Assembly (NCBI GenBank): GCA_030323885.1
Contig: CM059186.1
Span: 27,885,005-27,949,004, forward strand
Direction of reading: 5' to 3'
Length of the DNA: 64,000 nt
Source: Branchipolynoe longqiensis
Lineage: Eukaryota; Annelida; Polychaeta; Phyllodocida; Polynoidae
Made by a program: the position numbers and the translations under genes. Below, in pieces: positions 1 to 64,000 of the stretch; position 1 is the first letter of the stretch; each line of letters begins with the position of its first letter. The notes below the pieces were generated by a model. That model had not been told where the DNA came from, did not search any database, and was given only the letters and a program-made list of their open reading frames with translations.

Positions 1-180
1 AGTAGAAGAAAAAGCGAGAGGTGTGAACTGGACGGGAACAGGAGGAGTGACTCCAGAGATGTCAGGAAGTGGCGAGGAAACAGAAGTCAGTGGGCGCCAC
101 AGGTGTAGGCCCGAGATGCCAGGGGGTGGATGATGGAGGAGCCTGGGAGTGAATCAAATGCAACGCGAGCATTACAACCA

Positions 181-336
181 ATTCTGCATTCATGCATACC
201 TTGTTGGTTTTATTGGGGAACGCTGGGACAGAGCGTCTGATCCATCTATTGATGTCTGTGGTTGGCATCCTCTGCATCCTCTCCTGTTATAGTCGCATAA
301 GTGCCATTAGGCTGTGACATCCGGGGGTTGCTTAGC
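181..336. repeat. Dispersed repeat, copy 1 of a direct pair
   Basis: This segment is repeated in the same orientation at 568-698. Both copies start with ATTCTGCAT, share GATCCATCTATTGATGTCTG and end near GACATCCGG followed by GGTTGCTT. Copy 1 has extra bases after GGGGAACG and around the CATCCTCTGCATCCTCTCC stretch. No terminal inverted repeat or coding capacity is visible, so the class is unknown. Confidence 0.7.
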
Positions 337-567
337 AACAAGTTAACATACTTTTCGCCTACTGCATGGCTTCCATGTAAATTTAAAAGAAAGAAAATAA
401 GAGAAGAAAAGGGAAAGAAATGCCCTAAAATGAGTTGAGAATAAATATAAACATATAAAGAAAAGGCAAAAGCAGTTAATGTTAGGTATGGGGTTTGACA
501 CCCAAGAACCTTTCAGACAATTATTGGCGCGTTTGCATTGGAGGCTACTTCCCTATTGTATAAGATA

Positions 568-698
568 ATTCTGCATTTATGCAGGCCTTGGTGGTTTTAC
601 TGGGGAACGTCTGATCCATCTATTGATGTCTGGGGTCGGGAAACCTCTCTGGTTATGGTCGCATAAGGGCCATTAGGCTGACATCCGGTGGTTGCTTC
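568..698. repeat. Dispersed repeat, copy 2 of a direct pair
   Basis: Second copy of the 181-336 repeat, in direct orientation about 390 bp downstream. It is slightly shorter and runs straight into a GA-rich tract. Confidence 0.7.
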
Positions 699-905
699 GG
701 AGAGAGGAAGAGAGACACTTTGGAAGAGAAATGGAGGTAGATGCAACGAGGGAGAGAGGGTGAGAGAGGGAGACAGAGTAAGAGAGATGGGAGGAGGGAA
801 AGACGAAGAGAGGGACAGAGAGACAGAGAGACAGAGGGCAAGGTATATGAAAAGGGACAGGGAGAGCCAAAGAGGGAGAAACAAAGATGGAGAGAGGGAG
901 AACAA
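696..905. repeat. GA-rich microsatellite tract
   Basis: Interrupted (GA)n/(GAGA)n purine-rich DNA with motifs such as GAGAGAGGGAGACAGAG. Open frames here on either strand (Arg/Glu-rich or Ser/Leu/Pro-rich) follow from base composition and are not credible genes. Confidence 0.85.
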
Positions 906-1028
906 GCAGTATATATCCAGGTATAGCAGTGTAATAAACGAAAGACATAATTTCTTTTCTGCTCTATTCGGCATTAACAAAGGCATTTGCTAGCGCAGCA
1001 GTGTTCTGTTGACTTAAGGCTGTGTAAT

Positions 1029-1290
1029 CATAGACTTTCCCTTGTGGTTCGTTCCCTTGTTCTGTGTTTGCTTGTGACCTTGTGACGCACCATGCAGACA
1101 ATGAACATGTTTATTCTCTATGTTCCCGGTCAGTACGTCACATGTGCCATGCACAAGGCTATACGGTCCCTGGGTCGAACCTCTTGGAATGGCCACTAAG
1201 CAAAACACAGGTTCATTGTCTGTGTGGTGCATCACAATGTCACAAGCGAACATGGAACAAGGGAACATGCCACAAGGGAACAATCTATGG
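1029..1290. mobile_element. Fold-back (MITE-like) element
   Basis: The arm at 1029-1108 is complementary to the arm at 1209-1290, with scattered mismatches, around a loop of about 100 bp. Matching words include GTTCATTGTCTG, TCACAAG and ACAAGGGAAC. The outer ends read CATAGACTTTCCC and its approximate complement. No target duplication could be fixed, so calling it a MITE is inference from the inverted-repeat structure. Confidence 0.6.
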
Positions 1291-1624
1291 ATACATGGCC
1301 TCAAGTCAACGTGCTGACAAAAGAATATATTCAGCAGAAAAAAAAAAAATTTACCCCCTCTTGTCTCAGGACCACACAACAAAGAGAGCTTCCTCTGGCA
1401 GTATGTATTCATGAGGGGTGGTGGTACACTGGTAGCCCTACGCCTCAGGCGTTCCCCTTCTTTCAATATATTCCACCTGGGATGGTGTCCCCTTAATAAA
1501 AATCGAACCAATCTCGGGGCGGAATCTGCGAACAGACATCGGCTCCCGGCGCGCCTGACGTCTTAGTTCCCCCGGCCTAATGGCCTGTTGCCCCGGCAAA
1601 CAAATTGCAGGCCGCTGCCCGGGC

Positions 1625-1855
1625 CCCGCTGACCGCCTGAGGGGGGAGTGGGAGGGGGGAATGGGAAGGGAGGGGAGGTGGCAGGAGAGGGAAGGGGGAA
1701 GGGGGGGAGGGGGGGAGGGGGGAGAAGGAAAGGGGGGGGGGAGAGACAAGGGAGTGAGAAGGGGCCGGGGAGAGGGGTACGGGGACGGGGTAGGGAGGGG
1801 GAAGGGAGAAGGGAGGGTGTGTAAGGGGGCGGGAGGATGTGGTGGGAAGACCAAG
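1625..1855. repeat. G-rich polypurine tract
   Basis: Dense GGGAGG/GGGGAAGG runs on the plus strand, with G-quadruplex potential. The Pro/Ser-rich minus-strand open frames are composition artefacts. Confidence 0.8.
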
Positions 1856-1924
1856 GTTGTGTCTGCAAGGGTCTCACATCAGGGCTATAACAGAGACGGG
1901 GTCCGGGTGTAATGGGGGAAGGGT

Positions 1925-2775
1925 GGGGTTGGGGAGTTGGGTGAGTGAGTGGGAGTTGGGGGTTGGGGGTTGCAGGTGGCGGGTGGGGAGTGGATGGTGA
2001 GTGGTTGGTGAATTGGTAGTGAGTTTATGGTGAGTGGTTGGGTGGTGAGTTGATGGTGAATGGGTGGTGAGTTGATGGTGAGTGGGTGGTTAGTTGATGG
2101 TGAGTTGATGGTGAGTTGATGATGAGTTGATGGTGAGTTGATGGTGAGTTGATGGCGAGTTGATGGTGAGTTGAATGCGAGTGGATGGTGAGTGGTTGGG
2201 TGGTGAGTTGATGGCGAGTGGATGGTGAGTTGATGGTGAGTTGATGGCGAGTTGATGGTGAGTTGATGGCAAGTGGATGGTGAGTGCTTGGGTGCTGAGT
2301 TGATGGCGAGTGGATGGTGAGTTGATGGTAAGTTGATGGTGGGCGGTTGGGTGGTGAGTTGATGCTGAATTGATGGTGAGTTGATGATGAGTTGATGCTG
2401 AGTGGTTGGATGGTGAGTTGATGGTGAATTGATGGTGAATTGATGCTGAGTTGATGCTGAGTGGTTGGGTGGTGAGTTGATGCTGAGTTGATGGTGAGTG
2501 GTTGGGTGGTGAGTTGATGGTGAATTGATGGTGAGTTGATGGGGAGTGGTTGGGTGGTGAGTTGGTGGTGAGTTGATGGTGAGTAGTTGATGGCGAGTGG
2601 ATGGTGAGCGGTTGGGTGGTGAGTTGATGGTGAGTTGATGGTGAGTGGTTGGGTGGTGAGTTGATGGTGAATTGATGGTGAGTTGATGGGGAGTGGTTGG
2701 GTGGTGAGTTCGTGGTGAGTTGATGGAGAGTTGATGGTGAGTGGTTGGGTGGTGGGTTGGTGGTGAGTTGGTGAG
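1925..2775. repeat. Minisatellite, 11-bp unit GAGTTGATGGT
   Basis: A tandem array of the 11-bp unit GAGTTGATGGT with variants (GATGGC, GATGAT, GATGCT, GTGGATGGT), interspersed with a 15-bp block GAGTGGTTGGGTGGT. Almost no stop codons can form on the minus strand, so two minus-strand frames stay open for about 1 kb and would encode Ser/Thr/His/Asn/Pro repeats. Openness in several frames and the absence of any domain argue against a gene. Confidence 0.9.
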
Positions 2776-3009
2776 AGGGGCTGCAGGACGTAAAGGAACA
2801 CGTGCGAAGTGTGAAAGCAACGAGTGTTTATGCCCGGGTGCAAGGCGGGCGTCGAGTTGATGAGCGCAGAGAGTGACCGAGGAGGGCGCCGTGGCAGGGG
2901 GTCGATTATTCCCGCCCAAATGACCACCGCACACACCTATATGTCCTGGAGCCCCGCCGCTATAATCTCGCGAAATGTTCGACAGAATGGCGGTGACACG
3001 GATGACTGA

Positions 3010-4500
3010 TCGCAAGGGACGTGGAGGGATGGATTAGGGGAGAGGGGAGGAGGGAGGGGGGAGGAGGAGAATATGGGAAGAGGAGAGGCGAGGACGAGAG
3101 GTGAGAAGGAGGGCAGGTGAAGAGATGGAGTTGGGGAGAGGGGGAGGGTTTAGTGGGACACAGAATGGGAAGTGAGGGCGGATGATGTGAGGCGATGGGA
3201 GGCCGGACATGGGACTTAGTGGAGCACATGAGGTGGGGGAGGAAGGGAGGAGGGGGAGGGAGGAATGAGGAAGGGAGGGAGGGGATGAGGGGAGGAAAGG
3301 GAGGAGAGGAGGCGGAGAGGAGGAGGGAGAGGGGGGAGAGGGAGGGGAGGAGGGGAGGAGAGGAAGAGGGGGAGGATGGAGGAGGGGAGGAGGGAGGAGG
3401 GGAGGAGGGGAGGAGGGAAGGAGAGGAGGAGGGCGGAGGGAGGAGGGGAGGAGGGGGGAGGGAGGGGAGGAGGGGAGGAGGGAGGAGGGAGGAAGGAGAG
3501 GGGAGGAGGGGAGGAGGGGAGGAGGGAGGGGGCTAGAAAGGAACTTAGTAAGAACGGAGCAAAAAGGTGACGGCAGGAGGAGGGGAAGACGAAAGGAGGG
3601 GGGAGGGCTAGAAGGGTGACATAGTGGGCATATGAGTAGAAGACTGGAGGAGGAAGGAGGGGGTGGGGAAGAGGATGGAAGGGGAAGGGTTAGTGGAGTC
3701 CAGGCGGGGAAGAAGGGGATCGGAGGAGAGGAGAAGGGGAGGTGACGAAGAGAAGTTCGGGGTAGAAGGGAGATTTAATGGAGCACCTGTGGGGAAGATA
3801 GGAAGAGGGGAGGAGGGGAAGGAAATCCACAGGGGGAGCTAGTAGGACCGAGGATGGAAAAGGGGAGGAGAAGAGATGCGGAGGAGGCTGGGACAGAATG
3901 AAGGCCTAGAGGTTGGAAAAGGGGGCCACGGAAAGTTTGGGGGAAGGGAGGCAGGGGAGAGAACGGAAGGGAGGAGGGAGGAGGGGAAGGGGGGAGGAGG
4001 CGGAGGATTGGAGGAAGGGGAGGAGGAGAGAGGGAGGAGGGGAAGAAAGGAGAAGGGAGGAGGAGGGAAGGGAGGAGGGGAGGAGGAGGGAGGGGGAGGA
4101 AGGGTGAAGGGAGGGCAGGGGAGGAGGGGAGGAGCGGAGGAGGGGAAGGAGGGGAGGAAAGGAGTAGGGGACGAGGGGGAGGGGGAGGAGCGGTAGAGGG
4201 GAGGAGGGGAGGAGGGAAGGAGGAAGGAGGGGAGGGGGAGGGGAGGACGGGAGGAGAGAAGGAGGAGAGGAGGGGAGGAAGCGAGGAGGAGAGGAGGGGA
4301 GGGGGGAGGAAGGGTGAAGGGGGTGGGGGGAGGAGGGGAGGAGGGGAGGAGGGTAGGAGTGGAGGGGAAGGGAGGAGTGGAGGGGAAGGGAGGAAGGGAG
4401 GAGGGGAGGAGCGGAGGGGGAAGGGGGAGGTGGATAGGTAGAGGGAAGGAGATGAAAAAAGGAGGAGGGAGGAAGGAAGCATGGCAGTGAGGACATGAGG
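3010..4500. repeat. Long polypurine (GGA/GGGA-rich) tract
   Basis: About 1.5 kb in which the plus strand is overwhelmingly purine, built from GAGGAGGGGAGGAGGG-type words. Short mixed-sequence interruptions fall near 3170-3230, 3540-3640 and 3770-3920. Such tracts are known to adopt triplex or G-quadruplex structures. All overlapping open frames are compositional. Confidence 0.9.
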
Positions 4501-4984
4501 AAAGGGGAGCAGAGGCTGGGAGGTGGAGAGGAGGAGGAGGGGAGGTGGAGAGGTGAGGGCGGAGAAGTGTCAGCAGTGGGTACAGGAGGACGGTGCGTGA
4601 ATAATTTACGCCTTTATGTGTGTTTGGAGCTGCGAGGCGGTGGGTGGGTAACTGGAATATATGTTGAGTGTGCACAGTGGGGGGGGGGGGAGGTGAAGGT
4701 GTAGTTATTATGGGCGCCGTGAGGGCGACATCGGGGGGACTGGTGGAGGATGGGGAGGGGAGCCGCGTGGCAAGTAGCCGACATTCATTTATGAGTGCGC
4801 ATGTGCAGTGTGGGTGTGGCAGGGGCCGGTGACTGGGGGAAAAGGAGGGTGAATCACTGACGTGTTTGGCAGGGGGAGGTCAACGGCGAGGTCAGTGGGA
4901 AGGTCGGTGGGGAGGTCAGTGGGAATGTGTGATAGGAAGCCTGGGTTATGAGGGTAGCAGTTGGACATCAAGGGGGCATGGTGG

Positions 4985-5720
4985 TGCTATGTGAATGTGT
5001 AATTAACAATATGCGCACCATATATACCATATATACTATATATAGTAAAATACCATATATAGTATATATTGCATATATAGCATGTGAAGTATGTTTAGTA
5101 TATATATGATATATATAGTACGCATAGTATGTATGGTATTCGTATTGTCATATTATATATACTCTGTATATACCATATATACTATATATAATATGTATCC
5201 TATATATAACATGTATAATATGATATGTTATATATACTATGTGTATTATATATACTATATATAATGTATGATATCAATAATATGCATAGTATGTATACTA
5301 TATACACTATATGTACAAAAGATGTTATGTATCCTATCTACACAATACATACAATACATACTATATATAAGATATATATATATACTATGCATTGGGTATG
5401 CTGCATATGTAATGCATATATAATATATATATTATTTATCTTCTAGAATACTAGATATTATATATTGTTCTATGTACTGCTTGCAATGCATTCGATATGT
5501 TATATATACTAATATAATAAAATCCTACATATTCTAAAATACCATGCATTGTATGCATCCTATATATATACTATATATGCTATATAACTATATATTATAT
5601 GTACTATATTATATATACTATAATTACTACTAGGTATGCTATATTAGCTTCATACACTACATACCCTATATGCGCTATATACACTATATATATTGCCTAT
5701 CCCACAAGTACCATCTATGC
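4985..5720. repeat. AT-rich cryptic repeat (TATATACTATATA words)
   Basis: Degenerate alternation of ATATATACTATATA-type words with occasional GC interruptions. The right edge, CACTATATATATTGCC then CCACAAGTACCAT, recurs at 6222-6285, so the edge lies in a duplicated segment. No coding sequence is supported. Confidence 0.8.
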
Positions 5721-6460
5721 TAAGTAAACAGATATTTTTGAGCGAATGGCCGTTCCTTGCGGCCGTTCGATCAACCCACAGCGAGGTGGCGCCATCATCG
5801 CTCGCTCTCACAGAGAAGCAAATGACTGCTAGCTCGTGGCTGGCCAATATAACAATATAACAACAATAATAAATGCATACACCTCTCTCCGATATCTATA
5901 TTAGCATAATACATTAAACGACACATATTCTATATTATATAATCTATAAATACCATGTATGCGATATATAAGCTTGTTCTTTTTGGTAAATGATCATTTT
6001 ATTCAGTGAATAAAGGTAATTTTTCAGCACCGAGGCATTGGTCTTACGGCCATATTATGTTACATTAATTCACGTTTATAATAGTCTAAAATCAACAAGA
6101 GTTTGATCCAAATACAGAAAGAAGAAAAAAGAAGAATAGTGCCGTTACCCAACATCATTGAGAGAGAACAGGGTGTACATTTTATATTGTCAGTGTCATG
6201 GTTAGGGTAACTTTGTATATACTATATACACTGTATACACTATAAATAAATATATATATATTATCTATACCACAAGTACCATTTATGCCATAAAAACCCA
6301 ACTGTGCAGCCTATTTGATGGCAGTGTTGACAGACAGAAAGGTAGGGCAGGTGGTATTGAGTGCGTTCTGCTGTGGAGGACTGAGAAGAAGGGCCTGAAG
6401 AGGCATCACAATGGGAGTCAAGCTGCCGGGACTATTGACCCGCCCTGGTCCGTAAGCGCG
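5721..6460. other. No recognisable gene
   Basis: Mixed AT-rich sequence with no open frame, RNA gene or transposon terminus that I can support. It contains the 6222-6285 copy of the short AT-rich repeat also at 5670-5722. Confidence 0.5.
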
Positions 6461-6463
6461 CCG

Positions 6464-6592
6464 ACAAGCCCCGGGTGAGTGGGTTGTAAGAGAAATGACA
6501 GGAAGCTGAATGGGCGCGGCAACCAGCATCGGGCGGCCCACCACGGCCTTGTAGCACACGTGGGAACAGCGGCCCGGGGTGCATCTGCCAGT
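6464..6592. repeat. Dispersed 125-bp repeat, copy 1
   Basis: The segment from CCCCGGGTGAGTGGG to GCGGCCCGGGGTGCATCTGCC is repeated with about nine-tenths identity, same orientation, at 10554-10683. Shared blocks include GGTTGTAAG, AAATGACAGGAAGCTGAATG and GTAGCACACGTGGGAAC. Class unknown. Confidence 0.75.
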
Positions 6593-6594
6593 GG

Positions 6595-6790
6595 TGGGTG
6601 GGGTTGGTGGGGAGGGTGGGGAGGGTGGGGAGGGGGACTGGGCTGGGTGGAGAGGGGGATGGGGAGGGGTGGGATGGGAACGGGCCGAGTGGGAGGGGAG
6701 GGGACGGGGCCGGGTGGGGAGGGGGACCAGAGCCAGGTTGGAGAGGGAGACGAGAGGGGGGTGGGAGGGGGACGGGGCCGGGGCCGTGTG
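6595..6790. repeat. G-rich minisatellite
   Basis: Repeats of GGGTGGGGAGG and related words with many runs of three or more G on the plus strand. G-quadruplex formation is plausible by inference. Confidence 0.8.
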
Positions 6791-6901
6791 GGGAAGGCCC
6801 TCCCCACTGGCGATAACTCCCGGGGATCACCCAAGCTGGGTGCCGGCGTGGCCCCGGTGATCAATTCCACTGGAGGAGTTGATCAATGGCCATACTATAC
6901 A

Positions 6902-6931
6902 CGGCGGCGGCGGCGGCGGCGGTGGTGGTGG
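6902..6931. repeat. (CGG)n/(TGG)n trinucleotide repeat
   Basis: A short run of CGG triplets followed by GGT/TGG triplets. No gene context is visible. Confidence 0.8.
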
Positions 6932-7265
6932 CCATATCAGTCACCGCACCGGTGGGCACTAGGCCACCGGCCCGTGGCCTGCCATGCCCCGCACTGCCCC
7001 CTGGTGAGGGCGCGTGTCGAGCCAAGCAGGCTGCCCCAGGGGGGCTTTGCTGCCGACGCAGACCCGAGCAACAAGCGCGCCGAGGGTGACGTCACAATGC
7101 GCGACTTCGGGGGCCGCCATTGCACTCTCCTAATTAAAAATCCGCGAAGCTCAAATCTGATTATTTTTCAGACATAGCAATGATACGGTGGAAACGATGG
7201 TTCTCGTTCGGGACGAGATCACGGACTGAAAAAGACCTCTTGCTGCCTAGGTGTTGGCAGTGGGG

Positions 7266-7370
7266 CAATGGGGTACTATCATGATCATAATCATCAATAT
7301 TATTATCATCATCATAACTATTAACATCACCGTCGCTATATAGTATTAGTATCATCACTACTATCATCAT
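7266..7370. repeat. (ATC/ATT)n triplet-rich tract
   Basis: Short triplet-rich stretch (ATCATAATCATCAATATT-type words) directly upstream of the A-rich tail of the minus-strand SINE-B copy. Confidence 0.7.
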
Positions 7371-7693
7371 TTTGTTGTTGTTTTTTTGTTGTTGAAGATT
7401 TATACTGCCTACCATGGATAAGCCTGACTAGGCTTGTTTTCACCATTAGAGAGTTTGTCGATAGAAAGCCTGAGCCTACACTTTTACCGACCCAAGGGAT
7501 TTTTAACCTTCCACACCACATAAACATCGTATGAGAGCAACTGGCCTTTGATGACGCTGTAAGTTATACACAGTGGTGGAAATCCAAATTGGCAGAGATG
7601 GGGGCATGGGGAATCGAACCACCAACCTTCAGATTAGGAGTCCGACCTAGAAAAAAGTCAGACACTCTAACCACTCTGCCACAGAGAACACCA
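7371..7693 (-). mobile_element. SINE-B, tRNA-headed SINE, copy 1
   Basis: Read on the minus strand the element begins GGTGTTCTCTGTGGCAGAG with a tRNA-like head. An A box (TGGCAGAGTGGTTAGAG) and a B box (GGTTCGATTCC) match the pol III internal promoter consensus. A body of about 230 bp follows, ending in an (AAC)n tail, seen here as GTTGTTG runs. A second copy with the same head, body and tail lies at 35626-35943. The His/Ile-rich plus-strand frame starting inside it is not a gene. Confidence 0.85.
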
Positions 7694-8265
7694 CAATCGT
7701 ATCATAACCACTACTGTCACCACTACTGTCACCACTACTATTATCAACATCATCATCACTATTATCATCATTATCACTATTATCATCATCGTCACTACTA
7801 TCATCATCATCATCATAATCATATTCACTACTGTCATCAGTACTGTCACCACTACCACCGCACTATCATCATCAGCATCATCATCACTATTATCATCATA
7901 ATCATCACTATTATCACCATCATCACTACCATAATCATCTACACCATCATCACTAGTATCATCACTACTATTATCAACATCATGGTCACTACTGTCATCA
8001 CTACTGTCATCACTACTGTCACCATTACTATCATCATTATGACCATCATCACTAGTATCATCACTACTATTATCAGCATCATAGTCTGTACTGTCATCAT
8101 TACTGCCATCACTACTGTCATCACTACTGTCACCATTACTATCATCATCATCACCAGTATCATCATCACTACCATCAGATGTACCATCATCACTCGTATC
8201 ATCATCATCACTACTATCCTCACCAGCATCATCATCACTACTGTCATCTTCAGCAGTACAATCAG
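7694..8265. repeat. (ATC/ACT)n triplet-rich array
   Basis: About 570 bp of CATCATCACTATTATCATC-like triplets with longer recurring blocks such as CACTACTGTCATCACTACTG. The Ile/Thr/His open frame on the plus strand follows from the triplet period. Confidence 0.85.
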
Positions 8266-8809
8266 AGGATACCTATGGAATGCGGGTTTGGCGGATTACT
8301 GCGGGTTAGTAGCAGGGAAGTGGACCCCATGAGATTGCGGACATTGAGGATTACTTAGGGATGCTGCTGGTATGATGCATTGCGCCATCATCGATTATGT
8401 AATGTCAGCTGTAATCCCACTGTGGTAAGATAGAGGGATTGGTGCTAATCCTACGTTATGTCAACGTCAACGCTCTATACTCAGCTGAGGCTTATTTTAT
8501 GCTGAAATCGTGGTATGGCATTATTAAAAAGAGGATAACAAGACCAGCCACTCCCAGAACAAGGTCACTGGAATCGTTATCAAATAAGGATAATGTTACA
8601 GGCTAGTGTAGTTTTAAGCGCCTATTTCTCTGAGGGTTATCATGGGCAGCCTAGAGTCTGTTGGCCTCTGGAGTTAAGATATATGAGACTGTCTGAAGAG
8701 ATGCTAAGCAATATGGGACAAAACTTTGTCCATTGTAAACAATATATCATTTCAGGAGTTTGTCAGCACTAATATAATGCCTCTTCTCAGTGAAAAGATA
8801 TTTTGTCAG

Positions 8810-9146
8810 GGTGGCAGAATGAGTTGAGCGTCAGTCTCCTAGTTTGGGAGATCGGGGGATCCAAACCTTTCATGGGTTCGAAGGCTGGTCAAGTCAAACC
8901 AATGACTTAAAAATTGATACTTGTTGCTTTCTAGCCAGGCGCTCGGCATTATTAGGATAGGCCAATGACTGGTTGGCTCAGTGTCAGGATAATGTGACTG
9001 AGTGGGATATCTGGTTATGGTGCCGGTAGCCTGATTTCCCAGTGTGGCAGGACTATAAAGTCACCATGGGTGTGCTCTGTCACAAGTCGGTACTCGTCCT
9101 GAAATGACCTTAGATGTTGCTAGGACGTAAAACAACAAACAAAAAC
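8810..9146 (+). mobile_element. SINE-A copy (head type 2)
   Basis: SINE-A is the commonest element in the window. It has a tRNA-like head, then GAGTCAAACCAATGACTTA, then a body including TCAGGATAATGTGACTGAG and CAGCACTATAAAGT, then a conserved 3' end (GTCCTGATATGACCTTAGA, GTTGCTAGGACGTAAAAC) and an (AACAA)n tail. This copy is nearly full length with a diverged head. Retrotransposition by a partner LINE is inferred from the tail and from target duplications at other copies. Confidence 0.85.
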
Positions 9147-9495
9147 CAGATATTTTGCAATGCTGACACTCACAAAGCTTGACTGGATTCTAGTATTAAA
9201 TATGAATGAAGCTTCTTCAACCTCATTGGTTACTATATCTATTTAGTATATGGGTCATTCTTTAAAACTGGGCACGAAAGTGTGACATGGAAACTAAAAG
9301 TGAAAACCTTCCAACTAATAGCAAAGATCCTTCGAAATAATAGCCTACTCAATGTCCTATGAAGGTTTGCATGTTTTGCATATGTCAGAGTTGAAAGAAA
9401 TTAGTTTCACTTTTTGAATTAGATCAAATTGAGCAATACATCACTCGTGTAACATGAAAATCAAAGACACATCCAGAACCTCATTTTAATATATA
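9147..9495. other. No recognisable gene
   Basis: AT-rich unique-looking sequence. I see no open frame, promoter or repeat that I can support. Confidence 0.5.
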
Positions 9496-9497
9496 CA

Positions 9498-9700
9498 ACA
9501 TATGTTCACACATGTGGGGTTAAACTGGTTTAGTTAAACCGGTTTAAGTTATCCACCTCACAAACTGGTTTACATGAAGCAAACTAGTTGAGTCGACTTA
9601 GCACAAACCCGATTTAGTGCAGCATTCACACACACTTTTTAAACTGGATTAGTTAAACTGGTTTAGTTAAACCGGCTTTATGTGTATGTATGAACGGGGC
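9498..9700. mobile_element. Short inverted-repeat MITE
   Basis: The left end (GTTCACACATGTGGGG then TTAAACTGGTTTAG) is complementary to the right end (TAAACCGGC then TTATGTGTATGTATGAAC). The word AAACTGGTTTAGTTAAACC is itself nearly palindromic and occurs at both ends. No reliable target duplication was found. Confidence 0.6.
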
Positions 9701-10059
9701 TATTTCAAACAAGATTGGATAAATTACTGTTAAGCTGACAAGGTTATGACTTACAAGAAAGAAGTTGAAAAATAAGTTGAAAAAAGGTTTGTCTACATGT
9801 ATGGTGTCAATGTGTAAATTTTCACATTTTCACTCTCGCACAAAATCGTACAATTTTAATTTTGATATCTTTCGTGGGATAAATTCAATACATGTAGAAC
9901 TGCTAACGTACCTAATAGACAGAGGCTACAATAATTATTTGACTTGCTATCAATAAAACAAAGACTTAATTATCAGCATCGTAATGTGGAGACCAAATAT
10001 GTGGTGGCCAGTTTTGGAGAATAACCCATATATGTATTACATAATTCATTTGTCGCAAT

Positions 10060-10420
10060 GTTAGCATTGTGTTTAATTCAGTGGGAATGACACACCTCCT
10101 CCCCATGCCAGGCTGCTGTGCTTTGGACTCAACTTCGGGTGGACGGACGAGTCCATTTTCCATCACTCCAAATTGACCAGCAGACTTTCACATCACACCT
10201 CTCCCAGACCAAAGCGAGTCGGCGACTTTCTCTTCACTTGCCGACGAGCCAGCTATGCCCACACATCCACTACTCCTTACCATGTTTTCTTTTCCGCCCA
10301 CCCATCCTACTACAACTTGCGTTAATTCTCTAGGGCTGGGCCCTGGCGCTTCTGTCCACGTGGAAATAAACTTGTTTTAACTTCACTATATTGTTGAGTC
10401 ATTCCTTTCCGAATGATGAG
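10060..10420 (+). other. Unclassified segment with poly(A) signal
   Basis: Non-repetitive sequence with an AATAAA hexamer at about 10366 in a context (GGAAATAAACTTGTTTTAAC) resembling an LTR or 3' UTR end. No upstream coding frame is convincing. An LTR fragment or a host transcript end are both possible. Confidence 0.25.
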
Positions 10421-10553
10421 AATATAAACAACAAAGGTTATTTATATTATTCACTATTTCAGCGAATCTACCCTCCTGACACCGCCTTGAGTAATTTGCC
10501 TGTACTACCACTAACTAATAATATTTGTTTTGAATAAATAGTCTGCATACCCT

Positions 10554-10683
10554 CACACCCCGGGTGAGTGGGTTGTAAGGGAAATGACAGGAAGCTGAAT
10601 GGGCACGGCAACCAGCGTCGGGCGGCCCACCACGACCTTGTAGCACACGTGGGAACGGCGGCCCGGGGTATATCTGCCGGGGG
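10554..10683. repeat. Dispersed 125-bp repeat, copy 2
   Basis: Direct-orientation copy of 6464-6592. Sequence outside the shared block differs, so the unit boundaries are well placed. Confidence 0.75.
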
Positions 10684-11099
10684 TTGGTGTGCTTTGTGCC
10701 GGGGAGGATGGAGATGGTGGCCATAAATAATGAGACAAGTCAGACTGAGTGGGAAGCCCTCCAGGTGGCGGTACTAGTACAGATAATCGGAACGGAACAA
10801 ACGAAGTGAAATAGATAGTTGATATAAGCTAGAAAATAGTGGTGAAATAATAAAATAAAATAAAATATGGAATTCTTTTCTAGGCATATTCACATAATAA
10901 ATTACATAGCCCATATATATCAGCATCATTAACATTACACTCTGCCGATATAGAAAAGCTCTGGCGATTGTTTGGGGGATTTTCTCTCTTTTTGAGGTGG
11001 AGGGGGGCTTGCCCTTTGACTAATTGCGAAATCTCAAACCCCTTTTCCCACGCTTCCTGTAACCGATGCGATTCCTTCCCTGCCTCAAGTCACAGAATG

Positions 11100-11431
11100 A
11101 TACTACATTGCTCACGGACACAGCTGACTCAGAGGCATGAGTGGGTTAATCAAGGCTTTTATTCGGATTGGAGGTGGTCAGTGGTCAGTGCGGGTGTTTG
11201 GAGAAGACTGACCAGCTTCAGTGGCTCCGGAAGACCCCAGGATAGTGCCTGGCCATGATGGCTGGTAGGAGTTGTTATATAGGCTGGAGGGGGGAAGATG
11301 GCTTCCCCCCTCCCCCCCTCATCACTCACTCCCCCCCCCCCCGCCACCACCACAGTAGTGGCAGGGGGGGAGGGCTTCGGCCTTGAGCCTGCCATGTCCA
11401 GCAATGACACGGAATGAGCAACCTCGCTCAT
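11100..11431 (-). mobile_element. Possible solo LTR
   Basis: On the minus strand a TATA-like CCTATATAAC (about 11272-11281) is followed roughly 115 bp later by GAATAAAAGCC (about 11154-11164). TATA then a close AATAAA is typical of the U3-R part of LTRs. The minus-strand 5' edge could be TGAATGAGCGAGG at 11431. No second LTR, primer-binding site or target duplication was recognised, so this is tentative. Confidence 0.3.
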
Positions 11432-11695
11432 TCAAGACTTTGAGCTCCAGCCTAGAACGAGCCCATCAGGCAAGATTAATGGAAAATCCTGAGTGGTTTA
11501 AGAAATAACTCAGAATCTTATTAAAGCTTAACTCCAGTGCCTATTTATTTAGGTAAGATGTTATTTGTATAAAAAAAAAATGCCCATCATAAAGTATGGA
11601 TTCGGCAGATGATTTTGAAAAGCATTAACTTCATTCTATTAACGTTTATGGGTCGTGGAATAAATGAAGGCTATTAACAGGTGTTAACATCAGTG
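11432..11695. other. No recognisable gene
   Basis: Mixed sequence with no supported feature. Confidence 0.5.
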
Positions 11696-11699
11696 TTTT

Positions 11700-12015
11700 G
11701 AAGGTGAACCCCCAACCCACACATGCATCCACACACCCACACACGCACCCACACACGCACCCACCCACATATGAACCCACACACCCACACACACCGACAA
11801 CCTCATACCAACACACACGCGCACCCACACCACCACACCCACACCCACGCACTCACACCCATGCACCCCCACACACGCACGCAGACACCGACACTTCCAC
11901 ACACCCCACACCCACCCACACACACCTACCCACTCACACACCCAAACACCCGCGCACCCACACATCCACACCCACACCCCCACGCACCCACACACACACA
12001 CAAACACACTCATCC
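11700..12015. repeat. (CACACC)n/(CA)n-rich tract
   Basis: C+A-rich repeat of CACACCCACACACGCAC-type words. Long Cys/Val/Gly or Thr/His/Pro frames are composition artefacts. Confidence 0.85.
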
Positions 12016-12079
12016 CACTGAGGACGCTTACTATCAACAACGACTCAGTCATACTATAAGAGGGACCGCCATCCGCGGC

Positions 12080-12355
12080 TCAGTGGTTGCTACTAGCTAC
12101 TGTTCTTACTGTATCCGTCCAGCAGGTGGACTTATCGGTGACCAAGCTGTGCTCGGCCCGGCCCCTTAGCACATCAAGCAACAACTTGATCAGTTTACTC
12201 TCTGTTTCGCTCACCTCCCTCCGAATTTTTGCTACCACACTACTCTTCAAATTTGACTTATTATTGCTTTTGAGTCGAAATTGGAGATATTGGATTACAC
12301 AGACTTCGTTTTTGTTAATATCGCCATCAATGTTTTCGGTACACACGATTGACAC
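12080..12355 (-). CDS. Hypothetical open frame, possible exon
   Basis: A 91-codon frame in non-repetitive sequence, not recognised as any family. The predicted peptide has mixed composition with a charged helical stretch rich in Lys, Arg, Ser and Leu in its middle, unlike the low-complexity frames around it. There is no ATG: the frame begins at a GTG and is closed upstream by a TAG, so it would have to be an internal exon or a transposon remnant. No splice sites are convincing. Confidence 0.2.
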   Translation of the reverse strand: MSIVCTENIDGDINKNEVCVIQYLQFRLKSNNKSNLKSSVVAKIRREVSETESKLIKLLLDVLRGRAEHSLVTDKSTCWTDTVRTVASSNH

Positions 12356-12429
12356 GATTGACCTGGTCAGCTCTGGTCCACCCCCGAGGTGGCCCCCCTA
12401 CGTTTTCAACAATATCACAACAAAGTAAT

Positions 12430-13010
12430 ATTATGGATTCCTCTTCATCTGATTCTTTTTCAGCCTGCAATGCGATTCAAATAGCTTTGGACAATAATAA
12501 AAAGATGATAGAAGTGGTCACCGCACATCGATGTGCGGATAATTGGCTGTCGTATCCTCTGCCTTTTTGAGCCCCATAGGGCCGCACTCACCTTAACAAA
12601 AAAAAACAGGCTCACCTAAGAACTATCATGTAGCGCTATCTGTCCTTGTAGCATCGTCCTGCAAATACGATATAAGTACGATATAAAAACAAGTCTGAAC
12701 GAGTCGGGGGCCGACAACATTGCACTTCTCTTTTATTCTCCGAACAATATTGCCGACCGCTGTCGTTGTTTACATCTGCCAATATACTCTAGGTGGCGCC
12801 AGTCGTCGCCAGTCGTCGCCTCCCCACCCCTTAACTCTTGCGTTCCCCACTAGGAGACGCCACTGTAGCACCATAGTCCTGCTGGTGCACTGTTAGGATG
12901 TAGTGTTGTGTCGTGTCAGCGCCGAGTTTTTATCGACAATTTGATTCGGTGGTCTTTGAAGCGAAAAACATGCCAAATCAATTTTGCAAACGTAAATGCT
13001 GAACATAGTG
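12430..13010. other. Non-repetitive segment without gene call
   Basis: Mostly unique-looking sequence. The minus strand contains GAATAAAAGAG near 12730, which could be a poly(A) signal. No coding frame, RNA gene or transposon end is supported. Confidence 0.4.
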
Positions 13011-13039
13011 TTTATTGCCAATCGCCAATCACAACAACA

Positions 13040-14065
13040 AATCAACAATATGCCATGACACAACAGTCGACACAACCAACAAACAACACAACCAAATAAC
13101 AAACAACCAAACAACTAACACAACAACCACAACAACCAATCCTAAACCAACAAACAAACAAACAATCAACAACCACAACCACAACAAACAAACAACCAAC
13201 AAAACAGCACCACCAACTACCAACCAAACAACCACAACCTACAACAGTCGACATAACCAAATAACCAACAACAACCAACAACCAACCAACAACCAACCAA
13301 ACAACAACCACAACCAACAAACAACACAACCAACCAACAACAGTCGACACAGCCAACCAACCACCCAACCAAACAAACAACCAAACAAACAACAATCAAC
13401 AACAACCAACTGAACAACCAATCCTATCAACAGTCAACACAACAAACAACAAACCAACAACAAACAATCAACAAACACAAACAACACAACCAACAAACAA
13501 CACAACCAACCAACCAACTAACAAACACAGCCAACAACCAACCAAATGAACAACCAATCATGTCACGCCAATCACCAACAACAACAACAACAGTCAACAC
13601 AACCAACAACACCAACCACAGCCAACAACACCAACAATCAACAACCACAACACAAACAATCACAAACATCAACCAACAACACAACCAACAACCAACAACC
13701 AACCAACCACAACCAACAACAGTCAACACAACACAAACAAATAACAATCAACACAACCAGCAACCAAACACCACACCCAGCAACCAACAACAGTCAACAC
13801 AACCAAATAACAAACAACACAACCAACAACCAACCACAACCAACAACACTCAACACAACCAAATAACAAAGAACACAACCACAACCAACCACAACCAACA
13901 ACAGTCGACACAACCAACCAAACAACAAACACCACAACCAACCAACCAACCACCACAACCAACCAACCAACAACCAACCAACCAACCAACCAACCAACCA
14001 ACCAACAACCACAACCACCAATGGTCGACACAACCAAACAACACAACAACCACAACAACCTAGAC
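13040..14065. repeat. A+C-only degenerate minisatellite (CAACCAA)
   Basis: About 1 kb in which the plus strand is almost entirely A and C, made of AACAACCAACCAAACAAC-type words. An irregular longer motif, CAACAGTCGACACAACC, recurs at roughly 13062, 13245, 13338, 13590, 13719, 13790 and 13899, with TC(A/G)AC variants. The word resembles an enlarged SINE-A tail. Gln/Asn/Thr-rich plus frames and Val/Cys/Leu minus frames are artefacts. Confidence 0.85.
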
Positions 14066-14114
14066 CAACTATACAAGTCGCTTTCTACGAATCGGTTTAC
14101 ATCGTCCGTGTGAA

Positions 14115-14614
14115 NNNNNNNNNNNNNNNNNNNNNNNNNNNNNNNNNNNNNNNNNNNNNNNNNNNNNNNNNNNNNNNNNNNNNNNNNNNNNNNNNNNNNN
14201 NNNNNNNNNNNNNNNNNNNNNNNNNNNNNNNNNNNNNNNNNNNNNNNNNNNNNNNNNNNNNNNNNNNNNNNNNNNNNNNNNNNNNNNNNNNNNNNNNNNN
14301 NNNNNNNNNNNNNNNNNNNNNNNNNNNNNNNNNNNNNNNNNNNNNNNNNNNNNNNNNNNNNNNNNNNNNNNNNNNNNNNNNNNNNNNNNNNNNNNNNNNN
14401 NNNNNNNNNNNNNNNNNNNNNNNNNNNNNNNNNNNNNNNNNNNNNNNNNNNNNNNNNNNNNNNNNNNNNNNNNNNNNNNNNNNNNNNNNNNNNNNNNNNN
14501 NNNNNNNNNNNNNNNNNNNNNNNNNNNNNNNNNNNNNNNNNNNNNNNNNNNNNNNNNNNNNNNNNNNNNNNNNNNNNNNNNNNNNNNNNNNNNNNNNNNN
14601 NNNNNNNNNNNNNN
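14115..14614. other. Assembly gap (500 N)
   Basis: Exactly 500 undetermined bases, a round number typical of a placeholder gap of unknown true size. It separates the A+C repeat from a 70-bp satellite. Confidence 0.98.
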
Positions 14615-16266
14615 ATGCATGGTGTTGACGGGGTCGACTACATCCAACTTAAAGCTGCATAGTCTTGCACCTGGTCCTTTCATAATGCCTGGTGTTGACA
14701 GGGCCGACTACATCCAACTTAAAGCTGCATAGTCTTGCACCTGGTCCTTTCATAATGCCTGGTGTTGACAGGGCCGACTACATCCAACTTAAAGCTGCAT
14801 AGTCTTGCGCCTGGTCCTTTCATGCCGTGTTTGTATGGCGATACATCCAACTTAAAGCTGCATAGTCTTGCACCTGGTCCTTTCATAATGCCTGGGTGTT
14901 GACAGGGCCGACTACATCCAACTTAAAGCAGCATAGTCTTGCACCTCGGTCCTTTCATAATGCTGGTGTTAAAGGGGTCAGACTACATCCAACTTAGCAG
15001 CATAGTCTTGCACCTGGTCCTTTCATAATGCCTGGTGTGACAGGCCGACTACATCCAACTTAAAGCTGCATAGTCTTGCACTGGTCCTTTCATAATGCCT
15101 GGTGTTGACAGGGCCGACTACATCCAACTTAAAGCTGCATAGTCTTGCACCTGGTCCTTTCATAATGCCTGGTGTTGACAGGGCCGACTACATCCAACTT
15201 AAAGCAGCATAGTCTTGCACCTGGTCCTTTCATAATGCCTGGTGTTAACGGGGTCAACTACATCCAACTTAAAGCTGCATAGTCTTGCACCTGGTCCTTT
15301 CATAATGCCTGGTGTTGACAGGGCCGACTACATCCAACTTAAAGCAGCATAGTCTTGCACCTGGTCCTTTCATAATGCCTGGTGTTGACAGGGCCGACTA
15401 CATCCAACTTAAAGCTGCATAGTCTTGCACCTGGTCCTTTCATAATGCCTGGTGTTGACGGCGGCCGACTACATCCAACTTAAAGCTGCATAGTCTTGCA
15501 CCTCGTCCTTTCATAATGCCTGGTATTGATGGTGGGCGACTACATCCAAATTAAAGCAGCATAGTCTTGCACCTGGTCCTTTCATAATGCCTGGTGTTAA
15601 CGGGGTCAACTACCTCCAAATTAAAGCTGCATAGTCTTGCACCTGGTCCTTTCATAATGCCTGATATGGACGGTGGCCGACTACATCCAAATTAAAGCAG
15701 CATAGTCTTGCACCTGGTCCTTTCATAATGCCTGGTGTTAACGGGGTCAACTACATCCAACTTAAAGCTGCATAGTCTTGCACCTGGTCCTTTCATAATG
15801 CCTGGTGTTGACAGGGCCGACTACATCCAACTTAAAGCTGCATAGTCTTGCACCTGGTCCTTTCATAATGCCTGGTGTTGACAGGGCCGACTACATCCAA
15901 CTTAAAGCTGCATAGTCTTGCACCTGGTCCTTTCATAATGCCTGGTGTTGACAGGGCCACTACATCCAACTTAAAGCTGCATAGTCTTGCACCTGGTCCT
16001 TTCATAATGCTGGTGTTGACAGGGCCGACTACATCCAACTTAAAGCTGCATAGTCTTGCACCTGGTCCTTTCATAATGCCTGGTGTTGACAAGGGCCGAC
16101 TACATCCAACTTAAAGCTGCATAGTCTTGCACCTGGTCCTTTCATAATGCCTGGTGTTGACAGGGCCGACTACATCCAACTTAAAGCTGCATAGTCTTGC
16201 ACCTGGTCCTTTCATAATGCCTGGTGTTGACAGGGCCGACTACATCCAACTTAAAGCAGCATAGTC
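14615..16266. repeat. 70-bp satellite array
   Basis: About 23-24 head-to-tail copies of a 70-bp unit containing TACATCCAACTTAAAGCTGC, ATAGTCTTGCACCTGG and CATAATGCCTGGTGTTGACA. Most copies differ by a few bases. A variant with AAAGCAGCATAG is often followed by GTTAACGGGGTCAAC, suggesting a partial higher-order pattern. The array begins at the N gap, so its left extent is unknown. Scattered single-base indels could be biological or assembly noise. Confidence 0.95.
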
Positions 16267-16309
16267 ACCCAACACAAACCAGACGTGACGCCCCGAATAA
16301 TTTGAGAGC

Positions 16310-16500
16310 ACCCCGCCTCCCAATCTTGGTAGGTGGTGCGATTCAAACCCTCAGGTTCGAACCCTGGTCGAGTCAAATTAATTACTTTTAAATTTATACT
16401 TGTCACTACCTAGTCTGGTGGACGACATTACTAGGATAGGGCAAGGAATAGTGGAATGAGGAAGGCCAATTGTCAACGGTTGAAATTGCCCCGGCTTCAT
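16310..16500 (+). mobile_element. SINE-A variant with alternative body, copy 1
   Basis: The head (GGTTCGAACCCTGGTCGAG) and the first part of the body match SINE-A. After GGATAGGGCAAGGA the sequence departs into AGTGGAATGAGG and CCAATTGT. The same departure is seen at 42756-42970, so this is a subfamily with a different 3' part rather than random decay. Confidence 0.65.
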
Positions 16501-16619
16501 CAACTAATGTAGCAACAAAAACTCTGGATGGCATTTTTCAATTTAAATCTCTGGTTGCCATTTTGGCTGAAACGGGAGTGACTTGATCAGATTATAGTGA
16601 TCGTCAACTGCTGAGTTTT

Positions 16620-16856
16620 GTATCCCAACAACATCCAAAGTCATATCAGAGCCGGGTGCAACTTTACACTGTGATAGTGCGCACTCATGTTGGTTTTATA
16701 GCACTGCCCCTCTGATATACCATACCCTGCATCATTATTTAATGCCACTCAGTCAAGTTATTCCAAACGGTTGCCCTATCCCAGCCTGATAAGTTATCAA
16801 CTTTGTAAATCTTTGGTTTGACTCGGCCTGGGATCGATCCCACGAACTCCGATTTT
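16620..16856 (-). mobile_element. SINE-A copy, old and degenerate
   Basis: Recognisable on the minus strand from the 3' core (CATATCAGAGCCGGGT on the plus strand) through GATAGTGCGCACTCATG to GGTTTGACTCGGCCTGGGAT. Many substitutions and small deletions. Confidence 0.6.
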
Positions 16857-16871
16857 GTTTCACTGATTAGG

Positions 16872-17090
16872 AATTTGTTGTTGTTGGTTGTTGTTTTACG
16901 TCATAACGACGTCTAAGGTGATATCAGGACGGGTATCGACATGTGATAGTGCGCACTCCTGGCGATTTTATGGTGCTGTCCCACTGGGAAATCAGGCCGC
17001 CAGCACCATGACCCGATATCATACTCAATCACATTATCCTGACACTGAGCTAACCAGTTCTTTCCCTATCCTAATAATGCTTATTATGAA
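16872..17090 (-). mobile_element. SINE-A copy, 5'-truncated
   Basis: Contains the tail (TTGTTGTTGG), the 3' core (TCTAAGGTGATATCAGGACG) and body as far as CCCTATCCTAATAATGC. The tRNA-like head is missing. Confidence 0.75.
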
Positions 17091-17171
17091 TTTAGATTTT
17101 TCGTAGATGACGTGAGGTCAGTTGGTAAGTGGTCTCAGTAGGTCGTCTCCACCGGGACTAGCAGGGTTACA

Positions 17172-17850
17172 TTTGTTTGTCTGTTGTTTTACGTCCTAGC
17201 AACATATAAAGGTCGCATTCCTTACACGCGTAATGCGAATGCGAATGCGAATGCGACAAAAAATCGAAACGCCTTGAAACCTATGAGGTACATTCCTTAC
17301 ACGCGTAATGCGAATGCGAATGCGAATGCGAATGAAAATCCATTATCCCGATCGCTCCATGTAGCGATCGGTGCGTAATGCGTTATGCGTCAAGCTGGGT
17401 GTGAATAGAAACCTGAGTCTGATGTGTCCATTAGTTTAACACCAGGAGAGGTGACTGAGCATTACGGAACAGTCACACACAGGGGTGCTGATTGGAAACA
17501 CATGGTGAGCTGGGCACCCGGGAGACATATGGTTAGGGGAAAGCTAAAAATGCTACCATATGCACAGAAATATGAATACTTATCTATAATTTGGCTATAA
17601 TAAAGGTAGGAACCCCCATGTGACATACAAAAAGTTACATAGATATACATGCAATATTTGGTCATATACAGAGCAGTATGGAGAATAATTGTTTATTTTT
17701 ATTTTTTAAATATAGCCAGTCGTGTGCTGCATAACGCATTACGCATAACGTGTGTAAGGAATGATGGCATTCGCATACCGCATAACGCATTACGCATTAC
17801 GCCTGTAAGGAATGCGACCTTAAGGTCATATCAGGATGGTGCAGGGTTAC
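17172..17850 (-). mobile_element. SINE-A fragment split by a MITE
   Basis: Only the tail and 3' core remain. The fragment reads TTTTACGTCCTAGCAACATA up to position 17209 and resumes at 17821 with TAAGGTCATATCAGG. The interruption is the element at 17210-17820. Confidence 0.75.
17210..17820. mobile_element. PIF/Harbinger-like MITE in a SINE-A fragment
   Basis: Terminal inverted repeats AGGTCGCATTCCTTACACGC (left) and the complement of GCCTGTAAGGAATGCGACCT (right) match with one mismatch over about 28 bp. TAA at 17207-17209 is repeated at 17821-17823. The surrounding SINE-A gives the empty site, which supports TAA as a real 3-bp target duplication. TWA duplications are characteristic of PIF/Harbinger elements. 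A second copy of each terminus lies inside the element (about 17288 and 17737), with GCGAAT hexamer repeats next to the left ones. No transposase frame is present. Confidence 0.8.
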
Positions 17851-17866
17851 ATGACCAAGTTAGAAT

Positions 17867-17930
17867 AGTTAAAATTGTATAATCCGATGGTTTTCAGCTT
17901 CTGCCGTATCTTTTCAGATACATGTCATGA
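17867..17930. mobile_element. R-element end fragment
   Basis: Starts GTTAAAATTGTATAATCCGA and continues like the R-element terminus (see 47263-47668). It is cut short by the adjacent TA-flanked MITE. Confidence 0.55.
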
Positions 17931-17935
17931 CCATA

Positions 17936-18158
17936 CTATAAAAAGGTTCTATCTGACAAAGTGACCGAATTGGTGGTATGGATGTAAAAATGTTCTATCT
18001 ACAAAAGGCTATCATGCAGTAGTTACACAACTGTTTCTCAACTGGTATTTTTCACTGAGATATATTAAAAATAATATTGTTCTATCTGCTTTGCTTTACA
18101 CAGCTTCAGTCCTCGTTATCTCGAAAGCACCATTTTGTCAGATAGAACCTTTTTATAG
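17936..18158. mobile_element. Mariner-type MITE with TA target duplication
   Basis: Terminal inverted repeats of about 25 bp, perfect by eye: CTATAAAAAGGTTCTATCTG on the left and its complement on the right. TA lies at 17934-17935 and again at 18159-18160. At 223 bp it is non-autonomous. A TA duplication fits the Tc1/mariner superfamily; the exact family is not known. Confidence 0.8.
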
Positions 18159-18173
18159 TAAGGTCGCGATGTA

Positions 18174-18516
18174 TTAAAGTTGCATAGTCCAATGGTTTTG
18201 AGCTTGTGTCATTTTCTGAGATAAAAATATTAGTTTGATCATTATAATCTATCTTTCTTTAGTTTGAAGTCACTTTTATTTTAAATGGCTAACTTTTGAG
18301 ATATTTGAAGTGCAAATATGTGAAATTAATGCCAAAACTCTGGCCCCATATGCGTTAGCAGTAAAAGGTTCTATTAAATTGACTCAGTGTTCCCTTCTAT
18401 GTAGCGACAAATGCTTAATAAGTGCATCAGTATCTAAATCAGATATGTAGAATCAAATTTAGATAATTGCTTCGCTTTTGAAAATTTACTGTTTTCATAC
18501 GGACTATGCAAATTTA
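18174..18516. mobile_element. R element (TTAA-ended AT-rich MITE)
   Basis: Begins TTAAAGTTGCATAGTCC and ends with its approximate complement (CGGACTATGCAAATTTAA). The interior shares long blocks with other R copies: GAGATAAAAATATTAG, AAATGGCTAACTTTTGAGAT and CCAAAACTCTG. No transposase is encoded. Confidence 0.8.
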
Positions 18517-18662
18517 ACTTAAGTTGATTGCTACAATTTACTGTTGAAGTTTAAAGTAATTTTTTTTCATTTCGAATTGTTAAATGTTTTGGGAGATATT
18601 TGAAGTCAAAACAAGCCAAATTAATTTGGGCTTTGTTTTAAGCGCTTTTGAGAATAGCAGTG
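18517..18662. mobile_element. R-element-related fragment
   Basis: Diverged R-type sequence (GGGAGATATTTGAAGTCAAA, AAGCCAAATTAATTTGG) without intact ends. Confidence 0.45.
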
Positions 18663-18665
18663 TAG

Positions 18666-18998
18666 CTGGTTGGTTGGTTGCTGGAGTTTTACGTCCTGGC
18701 AACATCTAAGGTCATATCAGGACGGGTACCAACTTGTGACAGTCTGTACTCATGCCAACTTTATGGTGCTGCCCCACTGGGAGACCAGGCTACCAGCACC
18801 ATGACCTGATATCCCACTCAGTCATATTATCCTGAGTCAACCAGTCCTTGCCCTATCCTAATAATGCCAAGTGCCTGGCTAGGAAGCGACAAGTATCAAT
18901 TTTGTAAGTCATTGGTTTGACTCGACTGGGAATCGAACTCCTGATCTCCTGCACCAAAGGCCTGCGCTCTACCAATTCGGTCACCACGTCCGGCCAGC
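18666..18998 (-). mobile_element. SINE-A full-length copy (head type 1)
   Basis: Complete from the tail (TTGGTTGGTTGCTGGAG) through the body to a type-1 tRNA-like head ending CGGTCACCACGTCCGG on the plus strand, the complement of the A-box region. The B-box region appears as GGGAATCGAACTCC. Confidence 0.85.
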
Positions 18999-19029
18999 AG
19001 TGTAGCACATGCACACCAAACTGAAATAA

Positions 19030-19140
19030 TTGCTTAAAGTTGCATGGTCCGATGAAATATATATTTTTCGAAACGACACTACTTATCTACATTTGATTCA
19101 TTATACCCAACTTAGATATTGGTGTGTTAACTAGTAGTTT
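19030..19140. mobile_element. R-element fragment
   Basis: Terminal part of an R element: TAAAGTTGCATGGTCCGATG, then ATTTGATTCATTATACCCAA and CTTAGATATTGGTG. Confidence 0.6.
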
Positions 19141-19339
19141 GGGACAGCATACACACAATAATCAGTGAAGTTACTACCTCATCCCATTGGACACTTACGT
19201 TGAGGACACCATTAGGCAGGGAGGCCACAAACGAATTAGGTAAATCTTGTGACCTGATTTGTCTTGCCTGCATTCCCAATAGCATATATGGGATAAGTCA
19301 GGTTCTAACACATACACAATACTAGGTCAACTGACATCA

Positions 19340-19538
19340 CATATCCCACTCAGTCACATTACCCTGACACTGAGCCAACCAGTCCTTGTCCTATCCTAAT
19401 AATGCCGAGCGCCAGGCTAGGAAGCGACTATCAATTTTTAAGTCATTGGTTTGACTCGACCAGGGTTCGAACCCACGACCCCACGATTTACCAACACGGG
19501 AGACGGACGCTCTAACTTTTCGGCCATCCCATCTGGTC
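19340..19538 (-). mobile_element. SINE-A copy lacking its 3' third
   Basis: Minus-strand copy beginning abruptly at CATATCCCACTCAGTCAC and ending with a type-2 head (CGGCCATCCCATCTGGT). Directly after the head comes CTCTCCTGTGCGGA, the first copy of the target duplication of the next SINE. Confidence 0.75.
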
Positions 19539-19552
19539 TCTCCTGTGCGGAT

Positions 19553-19889
19553 TTGTTTGTTTGTTTGTTGTTGTTTTACATCCTTGAAACATCTAAGGTC
19601 ATATCAGGACGGGTACCAACTTGTGACAGTGCACACTCATGGTGACTTTATAGTGCTGTCCCACTGGGAAACCAGGCTGCCCCCACCATGACCTGATATC
19701 CCACTCAGTCACATTATCCTGACACCGAGCGAACCAGTCCCTGCCCTATCCTATTAATGCCAAGCACCAGGCGAGGAAGCAACAAGTATCAATTTTTAAG
19801 TCATTGGTTTGACTCGACCAGGGTTCGACCCCACGATCTACCAACACGGGAAACGGACGCTCTAACTCATTCGGCCATCCCGTCTGGTC
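19553..19889 (-). mobile_element. SINE-A full-length copy with 14-bp target duplication
   Basis: Complete minus-strand copy with a (TTTG)n tail and type-2 head. It is flanked by identical 14-bp repeats CTCTCCTGTGCGGA at 19539-19552 and 19890-19903, as expected of target-primed (LINE-mediated) insertion. Confidence 0.9.
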
Positions 19890-19903
19890 TCTCCTGTGCG
19901 GAA

Positions 19904-20125
19904 GATCGGGAGTTCAATTCCCGGTCGAGTCAAACCATTGACTTACAAAATTGATACTTGTGGCTAACTAGCCTGGCACTCGCCATTATTAGGATAGTGC
20001 AAGGACTGATTAGCTCAGTATCAGGATAATGTGAGTGAGTGAGAAATCAGATCATGGTGACGGCAGCCTGGTCTCCCAGTGGGACAGCACTATAAAGTCA
20101 TCATGAGTGCGCACTGGCTCAAATC
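19904..20125 (+). mobile_element. SINE-A copy, truncated at both ends
   Basis: Plus-strand copy starting in the head (GATCGGGAGTTCAATTCCCG) and running to the body's AGTGCGCACTGG. The 3' core and tail are absent. Confidence 0.7.
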
Positions 20126-20410
20126 TTGATTTCGCTTTAGGCTTTTGTTGCCGAAATAATATTTCACAAGCCATACTCAAGACTAGTTAACACTATGGAT
20201 TACAGATCAATTCAAACAAACACAGCGTCCTGTGTTGAGGTTTAAATCGTGCACAAACTCCACAGATATGAATAGAGAGCATTGTGGCTCGTGCTATTTA
20301 TAGACCACTTATGTCTGTTCTATTGATGGGAAACCACTCTCTCTCTCTCTTTTTATTTTTTTTATTTATTAAACTAAAACCAGTGGATATTGAACTGCAA
20401 ACAACTTTTA

Positions 20411-21138
20411 TGGGCCTGTCACACTACGATGTATAGCTTTAGCATATGCCGATGTATGTGATTTTCGACCAACATGTCAGTGTATGTCGTCATACGTTAC
20501 GTATACGTTGGGCATACGTAGGGTATGTACCGGTTACGATGTTATACGTCGTCTTACGTTGCCATGCGTCGAGGCTCCGAAAAAATGTTGTGCATGCTAA
20601 AAATTTCCAACATGTGTCAACGTGTGACTCGTACATTGAACTACGCTGCATGTACATTCGGGATACGTCAGCTTACATTGGGAGTATGTTAGGGATACAT
20701 TGGTATACGTTGCTGCACATTAGCCATACGTTCAGCTGGTGGGAACGTGCAGTCCCCGTACAGTCCGCATACAGTCCACATACTGCCAATGGATGCATTA
20801 CGTACTCCTAACATACTTCAAATATATGCCTGCTGTATCTCCAGTGTATTTAACGTATATGCCACACTTCTAGCGATGGGGTAAAGTATGTAACATTGGT
20901 CAGCATTCCATGAGTGTATGCGAGCATTTTGCGAATGTTTTGTGAGGCACATGAATGCTCTCATACACTAGCAATACGTCAGAGATATGTTCTGCATATG
21001 TTACGTACGTTGTGTGTATGTTGTGTATACACCCATTGTTATCCCCCGCCGCTGAAAAGTTTGACGAATGCCGACGTACTGGCAAATTTTCTAACGTTGA
21101 GCACGCGCTGACGCCGTACGTCGTAGTGTGACAGGGCC
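20411..21138 (-). mobile_element. E1, Harbinger-like MITE with ACGT-word interior
   Basis: Ends TGGGCCTGTCACACTACGAT and GTCGTAGTGTGACAGGGCC are inverted repeats. TTA at 20408-20410 recurs at 21139-21141 (a TWA-type duplication). The interior is saturated with TACGT, ATACGT and GTATGT words. A degenerate core (TTGTGCATGC near 20588-20597) and a subterminal AAAAGTTTGACGAATGCC match landmarks shared with E2-E5. Minus strand is used to match the orientation of E3-E5. No protein is encoded. Confidence 0.8.
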
Positions 21139-21187
21139 TTAGTCGAAAGATCAATTAACAGAGAAACATTATGTTGTTCACAATGTT

Positions 21188-21338
21188 TTGTTTGTTATTG
21201 GGGTTTTATGTCCTGGCAACATCATATCAGGACGGATACCAACTTATGACAGTGTGCGCTCATGACGACTTTATAGTGCTGCCTCACTGGGGAACCAGAC
21301 TGCCAGCACCATGACCCGATTTCCTACTCAATCACATT
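21188..21338 (-). mobile_element. SINE-A copy, 5'-truncated
   Basis: Tail, 3' core and body to CCTACTCAATCACATTGG, then a sharp switch to R-element sequence. Confidence 0.75.
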
Positions 21339-21510
21339 GGCAAAATTATTTTTTGGATGTTTGTAACTTCAAATATCTCAAAAGTTAACATTTAAAAGAA
21401 GAGAAAATTTATTTCAAACTAAAGTAAGGTAGATTATAACGATCAATCTAATATATTCATCTCAGAAAATGACAGAAACTCAAAACCATCGGACTATGCA
21501 ACTTTAATTC
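21339..21510. mobile_element. R-element half copy
   Basis: Matches the right half of R: CTTCAAATATCTCAAAAGTT, CTAAAGTAAGGTAGATTATA, then the terminus CATCGGACTATGCAACTTTA. Confidence 0.75.
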
Positions 21511-21982
21511 TACCTGGTGAATGGCAGTGTTCCATACAGAGCCGACTTAATAAATCCATGACACATTTGAAAAAGAATTAAAATTCTGCATGTCGATCTA
21601 AAATAGCCTGGATTTAGATCAAGAGTAAAAGGTATTTTGGATCAAAGTAAGAGTTACTTTGCTGTTTCGTTGGTCTCACTTTAATCATGTTTTCAATCTT
21701 TACGATTTTTCATAGCAAGTATAGAGAAAATGGTGTGTTTCTGAAGGCATTGCATTAAAACCTTTCAAATTCAAGCCAGTTATTGTTGACAAATTTGACA
21801 TGTCTTGCATTTAGATCTAGACAATTCTGATATAGATCTGGAGATCTATGTTGAGAAGTAAATAGATAGAAAGCTGCAATTTAATGTTTGCCTGCGCTTA
21901 CATTGCTGGTCAAGAAGCTATGGCAACATTACACATTGATAGCCAGCTTTTGAGTATTTTAATTATATTTTTGCTATTTATG
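21511..21982. other. No recognisable gene
   Basis: AT-rich sequence with no supported open frame or element boundary. Confidence 0.5.
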
Positions 21983-21984
21983 AA

Positions 21985-22300
21985 TGGTTGGTTGGTTGTT
22001 GGGGCTTTATATCCTACCAACATCTAAGTTCATATGACGGGTACCGATTTGTAACAGCATGCACTCATGGCAACCTTATAGTGCTGCCTCATTGAGAGAC
22101 CGGGTTGCCAGCACTGCGACCTAATGCCCCACTCAGCCACATTATCCTGATACTGACAAAACTAGTCCTTGCCATATCCTATTATTGCCAAGTGCCAGGC
22201 TAGGTAGTGACATGTACCAATTCTGTAAGTCATTGATTTGACTCGGCCAGGGTTTGAGCTCACAACTTCCCACACAGGAATCCAGCCAGCGCTCTTACTG
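21985..22300 (-). mobile_element. SINE-A copy, nearly full length
   Basis: Tail (TTGGTTGGTTGTTGGGG), 3' core and body to the TTGACTCGGCCAGGGTTTGA region. The head is degenerate (CCACACAGGAATCCAGCC). A further tail-only fragment follows at 22305-22345. Confidence 0.75.
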
Positions 22301-22493
22301 TTAGGTTGGTTGGTTGTTGGAGTTTTACGTCCTTACTCTTAGGTCATTCAAAGGTAGGTCATCCAATGGTCAGTACATACAAACATAGTAGTCCTGCAAC
22401 CCATGTGCTCCACACACATACAAAGGCTCAATATTCACCAATTTGCCTAGAAAGTTAGAAAATATTCTCATCAAATATCCCTCAGTGAAGATT

Positions 22494-22846
22494 TGTTTGT
22501 TTGTTGTTGTTTTACATCCTAGCAACATCTAAGGTCATCAGGACGGGTAGCGCTAGTGACAACGCGCACTCATGGTGAATTTATAGTGCTGCCCCACTGG
22601 GAGACCAGGGCGCCAGCACCATGACCTGATATCCCACTCAGTCACATTATCCTGTCAGGGAATCAACCAGTCCTTGTTATCCTAATAATGCTGAATGCCT
22701 GGCTAGGAAGCGACGAGTATCAATTTTTAAGTCATTGGGTTGACTCGACCATGGTTCAAACCCACAAACCCATGGATTCGGATCCACCGATCTCCCAAAA
22801 CAGGAGACGGACACTCAACTCATTCGCCATCCCGTCTGGTCCCATC
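22494..22846 (-). mobile_element. SINE-A full-length copy (head type 2)
   Basis: Runs from a (TTTG)n tail through the 3' core and body to CATTCGCCATCCCGTCTGGT. The head carries an inserted GGATTCGGATCCACC-like block. Confidence 0.85.
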
Positions 22847-23275
22847 AGCGAAGATAAATCCGAAGAAAACGCTTGGTGCACTCTTAGTAAAGCAGCCTCT
22901 TGACCGTGGCTTTAATCGACTACTGCGCAGGCGCGCAATGACGGCATTTCCTTGGACGTGGCAACGTTGTGTACTGTCCCGCTCCTTCGTGACGTCAGAG
23001 CACTTCCAGTTTCCACAGCTCGAGCAAACTCGATACGTTCACCACACATGTGTGTGAATGGCAACGGTTATTTGGAACGACCCCCGCCAAAATATTGAAT
23101 TCATTGATTTCCATACCCTGTCTTCGTGAATGTCCATTGTTTGCAAATTTCATTCTGTTTTTCTTTTGCAATAATTGATGTTTCATAGTGAGGTCAACGC
23201 ATTGCATTTTCTATACTCTACAGTACACCGGGTGTAAAGATGTATAACATTTTTCGAAACCAAAACACTTAATCT

Positions 23276-23334
23276 TTGTTTGTTTGTTGTTGTTTTACAT
23301 CCTAGCAACATCTAATGTCATATCAGGACGGACA
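23276..23334 (-). mobile_element. SINE-A tail fragment
   Basis: Only the tail and 3' core are present (TTTTACATCCTAGCAACATC, then CATATCAGGACGG): a severe 5' truncation. Confidence 0.7.
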
Positions 23335-23392
23335 CTTGATCTAGATTTTATTGTACATATCCAACTCAGATACAGATAAAGCAATCATTGTC

Positions 23393-24476
23393 GCATAGAA
23401 GGACTTCCGACGGTTTTGAGTTTTTGTAATTTCTCTGAGATAAATACATGTATACATATTAGATTGATCATTATTATCTACTTTACTTTATTAGTTTCAG
23501 GTAAATTTGATTTATTATGGTAAACTTTTGAGATATTTGAAGGGCAAGCATGTCAAATTAGATTTTGCAAGCACACCAAAACTCTGTCATCATAGACTTC
23601 TGCAGTAACAGGTTCTATTTAATTGACTCAGTATTATTCCCTTCTATGCAGACATAAACTTTTAATGAAACGGTCAATATCTAACTTATACCCCTGTCAC
23701 ACTACGACGTAACGAGCCAACGTAAGCCTGACGTGGGCACTTTTCATCATTACGTTGATGTACGTTGGGTTACGTTATGATGATGTCAGAATGACGTTAG
23801 ACTGACATCGAGCTACGTCACGTTACATCGTGTTACGTCGGCGCGCATCAAGGTTTTGAACCTGTTCAAAACTTTTGACGTGACTCAAACATAAGGGTTT
23901 ACATTCGCCGTACGTTCTGTACATGTTCAGTGAACGTCAATTACGTTAAACGGACATTAGTCAAACGCTGCTCACTACGTTCTACTACGTTCCACTACGT
24001 CGACCCACATTAATGCCGGTGGAAACGTCCACGCGGCGTAATGGGAACGTCAAGAGATCGTCAGAAGAATGTCAGGAGAATGTCATGAGAACGTATGCCG
24101 AATGTACGTCCAACATACGTTCAGCGTTTCGCCACCGTGTAATGACATATGTAACGTCACGTAACGTAAAGCAACGTAATACTGGTGATGGAATAATGTT
24201 CATAACGTTCCGTGAGCGTAATTATGTTGTCCTCTCTCGTTGAATGACGATATCACTACGCTTTACCGACGTTACGTTCTCGTCAACTACGCTGCATCCA
24301 CATTCAACTTGTGCCCAAATTTGCATACTACGCCGAGAAGTTCGACATTTTTCACATTCTCCCTACGCTAACATCGTCACATCGTAGTGTGACAGGGCCT
24401 TTAGATATGTCAAATCAAATCTAGATAATTGATTTGGTTTTGAAATTCGATACTTCATCGGACTATGCCGCTTTAA
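23393..24476. mobile_element. R element interrupted by E2
   Basis: The left part runs to TCAATATCTAACTTA at 23688. The right part resumes at 24401 with TTAGATATGTCAAATC and ends CATCGGACTATGCCGCTTTA. Joining the two parts recreates the sequence of other R copies with TTA counted once, so R is older than E2. Confidence 0.8.
23689..24400 (-). mobile_element. E2, Harbinger-like MITE with AACGT-word interior
   Basis: Ends TACCCCTGTCACACTACGAC and TCGTAGTGTGACAGGGCCT are inverted repeats flanked by TTA on both sides (23686-23688, 24401-24403). The interior is full of AACGT/ACGTT words. The shared core is at 23850-23880 (AGGTTTTGAACCTGTTCAAA). The subterminal landmark GAGAAGTTCGACATTTTTC lies near the right end. 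Non-coding; the 76-codon frame near 24013 is a by-product. Confidence 0.85.
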
Positions 24477-24630
24477 GAACCTGCCACTGCTGAAGCCTAT
24501 GTCATCCAGCATTGTCATGTGCATGCCAAAATTTAATTTCACTAATAATATATCCAAAGTTAATCATTAAGAATCCAAGTTACTTCAAACTGAAGTAAAG
24601 TAATTAATAATGATCAGTATATACATATGT
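24477..24630. mobile_element. R-element fragment
   Basis: Internal R-type sequence (GAACCTGCCACTGCTGAAGC, then GTTACTTCAAACTGAAGTAA) without ends, directly abutting the previous R copy. Confidence 0.6.
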
Positions 24631-25085
24631 GTGTATATATATACTGTTCCTTTCTCTATCTTAGCAATGCAGTGCGCCATGCTTTTAAGATTGATTGATT
24701 GAGTGATTGGTGGTTGCTTTATGCCGTTTCGGCAGCATAGGCCATATTCACGGTGAGAAATTAGTTTTTTGTTCAAACCATCGCTTTTACATGTAAAAGC
24801 AGACAATCAATTATGTGCCAATAGACATTCATTAAATTAGAAAGCTCACAATCATATATTTGTGGTCAAGGATTTTAAAGTAATTTCTTTGATTCGGCAA
24901 CATTTCAAACCCAGAGGTTGATAGCAGCAAATTGCTGCTTAAGCAGTCCACTAGTTTAGATACTCATCCAAGAATGCCAGAAATGTGGGTTTGAGACTGG
25001 CTCTAGATAGGCATAGTATCCCATACGTTTGCAGTATTCTGCACAACATGAGGTTCGGAATAGCATGGCCCACTTCAAATATTAG
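24631..25085. other. No recognisable gene
   Basis: Contains GATTGATTGAGTGATTGG and GCTTTATGCCGTTTCGGCAG, which look like part of some other repeat. No copy in the window supports a call. Confidence 0.4.
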
Positions 25086-25091
25086 ATGCTA

Positions 25092-25265
25092 CATTAGAGC
25101 TGCATATTCCGATGAAGTAGAGGTCAGCCCAGTTGGGGTCTGACCGGTGGTGACCCGTGCCGCCACCTAGCGCATCAAATTTTCAAAACAAAAGCAATTA
25201 TTCAGACTTGATTATGGGTATCTGACATAGATATTGGTGCATTTATCAAACATTTGACACCACAT
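25092..25265. mobile_element. R-element left part with 59-bp foreign block
   Basis: R terminus AGAGCTGCATATTCCGATGA is followed at 25116 by a block absent from other R copies. R sequence resumes at about 25172 (GCATCAAATTTTCAAAAC). The foreign block is identical over 59 bp to 26136-26194, inside the 335-bp LTR-like sequence 1020 bp downstream. Confidence 0.7.
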
Positions 25266-25618
25266 AGAAGATAATGCTGAGGCAATTTAAAGTTGCATAA
25301 TCAGATGCTTTTGAGTTTTTGCTATTTTGTGAGATAAATATATTATACTAATGTTATAATCTACTTTACTTTAGTTTGAAGTAACTTTGATTTTAAATGG
25401 CTAAGTTTTGAGATATTTGATGTCAAAACATGCCAAAATAATTTTGGCAATCACACCAAAACTCTGACACCATAGATTTCAATAGCGACGGTTTCTATTG
25501 ATTGACGTATTATGCCCTTCTATGCAGCAACAAATGATTAATAAGTGCACCAGTGTCTAAGTTGAATATGTAGAATCAAATCTAGATAAGTGTTTTGGTT
25601 TTGAAAACTTTATTTTTT

Positions 25619-26273
25619 TGTTGTGGGGGTGATGAAAATGGGAAATACTGCGCCTAGAGCGGGACTCGAACCCACATCTCTTTGCATTCCGGGCCAGTGT
25701 GCTAACCATTACACCACCTAGGCTCCCTGATATCAATACACTCCCCACGCCTACCTGTCTATGTGGTTACTTGCCTGAGAGGTCAGTGCAGACCACTACA
25801 CTCGTCCCCCTGGAATTGTAAGTCTTGTAATGCTTACAATTACATACATACAGGCAATGCACTAACACATACATACACAGGGTAGGTTCAACAACCATAC
25901 AGCGCAAAGCTTGTACAGGATCCTGGTCACGGCACCAATGTAATGGCCCACGGCCCTCCGACTCTCACTCTTTCACACGGAAGAACACCAAGATTCAATT
26001 CAGTGTACGCTTCACCTTGGGTTTATTGAACCATCTGCTCTCCGCGGCGTCAGTAGTTGTCTGACCCGCCCCCTGACTCGCCAGATCCCACATCGACTCT
26101 ATAGGTGTGTGTGGGGGGGTGGGTCAACCACACGCAGTAGAGGTCAGCCCAGTTGGGGTCTGACCGGTGGTGACCCGTGCCGCCACCTAGCGCAGTGTAG
26201 TGGTACTGCGCTGGTGGCGTCGTAGTCTCCGCTGCTACCGCGTGATAGTAGAGCTCATGTTCAGACTACTACA
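25619..26273 (-). mobile_element. Mosaic LTR miniature, unequal terminal segments
   Basis: On the minus strand the order is: a 335-bp TG...CA segment (26273-25939) with an AATAAA signal (plus-strand GGGTTTATTGAACC near 26019); a primer-binding-site-like TGGTGCCGTGACCAGGAT (about 25937-25920); a short spacer; a purine tract (CCAGGGGGACGAG); and a 182-bp TG...CA segment (25800-25619) with a tRNA-like sequence. The spacer and the 182-bp segment are homologous to the complete miniature at 30564-31066. TTTT flanks both sides but lies in a T run. The two terminal segments resemble each other only over the first 23 or so bases, which is abnormal for an LTR element. Confidence 0.7.
25651..25723 (-). 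other. tRNA-like sequence in LTR (pol III promoter)
   Basis: Third copy of the 73-nt tRNA-like segment described at 30641-30713, with the same A box and the B box GGTTCGAGTCC. Confidence 0.75.
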
Positions 26274-26298
26274 TTTTCATCGGACTATACAACTTTAA

Positions 26299-26510
26299 CA
26301 GAACCTGTTACTACAGAAGCCTATGGTGTCAGAGTTTTGGCGCGCTTGCCAACATTAATTTTGCATATTTCCACTTCAAATATCTCAGAAGCTAGCCATT
26401 TAAAATATAAGTTACTTCAACCTAAAGTGAGGTCAATTATACAAAACAATTTAGTATGTTTATCTCAGAAAATTACAGAAACTCAAAACCATCGGACTAT
26501 ACAATTCACT
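26299..26510. mobile_element. R-element right part
   Basis: R-type sequence from AGAACCTGTTACTACAGAAG to ACCATCGGACTATACAATTC, abutting the previous R copy. Confidence 0.7.
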
Positions 26511-27040
26511 TCAATTCATGAGTAACCTTTTCCACGAAAGATTATTAAAATATAAATGTCTTAAGAAAAGAAAGTCATTAAAAAAATATACATTTGTAAT
26601 TTTTAAAAAGCTTGCATTATTTACTGAAGCCTCTAGAGCACACTGCTTTTCGTATCATTGGCACATTTGTAATAGGAAAAGAACATATTTGATTACTCTT
26701 AAAGAAGCAAAAGAAATGCATGAAGTGCGAAGACTGAGATTAAAATAACCAATTCCGTAAATTTGGTTTTTCCTCAGCTTTTCCAGCAGGCATTCATACA
26801 TAATAATTAGGATTAAATTTAGATTATGTCGATCCTTTTTTTCTCTCCAGATTATTAACGGTTGAACCTAATTAATAATAGCTTTGAGGATTTAACATGA
26901 ATCCGAAATAAATATTAAAGAGGGCAATATCTCATTGAAGAATATTATTACATAAGGATTCTGAAAACTGTCAGGCTGCTCTAAAAATAGTATTATGACG
27001 TCAGGATGAGAAAGACAAATTTCCATATTTATTAAATGGA
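26511..27040. other. AT-rich sequence, no gene called
   Basis: Contains a 76-codon plus-strand frame (26518-26748) rich in Lys and Leu with no recognisable domain. The AT-rich context makes it likely fortuitous. Nothing else is supported. Confidence 0.4.
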
Positions 27041-27383
27041 CCAGACAGGATGGCCGAATGAGTTCAGCGTCCGTCTCCAGTTTTGGTAGATCATGGGATT
27101 CGAACACACGGTTTCGATGCCTGGTCTAGTCAAACCCATGACTTAAAAAATTATACTTGTCGCTAGCCAGGCGGTCGGCATTATTAGGATAGCACAAGGA
27201 TTGGCTGGCTCATTGTTAGGATAATGTGACCGAGTGGAATATCAGGTCATGGTGCTGGTGGCCTGTTCTCCAAGTGGGGCAGCACTATAAAGTCACCATT
27301 AGTGCACACTGTCATAAGTCAGTAACCGTCCTGATATGACCTTAGATGTTGCTAGGACGTAAAACTCCAACAACCAACCAGCA
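27041..27383 (+). mobile_element. SINE-A full-length copy (head type 2)
   Basis: Starts AGACAGGATGGCCGAATGAG and ends GTTGCTAGGACGTAAAACTC with a CAACAACCAACCAGC tail. The body is intact. Confidence 0.9.
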
Positions 27384-27387
27384 GAAA

Positions 27388-27552
27388 TCTATGGTGACAG
27401 AGATTTTACGTTTGCATCTTAAAAGTTAGTCATTTAAAATAAAAAAAGTGACTTCAAACTAAAGCAAGGTTATTTATACCGATCACTTTAGTATGATTAT
27501 CTCAGAAAAAAATGACAGAAAGTCAAAACCATTGGACTATGCAACTTTAAGT
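27388..27552. mobile_element. R-element right half
   Basis: GCAGAAATCTATGGTGACAG to CATTGGACTATGCAACTTTA, with the R-specific GTGACTTCAAACTAAAGCAA in between. Confidence 0.7.
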
Positions 27553-28058
27553 GCCCAGCGTTGAAAACAAGCACCCTCACAGGAGCTTATACGCTATCGA
27601 CAGAATAAATAACTTGTAACCAAAAAAAAAAGAAAAAAGAAAAAAAAAGAAAAAGAAGAGAACAAAAAAAAGACTCAACGAAAAAGAAAGGAGAATGTAG
27701 GCCTATATCATCAACATCGTGCTTCTTTCATTTTCCCTTTCTTCATCCACTGTAATTAAGCTTCATAGAAAGTGTAACTACATATAATGAGGATGTTGAA
27801 ATAAACTTTGTGAAATTAATTCAATTCTAATGTGATTTCAATGGCCTTGTAAACCTATTGTAAAATTCAAAAAGCATTCTCGGTTTTCCAGAGCGCCGAA
27901 TGAACCCTGCAACCCTCCGCCATCCAGGCACGGCCTCATACCGGTGGGACAAGCACAGGGTCCCTCCAACCGATCCTTTGGACCCACCTGTCAAGGAAAC
28001 CGTTGCTCAATTGCCTACTTCTAAAGCTTTCACACGAAAACCACACCGCATAGCCAAC
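27553..28058. other. No recognisable gene
   Basis: Includes an A-rich stretch at 27620-27690. CCTACTTCTAAAGC and ACCACACC near 28014-28048 recur at 28400-28434 on the other side of the SINE at 28060-28377, so they may be an imperfect flanking duplication. No coding frame is supported. Confidence 0.4.
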
Positions 28059-28059
28059 A

Positions 28060-28377
28060 TTGGTTGTTGGAGTTTTACGTCCTGGCAACATCTAAGGTCG
28101 TAACAGGATAGTTACTGATTTGGGACAGTGCACATTTGTGGTGACTTTATAGTGCTGCCCCACTGGGAAATCAGGCCACCAGCATCATGACCTGATATCC
28201 CACTCAATCACATTATCCTGACACTGAGCTAACCAATCCTTACCCTATCCTATTAATGCCGAAGCGACAAGTATAAATTTTATAAGTCATTGAGTTGACT
28301 CGACCGGGAACTGAATTCCCGATCTCCCGCACGGGAGGCCTGCGTTCTAAAGATTCGGCCACCACGTTCGGTATCTG
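28060..28377 (-). mobile_element. SINE-A full-length copy (head type 1)
   Basis: Tail TTGGTTGTTGGAGTTTTACG, body and type-1 head (TTCGGCCACCACGTTCGG). The flanks GAAACCGTTGCTCAATTGCC (about 27998) and GAAACCATTGTTCAATTGCC (about 28383) are similar; with the stretches following them they form a longer imperfect duplication. Confidence 0.85.
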
Positions 28378-28667
28378 CCAAGGAAACCATTGTTCAATTG
28401 CCTACTTCGAAAGCATTTACCCGAAAACCACACCACGGAGCCAGGAAACGAAGCGAAAAGCTGCCATTTACACATATTCAGCGCCACATCGACCCCAGTA
28501 AGCGCCTCCAACGCGGCCTGTCTGCATTCAGAATGCACTGCATCCACCCGAAAACTGCCCTATTTGTTTTCCTAAGAGCTGGAGGCACGCGATGCCCTTT
28601 GAAACCAGCAGACATGGGGTGCGTCCAGCAAGGCGCCCCCAGTGTGGGCGAGCACTGCAACGTGTGT

Positions 28668-28735
28668 GTATGTATGAGAGTGTGTGTGTGTGCGCGTGTG
28701 TGCGTGTGCGTGTGTGTGTGTGCGTGTGCGTATTG
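28668..28735. repeat. (GT/GC)n microsatellite
   Basis: Alternating GTGTGTGCGCGTGTGTGCG sequence, about 65 bp, with Z-DNA potential. Confidence 0.85.
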
Positions 28736-28788
28736 TTAGGAGCAGGAAGGGGAGACTTTGAATGTGCACGCATGTTGTTAGCATGTTA

Positions 28789-29353
28789 AGGCCTGTCACA
28801 CCATACCGGATTGAGCAACAGACATAAACCAGACAAAGAATTGTCTGGTCTGTTGGTGTCTGGTATAAAAATGTACGGAAATGTGTCAAACTGTTGCAAC
28901 GGCCACCGTACGAAACGGACGCTAAACGGACAAGGAACGTACATTAACGAATAGCCAACAGACGAGAACTGGTTGAGAACTGAACGACAACCGAATGTCT
29001 AACGGACGGACCGGACACCAACCGGACACCTACCGGACTGTTCATGGATGCGCCAAAAACCGACGGACCGAATTCCCGGGGCACCGTCAACGGACTCTTC
29101 AGGATACAAACCGGACACCTAACGGATGAGTAACGGACATGAACCGGACAAAATGGATTAAACGGACTTAAACCGGACACCAACCGTATACCTCAGTCCG
29201 GCGGTGTCTGGTACAAGTTTTGTGCATGTTCAAAACTTGCTAACGTACACACCGGACACCACCGGACATGTACCATATATAAACCGTACATTGCCATATT
29301 TCACCGGACAGTGTCCCTTTTCTATCCGGTTCCTCAATCTGGTGAGGTCTGAC
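28789..29353 (+). mobile_element. E5, Harbinger-like MITE with CCGGACA-word interior, 3' truncated
   Basis: Begins AGGCCTGTCACACCATACCG after TTA (28786-28788). The interior consists of ACCGGACACC/ACGGAC words with an approximate 11-bp spacing in places. The shared core CAAGTTTTGTGCATG, TTCAAAACTTG lies at 29214-29239. The right end CCGGTTCCTCAATCTGGTG mirrors the left-end interior but stops before the GTGACAGGCC terminus. Confidence 0.7.
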
Positions 29354-29408
29354 TGGGGCTCCAGCCCCAGAATGTCAAGAAGTGTGGGTTTGAATACTGC
29401 TGTGTGTG

Positions 29409-29812
29409 TGCTGCCAGTTGTTGTTTTACGTCCTAGCAACATATAATGCCATATTAGGACGGGTACCGACTTGTGACAACGCACATGCATGGCGACTTTA
29501 TAGTGCTGCCCCACTGGGAAACCAAGCTGCCAGCACCATAACCCGATATCCCACACAGTCACATTATCCCTCCCCGTCCTGATATGACCTTAGATGTTGC
29601 TAGGACGTAAAACAACAACAAACAAACAAACATTATCCTGAAACTGTGCTAACCAGTCCTTGTCCTATCCTATTAATGTCGAGCGCCAGGCTAGATAGCG
29701 ACAAGTATCAATTATATAACTTACGTCATCGGTTTGGCTCGGATGGGATTCGAACGCTCGGCCTTCCGCACCCAAAGCTTGTGCTCTATCGATTCGGCCA
29801 CCACAGTCAGTC
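29409..29812 (-). mobile_element. SINE-A copy split by another SINE-A fragment
   Basis: The 3' core and body run to CACATTATCC near 29568 and resume at 29632 with ATTATCCTGAAACTGTGC, ending in a type-1-like head. The interruption is the fragment at 29569-29631. Confidence 0.85.
29569..29631 (+). mobile_element. 5'-truncated SINE-A nested in SINE-A
   Basis: Only the last part of SINE-A is present: CCGTCCTGATATGACCTTAG, GTTGCTAGGACGTAAAAC and an (AACA)n tail. ATTATCC is repeated on both sides. A severe 5' truncation with a tail and target repeat is the classic product of target-primed reverse transcription. Confidence 0.85.
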
Positions 29813-29950
29813 ATATAGACATGCATGCATATATAATAACATAAACCTATCAGCATGCATGCATACAAACATGCCTATATATAGGATGCTTTATCTCCCT
29901 GGGCTGTGATAGCCCAGTGGCTACAACCCGAGGTAAAAAATATATATATA

Positions 29951-30286
29951 CAATGATGAAAGTGGTGTCCAGCAAAAATCGCGGAAATCAAACTGAGATT
30001 ATTACACCGACAAGGAATTTCCGCGATAAAGCGGATTTCGCCCATTGACTTAGCACTGTCAGGGAATCGCGGAAAAATGCCGGAAGTGAGGTTTCAACTA
30101 TCATTGTTGTGAACACTTTCTTGCTTGGGTTTTATGTTCTAGCAACATCTAAGGTCATATCAGAACGGGATTCGAACAAACCAATTGTTGACATAGACAT
30201 TGTGATTCTTGACATTTTGTTTAACATTAATCGGTAAATATTAAAAATCGCGGAAATCCGCGAATTCGCGGAGATCTTTCATCCCT
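29951..30286. mobile_element. hAT-like MITE (CAGGGATGAAAG family), old copy
   Basis: The right end GATCTTTCATCCCTG and the degenerate left end ATGATGAAAGTGGTG are inverted repeats. The interior has GCGGAAATC / GATTTCCGC words and is interrupted by a SINE-A tail fragment (about 30121-30170). Related copies lie at 42510-42640, 42652-43804 and 49055-49190. Confidence 0.65.
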
Positions 30287-30296
30287 GTATATATAA

Positions 30297-30471
30297 CCGA
30301 CCACCTCCACAGAGTGACCACTCCCCTATATTGATTGTTTTATTTGGGTCCAAAACGATCGCCTATATAATACCATTGTAGCAAAATGACAAACTCCCTA
30401 AACTGACCACCACCCTAAATGGACCATTTAAAGTCAGTCCCATGGTCGGTCGATTTGGAGAGGTTTTACTG
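30297..30471. mobile_element. Pogo/Tigger-like MITE, old copy
   Basis: Inverse-orientation relative of 42317-42493, sharing GACCACTCCCCTATAT, GGTCCAAAACGATCG and the terminus GAGAGGTTTTACTG. The left terminus is eroded. Confidence 0.65.
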
Positions 30472-30640
30472 TGCATACATATGCACACACATACACATAT
30501 ATATATACACATCGGTCGATTTAGAGAGGTTTTACTATACATACATATGCACACACATACACATGTAGTGGTCTGCACTGACCTCTCAGGCAAGGAGCCG
30601 CATAGACAGGTAGGCATGGGTAGTGTGTTGATATCAGGGA

Positions 30641-30713
30641 GCCTAGGTGGTGTAATGGTTAGCACACTGGCCCGGAATGCAAAGAGATGTGGGTTCGAGT
30701 CCCGCTCTAGGCA
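30641..30713 (+). other. tRNA-like sequence in LTR1 (pol III promoter)
   Basis: A 73-nt segment with a 7-bp acceptor stem (GCCTAGG with TCTAGGC, one G-T pair), a 4-bp D stem (GTGT/ACAC) and a 5-bp T stem (GTGGG/CCCGC). The A box is TGGTGTAATGG and the B box GGTTCGAGTCC. The anticodon arm cannot fold properly and is about 2 nt short, so it is not a working tRNA. The D-arm word GGTGTAATGGTTAGCAC resembles animal tRNA-Gln, as a tentative origin. Confidence 0.8.
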
Positions 30714-30961
30714 CAGTATTTCCCATTTTCATCACCCCCCATGACACTGGTTGCCGTGACCATGATCCTGTACAAGCTATGCGCTGTATAGTTGTTGAAC
30801 CTACCCTGTGTATGTAAGTGCGTTGCATTGCCTGTATGTATGTAATTGTAAGTATTAAAAGACTTACAATTCCAGGGGGACGAGTGTAGTGGTCTGCACT
30901 GACCTCTCAGGCAAGGAGCCGCATAGACAGGTAGGCATGGGTAGTGTGTTGATATCAGGGA

Positions 30962-31034
30962 GCCTAGGTGGTGTAATGGTTAGCACACTGGCCCGGAATG
31001 CAAAGAGATGTGGGTTCGAGTCCCGCTCTAGGCA
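30962..31034 (+). other. tRNA-like sequence in LTR2 (pol III promoter)
   Basis: Identical to 30641-30713 by eye. Confidence 0.8.
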
Positions 31035-31181
31035 CAGTATTTCCCATTTTCATCACCCCCATGACACACATATATATACACATCGGTCGATTTAGAGAGG
31101 TTTTACTGTACATAGATATGCACACACATACACACATATATATACACATCGATCAAATTAGAGAGGTTTTAGTGTATATAT

Positions 31182-31790
31182 ACCGTATATATGTCCCTAT
31201 AGAAGCATGCTACCCAATAGAAGCACACCCCCAATTTCAAGATTGAAAGCACGCACAAATGTACGATCATATTCAGACTGAATGCACATAAAATAAGACA
31301 ATCCCACTTTATTTCAGAGGCACGACAAAAACAAATAAAAAATGTCCAATCATATTCAGACTGAATGCACATAAAATAAGACAATCCCACTTTATTTCAG
31401 AGGCACAACAAAAACAAATCCATGAAATTCTTTAACTTTGAATCGACGCGCATCCATGTATCTGCACTCGCACAGTGCACGTCTATTGGGACATATACGG
31501 TATATATGCAGACACACATGCACACACAAAGGCCACACACCTTTCATTACATGATGAACATCTGCATGGTGTATGGGCGTACAAGAGAAGTACAGGTGCA
31601 TTTAAGTACCCTGATGGGACCTGCTAGGCGGGAGGAGAAAGAATGAATGTAATCGTCAGGGAAATTGTGTGTATGTATAGTTGATGCAGAAGTACATGTT
31701 GTGTGATGTGTCGGTGGCGTGCTTATTTTCAATCTGCCGGCTTCATAGTGGGCGAGTGCTTCAGACTTTTGCACGCACTGGCCAGCAGGG
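31182..31790. other. No gene; a short duplicated segment
   Basis: An 80-90 bp block containing TCATATTCAGACTGAATGCA, CATAAAATAAGACAATCCC and ACTTTATTTCAGAGGCAC occurs twice in tandem (about 31267-31330 and 31349-31412). Otherwise no feature is supported. Confidence 0.5.
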
Positions 31791-31794
31791 TGTA

Positions 31795-32640
31795 GTCTAA
31801 TGAAGGCCATGCTTCACTGCAGGATACATGCGTCTGTTCTAATGGAGGCCGAACCCCATGACAGGACACATGCGTGTGTTCTAATGGAGGACATACCTCA
31901 TGACAGAACACATGCGTGTGTTCTAATGGAGGACATACCTCATGACAGAACACATGCGTGTGTTCTAATGGAGGACATACCTCATAACAGAACACATGTG
32001 TGTGTTCTAATGGAGGCCATACCCCATGATAAGACACATGTGTGTGTTCTATCGGAGGTCATACCCCATGACAAGATATATCTGGGTGTTTTCTAATGGA
32101 GGCTATACCTCATGACAGGACATATGCATTTGTTCTAATGGAGGCCATAACCCATAATAAGACACATGTGTGTGTTCTAATGGAGGCCATACCCATTGAC
32201 AGGACACATGCATGTGTTCTAATGGAGGCCATGCCCCATGACAAGACATATGTGTGTGTTCTAATGGAGGCCAAACCCCATGATAAGACACATGTGTGTG
32301 TTCTAATAGAGGCCGAACCCCATGACAAGACACATGCATGTGTTCATATGGAGGCCATACTACATGAGAAGATACATGCATGTGTTCTAATGGAGGCCAA
32401 ACCCCATGAGAAGACACATGTGTGTGTTCTAATGGAGGCCGAACCCGATGACAAGACACATGCATGTGTTCATATGGAGGCCATACGGCATGATAAGACA
32501 CATGCGTGTGTTCTAATGGAGGCCAAACCCCATGAGAAGACACATGTGTGTGTTCTAATGGAGGCCAAAACCCATGACAGGACACATGCGTGTGTTCATG
32601 CCCTGCAGCTGGACACATATGATGTGTCCTAACGGTACGT
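31795..32640. repeat. 42-bp minisatellite, open on both strands
   Basis: About 19 head-to-tail units of 42 bp containing TTCTAATGGAGGCCATACC, CCATGACAAGACACATG and TGTGTG. Because 42 is a multiple of three, the array keeps a 14-codon repeat peptide open on the plus strand (31800-32096, 32096-32632) and another on the minus strand. No start context, signal peptide or known domain is visible, so it is annotated as a repeat. Confidence 0.9.
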
Positions 32641-33099
32641 GTTCTAATGGTGAAAGTGACCTGCACCAGGTCACACACGGGTGCCATATGCGTGTGTTCT
32701 ATAGGCGCCCGTTCCCTGCATTCTAACACTGCTGTTGCCCTACATCAATCCCTATAACCTGTGGTGCTGGTGCCTTGCGCCAGGCCACACAGACGCGTTC
32801 TAAAGGAGCCCATGTCCCATAATAGACTGTCTGTCCATGAGGCCGCACAATAAGTCACGCCGCCCGACTGAACACGCCTCGGCCAACTTACTCACTAACC
32901 CGGCCACAATTGTGCGCCATTCGATTGGCTTCAGTAGTGGCTTCCCACCCGAGTCTGCCAACTCACTTCACTGCCATCCTCCAATTCAGTAACAGAGTGC
33001 TCAGTATAGTTCCGAATCACTGGCTCAGCGCCCAACATCCGCTGGGCAACAACACAAGGGACTCTCCACTCTCCATGCAGAGTTGGGGACACACTAATC

Positions 33100-34375
33100 C
33101 ACTTGTTGCCATCAGCAAATTACTATCGAACTGATGGTGCTGGTTTTTTTATTTTTTATTTTATTTATACACTGCATTTAAACTTTGCATTGGGTTATTA
33201 AAAGCACGTTGCATGTCCATGTTCTGATTACAATCACAGTGTTTTATGAGAGGTTGGCGTGATGGCGACGGGTACCAGCACAATTTAGATACACCGGAAG
33301 TACTGCACATGCAAATGACTCATGGGATACATTTGGAACATAAAGCCAGATACACCTATTGAATCCAACCATGTGCTCATGTATCATCAGAACCGGATGA
33401 CACCTGAATTCATCAAGCCCGATTGAAAACGAAAGGTAATTCCACAAATCGCTTGTAAAGTCTTCAAGCACGAATAGTAGGCCTACACAACTAGCGAACT
33501 GCAACAGAAACTATCGCTCGACTAAGAGTTCTAATAGAATCTGAGTAAGGGAAACAATTTGCTTCAGTTGTTAATAGGCTTTAATGTAAAAGAATAATAT
33601 GCAATATAAAAGACATCGCCATCAGCTCTCAATAGAGAACTAGTTCTACGCCAATAGACTAGATCGTCATTCCAGCCGCGCAGTGCATTGTGGGATGCGT
33701 AAAAGCAAAACAACCCCATGAGAAGCACATGGCACATGCTAATACACTGGGTGCAGCTATGAAATGTGCTAGATTCGGCTCATCTCAGCTCTTGTTTGAA
33801 ACATAGAATACCAACTAAAAAGAATATATATAATAAATTAAGATGTTAATCTTTTATCTAGCATTGCAGTTACACTAATCGAATCAGCACATTTAGATCT
33901 AGAAAAATCTGGTCACTCAGACTAGTGTTAGAGCCATAGCCAGAGTCAGTTTTACTGTTTTTATTCGTTTTTATTTCTATCCCATGGTTAATGACATATG
34001 TAGAGGTAGGAAATGAGTAGGGTTAATCAGACATTGGTTATATATTTCTCTGAAACAAGTTTCTGTTGACACATTTGGCATTTCAATATTTAGAACAAGA
34101 ATTAATAATGGTGATGTGGAAATCAACCTCAAACTCTTGTAAAAGTGACATGATTTTGTGTGGAACTGTATGTTTCTTAGCTCAAAATGCTTAACTATGG
34201 CTAGTTTTGTCTTAGATATATTCATTATATCATTATATTGCATGTGTGCATCCATGTTTATGCCAAATTGTTATGTTTAAAAAAACTAATTTTGAATAAA
34301 ATCGAAGTTTTGCCTTACACGTATCGGCAAACTCAATGGCCGTACACATTTGTTTTTCTCTCGACGCCGTTTTCA
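33100..34375. other. Apparently single-copy, no gene called
   Basis: Non-repetitive sequence between minisatellite and SINE. Open frames are short (for example 86 codons on the minus strand at 33244-33504) with no recognisable domain. Confidence 0.4.
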
Positions 34376-34377
34376 GC

Positions 34378-34622
34378 ACTATTTATAGTACTGCCACATT
34401 GGGAGAACAGGCCACCAGCACCATGACCTGATATCCCACTGAGTCACATTATCCTGATACTGAGCTAACTAGTTCTTGCCCTATCCTAGTAATACTGAGT
34501 GTCATCCAAGGTAGCGACAAGTATCAATTTAGTAAGTTATAGGTTTGACTTGGCTGGGGTTCGAACTCGCGACCTTCCACACGGAAAGCCTACGCTCTTA
34601 CCGATTCGGCCACCGCATCCTC
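34378..34622 (-). mobile_element. SINE-A copy lacking its 3' end
   Basis: Minus-strand copy from TTTATAGTACTGCCACATTG to the type-1-like head (TTCGGCCACCGCATCC). The 3' core and tail are missing. Confidence 0.75.
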
Positions 34623-34689
34623 TCAAGCTAGCTCTCAAGTTGGTAGTTAATACTTCCTTTCTACCAGCATTAGCTAATATATGATTGAT

Positions 34690-34860
34690 ATATGGAAGTT
34701 GCATAGTCAAATTGTTTGGAGTGTATACCATATTTTTGTTAGATAAATATATTTAGTTCATTATAATCTACAATCTACTTTACTTTATTTTGAACTAACT
34801 TCGATTAAAAACGACTAAATGTTGATGATAGTTTTAATGAAAACATGCTATATCAATTGT
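34690..34860. mobile_element. R-element fragment, diverged
   Basis: GAAGTTGCATAGTCAAATTG, then TTAGATAAATATATTTAG and CTACTTTACTTTATTTTGAA. Confidence 0.55.
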
Positions 34861-34938
34861 AGTGTCCATCTCGAATGCAGAGTTGTGCAGAGAGAAGGTG
34901 CGACTGCCCCCGGGCATCCATATCGGGACATTATTTAA

Positions 34939-35625
34939 TGGCCCTGTCACATTACGACGTAACAGGCCAGCGAGTGGGGAACGTAGAAATCACTTATTTA
35001 CGTTGAGATACGTCAAAATTCTCTGCGTTTCAGGGCCAAGTTGGACGTCAGTGCAACGTAGTGGACATACGCAAAACGTCGATCCAACGTAGTGGTAACG
35101 CATGAGAACATTAAAAAAACGCTCACGGAACGCTTGCAGAATGCCGGTGAACGTTACATACGTTATTCGATCGCCAGAGGTACGCATTTATACATTAAAT
35201 ATGTCAAAACATGGTGGAGAAATGGCAAACGTACATTAGACATACGTTAGACGTACATTATGCGTATGTTTTCAATACGTTGTCAATACGCGGACTGTAC
35301 GTTTCTGCTGGCTTTAATTACACCTGACGTAGTTCAATGTATGTATAACATACGTGTAATATATGTCTAGTATACTCAACGTATGTCTAACGTATACATA
35401 GCATATGCTAACATATAAGCCACACATTGTCTTACGTCGAGCTACGTCAAAAGTTTTGGACATGTCCAAAACCTTGACACGCGCTGGCGTAACTCGACAT
35501 AACCTGGCGTATCTCAACGTAACTCAACGTCTGCCTAACGTATGCATGACATAACCCGCCGTACCTCAACGTAATTACCAAAATTCACCTATGTCGGCTC
35601 ATGTTAGCTCGTTACGTCATAGTGT
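34939..35625 (+). mobile_element. E3, Harbinger-like MITE with AACGTA-word interior, right end truncated
   Basis: Begins TGGCCCTGTCACATTACGAC after TAA (34936-34938). The right end GAGCTC-like AGCTCGTTACGTCATAGTGTG is an imperfect complement of the left terminus and is cut where SINE-B begins. The shared core is at 35449-35478 (AAGTTTTGGACATGTCCAAA). The subterminal landmark GCGTTTCAGGGCCAAGTTGG lies near the left end. Non-coding. Confidence 0.75.
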
Positions 35626-35943
35626 GGTGTTCTCTGTGGCGGAGTGGTTAGAGTGTCTGACTTTTTTCTAGGTCGGACTCCTAACCTGAAGGTCAGTGGT
35701 TCGATTCCCCGTGCCCCCATCTCTGCCAATTTGTATTTCCACTACTGTGTATAACTTACAGCGACATCAAAGGCCAGTTGCTCTCATACCATGTCTATGT
35801 GGTGTGGGAGGTTAAAAATCCCTTGGGTCGGTAAAGGTGTAGGCTCGGGCTTTCTATCGACAAACTGTCTAATGGTGAAAACAAGCCTATTCAGGCTTAT
35901 CCATGATAGGCAGTATAAATCTTCAACAACAACAACAACAAAA
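35626..35943 (+). mobile_element. SINE-B, tRNA-headed SINE, copy 2
   Basis: Plus-strand copy of the 7371-7693 element: head GGTGTTCTCTGTGGCGGAG, A box TGGCGGAGTGG, B box GGTTCGATTCC, and body blocks GGCCAGTTGCTCTCATACC and CTTGGGTCGGTAAAGG. The tail is (CAA)n. It joins E3 at its 5' end. Confidence 0.9.
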
Positions 35944-35944
35944 A

Positions 35945-36085
35945 GTCACAGGCCTATAAAATGTCTTCTTTGCTCACATTTCTCTGTACGAGACCCTATA
36001 CTTGAGTTTTAGGAGCATACAATCAAGCAGTTGGTCCCGGGCATCACAAAACCTCTGCACGCCACTGGTTATATATAAATCAAGG
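35945..36085. repeat. Dispersed repeat H, uninterrupted copy
   Basis: Matches sequence on both sides of the insertion at 46046-46499 (GCTCACATTTCTC, then GATACTTGAGTTTTAGG, then CAGTTGGTCC). It serves as the empty site for that insertion. Confidence 0.7.
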
Positions 36086-36296
36086 ACCAGTTCCGGTTCC
36101 GCTGATAGATGAAACTGTGGACAGAACGTGTCGCTGTAATTGCAACGTCATATAGAATCAGAGTTTACTCAACGTCAAACTGTCAGGCCAGGTGAGATAG
36201 CCGACGGAGAACCAAATGCAATAAGTGGTGCGTGCATCTGCTGGCTATGACTATGCATGATACTCCACGCGTGTTAGTTCCAACATGTATATATAT

Positions 36297-36612
36297 ATAG
36301 TATAGTTATACGAGTCTTACCTTGGTACAGATGATGGATAACTGTTGTTTTACCGAGGTATAAGCCTCGGATAGATGTGGGCTAGGGAGAGGTAAGCACG
36401 TCCGGTACCAGCAATCTTAACCTACTTATTGAGGATAAAAATGACTTTCAAACAATGGATACTATTACTTTACCGAAAAGGTACACCAACGGAATAGATG
36501 TGGCAGGGTGTGGCGGGAGGGCCCTAGCCCACATCTATCCGAGGCTTATACCTCGGTAAAACAACAGTTATCCATCATCTGTACCAAGGTAAGACTCGTA
36601 TAACTATACTAT
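36297..36612 (+). mobile_element. 316-bp non-autonomous DIRS derivative
   Basis: Perfect 91-bp inverted repeats by eye (36297-36387 and 36522-36612). The interior starts with GAGGTAAGCACGTCCGGTAC, identical in sense to the 5' subterminal region of the adjacent DIRS element. It later contains GAGGATAAAAATGACTTT, similar to that element's 3' region. It therefore looks like a DIRS relative that kept both ends and lost all genes, in opposite orientation to its neighbour. Its right end overlaps the neighbour's terminus by 3 bp (36610-36612). Confidence 0.75.
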
Positions 36613-36739
36613 TTTACCTCGGTAAACAGCCTCAGGCTAGCCTCAGGCTAGGGAGACCTTTACATAATTCATTTTTATCCTTAATATCATTCTTTCTTAT
36701 TATTATAACATTCTAAATTGTTGTTCTCACCTATTCTTG

Positions 36740-37849
36740 TTAGTTGGCGAGAAGACGCTTTGCAACGCCGGTAGGCTTTTCTAGTCGTTTATTATAATGT
36801 TTTGCAAACGACTTAGCCGTCTTCCAGCCTGCATGCGCTAGTATTCTTTTCACAGAAATACCAAGCACCCGTGCCTTGGAGACCATGGCTCCTCTAGTTG
36901 AGTGGGAAGAGTATTTACTCGTATCCACTCCAGCCAATTTCAACACCGTAATTGTCCATCTGGCAAGTGTGTCTCGTGAAATCGCCTTATGTGGCTTTAT
37001 AAAGCTCACTAATAGTTGTTGTGATGCACGTAAATCCTTTGTCTTGTATATATAAGCCCGTATGGCCGACACAACACATAATTTCCGATCATTCGGAAAA
37101 CAGTCTAAGTGAACCGTTGATAAAGGGTCACCTAACGTGTTCGATTTAAGCAATTTTTCTAAATCAAACGTAGCTTGTTGCTTGTCTATTTCTAATCCAG
37201 TTAAGGATAAAGCAACAATCGTCTGTCCTCTGTGTCCGGTTACTAACAATAACAGGACCGCGACCTTAAAACCTAACTGTTTTATATCTAACCACGAGTT
37301 GTGAGGCCAAGCCTGAAACAACTTAAATACTATAGAAACATCCCAAAACCGACTATACTTTGGTTTTGGAGGATTCCTTTGATAAATTGAACGAAGTAAA
37401 TAACAAATAACATGATGTTTTCCAACTGTTTCGCCATCAATTCTAGGTAATATAATTGATAACGCACACCTCGCCGCATTAATCGATCCAAAGGAAAGTC
37501 CTTCATCCTCTAGAGAACGAAGAAACCGAGCTACTTGTGAAATCTTTGGATTTGTTGGCTTAACTTTCATTAACAAACAATGTACACCCCATTTCTTTAA
37601 ATAGGTTGTATACATTTTGACAGTTCCTGGCCTCCAGGCATCCGATACTATCCTATCCTCAGTAATTCTGTCTAATCCAAATTGCTGTAGCTGCTTCCTT
37701 AGAAAAGGAATGCCAATAGGGGCGTCGTTGATACGTCGCCGTGAACCACTAGCGGTCCGTGGTGCGTCAGATTCCCGAGTTTTCTTGGGAATCGTATACG
37801 ATCTTTTGCCAGTTGTGAAACTGCTGGCAGCCAAGGTTGCGTGTCCCAA
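36740..37849 (-). CDS. Tyrosine recombinase (DIRS YR)
   Basis: An open frame of 369 codons encoding a phage-integrase-family recombinase that would insert a circular DNA copy of the element in the nucleus. The catalytic set is complete: Arg207 (GHRGQT), His316 and Arg319 (HSTR), His339 (HAGW) and Tyr352 (KHYNK). An N-terminal SAM-like DNA-binding region precedes it (about 70-200). The frame overlaps the upstream polymerase frame by about 150 nt in the -1 frame and starts at a TTG. The first ATG is about residue 79, so it probably depends on the upstream frame for translation. Overlap of RT and YR frames is typical of DIRS elements. Confidence 0.9.
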   Translation of the reverse strand: MGHATLAASSFTTGKRSYTIPKKTRESDAPRTASGSRRRINDAPIGIPFLRKQLQQFGLDRITEDRIVSDAWRPGTVKMYTTYLKKWGVHCLLMKVKPTNPKISQVARFLRSLEDEGLSFGSINAARCALSIILPRIDGETVGKHHVICYLLRSIYQRNPPKPKYSRFWDVSIVFKLFQAWPHNSWLDIKQLGFKVAVLLLLVTGHRGQTIVALSLTGLEIDKQQATFDLEKLLKSNTLGDPLSTVHLDCFPNDRKLCVVSAIRAYIYKTKDLRASQQLLVSFIKPHKAISRDTLARWTITVLKLAGVDTSKYSSHSTRGAMVSKARVLGISVKRILAHAGWKTAKSFAKHYNKRLEKPTGVAKRLLAN

Positions 37850-39549
37850 TCGGGCACCACCAGTATCGCATGTGTCCCTTCCAAGCCGATTTTTCTCACT
37901 ACTCGGCTGATAATGCTAAATGGTGGGAAAATATAAAAATAATTATTTTCCCAGGTAATAGCAAACGCATCTACTTTCCAAGCATCCGGTTCAGGATGCC
38001 AAGAAACATAACAGGGTAACTTGTTATTATTTCGTGATGCAAATAAGTCAACTTCAGGTGTACCCCATTTTTCACAAACGAAGTTAAACAAATGTGTAGA
38101 GAGAGACCACTCTAAATGGTCATGGAAATTTCTACTTTTATAATCTGCAAGTGTATTTTGTGACCCTGGAATATGCGCTACAGTCAGCCAGACTTGTTGA
38201 GCCTGTGCCCAGTTCCAAATCAGTTTAGATAACTGATTGCAAGACTTTGATTTGGTTCCACCCATGTTACGAATATATGCCATGGCAGTAGTATTATCAG
38301 TTAGTATTCTAACCTGTGATTTATTTATCTTTACTAAACTACGTAAGCCCAGATAAATAGCACGCAACTCTAGTGCATTAATATAGTCTGATTTTTCATC
38401 ATCAAGCCATCTACCTCCTGTTGTGACCCCATCTCGATGAGCTCCCCAACCTTCTAACGAAGCATCAGTAGTAATTACTGTATTAGGTTCCGCCATGCGG
38501 ATTGGATTTGGTGAACTTGCTATATGTCGCATCCACCATCCAATATCCTGTAACCCTTCTTGCGAAATAAACATCTTTCGCTCAAAATTGCCTTTAGTTC
38601 GTGTTAACGCTAAATTTTTATCTATTTCTAGCGACTTAATATGGGCCTTCCCATATAACACAGCAGGTGCATATGAGGTCATTATGCCAATAAGAACAGC
38701 AACCTGTCTAATTTTTGGCTTTGATAACTTAATAAGCTGAGTCGCTGTAGTCATAAACTTAATTAGTTTTTGTTCTGTTATCGACACTGTAAGGGACTGT
38801 GTATCCAGAATAAACCCTAAACATTTGAGTTGTTTTGCTGGTTTAAACACTGACTTTTGTTGATGTACATAAAACCCCAATTTAGTGAGTAATGCACATA
38901 AATCCAAAACTGCATTCACACAACCAATTTGTGTTGATGCTATAATAAAAGAATCATCTATGTATGGAAACATTATATGACCCTTCCTCGCCATTACCGA
39001 GAAAACAGGTTTAAGCAATTTAGTAAATAAACGTGGCGCACAAGCTAAGCCATTCGGCATACAGGTAAACTCATAGAGTTGGTTATCCCAAATAAATCGA
39101 AGAAATTTTCGGTATTGTTCCATTATGGGAAGCGTATAATATGCATCCTGTAAATCAACACTAGCCATCCACGCATCTGGTGTAATCAGATCCCGTGCCG
39201 TATCTAGAGAGAACATTTTAAAATGTCGATATTCCACCCTTTTATTAAGGATTGTTAAATCCAGGATCATTCGAACATCACCATTAGGCTTCGGTCTCGA
39301 GAAAATGTTTGAAATAAACTGTCCTGAACAGTGTGTCACTTTTTGTATAATTCCTTTCTCAAAGAATTTATGTACCTGTTTAGTTAGTGCGTCTCGTACA
39401 ACTGGTTGAATGTTATATGGAAAAGGTATTATACTTTGTACAGGAATTTGTGTAAAGGGAATTTGAACACCCCTAACTATTTCTATAATTTCTTGGTCAC
39501 TAGTAATTTTGTGCCACTCAGAAATATGATTACTAATATTACCAGCCAC
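37699..39549 (-). CDS. Reverse transcriptase, RNase H and Dam-like methyltransferase (DIRS pol)
   Basis: 616 codons from a GTG, but the frame is open upstream to about 39864, overlapping the gag-like frame by some 250 nt in the -1 frame. Reverse transcriptase: motif A VDLQDAYY (Asp132), motif B CMPNGLACAP (163-172) and motif C YIDD (196-199). RNase H: TTDAS (Asp362), Glu394 (ALELRA), Asp418 (TDNTTA) and Asp469. Residues 495-580 (GTPEVDLFASRNN, then FPPFS at 541-545 and VVPDWDTQPW) match the Dam-type adenine methyltransferase-like domain of DIRS elements. All catalytic residues are present, so activity is plausible. Confidence 0.92.
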   Translation of the reverse strand: MAGNISNHISEWHKITSDQEIIEIVRGVQIPFTQIPVQSIIPFPYNIQPVVRDALTKQVHKFFEKGIIQKVTHCSGQFISNIFSRPKPNGDVRMILDLTILNKRVEYRHFKMFSLDTARDLITPDAWMASVDLQDAYYTLPIMEQYRKFLRFIWDNQLYEFTCMPNGLACAPRLFTKLLKPVFSVMARKGHIMFPYIDDSFIIASTQIGCVNAVLDLCALLTKLGFYVHQQKSVFKPAKQLKCLGFILDTQSLTVSITEQKLIKFMTTATQLIKLSKPKIRQVAVLIGIMTSYAPAVLYGKAHIKSLEIDKNLALTRTKGNFERKMFISQEGLQDIGWWMRHIASSPNPIRMAEPNTVITTDASLEGWGAHRDGVTTGGRWLDDEKSDYINALELRAIYLGLRSLVKINKSQVRILTDNTTAMAYIRNMGGTKSKSCNQLSKLIWNWAQAQQVWLTVAHIPGSQNTLADYKSRNFHDHLEWSLSTHLFNFVCEKWGTPEVDLFASRNNNKLPCYVSWHPEPDAWKVDAFAITWENNYFYIFPPFSIISRVVRKIGLEGTHAILVVPDWDTQPWLPAVSQLAKDRIRFPRKLGNLTHHGPLVVHGDVSTTPLLAFLF

Positions 39550-39614
39550 AAAGTTGCTTACAGTTTGTGTGTTTTTAGAGGCTGCAGGGACTTGTAAAGT
39601 TTGTGTTTGGACCT

Positions 39615-40973
39615 CTACTTGGACCCGCCCCTGGGGAAAGGTCTCGACGAGTTGAACCCTCGACCTATTGGCCGTGCGGTGTTGTCGGTCCAGCCTGGGC
39701 GAGCGCCCCGGCCCCGAAACCCTTGACCAAAGTTTGAACTCGGTCTGGTTCCTCTGGTGAACCGTCGTGGACGAAAATCCCCTCGTGACTTTTTGAAACG
39801 AGGAACTTCCTGTTTCTTCTTGCCATCCATGTTTTTGCCACTCTTGGCTGCAGTCTCTACCTCTTTATAGAGGTATTGTAGTTGACCGCCAAACATCTTG
39901 GTATTATCTAAAGGTTTCCCTTTAATCGGCTCTGGAGCAAGATAGAGCGTAAACTCCTTCCCCTCATTATCGGTAACCTTCTTAGAGCGAGCCACTTCTT
40001 TGCCAGCATCTGTGCAAACTGACTTGAAGACATTTTCATATCTTCGAAACGACAGGTAATTACCTGCCGCCGCTAGTACTGCAATGCCTTTGTCCATTGT
40101 CTTAGCCAAAGACGAGAACTTATTTTCACTCTGCATCCTATTAGCCACAGGAACAATAGCTGTTAGGGTAGCCAACACTGCCTTATGCACTGTGTGCAAC
40201 ACATCCTCAAACTTCTTACGGTCATCCGTCATATTGACATCCCGATCCATTTCTTTAATGATGGAGTTGGGAACACCCTTTATGCCTGTTAACTCATCTC
40301 CTAACTTGGAGATAACCTCCGCCGGTTTGAACGTGCGAAAATGACCATTCACGGTCTCGCGCATAAGCGTAGTGGTTTTAACCCGCTTAGCCTTTGGCTT
40401 CTCCACCTTCTTAGCCACTTTAGTGCCAATGTCCGCATAGACCCCTTCATATACGGTGTCTGAGTCTGATTCCGTAGAAGTAGACTCAGTGGATGACTCA
40501 GAAGAAGAATATTTCCTCTTCCTCTTCTTCTTTTTGGACTTAGTCTTCCGCTTTTTGCGCAAACCAGACTCTGCCCGCTCCTTGGTGAATTCATCACCCG
40601 AAGAAATCACCTGTTTCTTCTTCTTCCTCCGTTTAGGAGAAGGAGGAGGAGGAGCCTTAAGCTCCACCGCCGAGTCTGTGTCCAAGAAATCCTCAAATGA
40701 ATCCTCTTGGACACTCGGCCTACGCCGCTTCCGAGACACAGGCGATTTGGCAGTCAAGATGTGGCTTTCCAATCTTGCAAAGCGAGCCTCCCAATCTGGA
40801 GGCGCAGGCACATCAGGCACTGCGTCCTCGTCCGGGTCGGAGAGGATATGCGCCCGGGGCTGTGTCGACGGCCCTGCCGACAACACGGGTGAGGAGTCGT
40901 ACTCCTCGTCCACTCCACTCGGAACCCGCCCCTCGGCTGCTGCTGCACCGCGCTTACTCCGCTTCGTGGCCAT
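39615..40973 (-). CDS. DIRS gag-like protein
   Basis: Position, composition and the downstream pol frame identify this as ORF1, a putative RNA-binding structural protein. I chose the ATG at 40971-40973 (MATKRSKRG), giving 452 residues. An in-frame ATG at 41024 would add 17 residues. The N-terminal third is acidic and disordered with Lys/Arg clusters (KRRKKKKQ, KKKKRKRK) that could be nuclear signals, then a Ser/Glu-rich segment. The middle is more ordered. The C terminus is rich in Arg and Gly (RGRGARPG, RPFPRGGSK), typical of RNA binding. No zinc knuckle is visible. The stop at 39615-39617 lies inside the open pol frame. Confidence 0.8.
   Translation of the reverse strand: MATKRSKRGAAAAEGRVPSGVDEEYDSSPVLSAGPSTQPRAHILSDPDEDAVPDVPAPPDWEARFARLESHILTAKSPVSRKRRRPSVQEDSFEDFLDTDSAVELKAPPPPSPKRRKKKKQVISSGDEFTKERAESGLRKKRKTKSKKKKRKRKYSSSESSTESTSTESDSDTVYEGVYADIGTKVAKKVEKPKAKRVKTTTLMRETVNGHFRTFKPAEVISKLGDELTGIKGVPNSIIKEMDRDVNMTDDRKKFEDVLHTVHKAVLATLTAIVPVANRMQSENKFSSLAKTMDKGIAVLAAAGNYLSFRRYENVFKSVCTDAGKEVARSKKVTDNEGKEFTLYLAPEPIKGKPLDNTKMFGGQLQYLYKEVETAAKSGKNMDGKKKQEVPRFKKSRGDFRPRRFTRGTRPSSNFGQGFRGRGARPGWTDNTARPIGRGFNSSRPFPRGGSK
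39633..39639 (-). promoter_or_regulatory. Candidate -1 frameshift heptamer at gag/pol overlap
   Basis: Read in the gag frame the sequence is T TTC CCC, which fits X XXY YYZ, five codons before the gag stop and followed by G-rich sequence. Pol lies in the -1 frame. Heptamers with YYY = CCC are usually weak, so this is a suggestion only. Confidence 0.25.
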
Positions 40974-41683
40974 CGGGAACTGAAACAAACATTTTTGATC
41001 AGTCCCGGTATATATATATGTCACAATATGGTTGTTTCAAACTCATTTGGACATCTATTGGTGTTAAAGAACGTGTTTATACCGTTATAACACAGGCGTA
41101 ATAAGCTAAATTTGTGCGTGGGTTGTGGGTCAAGCCCAAACCTTACGCGGGGTCGGGACCAGTGTATCGGCCCGCCCATCCCTCTGTTCCGCACACTTCT
41201 CCCACCTGTGACTACTACGTCAACAAGTTGGAGAAAATGCTACGAAACTTGGAGAAACGCCTGAAAAAGTTTTGTCTAGGGGAGTCTATAAAAGAAACCC
41301 AGGAGCATCTCCAACATTACTCTCTATTAGAGTACGAGAGAATTTCCACATGAGATAGGGCGAAACCCACATCTCTACCCATAGTCACACGGTGACCCGG
41401 GTGTTGACATAACCGCTAATGACCGGTTTGGTTCCTTCGCGAAACCCACTCGAGTGTTCTATCCTTGGTTGTTTATAACCAAATAACTCGTCCAAATTGG
41501 ACCAACGAAAGTCTAAACTTTCCATATTGATGCTCTAATGCATCATAATTAAGCTAACCACAGTTTTTATTATACTTACTGCGTATTTGCTTGTATGTAG
41601 ACTAATTTTGCCGGAGCAACCCAACGACACGTTATCCAGTCGTGAGTTGTATATGCTAATTGCTGGTACCGGACGTGCTTACC
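40974..41683 (-). promoter_or_regulatory. DIRS 5' leader region
   Basis: About 700 bp between the 5' inverted repeat and the gag-like start, expected to hold promoter and untranslated leader. Its 5' subterminal part (41659-41683) is shared with the 316-bp derivative. The plus strand carries a 79-codon ATG frame (41114-41353) with a Lys/Leu/Glu-rich helical stretch and no known match. Confidence 0.5.
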
Positions 41684-41766
41684 TCTCCCTAGCCTGAGGC
41701 TAGCCTGAGGCTGTTTACCGAGGTAAAATATGTATATATATATATATATGCTCTCTAATCTATTAT

Positions 41767-42056
41767 GACCAGACGGGATGGCCGAATGAGTTAGAGCCAT
41801 CGTGGGTTCGAACCCTGGTCGAGTCAAACCAATGACTTAAAAATTGATACTTGTCACTTCCTAGCCAGGCGCTCGGCATTATTGGGATAGGGCAGGGACT
41901 GGTTGGCTCAGTGTCAGGATAATGTGACTGAGGGGGATATCAGGTCATGGTGCCGGCGGCTTGGTTTCCCAGTGGGACTGCACTATAAAGTTGCCATGAG
42001 TGTGCACTGTTACATGACCTTAGATGTTGCTAGGACATAAAACAACAACAACAAAC
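41767..42056 (+). mobile_element. SINE-A copy with internal head deletion
   Basis: Starts CCAGACGGGATGGCCGAATG and jumps from the A-box region to CGTGGGTTCGAACCCTGG, losing about 30 bp of the tRNA-like head. The body and 3' core are intact, with a CAACAACAACAAAC tail. Confidence 0.85.
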
Positions 42057-42316
42057 AAATAATATATTATGGGAATATAAGCAAGGACACTACCACTTAT
42101 TAGTTATTACCTACTATCCTACTGTCATAGGAGTTAGTTCCTGCTTCTGCCACTATGGTGCCACCTGTGAGTGGCTCCTGGCCAGCCTGATACCAGCTGT
42201 GTCTGGTCACTACTGCCTCCAGACCTGCTCGGATGGTCAGATTGAATATCTACTCTTCCCAACCACTCTGGTCACTTGTTATTCTGTTAACCAGGGGCCA
42301 ACTGTTTATATATATA

Positions 42317-42493
42317 CAGTAAAACCTCTCTAAATCGACCGACCATGGGCCCGACTTTATGTGTTCCATTTAGGGAAGTGGTCGGTTTAGGGAGTTAGAA
42401 TATCCTTACAATGGTAAGGTTAGGACCCAAATAAAGCGATCGATATAGGGGAGTGGTCGATCTGTGGAGGTGCTCGATTAGAGAGGTTTTACT
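42317..42493. mobile_element. Pogo/Tigger-like MITE with TA duplication
   Basis: Ends CAGTAAAACCTCTCTAAATC and GATTAGAGAGGTTTTACTG are inverted repeats, flanked by TA at 42315-42316 and 42494-42495. The interior includes AAGTGGTCGGTTTAGGG. 177 bp, non-coding. CAGT ends with TA duplication fit the pogo/Tigger group. Confidence 0.8.
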
Positions 42494-42509
42494 GTATGTA
42501 TATAAACAG

Positions 42510-42640
42510 TTGGGATGAAAGTGGTCTCCGGCAAAAAAAAAACGCGGAAATAAAAGAGAGTGAATTTCTACGAAAAGGCGGCTTGCCCCCAGCCACATAG
42601 GATTAGTCACTGGGTTGACTCAACTGACTTGCACTGACAG
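42510..42640. mobile_element. hAT-like MITE fragment
   Basis: GGGATGAAAGTGGTCTCCGG followed by an A run and ACGCGGAAAT, as in the 42652-43804 element; no right end. Confidence 0.6.
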
Positions 42641-42651
42641 TGCACACTCAT

Positions 42652-43804
42652 CAGGGATGAAAGTGGTCTGAAGCTAAAACAGCGGAAATCTATCATGTGA
42701 TTTATTTAGTTAAATAAGGTTACTCCAATAATAGTATTTTATTCATTTTACTGTCATACCCGACAGGGTGGCTGAATGAAGTTGAGCGCCTAACTTCCAA
42801 TTTGGTAGATCATGGGATTCAAACTCTCATCTTCAAACCCTGGTTGAGTCAAACCAATGACTTAAAAATTAAGTCCTGGGACTACCGAGCCTCGCGTTTG
42901 GCATTACTAGGATATGGCAAGGAGCAGTGGAATAGGGGAAGACAAATTGTTTGTGATTGTAAATTCCTGTGGTAAATCAATTATGAAGGTCTACCAAAAA
43001 AAAACTGAATGAGTAATTAATAAACAAAAATGAGTGACCAAAACCAATAGAACGACTAGTCATTGCTTCAGAGCAAATACTGTTATTTTGTATGGACTTA
43101 CAAATAGGAAAAGAGTGCTAAAGTTGAAAAAAAAAGTGAGTGAGCGAATGCAGACAGTTCCAAGTGTCACTGTGACTGTCAACAATGTAGCTAAGCGTGT
43201 GAGCGAAAACGAATGAATGTTAATAAACAAAAAAACAAGCAACTTAGAAGTAACAGAGTGACTATTCATTGCTTCAGATCTGATAATTGTTACTCATTAT
43301 AGTGACTTAATAATAGTGGTGGTGAGTGATCATGGTGAGAAAACAAGAAGGGAATTTGACGGCGATGTGAGTGATAATACAGTCATAACAAGTATACTAG
43401 AACGCTCTCCAAGCATAGTCTGTACTGACTGATCTGTACAATGTTGTTTGGATATTGCTGGGAGAGTAGTGCAAGGAACTTGACTTCCGGCATTTTTCCA
43501 GGATTCCCTGAGAGTGCTAAGATTATGGGAGAATGTCTGCGCTATCGCGGAAATTCAAGTTTAATCATCATAGCAGCTGGCCACCAAGCCAAGTGGTCGC
43601 CGACACAACACCGGCCATCACACGCCTGAGGAACAGTTAAATGTAGTATAGAATTCTGTGTTAATATTAGGTAGTAGATAAAAAAATATAATATTAGATT
43701 GCCTGTTTCTTGGCGTTTTAGGTCCAAAATGTTAGAAAGAACCAAAATAGCCGATTTTCCATCAATCCTGGAAATCAGCGAAATTGCGGAGAACCTTCAT
43801 CCCT
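42652..43804. mobile_element. hAT-like element with 6-bp target duplication
   Basis: Ends CAGGGATGAAAGTGGTCTG and CGGAGAACCTTCATCCCTG are inverted repeats. ACTCAT lies directly before and after (42646-42651, 43805-43810). The flanks join into SINE-A sequence (GCACACTCATGGTGAC). About 1.15 kb with no transposase frame, carrying a nested SINE-A variant. CAGGG-type ends suggest hAT, although 8-bp duplications are usual there. Confidence 0.75.
42756..42970 (+). mobile_element. SINE-A variant with alternative body, copy 2
   Basis: Head and first body part as in SINE-A, then GGATATGGCAAGGAGCAGTG and GAATAGGGGAAGACAAATTG, matching the departure seen at 16310-16500. Confidence 0.65.
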
Positions 43805-44130
43805 GACTCATGGTGACATTATAGTGCTGCCCCACTGGGAGACCTGGCTGCCAGCACCATGACCTAATATCCCACTCAGTCACATTATCCTGACACTATT
43901 CCAACCAGTCTTTGCCCTATCCTAATAATGCCAAGTGCCTGGCTAGAAAGACACAAGTATCAATTTTTAGGTCATTGTATTTGACTCGACCAGGGTTTGA
44001 ACCCACAAACTCATGGGTTCAGATCACCCGATCTCCCAAAACAGGAGACGGATGCTCAACTCATTTGGCCATCCAGTCTGGTTTCCACACGGAAAGTGAG
44101 TGCTCAACTCATTGGGCCATCCCGTCAATC
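43805..44130 (-). mobile_element. SINE-A copy (head type 2)
   Basis: Minus-strand body and head from CTCATGGTGACATTATAGTG to GGCCATCCCGTCAATCCC. Its 3' part was separated by the hAT-like element. The head end contains a short duplicated block (GCTCAACTCATT twice). Confidence 0.75.
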
Positions 44131-44247
44131 CCAATATGAGTAACACTGAAGTGAAGACACACTGTACCATCAGAATTACTTTATTTTTTAAATATTTAAA
44201 TCAGCAATCAAAGAGATTGTCGCTGACCATACAAATATACGGGGTAA

Positions 44248-44336
<89 letters not shown>

Positions 44337-44340
44337 AGTA
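44248..44340. repeat. (CA)n microsatellite
   Basis: Nearly uninterrupted CA dinucleotide run of about 80 bp. The His/Thr and Val/Cys frames through it are artefacts. Confidence 0.95.
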
Positions 44341-44427
44341 CACACACATATGCATATGCACCATGACAAACTGGGCAGAGTGGCATATTCCATTTTGTTC
44401 TGCATCGTCAGCAAAACACCTTTAGAC

Positions 44428-44482
44428 ATATACGGACACGGACACGGACACGGACACTGACACAGACACGGATACGGATGGC
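44428..44482. repeat. (GGACAC)n short tandem repeat
   Basis: Hexamer run ACGGACACGGACACGGACAC with variants. Confidence 0.85.
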
Positions 44483-44539
44483 ACTACGGTGTGTCGTTTC
44501 AGCACCACTCTCTGAGTCCAACGCCACCTCATCGTGCCA

Positions 44540-45000
44540 CACACATCTTTCCCCTCCCCCACCCTCCCCCACAACCTCCAACCCCCACCCCCATCCCCTC
44601 ACACCCCCCCCCCTCACTCCCCCCAAACCACATACGTAATGGACAGGCCGGCTGATCTTGGCAAGCCCCAGATTCGCCGCCCGCAGCCATGGCTAAAATG
44701 CGCTGCGCATGCGCCAACCAACCCCCCTCCCCACCCCAACCCACCCACCCTCCCACTTCAAAGGGCGCCCCCTGTCGGGCAGCGGCGCCCATTAGCCGCC
44801 TCGCTTTGATTGTGTCTCATCCCAGATGGCCGTGCCACGTCTACTCCCCACCACGCCACCTGTCTCAAGGTCTGGCGATCACTCAATGTCTTAGCATCTC
44901 TCGCCCCCTCACCCACCCTCAACAAACCCCTTCCCTTCCCCCGCCCCCCCCCCCCATCGCCCTCCTCTCAGCCCTCTCCTCCCACCACCACCCCCTTATG
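44540..45000. repeat. C-rich low-complexity region
   Basis: Runs of CCCCACCC and CCCTCC flank a less biased core at 44640-44700 and 44780-44900. Pro-rich frames are compositional. Confidence 0.7.
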
Positions 45001-45099
45001 TGTACATGTTGTATACATGGGTTACGTGCATAGGCATAGGATTTGTGCATGCGCATGTTGGGTAGGGAACAGGAAGGCAGGTTAGTGTGGGTGTGGAGG

Positions 45100-45420
45100 A
45101 GATGTTGTTTGTTTGTTTATTGGGGTTCTACATTCTAGCAACATCTAATGGCATACCCGGACAGGAACCAACTTGTGACAGCGTACACTCATGTATACTT
45201 TTTTTTTTTATACTGCTGCCCCACTAGGTGACTGGGCCGTCAACACTTTGAACCCTAATATCTCACGCAGTTGCTACATCATGATACTGAGCAAACCAGT
45301 TGTTGTTGGATCCTATTAAAGCTGAGTTACCAGGATAGGTAGTGACAAGTATACATTTTGTTAAGTGATTGGTTTGACTCGACAGCAAACCGAACTCCCG
45401 ATCTCCCGCACGCAAGAGAG
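45100..45420 (-). mobile_element. SINE-A copy (head type 1)
   Basis: Tail TTTGTTTGTTTATTGGGG, diverged 3' core (CATTCTAGCAACATCTAATG), body and the start of a head (GAACTCCCGATCTCCCGCAC). Confidence 0.75.
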
Positions 45421-46005
45421 GAGCTTTGGGTGCGAACACCCCGGGTATTCATATCGGGGTGAAAAATATTCCGATAAAACGCATTGATGGGGGAATGCAA
45501 ATGGTCTATAATGGTAAATTGTATATAGTGCCAGGTGATTGAATGTATTTATTTAGTTGATGGTGATCCTTTACTTATGGTCAATAGTCATAATGTATTA
45601 GGTAGATAGTGTGAAAGAGGCACTAGAGAAAGTGTGTAAGGGGCACTTAGAGCTCTACTCACAACCCCCTCCCCCCTCTGTTAGTCACGGATCACCACAC
45701 ACTCAACTCAGGCAGGTGGTGGCCAAGCAGCCACACTGCATGGTGGTGGTGTGCAGATCACGGTAGCCATGGTGACACAGGAATGCTTGATGTTCATTGG
45801 TGGAACTGTAAATGCTTGATTCTCATTGGAGAACACAGGTGGTATGCCATACCAGATCCATGTACCACTATATAATAATAAACCTGAGGGCATTGTCTCT
45901 CTCTCTCTACTTTCATTCTTTATACTCTTCCTTTCTCTTCTTGGCTGAATTGATTTCATTATAGCCTGCCTACACAAACCACAGATTCCAGCTGAGGACT
46001 TTACA
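45421..46005. other. No recognisable gene
   Basis: Includes a short CT run near 45896-45908 and a TATA-like plus poly(A)-signal-like CTATATAATAATAAACC near 45869. Neither supports a firm call. Confidence 0.4.
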
Positions 46006-46009
46006 GGGG

Positions 46010-46600
46010 CATATTTAAAATGTCCTCCATGCTCACATTTCTCAGTTGGGCCGTAATCGATTAACACGACCTGGGCGACTCGGGTCACCCGAGTCGTCAA
46101 AATTTCAAATCGAACACCGCGAGTGGAGTAGAGAAATACACGTGTCGTGTGCAAAATGACCCGACCCCAGTAACCCACCTCTTGGCTGGGGTTTGCTAGG
46201 AGCGATGACGTCACATCTGTGCTGGTACCTGTAGGATAACCGCTACCAGTTCAACTCCGACATGTTGTTTTAATGCTCTTTTTTTTAATAACCCAGATTG
46301 TCAGCTTCTACAATCATAAAATACTTTAAATCCTATTTTGCTGTACATATATCGGTTATTGAAACAAAATATTAAGTTTTAGATTAAGCCACCATTTTGT
46401 CCACCCCAAGCGTATTGGTTTATTCAACCAGAGTCTGTAGGATGTGTGCATGCGCCAAAAAGTGGCTCGGGTGACCCGAGTTGATTCATCGATTATGCCC
46501 TACAAGACCCGATACTTGAGTTTTAGGGGCATTCACACATACAATCACTGAGTTGGTCCTGGGAACCACGAAACCTATGTATGCCACTGAGTCTGTGCTG
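46010..46600. repeat. Dispersed repeat H, copy interrupted by a MITE
   Basis: Left part GCTCACATTTCTCAG and right part ACAAGACCCGATACTTGAG join to give the same sequence as 35945-36085. Confidence 0.7.
46050..46499. mobile_element. Inverted-repeat MITE within repeat H
   Basis: The left end GGGCCGTAATCGATTAACAC and the right end ATCGATTATGCCC are inverted repeats. CTCGGGTCACCCGAG, itself palindromic, lies just inside both ends. About 450 bp, non-coding. The target duplication is at most 1-2 bp or ambiguous. Confidence 0.7.
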
Positions 46601-47262
46601 GTGCCGCAGTCTTTGACACGTCATGCCTCTCCATGTCGATGATTGTCTAAGGAAAAGGCCCAGGGCCCGTCACAGCGTTCCATCAGTCGTGACGTCAGTG
46701 ACGCGTTCAGACATGCGTTGTACGTGTCGGTCATATCAGTGCAGAGGTGTATTTATGTTGTGGACGGAAATACATCAGGGGCCGTATGCACGAATCGGGG
46801 TTAGGCTTAGCCGGAGTTAAGGCACTAGCCGCGGTTAGCTACCTCAGGGTAGCGGGGGGTTGGAGAAATGTGTCGATCGGCATTCACCAATGTACTAGCC
46901 GGGGCGGATAGCTAACCGTGAGTTCATTTATAGATTTGGGAATTCCCTCGATTTGACAATATGAATAACGCCGCCAATGCAGCGGGAGCGTTAATAACGG
47001 TTCGATTTTAGGGATAATTTGATTAAAATTTCACTTATGGCGTATGTAATTCTGTTAAATATGACAGCATTTAATAGATTTGGGCCTAATATATTGCCGC
47101 CGATTCGGCGACGGCGGCGGAGATGTGTGTTTTGTTGAATACTACCCGATAGGCATAGGGACTCCCCCCCCCCCCTCCTCACCCCCACCAACACTCACCC
47201 GCAAAACACACACACGCACAGACCAACACACCACTCCCAGCTGGTTCAGTTCTTACTCTTGC

Positions 47263-47668
47263 TTAAAGCGGCATAGTCCGATGAAGCATCAAATTTTCAA
47301 AACCAAAGCAATTATTTATAACTAATTCTACATATCTAACTTAGATAACACTCTTATCTGGTATGAATAGGGTAAATAAATTCATTACACAACAAAAGAT
47401 ACTGCGGCACTTATTAAGCATTTGTTGCCAAATAGAAGGGAATACTGAGACAGTTTAATAGGAGCTGTTACTGCTGAAGACTATGGTGTCAGAGTTTTGG
47501 CAAGCTTGCCAAAATTAATTTACACGTCTGCACTTCAAATATCTCAAAACTTAGTCATATAAAATAGAAGTTACTTCAAGCTAAAGTAAGGTAGATTGTA
47601 ACAATCAATTTAATGTATTTATCCAGAAAAATGAAAGAAACTGGAAACTATCGGACTATGCAGCTTAA
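47263..47668. mobile_element. R element, complete copy
   Basis: Best complete R copy: it starts TTAAAGCGGCATAGTCCGAT, ends ATCGGACTATGCAGCTTAA and has TTAA at both edges. Interior blocks recur in all R copies: CATCAAATTTTCAAAACC, CTGAAGACTATGGTGTCAGA, CAAATATCTCAAAACTTAG and AAGTAAGGTAGATTGTAAC. No protein is encoded. TTAA edges could mean a TTAA-targeting (piggyBac-type) origin, but the ends lack the usual CCC start, so the superfamily is open. Confidence 0.85.
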
Positions 47669-47728
47669 AAGCTGCATAGTCCGATGAAAGCATCAGGTTT
47701 TCGAAACCAAAGTACTTACATAAATTTG
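47665..47728. mobile_element. R-element left end
   Basis: A second R element starts at the TTAA ending the previous copy (AAAGCTGCATAGTCCGATG) and breaks at the following SINE-A. Confidence 0.75.
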
Positions 47729-47938
47729 ATTTTGCTTGTTTGTTGCTTTACGTCCTAGCAACATCTAAGACCATATCAGGACGGGTACCGAACTGTGACA
47801 GTGCACACTCATGACCACTTTATAGTGCTGCCCCACTGGGAGACTAGGCTGCCCGCACCATGACCCGATATCCCACTCAGTCAGACACATTATCCTGACA
47901 CTGTGTAAACCAGTCCTTGTCCTATCCTAGTAATACGA
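47729..47938 (-). mobile_element. SINE-A copy, head missing
   Basis: Tail TTGCTTGTTTGTTGC, 3' core and body to CCTATCCTAGTAATAC; joined directly to a plus-strand copy. Confidence 0.8.
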
Positions 47939-48212
47939 TCACACGGGATGGTCAAATGAGTTAGAGCGTCCGTCTCCCGTGTTGGTAGATCGTGGGTTCG
48001 AACCCTGGTCGAGTCAAACCAATGACTTGACAATTGCTACTTGTTGCTTCCTAGCCTGGCGCTCGATATTAGTAGGATAGGGCAAGGACTGGTTGGATCA
48101 GTGTCAGGATAATGTGACTGAGTGGGATATCAGGTCTTGGTGCTGGTGGCCTGGTCTTCCAATGGGGCAGCACTATAAAGTCGCCATAAGTGCGCACTGT
48201 CACAAGTCGGTA
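47939..48212 (+). mobile_element. SINE-A copy (head type 2), 3' end missing
   Basis: Starts GATCACACGGGATGGTCAAA, with an intact B box (GGTTCGAACCC) and body. It ends at CACTGTCACAAGTCGGTAG, where E5-type sequence begins. Confidence 0.85.
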
Positions 48213-48361
48213 GAAGTTTTGTGCATGTTCAAAACTTGTACCGGACACCACCGGACAACGCCGGATGGGTACCAGACATGTACCGGACATGTACCAGACA
48301 TCGCCATACAGTGCCGGACAGTGTCCGGTTCTCGTCCGGTTCCCCAGTCTGGTATGTTTAG
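48213..48361 (+). mobile_element. E5-family fragment
   Basis: Starts at the shared core (GAAGTTTTGTGCATG, TTCAAAACTTG), then ACCGGACACCACCGG words, ending CCGGTTCCCCAGTCTGGT. It matches the right part of the element at 28789-29353 and stops at nearly the same base. Confidence 0.75.
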
Positions 48362-48717
48362 TCTTGTACCAATTTGAAGCACCATGAAAGTAGCAATGAG
48401 TCCACATTATTACACACACACAAACTAATTATTAGACATTATTACACATACAAAAAATTCAAGTAAAGCATATTATACATAACACAAGAATATGTTATGC
48501 ATATCAAACACACACAAAACACAAAATATTACAAATAACCCAAAATATATTCAAGATGATAGACGAAAGATGACGTAGAGGACAACTTGAAACTCACTGT
48601 CAGAAGAAGGATGCCAATACTAATTCAACAGGGAGGTCAGGAACTTTGGTGACGAACAGTCATGAATATTCCCGGTAGAATGAACACGTCCTGAATGACC
48701 AGCAGGGATGTCTGTGT

Positions 48718-49048
48718 GTGTGTTCGTTGGAATTTTACGTTCTGGCAACATCTAAGATTATATCAGGACGGAAACCGGCTTCTGATACTGCACACTCATG
48801 GTGACTTCATAGTGCTGCCCCACTGGGGAATCAGGCTGCCAACACCATGACCCGATGTCCCACGCAGTCACATTATCCTGACACTGAGCCAACCAGTCCT
48901 TACCCTATCCTATTAATGCCAAGCACCAGGCTAGGAAGTGCCACAAGTATCAATTTTGAAGTCATTGGTTTGACTCGACCGGGAACCGAACTGCCGACCT
49001 GCAGCACGCGAGGCTCACGCTCTACCGATTAGGCCACAGCGCCCGGTA
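48718..49048 (-). mobile_element. SINE-A full-length copy (head type 1)
   Basis: From TTCGTTGGAATTTTACGTTC through body to GGCCACAGCGCCCGGT. Confidence 0.85.
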
Positions 49049-49054
49049 CCGAAC

Positions 49055-49190
49055 AGGGATGAAAGTGGTCTCAGGCAAAAAAAAGCGGAAATCAAGCCGA
49101 GATTATTATACCGATCGCGAATTTCCGTGAAAACCCGGATTCCCCCCCCCCCCCCCCATTAGGATCAGCACTGTCAGAGAATAGCGGGAA
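49055..49190. mobile_element. hAT-like MITE fragment
   Basis: CAGGGATGAAAGTGGTCTCAG, AAGCGGAAATCAAGCC and a run of C; cut by the following SINE-A tail fragment. Confidence 0.65.
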
Positions 49191-49191
49191 A

Positions 49192-49276
49192 ATGATTGCA
49201 CACTGTCACAAGTTGGTAACCGTCCTGATATGACCTCAGATGTTGCTAGGACATAAAACCCCAACAAACAAACAAG
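49192..49276 (+). mobile_element. SINE-A 3' fragment
   Basis: GTCACAAGTTGGTAACCGTC to GTTGCTAGGACATAAAACCC with a CAACAAACAAACAAG tail. Confidence 0.8.
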
Positions 49277-49377
49277 GCTGAGTACTCAATTTTGGCGTTT
49301 TTCTTATCAGTGCACACATGCGAGTACTAGTACCCAAAATTGTGTACACTTAGCGCAATAACGCTTCCTACAGTGAT

Positions 49378-49712
49378 GACCGGGCGCGGTGGCCGAATTG
49401 GTAAAGCACAGGCCTCACGTGCGTGAGATCGGGAGTTCGGTTCCCGGTCAAGTCAAACAATGACTTATCAAATGTATACTTGTCGCTTCCTAGCCTGGCG
49501 TTCGGCATTAAAAGGGTAGGGCAAGGACCGGTTAGCTCAGTGTCAGGATAATGTGACTGAGTGAGATATCGAGTCAGGGTGCTGGAGGCCTGATTTCCCA
49601 GTCGGGCAGCACTATAAAGTCGCCATGAGTGTGCATTGTCACAAGTCGGTACCCGTCCTGATGACCTTAGATGTTGCCAGAACGTAAAACTCAAACAACC
49701 AACCAGCCACAC
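49378..49712 (+). mobile_element. SINE-A full-length copy (head type 1)
   Basis: Well preserved: GACCGGGCGCGGTGGCCGAA, then B-box region GAGTTCGGTTCCCGG, full body, 3' core and CAAACAACCAACCAG tail. Confidence 0.9.
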
Positions 49713-49912
49713 AACTGGACTGGGTGGGGTTTTTTTTGTGTTTTTTTTTTTGTACATACATATATATATATATAAAATCGGCAGATAACAACAGTCGACA
49801 GTCAATGAAAGGGAGACCACCAATGCGTGATTTTCCACTGGCACGTTGCTTATCAGCTGATGGCTAAATGTGAGCGTATTTGATTGGCAGATGGAAGTGC
49901 CAACCATTGCCA

Positions 49913-50281
49913 GCATTAATAATCTCCAACCGACTGAGTGATAAGCGCTAACCTGCTAACCTAGTTCTGAAAACGAAAACAAAACCAGGAAATCCCGTCA
50001 GGATTGACTTGTCAATTCCCCACTCCATTTAAAGAGGCGATTCAATGAGTGAGCGATAATGAAGGCGTTTCATCATTATCACGAGGTCAATTTAAAAAAT
50101 TTGGATTCGGCATTTTACTGGAGGAAATTTCCAACTGCTTTGCTCAATCACACTCCGACTAATCACGCCACACAGCTGCTTCGGCTTCCTGATTGGCTCA
50201 CACTAACCGTCGATTAAACCTCAACCAATCAGGGTCGCCTCCTTACTCCCACAGCACACCCATACTCCTTATTCACACCCC
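49913..50281. other. Apparently single-copy, no gene called
   Basis: Non-repetitive sequence with no supported open frame or RNA gene. Confidence 0.4.
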
Positions 50282-50283
50282 TA

Positions 50284-50818
50284 AAGGCCCTGTCACATTA
50301 TGACGTTTCTTCCGGCGTGCCGCCAACGCGCAAAATATTATCAACGCGTTGAGAAACGTCCAACTTTTCGGCATTTCAGGGGGTAGTTTGACGGGCCGCA
50401 GTGTGTTAGTAGTGTGCTAATAGCGTGTTATTAGCGCGCCGTCAAGGGGTCTCGACGTGGTGGCCAGGAAAACCCAAACAAAGGGTGATTAACCTAATTC
50501 ACTGGCAGGTCGGTCGGCGCATCGCGACGTGCCACCAACGATTTGCCAGCGAGGTGTGTGCGTGTTACCAGCGCGCAATCCAACACGTTGGTGCGCGTCG
50601 GCACGTGTCGAAAGTTTTGTGCATGCACAAAACCTTGACGCGGCCCGACGCACGCCAACGTGTGGGTCCAAACGTTGCTGGCACTCAACGTGTACCGATG
50701 CGCCGCTAACACATTCGTAACGCCCCGTTAACGCGTCCTGACGTTTCGCCCATAAAGGCAACATGTCGGCACGCGTCGAAGCGCGTTCCTGAGAAACGTC
50801 GTAATGTGACAGGGCCTT
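50284..50818 (+). mobile_element. E4, complete E-type MITE with ACGCG-word interior
   Basis: Terminal inverted repeats AAGGCCCTGTCACATTATGA (left) and the complement of GTCGTAATGTGACAGGGCCTT (right) match over about 25 bp. TA is on both sides. The interior is rich in AACGCG, GCGCG and CGACG words. The core is at 50611-50640 (AAGTTTTGTGCATGCACAAA). Subterminal landmarks CCAACTTTTCGGCATTTCAG and GTAGTTTGACGGG lie near the left end. Confidence 0.85.
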
Positions 50819-51072
50819 TAGCTGCGTCCCTCCTCACCAGACCGCCACCATTCTCGCCAAGCTAATTTGTTTTCCCCACCCACCACTCTGCGTGATTGGG
50901 CTTAAGACCACATCTAATTTACAACAACTTATGCAAGTTTAAATATATCCTAATTGATATATCAGTGCTCATTTAGTTAATATTTACCTGGTTATCTAAG
51001 CAATGATGAGACGCTTAATCACCAACACCTCATACTGATGGCTACCTGCATAATTAATTTCGCATTTAACCA

Positions 51073-51405
51073 CCGGGCGCGGTGGCCGAATCGGTAGAGC
51101 GCAGGCCTCAAGTGCGGAAGGTCGGGAATTCAATTTCTGGTCGAGTCAAACCAATGACTTACAAAATTGATACTTGTCACTCCCTAGCCTGGTGTTCGGC
51201 ATAATTAGCATAGGGCAGGGACTGGTTAGCTCAGTGTCAGGATAATGTGACTGGGTGGGATATTGGGTCATGGTGCTGGCGGTCTAATTTCCCAGTAGGG
51301 CAGCACTATAAAGTTGACATGAGTGTGCACTGTTATAAGTCGGTACCCATCCTGATATGACCCTAGATGTTGCCTGGATGTAAACCTCCAACAACCAACC
51401 AACCA
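51073..51405 (+). mobile_element. SINE-A full-length copy (head type 1)
   Basis: CCGGGCGCGGTGGCCGAATC, then head, body and 3' core, with tail CCAACAACCAACCAACCAAC joined to an R element. Confidence 0.9.
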
Positions 51406-51406
51406 A

Positions 51407-52123
51407 CTGCATAGTCCGATGAAAGGATATTTTCTAAACAAAAACAATTAATTACGTCCACACCTTAGATGCTGCTGCATTTATTGCTGCATAGAAGGAA
51501 TAAAAGGTACATTTAATAACTAAATCACTGACCTAGATGTTATCCTACATATCCAAGGTAGTTACTGGTACACTTAGTAGACATTTACTGCTGCATAGAA
51601 GGGGCTACTAAGTCAATTTAATACAATCTGTCAGTGATGAAGTCCATGGTTTCCAGAATTTGTATGTGCGCGCAAAAGTTAATCTGGCATGTTTTCACTT
51701 CAAACATCTCCAAATTAACCGTGTTGGTACACCATGGGGTCGTGGGTTCGAACCCTGGTCGAGTCAAACCAATGACTTAAAAATACATACTTGTCGCTTC
51801 CTAGCCAGATGCTCGGCATTATTAGGATAGGGCAAGGACTGGTTGGCTCAGTGTCAGGATAATGTGACTGAGTGGGATATCAGGTCATGGTGCTGGTGGC
51901 CTGGTCTCCCAGTGGGGCACCCATGAGTGCGCACTGTCACAAGTTGGTGCCCATCCTGGTATTACCTTAGATGTTGCTAGGATGTAAAACAACAAAAACA
52001 AACCAAAGTTAACCCTTCAAAATAGTTATTTCAGGGAAACGTAAAGTAGATTACAATTAGTAAGCTAATATATTTATTTAAATATTGTTAGAAACACAAA
52101 ACTATCGAAATATGCAAAGTTAA
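51407..52123. mobile_element. R element interrupted by SINE-A
   Basis: Left part from CTGCATAGTCCGATGAAAGG to CATCTCCAAATTAACC. Right part from GTTAACCCTTCAAAATAG to the degenerate terminus. It contains an extra internal duplication (GCTGCATAGAAGG twice). Confidence 0.7.
51722..52008 (+). mobile_element. SINE-A copy inserted in R
   Basis: Begins with a truncated head (TGGGTTCGAACCCTGG), full body, 3' core and (ACAAAAACAAACC) tail. TTAACC on both sides is a probable target duplication. Confidence 0.8.
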
Positions 52124-52218
52124 ACATATATTAATGAATAACAGTCCCCTTTAATCTAGATCATCATTTATTCTTTCCCCAATTGATTGTGATAATAGCT
52201 GGAACACGTGTACGTACA

Positions 52219-52405
52219 GTGAGAGCCTGTTAGAACGCGATTGTTGGAGTCCATAAAATATCAGCGCAAAAACAGCAGGGTCATGCTAAATCAGGGTTCA
52301 GTTGACAGAATTACCCTTCGATTAAGGAATTCTGGATCCAATGATTCATCGCATTGTATCATAATCTGAGCTAAATCGGGGTGCGCTAAAACGGGGTTCT
52401 ACTGT
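52219..52405. mobile_element. TA-flanked MITE
   Basis: Left end CAGTGAGAGCCTGTTAGAAC and right end complement CAGTAGAACCCCGTTTTAGC are imperfect inverted repeats with TA outside both. The interior includes GGATCCAATGATTCATCGC. Pogo/Tigger-like by its ends. Confidence 0.6.
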
Positions 52406-52454
52406 ACATCAGTTTATTATGTATGTTCGTTTATTGCTTAAACAGCACAGTTGC

Positions 52455-52502
52455 CAGTTTGTTTGTTTGTTTGTTGTTGTTTTACGTCCTAGCAACATCC
52501 AG
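52455..52502 (-). mobile_element. SINE-A tail fragment
   Basis: (TTTG)n tail plus TTTTACGTCCTAGCAACATC only. Confidence 0.7.
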
Positions 52503-52575
52503 TTGCCAGATAGAATGACCTGGTATTTAACTGTTTTGAGAGTCGGTGCCAGATTCAATGTTCATGGTGATTGAA

Positions 52576-52900
52576 TGTTGTTGGTGGGTTTTTGGAGTTT
52601 TGCATCCTGGCAACATTTAGGGTCATATCAGGACGGGTGCCGAGTTGTTACAGTGCACACTCATGGCAGGTGACTTTAAATTATAGTGCTGCCCGACTGG
52701 GAGACCAGGCCGCCAGCACCATGACCTGATATCCCTTTCAGTCATATTATCCTGACACTGACCCAACCAGTCTTTACCCAATCCTAATAATGCCAAGCAT
52801 CTGGCTAGGAAGCGACAAGTATCAATGTTTAAGTCATTGGTTTGTCTCAACAAGGGTTCGAACCCGTGGTTTCGAATTCCACGATTTTGGTGAATTGCTG
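52576..52900 (-). mobile_element. SINE-A copy (head type 2, incomplete)
   Basis: From TTTGGAGTTTTGCATCCTGG through body to GGGTTCGAACCCGTGG; the outer head is lost. Confidence 0.8.
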
Positions 52901-53049
52901 TTAAGCGAGGCAAGGCGACATATTCAATTGCCTCTCAGCCTAACCAGGCTGAAGCACAAAACGGTCACCAACCTACCGCCTTATCGGTTATTCGGACAGG
53001 AAAACACATAATCGTCTGCGACAGGAGGTGGTGGAGATGGGTGGGGGGG

Positions 53050-53245
53050 GGGGGGAGGGTGACCCTAATTCTGACAGTGTCCCACTGTCAACAATCATGT
53101 TGTCACTGCAATGTGACCCTGAATGTGACATTTTTCTACCGTCACAAATCCCTTTAGCAATTCAGGGCGACAATAAATTTGACAGTTGTCCACGGTCGAC
53201 AATCCATTTACAAAAGCAAGGTGACCGTGAAGGTGGCAGGAGCCA
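53050..53245. repeat. GTGACC minisatellite, locus 1
   Basis: Three or more imperfect units of about 55-65 bp with GTGACCCTGAATGTGACA, CCACTGTCAACAATC and TTTACAAAAGCAAGGTGACC words. The same family occurs at 55765-55995 and 56795-57005. Confidence 0.7.
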
Positions 53246-53297
53246 TGATTATTGTAGTTGTTTTCTCTTACCTACACTATTACTTTATTATCAGACA

Positions 53298-53392
53298 GGA
53301 TGTCCCAATGAGTTGAGCGTCCGTTTCCCATTTTGGTTCGAACCCATGGGTTCAAACTCTGGTAGAGTCAAACCAATGATTTAAACATTGAC
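53298..53392 (+). mobile_element. SINE-A head fragment
   Basis: Type-2 head (GACAGGATGTCCCAATGAG, GGTTCGAACCCATGG) through GAGTCAAACCAATGATTTA, then unrelated sequence. Confidence 0.7.
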
Positions 53393-53794
53393 TCTTCATT
53401 GAAGACCAATTGTCCTTGATTAACATTTCCACTTCTTAATCAATGAATGAATGTAAGAAATAATAAAGAAGTACATTCTTTTTTAAATTCATGATGATTA
53501 TATCGTTGTTGGTCGGCTCGGGAAAAGACACATACACTAAAAAAAATACATAAGTTTTAATTAATTATTTTGGTTAAACTGTCAGGGAGGTTATATTGAG
53601 GACTCAGTTCTTACAGTGTTGGTAATTATAGAATGGTGCTTGAAAACATGAAAGCAAAGCGCTTTAGTAAATCCTCAAATGCAACAGCAGTGGCGGTTCC
53701 CATGCCTAGCATGCTATGAAGCATATATATGATATATAATTAAGCTTACCCCCTCCCCCCCCCTGGCCAAGTCTCGACCCCTCACCTCCTTCTA

Positions 53795-54115
53795 AGGTTG
53801 TTGGTTGTTTTACGTCCTAGCAACATATAAGGTCATATCAGGATGGGTACCGACTTGTGACAGTGCACACTCATGGTGACTTTATAGTGCTACCCTAGTG
53901 GGAAATCAGGCCACCAGCACCATGACCTGATATCCCACTCAGTCACATTATCCTGACACTGAGCCAACCAGTCCTTGCCTTATCCTGAGCGGCTAGCTAG
54001 GAAGTGACAAGTATCAATTTTTAAGTCATTGGTTTGACAGGAACTCATGGGTTCGGATCCACCGATCTCCCAAAACAGGGGACGGACGCTCAACTCATTC
54101 GGCCACCCCATCTGG
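53795..54115 (-). mobile_element. SINE-A full-length copy (head type 2)
   Basis: Tail TTGTTGGTTG, 3' core CATATAAGGTCATATCAGG, body and head to CGGCCACCCCATCTGG. Confidence 0.85.
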
Positions 54116-54348
54116 GCCGCGTTCAGGGTGCGTCTCGGAGGCGCCGCAGAGACATCTCAGCGATGGTTTTTGGCCTATTTGCGTTCAGGGTGCGTCTTGG
54201 AGATGCCTCCCTTTTCAGATAGGAGACAAATAGTGCCTCGAAAATGCCCGCCGTATTCAGTAGTTTCAGCCAATCACAGCGCAGCTTTTCCATTGCAAAT
54301 GGCCACCACCTGTGGAGGCCGGCATTTTCGAGGCGGCCGACAGCTAAA
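54116..54348. repeat. Unclassified GC-rich segment with internal repeat
   Basis: GCGTTCAGGGTGCGTCT followed by GGAG occurs twice (about 54119 and 54182). CATTTTCGAGGCGGCCGACAG near the right end is a partial complement of TGCCTCGAAAATGCCCGCCG, forming a hairpin of roughly 90 bp. It is bounded by SINE-A sequence on both sides. Possibly a small inserted element. Confidence 0.4.
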
Positions 54349-54560
54349 TGCGATATCAGGTCATGTCCTGTTGCCCTGGTCTCCCTGTGGGGCAGTACTA
54401 TAAAGTCACCATGAGTGCGCACTGTCACAAGTTGGTACCCCTCCCGATATGATTAGGATGCGACAAAAGTTGTATCAATTTTGTAAGTCATTGGTTTGAC
54501 TCGACAGGGAATTGAACTCCCGGCCTGTTCTCTACAGATTTGTACCGCACCTGGTTTGTG
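54349..54560. mobile_element. Two opposed SINE-A fragments
   Basis: 54349-54455 is plus-strand body (GATATCAGGTCATG to CCCGATATGATTAGG). 54456-54560 is a minus-strand head portion (CAAAAGTTGTATCAATTTTG to the GAACTCCCGG region). Confidence 0.65.
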
Positions 54561-54619
54561 TTATTTTTGTGTGGATTTTGTTAGTGTCGTAATTACTAGC
54601 ATAATTAATCTAATAGTTT

Positions 54620-55410
54620 TTCCCGGAATCGGCTTCCCCCGTAATGGATCTCCCCCGTAATGGGCTTCCCCGGTAATGGGCATCCCCGTAATGAGTCTCC
54701 CCCATAATGGGCATCCCCGCAATGAGTCTCGCCCATAATGGGCTTCCCCCATAATGAGTCTCCCCCATAATGGGCTTCCCCCATAATAAGTATCCCCCAT
54801 AATGGGCTTCCCCCGTAATGGATCTCTCCCGTAATGAGGTTCCCTCGTAATGGGCTTCCCCCGTAATGGGTATCCCCCGTAATGAGTCTCCCCCATAATG
54901 GGCTTCCCCTGTAATGGGTTTCCCCGGAATGCGCTTACCCCGTAATGGGTCTCCGCCGTAATCGGATGTTGCCAGTAATGTCTCCGCCGTAATGGGATTC
55001 GCCCGTAATGGGTCTCCCCCGTAATGGGCTTCCCCCGTAATGGGTCTCCGACGTAATGTGATTCCCCGTAATGGGTCTCCCCCGTAATGGGCTTCCCCCG
55101 TAATGGGTCTCCGCCGTAATGGGATTCCCCTGTAAAGCGATTCCCCCGTAATGGGCTTCCCCCGTAATGGGTCTCCGCCGTAATGGGATTCCCCTGTAAA
55201 GCGATTCCCCCGTAATGGGCTTCCCCCGTAATGGGTCTCCGCCGTAATGGGATTCCCCTGTAAAGCGATTCCCCCGTAATGGGCTTCCCCCGTAATGGGC
55301 TTCTGACGTAATGGGATTCCCCCATAATGGGCTTCCCCCCTAATGGGTCTCCGATGTAATGTGATTCCCCCGTAATGGGCTTCCCATGTAATCAGCTTTC
55401 CCCGTCATGG
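54620..55410. repeat. Minisatellite, CCCCGTAATGGGCTTC units, with 64-bp higher-order unit
   Basis: About 45 units of 15-18 bp built on CCCCCGTAATGGG with endings CTTC, TCTCC, ATTC or TATC. Between about 55089 and 55285 a 64-bp block, marked by CCCCTGTAAAGCGATTC, recurs three times without visible change. The Gly/Pro/Tyr/His-rich minus-strand frame of 254 codons is a repeat artefact. Confidence 0.9.
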
Positions 55411-55419
55411 GTTTTCCTA

Positions 55420-55764
55420 GAGTGTGACCTGAATTGAAAAGGGTGTGTGGAGGTGTTCCGCGTGTAGGATACAAGGCGTGTACAGATCACGCTAGACGGC
55501 GAGCTTATTACGATGAGATGATTGATGGCTTTTATTTATTGCCGAGACTTGATATATATCTGCATCCACTTAATTGATTAGATCTCAACGTAGGGCAAGC
55601 AGCATACCTAACACATGGATGATGGATTGCAGTGATGTGCAAATGGTGCAATCATTTGCATTGTTGCTGTAGAAGTGGCATATACCAAAACATCATATAT
55701 CATTATTAACATAAACAAATAACCCTCTATGGGTGATAACGAATGAGCGTGACCTCGACCAATC
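55420..55764. other. No recognisable gene
   Basis: Mixed AT-rich sequence with no supported feature. Confidence 0.45.
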
Positions 55765-55995
55765 CTTAGTCAGAGTGACCTTGAATGTCACAGTGTTCCG
55801 CTGCCACCAGTCCTTTTCCCAAATAGCGAAATAGCGAATGGTAGACAGGAAGTGTGAACACTTATTTGTCTCTCATTTTTGCAACAAAGAGTGGCTTTGA
55901 ATGTGAGTGTTCCACTTGTAAAAATATACGGTCTTTCAGTCATGGCAGACGAGTTGGGGAAAAACATTAATATCTCGGGCGACAGAGTTGGGGAC
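55765..55995. repeat. GTGACC minisatellite, locus 2
   Basis: GAGTGACCTTGAATGTCACA, TGTTCCGCTGCCACCAGTCC and related words, more diverged than at 56795-57005. Confidence 0.6.
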
Positions 55996-56149
55996 ATTGT
56001 TATGTAACAGAGAAGCAATGGGTGCCAACTCGCTATGTGACATAAGAAAGCTATGTGTAAATGTTATGGCGCCCAGTGACCGTGATTGTGATATGATGTC
56101 CAGATAAAAAGATACTGTTACTTATTACATGCACCAGGAAGGGTGCAAA

Positions 56150-56700
56150 TGGAGTGGGAGCATCTACATATATTTACTGTAACTGTATGCTGACTACTTG
56201 TTACCACAGGACCGCTGGGCAAGCACACCAGCCATTATGCATACATTATGGAAACCACCTGCACTGGGGTTGAGTGCCAGGTAACCCTGTTGGGCACCGC
56301 CCACCCAGGCTGCAGGGGGTGTCTTATTGGCTGGCTGTGTGAGCCCAGACACCTTATATTCCTTGTTTTGTATTTGTTGCAATTAGTGGTGGGTGTTACT
56401 GTATATTGACTGCACTATCCTTGCACTTGCTATTCAGACACACTCATTCTAGAAGTACTGAGAGAAGCAGTCCAAAATACTGAGCTATGTGCAACAACCA
56501 TTGGACCCAGGTTCAATGGGATATAGGCACTGATTTGATATGAGTAAGCAGGAACCATGTGGGTCTGTGTAGCAGGTTGTAAGCGAGTCAGGGTGGCAGG
56601 TCTCTAGTAGGTGACCAAGAGTTGTAGCCAATAAAGCTCAACCTTATCACTGTCAATCTTGTGTGACTTGTCTACCTTTCTTCCTTATGAGTTGCTTAGA
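56150..56700 (+). other. Possible LTR or transcript 3' end
   Basis: AATAAA in GTAGCCAATAAAGCTCAACC near 56628, followed by a T-rich stretch. No paired LTR, primer-binding site or coding frame was found, so the nature is open. Confidence 0.25.
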
Positions 56701-56707
56701 GTACTTT

Positions 56708-56728
56708 GAAGGGGGGGGGGGGGGGGGA
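56708..56728. repeat. Poly(G) run
   Basis: About 18-20 consecutive G on the plus strand. Confidence 0.9.
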
Positions 56729-56794
56729 CTGGCAGAGAGTTGTCAGGAACCACCCGAGTAGCAGTGAGTAAAGAAGAGTAACTGAGACGGCCAT

Positions 56795-57005
56795 CAGTCA
56801 ACTTTTCACACTGTCACCAATCTAATCCTTTTACCAACACAGATTGACCCTGACTGTGACAGTTTTCCACTGTCACCAATCCACTTACCAACAAAGAGTG
56901 ACCTTGAATGTGACTGTGTTCCACTGTCGACGGTCCTTTTACAAATGTTGAGTGACCCTAAATGTGTTCCACTGTCACCAATCCTTTTACCAAAGCAGGA
57001 TGACC
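56795..57005. repeat. GTGACC minisatellite, locus 3
   Basis: Three to four units with CCACTGTCACCAATCC, TTTTACCAA and GAGTGACC. The minus strand shows a short recurrent Gly-Lys-Arg-Ile-Gly-Asp-Ser-Gly reading, but the unit length is irregular and there is no start. Confidence 0.75.
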
Positions 57006-57496
57006 ATCCCGGAACCATTTTGTTGGGTTTATATCACAGATTTGCCATGCAAGTTATGCAAATCGCAATGCAATCACAAAGCACATTGTGCAAAATTGGG
57101 AACCATTTTCAGGGACATAGCCAGGATTTTCACGGGGTGGGAACGTTTTGGGGTGATACTGTCGGCCCCCCCCCCATGTTTGTTCGTGTTAGCGTCATGT
57201 CAGTCCATTCGCGTCGCATCTACCTAACCCACCCACCAAACTCTGTGTCAATCAAGGATAATAAATATACACATTTCATTTTAACTCTTTATTCATATAA
57301 ATATATATTATATACATTCAGACTGACTGAAGAAAGTGGAACATAGATAGGACTTATGACCCAAACAATATTGCCCTTATATTGGATCCTACATGGGATA
57401 CCTTCATCAATGACCAATCTAAATGGAGATTACAATTATATTATCCAATTAAAACTGATTGATAATGTGTTATCTTGGGAATGTGCAAGTTACTTC

Positions 57497-57772
57497 AAAG
57501 GGGTCTTTGGAAGGGGTAATAATTTCAATTGGGAGGTGTGAAAAAGCATAAAGGGGTCTTTGAAAGGTGTAATAATTTCAATTGGGAGGTGTGAAAAAGC
57601 ATAAAGGGGTCTTTGAAAGGTGTAATAATTTCAATTGGGAGGTGTGAAAAAGCATAAAGGGGTCTTTGAAAGGTGTAATAATTTCAATTGGGAGGTGTGA
57701 AAAAGCATAAAGGGGTCTTTGAAAGGTGTAATAATTTCAATTGGGAGGTGTGAAAAAGCATAAAGGGGTCTT
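57497..57772. repeat. 53-bp near-perfect tandem repeat, 5 copies
   Basis: Units beginning GGGGTCTTTGAAAGGTGTAA start near 57498, 57551, 57604, 57657 and 57710 (53-bp period), with a partial sixth. Copies 2-5 appear identical by eye; the first differs by a few bases. Confidence 0.95.
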
Positions 57773-57774
57773 GG

Positions 57775-58284
57775 GCTGAGGTGCGGGACGGCTGAGGATA
57801 ATGGGACCGAGGTAGGGGTGGGCTGAATATGGGGCTGAGGTGGGGGAGGCGGGGCTGAATGCAAAACATTTGTCTTCTTTCCCTTTCTCCTTCCCTTTCT
57901 CGTTCTCTTTCCTTTTCCGTCTATTACCAATTTAAACAAATTAATCCAGATTGAGAAGCAAACAAAACAAAATATTCCTTACCCTGCCTGACAAATAATC
58001 TGGATGCTTGCAGATAAACAAGATTGCTTTCTCCCCAGAATAGTTCATTAGGGAACAACAGCGTTGTATATATTGAGAAGGAAACATCGATTCACAAAGC
58101 AATGTACTATTTTGACATCGCATATTGTCTGCCAGAATATATGAGAATTATCAAATAACGGTTTACCAACAGCTTCATAGATGGTTCCGATAGAAGTGTG
58201 TAGGTCTATCGGGTAAAAAGCACACGCATACACACAAATAAAAAGCTACTGCACATACTGCGAAGGCAAAAGGCAATCGAGAGG
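57775..58284. other. No recognisable gene
   Basis: A G-rich stretch (57775-57860) and a pyrimidine run (57870-57920), then AT-rich sequence with no supported feature. Confidence 0.45.
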
Positions 58285-58299
58285 TTACTACTGTACGGA

Positions 58300-59700
58300 A
58301 GGTCTCTGGTGGTTTGGACACCGGAGTCAGCAGTTTGAATCTGAGCGATATTAGAGACATCATACACTAGTTTGAATCTTGGCGATATTAGAGGCATCGC
58401 ACAGTAAGCAGATTGAATCTGGGCAATATTAGAGACATTGTACAGTCAGCTGTTTGAATCAGGGCAATATTAGCGACATTGTACAGTCAGCAGTTTGAAT
58501 CTGGGCAATATTAGAGACATTGTACAGTCAGCTGTTTGAATCAGGGCAATATTAGAGACATTGTACAGTCAGCAGTTTGAATCTGGGCAATATTAGAGAC
58601 ATTTTACAGTCAGCTGTTTGAATCAGGGCAATATTAGAGACATTGTACAGTCAGCAGTTTAAATCTGGGCAATATTAGAGACATTGTACAGTCAGCAGTT
58701 TGAATCTGGGCAATATTAGAGACATTGTACAGTCAGCAGTTTGAATCTGGGCAATATTAGAGACATTGTACAATCAGCAGTTTGAATCTGGGCAATATTA
58801 GAGACATTGTACAGTCAGCTGTTTGAATCAGGGAAATATTAGAGACATTGTACAGTCAGCAGTTTAAATCTGGGCAATATTAGAGACATTGTACAGTCAG
58901 CAGTTTGAATCTGGGCAATATTAGAGACATTGTACAGTCAGCAGTTTGAATCTGGGCAATATTAGAGACATTGTACAGTCAGCAGTTTGAATCTGGGCGA
59001 TATTAGAGACAATGTACAGTCAGCAGTTTGAATCCTAGAGATATTAGGGACATCTTACAGTCAGCGGTTTGAATCTGGTTAATATTAGAGACATTGTACA
59101 GTCAGCAGTTTGAATCTGGGCGATATTAGAGACATCATACGGTCAGCAATTTGAATCTGGGCGATATTAGGGACATCATACAGTCAGCAATTTGAATCTG
59201 GATGATATTAGAGACATCTTACAGTCAGCAATTTGAATCTGGACGATATTAGAGACATCATGCAGTCAGCAGTTTGAATCTGGGTGATATTAGAGACATC
59301 GTACAGTCAGCAGTTGGAATCTGGGCGACATTAGAGACATCGTACAGTCAGCAGTCTGAATCTGGGTGACATTAAAGACATCGTACAGTCAGCAGTTTGA
59401 ATCTTAGCGATATTAGGGACATCTTACAGTCATCGGTTTGAATCTGGTTAATATTAGAGACATCGTTCAGTCAGCAGTTTGATTCTGGGCGATATTAAAG
59501 ACATCGTACAGTCAGCAGTTTGAATCCTGGCAATATTAGGGACATCTTACAGTCAGCGGATTGAATCTGGTTAATATTAGAGACATCGTTCAGTAAGCAA
59601 CTTGATTCTGGGCGATATTAAAGGCATTATGCAACAGAAACTTTCAACCTGGGCGATATTAGAGGCATCATGCAGCAGGCAGATTTAATCTGAACATTAG
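58300..59700. repeat. 41-bp minisatellite, about 34 copies
   Basis: Unit of 41 bp containing ACAGTCAGCAGTTTGAATC then TGGGCAATATTAGAGACATT. In 58430-58870 units with CAGCTGTTTGAATCAGGG alternate irregularly with CAGCAGTTTGAATCTGGG, a two-unit (82-bp) pattern. Units become more diverged towards both ends, with CATC replacing CATT on the right. Confidence 0.95.
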
Positions 59701-59717
59701 GGGCAATTCATAGTTTT

Positions 59718-59940
59718 TTTTGTTGTGGCTTTATGTCCCAGAAACAGCTACGGTATCAAGATGGGTACCAACTTGTGACAGTGCACTCATGTTGACTTTA
59801 TAGTGCTTCCCCACTGGGAGAGCAGGCTGCTGGCACAATGACCCAACATCCCACTCTGACAGGTTATCCCAATACTGAGCTAACTAGTCCTTCCCCCCTA
59901 TCCTAGCAACAGGCTAGGTAGTAACAGGTTTCAATGTTGT
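59718..59940 (-). mobile_element. SINE-A copy, diverged, head missing
   Basis: Diverged tail and 3' core (TTTATGTCCCAGAAACAGC), then body to CTAGCAACAGGCTAGGTAG. Confidence 0.65.
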
Positions 59941-60149
59941 CTATCCATATCTCCACCACGTATTACTGTACCATTCCTTGATGTGTGCCTCAGGAAATTT
60001 GAATTGTTTAAATAACTATAATGTCACATAGCCGGGAGACCAGTACCATGGCACTCGAAAACTAACTGACATTACATTTAATAATATATATAGATATATT
60101 GAGAGAGATAGACACACACACACAATCTCGATATGTATATGATTAAATG

Positions 60150-60198
<49 letters not shown>

Positions 60199-60320
60199 CA
60201 CATACATATACACAGGCAGTGGACATATATATATATATGCATTTATTTATCCATACATGTATTAAATGCAATATATATATAGATCTATACATAAATGCAA
60301 TATATATATATACAAATATA
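60150..60320. repeat. (TA)n-rich microsatellite cluster
   Basis: TATATATATA runs broken by CATA, ACACAC and a duplicated CCATACATGTATTAAATGCA-like piece. Confidence 0.8.
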
Positions 60321-60355
60321 ATATGTGAGTGTGGGTTTGTAATCCTCATTTAAAA

Positions 60356-60733
60356 TTGGTTGGTTGCTTGTTGGAGTTTTACATCCTGTCAACATCTAAG
60401 GTCATAACAGAACGGGTACCGACTTGTGACAGTGTCCACTTATGGTGACTTTATAGTGCTGCCCCACTGGGAGACCAGGCCGCCAGCACCATGACCTGAT
60501 ATCCCACTCAGTCATATTATACTGACATTGAGCTAACTAGTCCTTGCCCTATCCTAATAATGCTGAACATCTACTAGGAAGCGACAAGTATCAATTTTAT
60601 ACATCATTGCTTTGACTCGGCCTGGATTAAAATCATTGGTTTGACTTGACCAGGGATCAAACCCATGGGTTCGAATCCCACGATCTACCAACACGGGAGG
60701 CGGGCGCTCAACTCATTCGTCCATTCCGTCTCC
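60356..60733 (-). mobile_element. SINE-A full-length copy with duplicated head junction
   Basis: Complete from TTGGTTGGTTGCTTGTTGG to TCGTCCATTCCGTC. The junction block (CATTG(C/G)TTTGACT, then CGGCCTGG or TGACCAGG) is present twice in a row, as if joined from a type-1 and a type-2 copy. Confidence 0.8.
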
Positions 60734-60739
60734 TCATTT

Positions 60740-61285
60740 AAAGTCATTCATAGCAATATTGGTTCGATCTCGCAGCTTTCAGTGTTGTCAAATTTATTTT
60801 CCGCATTCTTGAATGACTTTCAAACTCCAATCTCATTTCACCGCAATCATTAAAAGTTTTCTTTTAGACAAGCGATTCCGCAACCAAACAAACAAATCCA
60901 TATTTCCGTATTCAGCGTTCGATTCCCCCGACAAATACGCAAGAATATAGAGGGTGCACAGGTATGTACATACCGATACCGTTGAAAATTGCATCACCTC
61001 AGGCCCGGCACAATGCATTGCCATTGTGGCGTGGCGTCTGCGGGCATAGTGCGCATGTGCAGTGCATGCAACATGGCGACTATGGAACCCTGGGGAACTT
61101 AGGGGGGCATTACCGTGGAGTTGTTGCCTGTATGAGACATCGAGGTACACACAGTGTCATGCCACATGCGCGTCAATCACCCAGCAGCTGACGTGCACGC
61201 ATAATAGGGCCTCTTCTATTTCCCTCCAGGTATGGGTGATGAACGCCACATTAGTGCAATTATGGGATGTCATGATATAGCCCAG
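60740..61285. other. Apparently single-copy, no gene called
   Basis: Mixed composition; short overlapping frames on both strands with no domain signature. Confidence 0.4.

Positions 61286-61287
<2 letters not shown>

Positions 61288-61333
<46 letters not shown>
61288..61333. repeat. (TA)n microsatellite
   Basis: Uninterrupted TA run of about 45 bp. Confidence 0.95.
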
Positions 61334-61336
<3 letters not shown>

Positions 61337-61586
61337 ATGTATATGTATTATGCGAGTATAAAGGTGCGGAAGGGAATTATTATTATTATTGTTCTATTTC
61401 ATTATCTACCAACCATTATCCTCTATGTATTCACCTCCTATCCTATATACTGGTACTGGTGGCGCCACCTTCGGCCCCGACCCTAACTACGGGCGTTCCC
61501 ATTGTCATTCGCGCACTGGAATTTATATCAATATATACATATGCGCACACAGCAATACACACAGTACCAGCAGGGATAGACAAACA

Positions 61587-61690
61587 GGTTGGTTGGTTGT
61601 TGGAGTTTTACGTCCTGGCAACATCTAAGGTCATACTAGGACGGGTATCGACTTAATTGTGAAAGTGCGACTTTATAGTGCTGCCCCACG
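61587..61690 (-). mobile_element. SINE-A 3' fragment
   Basis: Tail, 3' core and body start, ending GTGCTGCCCCACGGGG, directly followed by another SINE-A in the same orientation. Confidence 0.75.
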
Positions 61691-61692
61691 GG

Positions 61693-62038
61693 GTTGGTTG
61701 GTTGGTTGTTGGAGTGTTATGTCATGTCAACATCTAAGGCCGTATCAGGACGGGTACCGACTTGTGACAGTGCACACTCATGGCAAATTCATGGTGCTGC
61801 CCCACTTGGAGACCAGGCCATTGGTACCATGACCTGATCTCCCACTCAGTCACATTATCCTAACACTGAGCCAACCAGTCCTTGCCCTATCCTAATAATG
61901 CCAAGCGTCTGCCTAGGAAGTAACATGTATCAATTTTGAAGTCATTGGTTTGACTCGACCAGGGTTCGATCCCGTGGATTCTAATCCCACAATCTACCAA
62001 AACGGGAGACAGACGCTCAACTCATTTTGGCCATCCCA
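61693..62038 (-). mobile_element. SINE-A full-length copy (head type 2)
   Basis: TTGGTTGGTTGTTGGAGTG through body to GGCCATCCCACC. It sits within the same body position at which the previous fragment ends, so it may have inserted into it. Confidence 0.85.
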
Positions 62039-62296
62039 CCTATATATATATGAGTCAGCCTCACGAAAATGGGCCAATCGGTGGTCAATTGAAGATGTCG
62101 GTGTCGCAATTCTTAAAAGTGTAGTGCATTTCTTTGTTTCATATTAAATTATCCTAGAAACAAATAAGGTTGTTGTATTTTCTCGACCTTTACATTCAGG
62201 AAAAATTTAAGGACTTTCCAACACCTCTGTCAATGCTAAACTATAATTATACCGATCGACGCCGACATCCATGCTCGACGACGAATGAGTGGGTTA

Positions 62297-62560
62297 TGGC
62301 CGGTGCACACCTACCGTTTACGATTCGCGCACTAAAACTCGCGACTCGACCCGACCCGCTTAAAACTGAAAACGGGCCGATTCGTTTTTCGAGTCGCGAA
62401 TCGCAATCGTAAACGGCCTCTTTTAGCACTAAAAACTGAGTTTTATGCGCGAATTGCAATCGGTAGGTGTACGCGGGGGGCGCACACCTAGCGATTTTTG
62501 GGCAGTTTTAGATCGTATACGGTAGGTGGGTGCAGAAAAACGGTAGGTGTGCACCGGCCA
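62297..62560. mobile_element. MITE with perfect 23-bp inverted repeats and TTA duplication
   Basis: Left end TGGCCGGTGCACACCTACCG and the exact complement at the right end; TTA lies at 62294-62296 and 62561-62563. The interior has further complementary stretches (CCGTTTACGATTCGC and GCAATCGTAAACGG). 264 bp, non-coding; the 3-bp TWA duplication fits PIF/Harbinger. Confidence 0.85.
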
Positions 62561-62565
62561 TTACA

Positions 62566-63018
62566 GGAGCATAATCCAATGGAGGCACAACATTATTGGA
62601 ACCAAAACACTCACCCAAATTTGATTCTATATATCTTAACCTAGATACTAGTGTATTTATTAAGCATTTATTATTGTACAGAAGGAATGCTAAGTTAGTT
62701 TAGAGTTTCATGGTCCGGTGGTTTTGAGTTTCTGCCATCTTCTGGTATAAATATATTAGGTTGATCTTTATTACCTACCTTACTTTAGTTTGAAGTAACT
62801 TTTATTTTAAATGGCTAACCTTGGAGATATTTGAAGTGCAAATATAGAAAGTTAATTTTGACAAGCATGCCAAAACTCTGACACCACAGGCTTCTGCAGT
62901 AACAGATTCTATTAAATTGACTCAGTATCCCCTTAGACTATGTGGCAATAAGTACATCAATATCTAAGTTCGATGTGCAGAATCAAATCTAGATTATTAT
63001 TTTGGTTTAATAAACGTA
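62566..63018. mobile_element. R-element sequence, near-complete
   Basis: Starts GGAGCATAATCCAATGGAGG with CCAAATTTGATTCTATATATC and TAGATACTAGTGTATTTATT. A second R-type end (GAGTTTCATGGTCCGGTGG) lies near 62703, so two partial R copies may be fused here. Confidence 0.6.
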
Positions 63019-63294
63019 ATAATAATAAAATATTTATTTCCACATGATCAATGTACACACAAGTTGATATTTATATCAGTAATTGTTTCACATGAAAAAG
63101 GAGAAAGCAGAAGTACAATACTTAGGAGGTGCTTTCCCCATTTAAAAATAACACAGATACATTGCTTATACCATAGAAATAATAAATAGAAAAATAAAAG
63201 TTAAAAGCATATCAACATTACCCTCAATACTGCAAATTACATCTCAATATTTATGTACTAGAATATATATTTTCCCTCCGGTAAAGCTTAAATA

Positions 63295-63548
63295 TTTTAT
63301 TTTCTTATGAAAATTTGATGCTTTCATCGAATTATGCAGCTTTAATATATATAACCTGTCCTTAATTCGAACGTGAAGAACAACATTAACTTAGCATGTT
63401 TTCAATTCAAAGAGCTCCAAAATTAACCCTTTAAAATAAATAAATACTTTAACCTAGAAGTAAAGTAGATTCTAATTCTCACCCTAATATATTAATCTAA
63501 AAAGATATGTGGCAGGAACTTCCAAATCATGTGACTGTGCAACATTAA
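63295..63548. mobile_element. R-element fragment
   Basis: TATGAAAATTTGATGCTTTC, then CATCGAATTATGCAGCTTTA, then R-right-half sequence ending GTGACTGTGCAACATTAA. Confidence 0.6.
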
Positions 63549-63808
63549 AGCTGCATAGTCCGATGAAAAGATCAAATTTTCATAACCAAAACACTGACCT
63601 CGATTTGATTCTACATATCTAACTTAAATACTGATGTACTTATTAACCATGTGTGGTCACATAGACGGGAAGAGGAGGTCAATATAATAGGACCTATTAC
63701 TGCAGAAACCTATTGTGTCTGAGATTTGGCATGCTTGCCAAAATTAATAAGACATGTTTGCACTTCAAATATCTCAAAAGTTAGCCATTTTAAATAAATG
63801 TTAGTTCA
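63545..63808. mobile_element. R element interrupted by E8
   Basis: TTAAAGCTGCATAGTCCGAT onward, normal R blocks to GTTAGTTCAAACTAA, where E-type sequence begins. Confidence 0.75.
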
Positions 63809-63861
63809 AACTAATACCCCTGTCACACTACGACGCAACGAGCAAACGTAAGCCTGACGTT
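63809..63861. mobile_element. E8, left end of an E-type MITE
   Basis: TACCCCTGTCACACTACGAC, AACGTAAGCCTGACG as in E2, preceded by TAA. It then breaks into a T-rich stretch; the right end is not in the window. Confidence 0.7.
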
Positions 63862-64000
63862 TTTTTTTGTATTTTTTGTATTTTCTGTATTTTTATTGAG
63901 GCTGTATTTATTCTGTCCATAACATGTAAGCCTGGGTACCCAGGCTTGTTTTCAATGCTGGCCAGAGGTAGTGTTGGTGTTGTCTTACCAAACAGTAGCT

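Follow-up and report, generated by a model that had tools for sequence, protein, structure and literature searches.

A Helenus-type TRIM with tRNA-derived LTR sequence and hybrid copies that carry the LTR of a likely helper family

Described TRIMs and the element of the window

Helenus (TRIMp3), described by Kojima in 2024, comprises TRIMs with tRNA-derived sequence in their LTRs and is found in fungi, animals and a lycophyte (PMC10886601). Its members are short and non-coding, with two direct LTRs that both contain A- and B-box tRNA-derived sequence, a PBS and a PPT; in the animal families, insertion produces 4-bp duplications, and some of these families use a tRNA-His primer (PMC10886601). 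The zebrafish family LTR-11_DR reaches thousands of copies and forms tandem arrays (PMC10886601). The tRNA of Helenus is mostly non-functional, with disagreement over the isotype in many families, and its transcription by pol III was deduced from motifs in that study as well (PMC10886601). A Gypsy-type LTR retrotransposon was proposed as the mobiliser of the animal families; in one fungal case, the helper was deduced from internal likeness too (PMC10886601). The view taken there of what mobilises pol III TRIMs, and of whether their RNA enters its particles, rests mainly on the likeness of PBSs (PMC10886601).

Cassandra, a plant TRIM, has a pol III-type promoter inside its LTRs (PMC10886601) and forms tandem arrays (PMC7215508), and both features recur in the element described below. 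However, the LTRs of Cassandra hold 5S rRNA sequence and its RNA has an 18-bp terminal repeat (PMC10886601), whereas here the sequence is of tRNA type and the predicted R spans about 90 nt. The biv-TRIMs of bivalves are animal TRIMs that likewise build tandem arrays, of the form TDRx_I(x-1), but they have repeats of 202-218 bp, an inner domain of 77-80 bp, a PPT that is mostly GGGGAGA and no unambiguous PBS; a tRNA-derived promoter goes unmentioned in the cited parts of that paper, in which no partner was found (PMC6934838).

With regard to LTRs of mixed parentage, intermolecular second-strand transfer has been argued for HIV-1, where the step is described as generally intramolecular (PMC5651808), and recombinant LTRs were found in extrachromosomal DNA of Onsen (PMC5668417). 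In both cases, as we propose here, two co-packaged RNAs give DNA with LTRs of different parents; those parents, however, are relatives with homologous LTRs, whereas our two families have LTRs alike mainly at their ends and are joined at 65 genomic junctions (PMC5651808, PMC5668417). A wheat study raised the speculation that gene conversion or template switching could carry LTRs from one sub-population to another (PMC9744471). Chimeras or different LTRs are not mentioned in the main text of Kojima 2024 (PMC10886601), and among the matches listed, no open-licence paper reported, by its title or the start of its abstract, TRIM hybrids with a family of unrelated LTRs. The tRNA-bearing class of TRIMs has thus been known since 2024, while hybrid copies with the presumed helper are the new part.

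The window, by which we mean the whole 64,000-nt stretch of Branchipolynoe longqiensis DNA analysed here, contains a 503-bp element composed of an LTR, a spacer and an LTR at 30564-31066 (+ strand). The 5' LTR (30564..30746, 183 bp) and the 3' LTR (30885..31066, 182 bp), both of the type that we designate T, differ by a single C (99.5% identity) and have the termini TGTAGT...ATGACA. The target duplication, CACA, lies at 30560..30563 and 31067..31070 and is seen in the flanks ...CATACACA / CACATATA...; joining these flanks minus four bases restores the 64-66-bp units of a tandem array of the 66-bp type. The spacer (30747..30884, 138 bp) starts with C-TGGTTGCCGTGACC, which includes a PBS-like sequence of the tRNA-His type with one extra T (30748..30761), recognised from the sequence and from the counts of junctions and tRNA parts given below, and it ends with the PPT-like AGGGGGACGAG (30874..30884). 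The 3' end that we assume for human tRNA-His predicts the PBS TGGTGCCGTGAC; relative to the tRNA-His complement, the T-type PBS has the extra T and one or two further bases off.

Both LTRs contain a tRNA-like segment (30641..30713 and 30962..31034), each scoring 48.4 bits against RF00005 (gathering threshold 29), for which ARAGORN called tRNA-Ser(GGA). In the 5' LTR, the A-box-like TGGTGTAATGG occupies 30648..30658 and the B-box-like GGTTCGAGTCC 30692..30702; these calls draw on conservation among copies and on box consensus sequences that we take to be the standard ones. At minimum energy, the segment folds into a shape other than a cloverleaf, with a stability no greater than expected (z -1.21), so that the "broken anticodon arm" of the first-pass annotation was a fair description. 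Just two T4 runs occur in the element, at 30726..30729 and 31047..31050, each 13 nt past a tRNA-like segment, the former being a possible pol III stop. A signal-listing script found no AATAAA-type polyadenylation signal in the T LTRs and a single motif match in the spacer, at 30854.

The first-pass annotation had also described the LTR pair with its one-C difference, TG...CA ends and CACA duplication, the PBS-like and purine-tract sequences (which recur at the spacer ends across family copies), the empty site offered by the 66-bp array, and a tRNA-like segment with A and B boxes in each LTR; coordinates and comparisons agree with it on all these points. Its proposal of a novel animal analogue of Cassandra did not hold, for the class had already been published as Helenus in 2024 (PMC10886601), and its reading as a whole is partly supported. 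The T4 runs and a hybrid copy 4.3 kb away were absent from it.

On the structural features tested, the element fits Helenus, and we file it there as these features are present: the short non-coding body with two direct LTRs, the boxes, PBS and PPT, the tRNA-His-type primer site, the 4-bp duplications (CACA here, perfect in 17 of 22 loci), the thousands of copies and the tandem arrays (PMC10886601). Cassandra and Ajax were rejected, since Rfam models, applied to the window with their gathering thresholds, returned only tRNA and no 5S. The biv-TRIMs were rejected on spacer and PPT, given the 138-bp inner region ending with the purine tract shown above (PMC6934838).

Genome-wide copies and possible transcription of the TRIM

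A 31-nt pattern spanning the junction of PPT and T LTR matched 21,156 genomic places with up to three mismatches, while the reversed control matched none; therefore, the family is not a product of chance. In all 30 fetched loci, T-LTR matches flank the spacer on both sides, with truncated LTRs in two. Eight of these loci overlapped neighbours and were merged, leaving 22 distinct ones, among them L029 and L041, whose LTR-pair identities of 0.53 and 0.59 are boundary failures. The 22 loci were the first exact matches among the matches listed, all within the first 5.7 Mb of one contig, and the sample is thus biased to young copies. Perfect 4-bp duplications flank 17 of the 22 loci, against 17 of 462 swapped pairs, and duplications of at least three of four bases flank 19 loci against 88 of the 462, a contrast somewhat flattered because right ends were picked among ACA ends for the best duplication in real loci and not re-optimised in the swapped control. 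Tandem arrays, in which the T LTR and spacer are repeated, were present at seven of the 22 loci (one with six LTRs), and six of the seven have perfect duplications. The median LTR identity in this sample was 0.967 within a copy and 0.952 between copies; with the former barely above the latter, the T family is young and uniform in the sample. The genome check suggested in the first-pass annotation yielded paired LTRs (30/30), 4-bp duplications (perfect in 17 of 22), PBS and PPT, which supports its reading of the element as a TRIM whose LTRs each hold a tRNA-type promoter segment. The signs that it had named as contrary, A-rich tails with long duplications or a tRNA-like segment missing from most LTRs, did not turn up in the examined copies.

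The 264 kb surrounding the window hold four elements of the T-spacer-T form and one hybrid, along with two copies that are partial and two T LTRs of solo type. Judged by eye, the three T-spacer-T elements other than that at 30564-31066 show GTAC/GTAC (at 175286), a match at three of four bases (102911) and no duplication (86425), while one solo T LTR is flanked by CATG/CATG and one solo LTR of family A, introduced below, by GTGA/GTGA. Weak matches to the T-LTR model, which represent old copies or related tRNA-derived repeats, were also observed at 24959-25022 and 29361-29401 in the window and at 93708, 189519, 190749 and 250151 in the neighbouring DNA (coordinates of the window plus L001-L020).

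In an alignment of 67 near-full-length LTRs out of 71 matches, identity to the majority base was 98.4% for the A box, 97.7% for the B box, 95.5% for U3 and 93.5% for the tail; the boxes, whose conservation had been put forward for checking in the initial annotation, are thus kept, just slightly above the rest of the LTR in a sample skewed to young copies. Older copies also retain both boxes. A run of at least four T follows the B box in 60 of the 67 LTRs, and a run of three in the other seven.

From these motifs, we infer that the TRIM may be transcribed by pol III. Initiation would take place a short distance upstream of the tRNA-like segment of the 5' LTR; the polymerase would pass the weak T4 of that LTR and terminate at the T4 of the 3' LTR, yielding an RNA whose terminal repeats are long (R of about 90 nt). 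What counts against such a route is that the T4 of the 5' LTR should end many transcripts early and that 7 of 67 LTRs have no more than T3. The T LTR could instead be driven by pol II, with the tRNA-like part as a passenger left by a SINE insertion. The same obstacle to read-through and the box conservation barely above background would suit this alternative, but the lack of any AATAAA-type signal in the T LTRs by the signal-listing script, the retention of A and B boxes in older copies and the T4 after the B box in most aligned LTRs speak against it, so that we consider it unlikely.

Hybrid copies and their possible origin

A third tRNA-like match in the window, at 25651-25723, led us to a second copy of the element, located at 25619-26273 on the minus strand and bounded by two unlike LTRs. 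Its 3' LTR (25619..25800) is of T type and includes this tRNA-like segment (RF00005), and its spacer (25801..25938) is of T type with an A-type PBS start. The 5' LTR (25939..26273, 335 bp), in contrast, belongs to a different family, which we designate A, and carries AATAAA. The alignment of the A and T LTRs is mainly confined to their ends, with little common sequence elsewhere. The copy is flanked by TTTT on the low side (25615..25618, inside a longer T run) and on the high side (26274..26277), and when the flanks are joined with one TTTT removed, seven alignments to further copies of a resident repeat of the window span the joint, the shortest of them covering 46 bases. The 4-bp duplication, albeit in a T run, and the empty site indicate that the hybrid is one insertion with two unlike LTRs. 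The resident dispersed repeat that served as the target is partly inverted and lies at 25287-25619, 26294-26504 and 18174-18535, with further copies at 47397-47670, 62600-63008 and 63545-63814. Some 0.4 kb beyond the hybrid copy, 59 bp (25116-25174) are identical to positions 80-138 of LTR A.

Genome-wide, the junction of the A LTR with the PBS was matched at 694 places (up to two mismatches). Ten such loci, drawn from at least 100 exact places, were followed over 800 bp. Three of them (L051, L052 and L056) are hybrids; five continue into related ORF-like sequence, and the remaining two run into DNA of other kinds. The A-to-T hybrid junction was found at 65 places, 24 of them exact (identical over 41 nt), and the junction leading from the A LTR through the PBS to ORF-like sequence at 112; reversed controls gave 0 in both cases. 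Four of the 65 hybrids were read, namely the window copy and the three just named, and in all four the TRIM spacer leads on to the T LTR that belongs to the TRIM. All four start with an A-type PBS and become T-type from about nucleotide 18, which places the switch within the PBS; this location is partly built into the patterns, since both include the A-type PBS and let A-LTR hybrids with a TRIM-type PBS escape, the window hybrid being the one found free of them. Duplications were checked in three hybrids and were perfect over 4 bp in each (TTTT in the window, GATA/GATA in L052, ATAC/ATAC in L051), which dates the hybrid state of these copies to integration. Compared with the window hybrid, the spacer is identical over 138 bp in L056, 90.6% identical in L051 and 93.5% in L052; given the identical pair, the hybrids need not all be independent.

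Among 39 junctions of the T LTR with the spacer, the A-type start T-TGGTGCCGTGACC was never present; a C follows the LTR in 38, and the longer TGGTTGCC-type spacing occurs in 37. Reciprocal junctions, from the T LTR through the PBS to ORF-like sequence, had three pattern matches in the genome, and the PPT-side junction of T spacer and A LTR had none genome-wide at up to three mismatches. On this latter count, a TRIM with the same spacer between two A LTRs was rejected.

The tRNA-His-type 3' part complementary to the 18-nt A-type PBS has 38 exact places in the genome. Among the matches listed, six of them overlap junctions of the A LTR and PBS (G000:C1:185410629, C4:1188503, C4:34007813, C14:40941281, C14:71297019 and C14:77414231). 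At these six, the tRNA-His complement continues past the 18-nt PBS and beyond tRNA position 58, which would suit either an insertion of A strong-stop DNA that included primer read-through or the existence of a subfamily with a long PBS. Judging by their first 40 bases, L055 and L060 pass from the A LTR end and about 13 nt of PBS directly into other DNA, which in the case of L060 looks like the window's dispersed repeat; these two loci are possibly inserted strong-stop DNA or truncations.

The plus-strand strong-stop DNA of LTR elements comprises the LTR together with 18 nt copied from the tRNA primer, and it normally anneals to the minus strand to which it belongs, at the PBS end. We propose that the pol III RNA of the Helenus-kind, non-coding TRIM is packaged in particles of the longer A-LTR family, which would likewise be primed by tRNA-His, and that A plus-strand strong-stop DNA at times pairs instead with TRIM minus-strand DNA at its PBS end, a scenario that we hold at a probability of roughly 0.8. 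The product would run from an A LTR through the PBS and spacer to a T LTR, with the switch in the PBS and both integrase ends intact, and would insert with the usual duplications; the mirror event would give a T LTR, PBS, coding region and A LTR, and no switch would be expected at the PPT. The location of the switch, the duplications, the reciprocal junctions and the absence of PPT-side junctions all fit such a transfer. With somewhat less assurance, we also favour the view that the 65 hybrids, along with the three reciprocal junctions, are fossils left by mixed particles, where pol III TRIM RNA and pol II helper RNA would have been reverse-transcribed together and strong-stop DNA swapped at the shared tRNA-His site.

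Rather than arising by many separate transfers, hybrids with an A LTR, TRIM spacer and T LTR could make up a family that itself replicates and goes back to a single founder or a few. The 24 exact junctions and the identical spacers of the window hybrid and L056 are what such a family would show, but the spacers of L051 and L052 differ from that of the window hybrid, and the three reciprocal junctions do not suit it. Besides, the first strand transfer of LTR elements requires a repeated R, which two unlike LTRs would not supply. We therefore find such a family distinctly improbable as the source of the hybrids.

Even more doubtful, in our opinion, is an origin of the hybrids within the chromosomes, with A and TRIM copies that were already inserted recombining or undergoing gene conversion. 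Both kinds of elements do have the PBS and LTR ends in common, and the tandem arrays show exchange at the DNA level among TRIM copies. However, a crossover between two insertions would join unrelated flanks, whereas the 4-bp duplications are perfect in each of the three hybrids tested and sister repeats show the empty site of the window hybrid, which disfavours a DNA-level origin; conversion, in turn, needs homology on two sides, and the A and T LTRs are alike little beyond their ends. Finally, a tandemly duplicated tRNA SINE, which would account for the tRNA-like head and the arrays, deserves next to no credence, being refuted by the LTR-spacer-LTR anatomy, fixed 4-bp duplications, PBS and PPT of the fetched loci and their lack of an A-rich tail.

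Family A as a likely helper and other features of the window

The five ORF-like continuations of A-LTR loci consist of pieces that are 77-96% identical to one another, with open stretches of 158-213 codons; that of L057 extends over at least 180 codons. Pfam recognised no gag or pol domain in four of these pieces, the one sub-threshold match having an E value of 0.12, and no Gypsy domain was identified in the four pieces scanned. The hybrids, the common LTR ends, the common primer and the continuation of five of ten loci into ORF-like sequence lead us to regard family A as the likely helper of the TRIM, in line with the proposed intermolecular second-strand transfer in shared particles. While the animal helpers of Helenus were deduced from PBS likeness (PMC10886601), here the TRIM is tied to family A by hybrid copies. 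A 24-mer of the tRNA-like segment had no matches in viral contigs.

An LTR of the helper on one side and the TRIM's own LTR on the other would amount to physical evidence of co-packaging, available at many loci, and the hybrids could serve as a count-based readout of intermolecular second-strand transfer. If our scenario is true, identity of the two LTRs within an insertion is not a rule, even where target duplications are present, and whole LTRs can be swapped between unrelated families via an 18-nt PBS. It is tempting to suppose that a TRIM might in this way gain or lose a pol III promoter or change its helper.

Apart from the elements discussed above, the window carries a reverse transcriptase ORF (PF00078) at 36740-41036 on the minus strand; some of its relatives have RNase H, MT-A70 or phage-integrase domains, and the element is, we presume, of the DIRS or Ngaro type. 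Large tandem arrays were also observed at 14615-16266 (70-bp units), 31796-32597 (42-bp), 54635-55392 (64-bp), 57497-57772 (53-bp) and 58325-59668 (41-bp).
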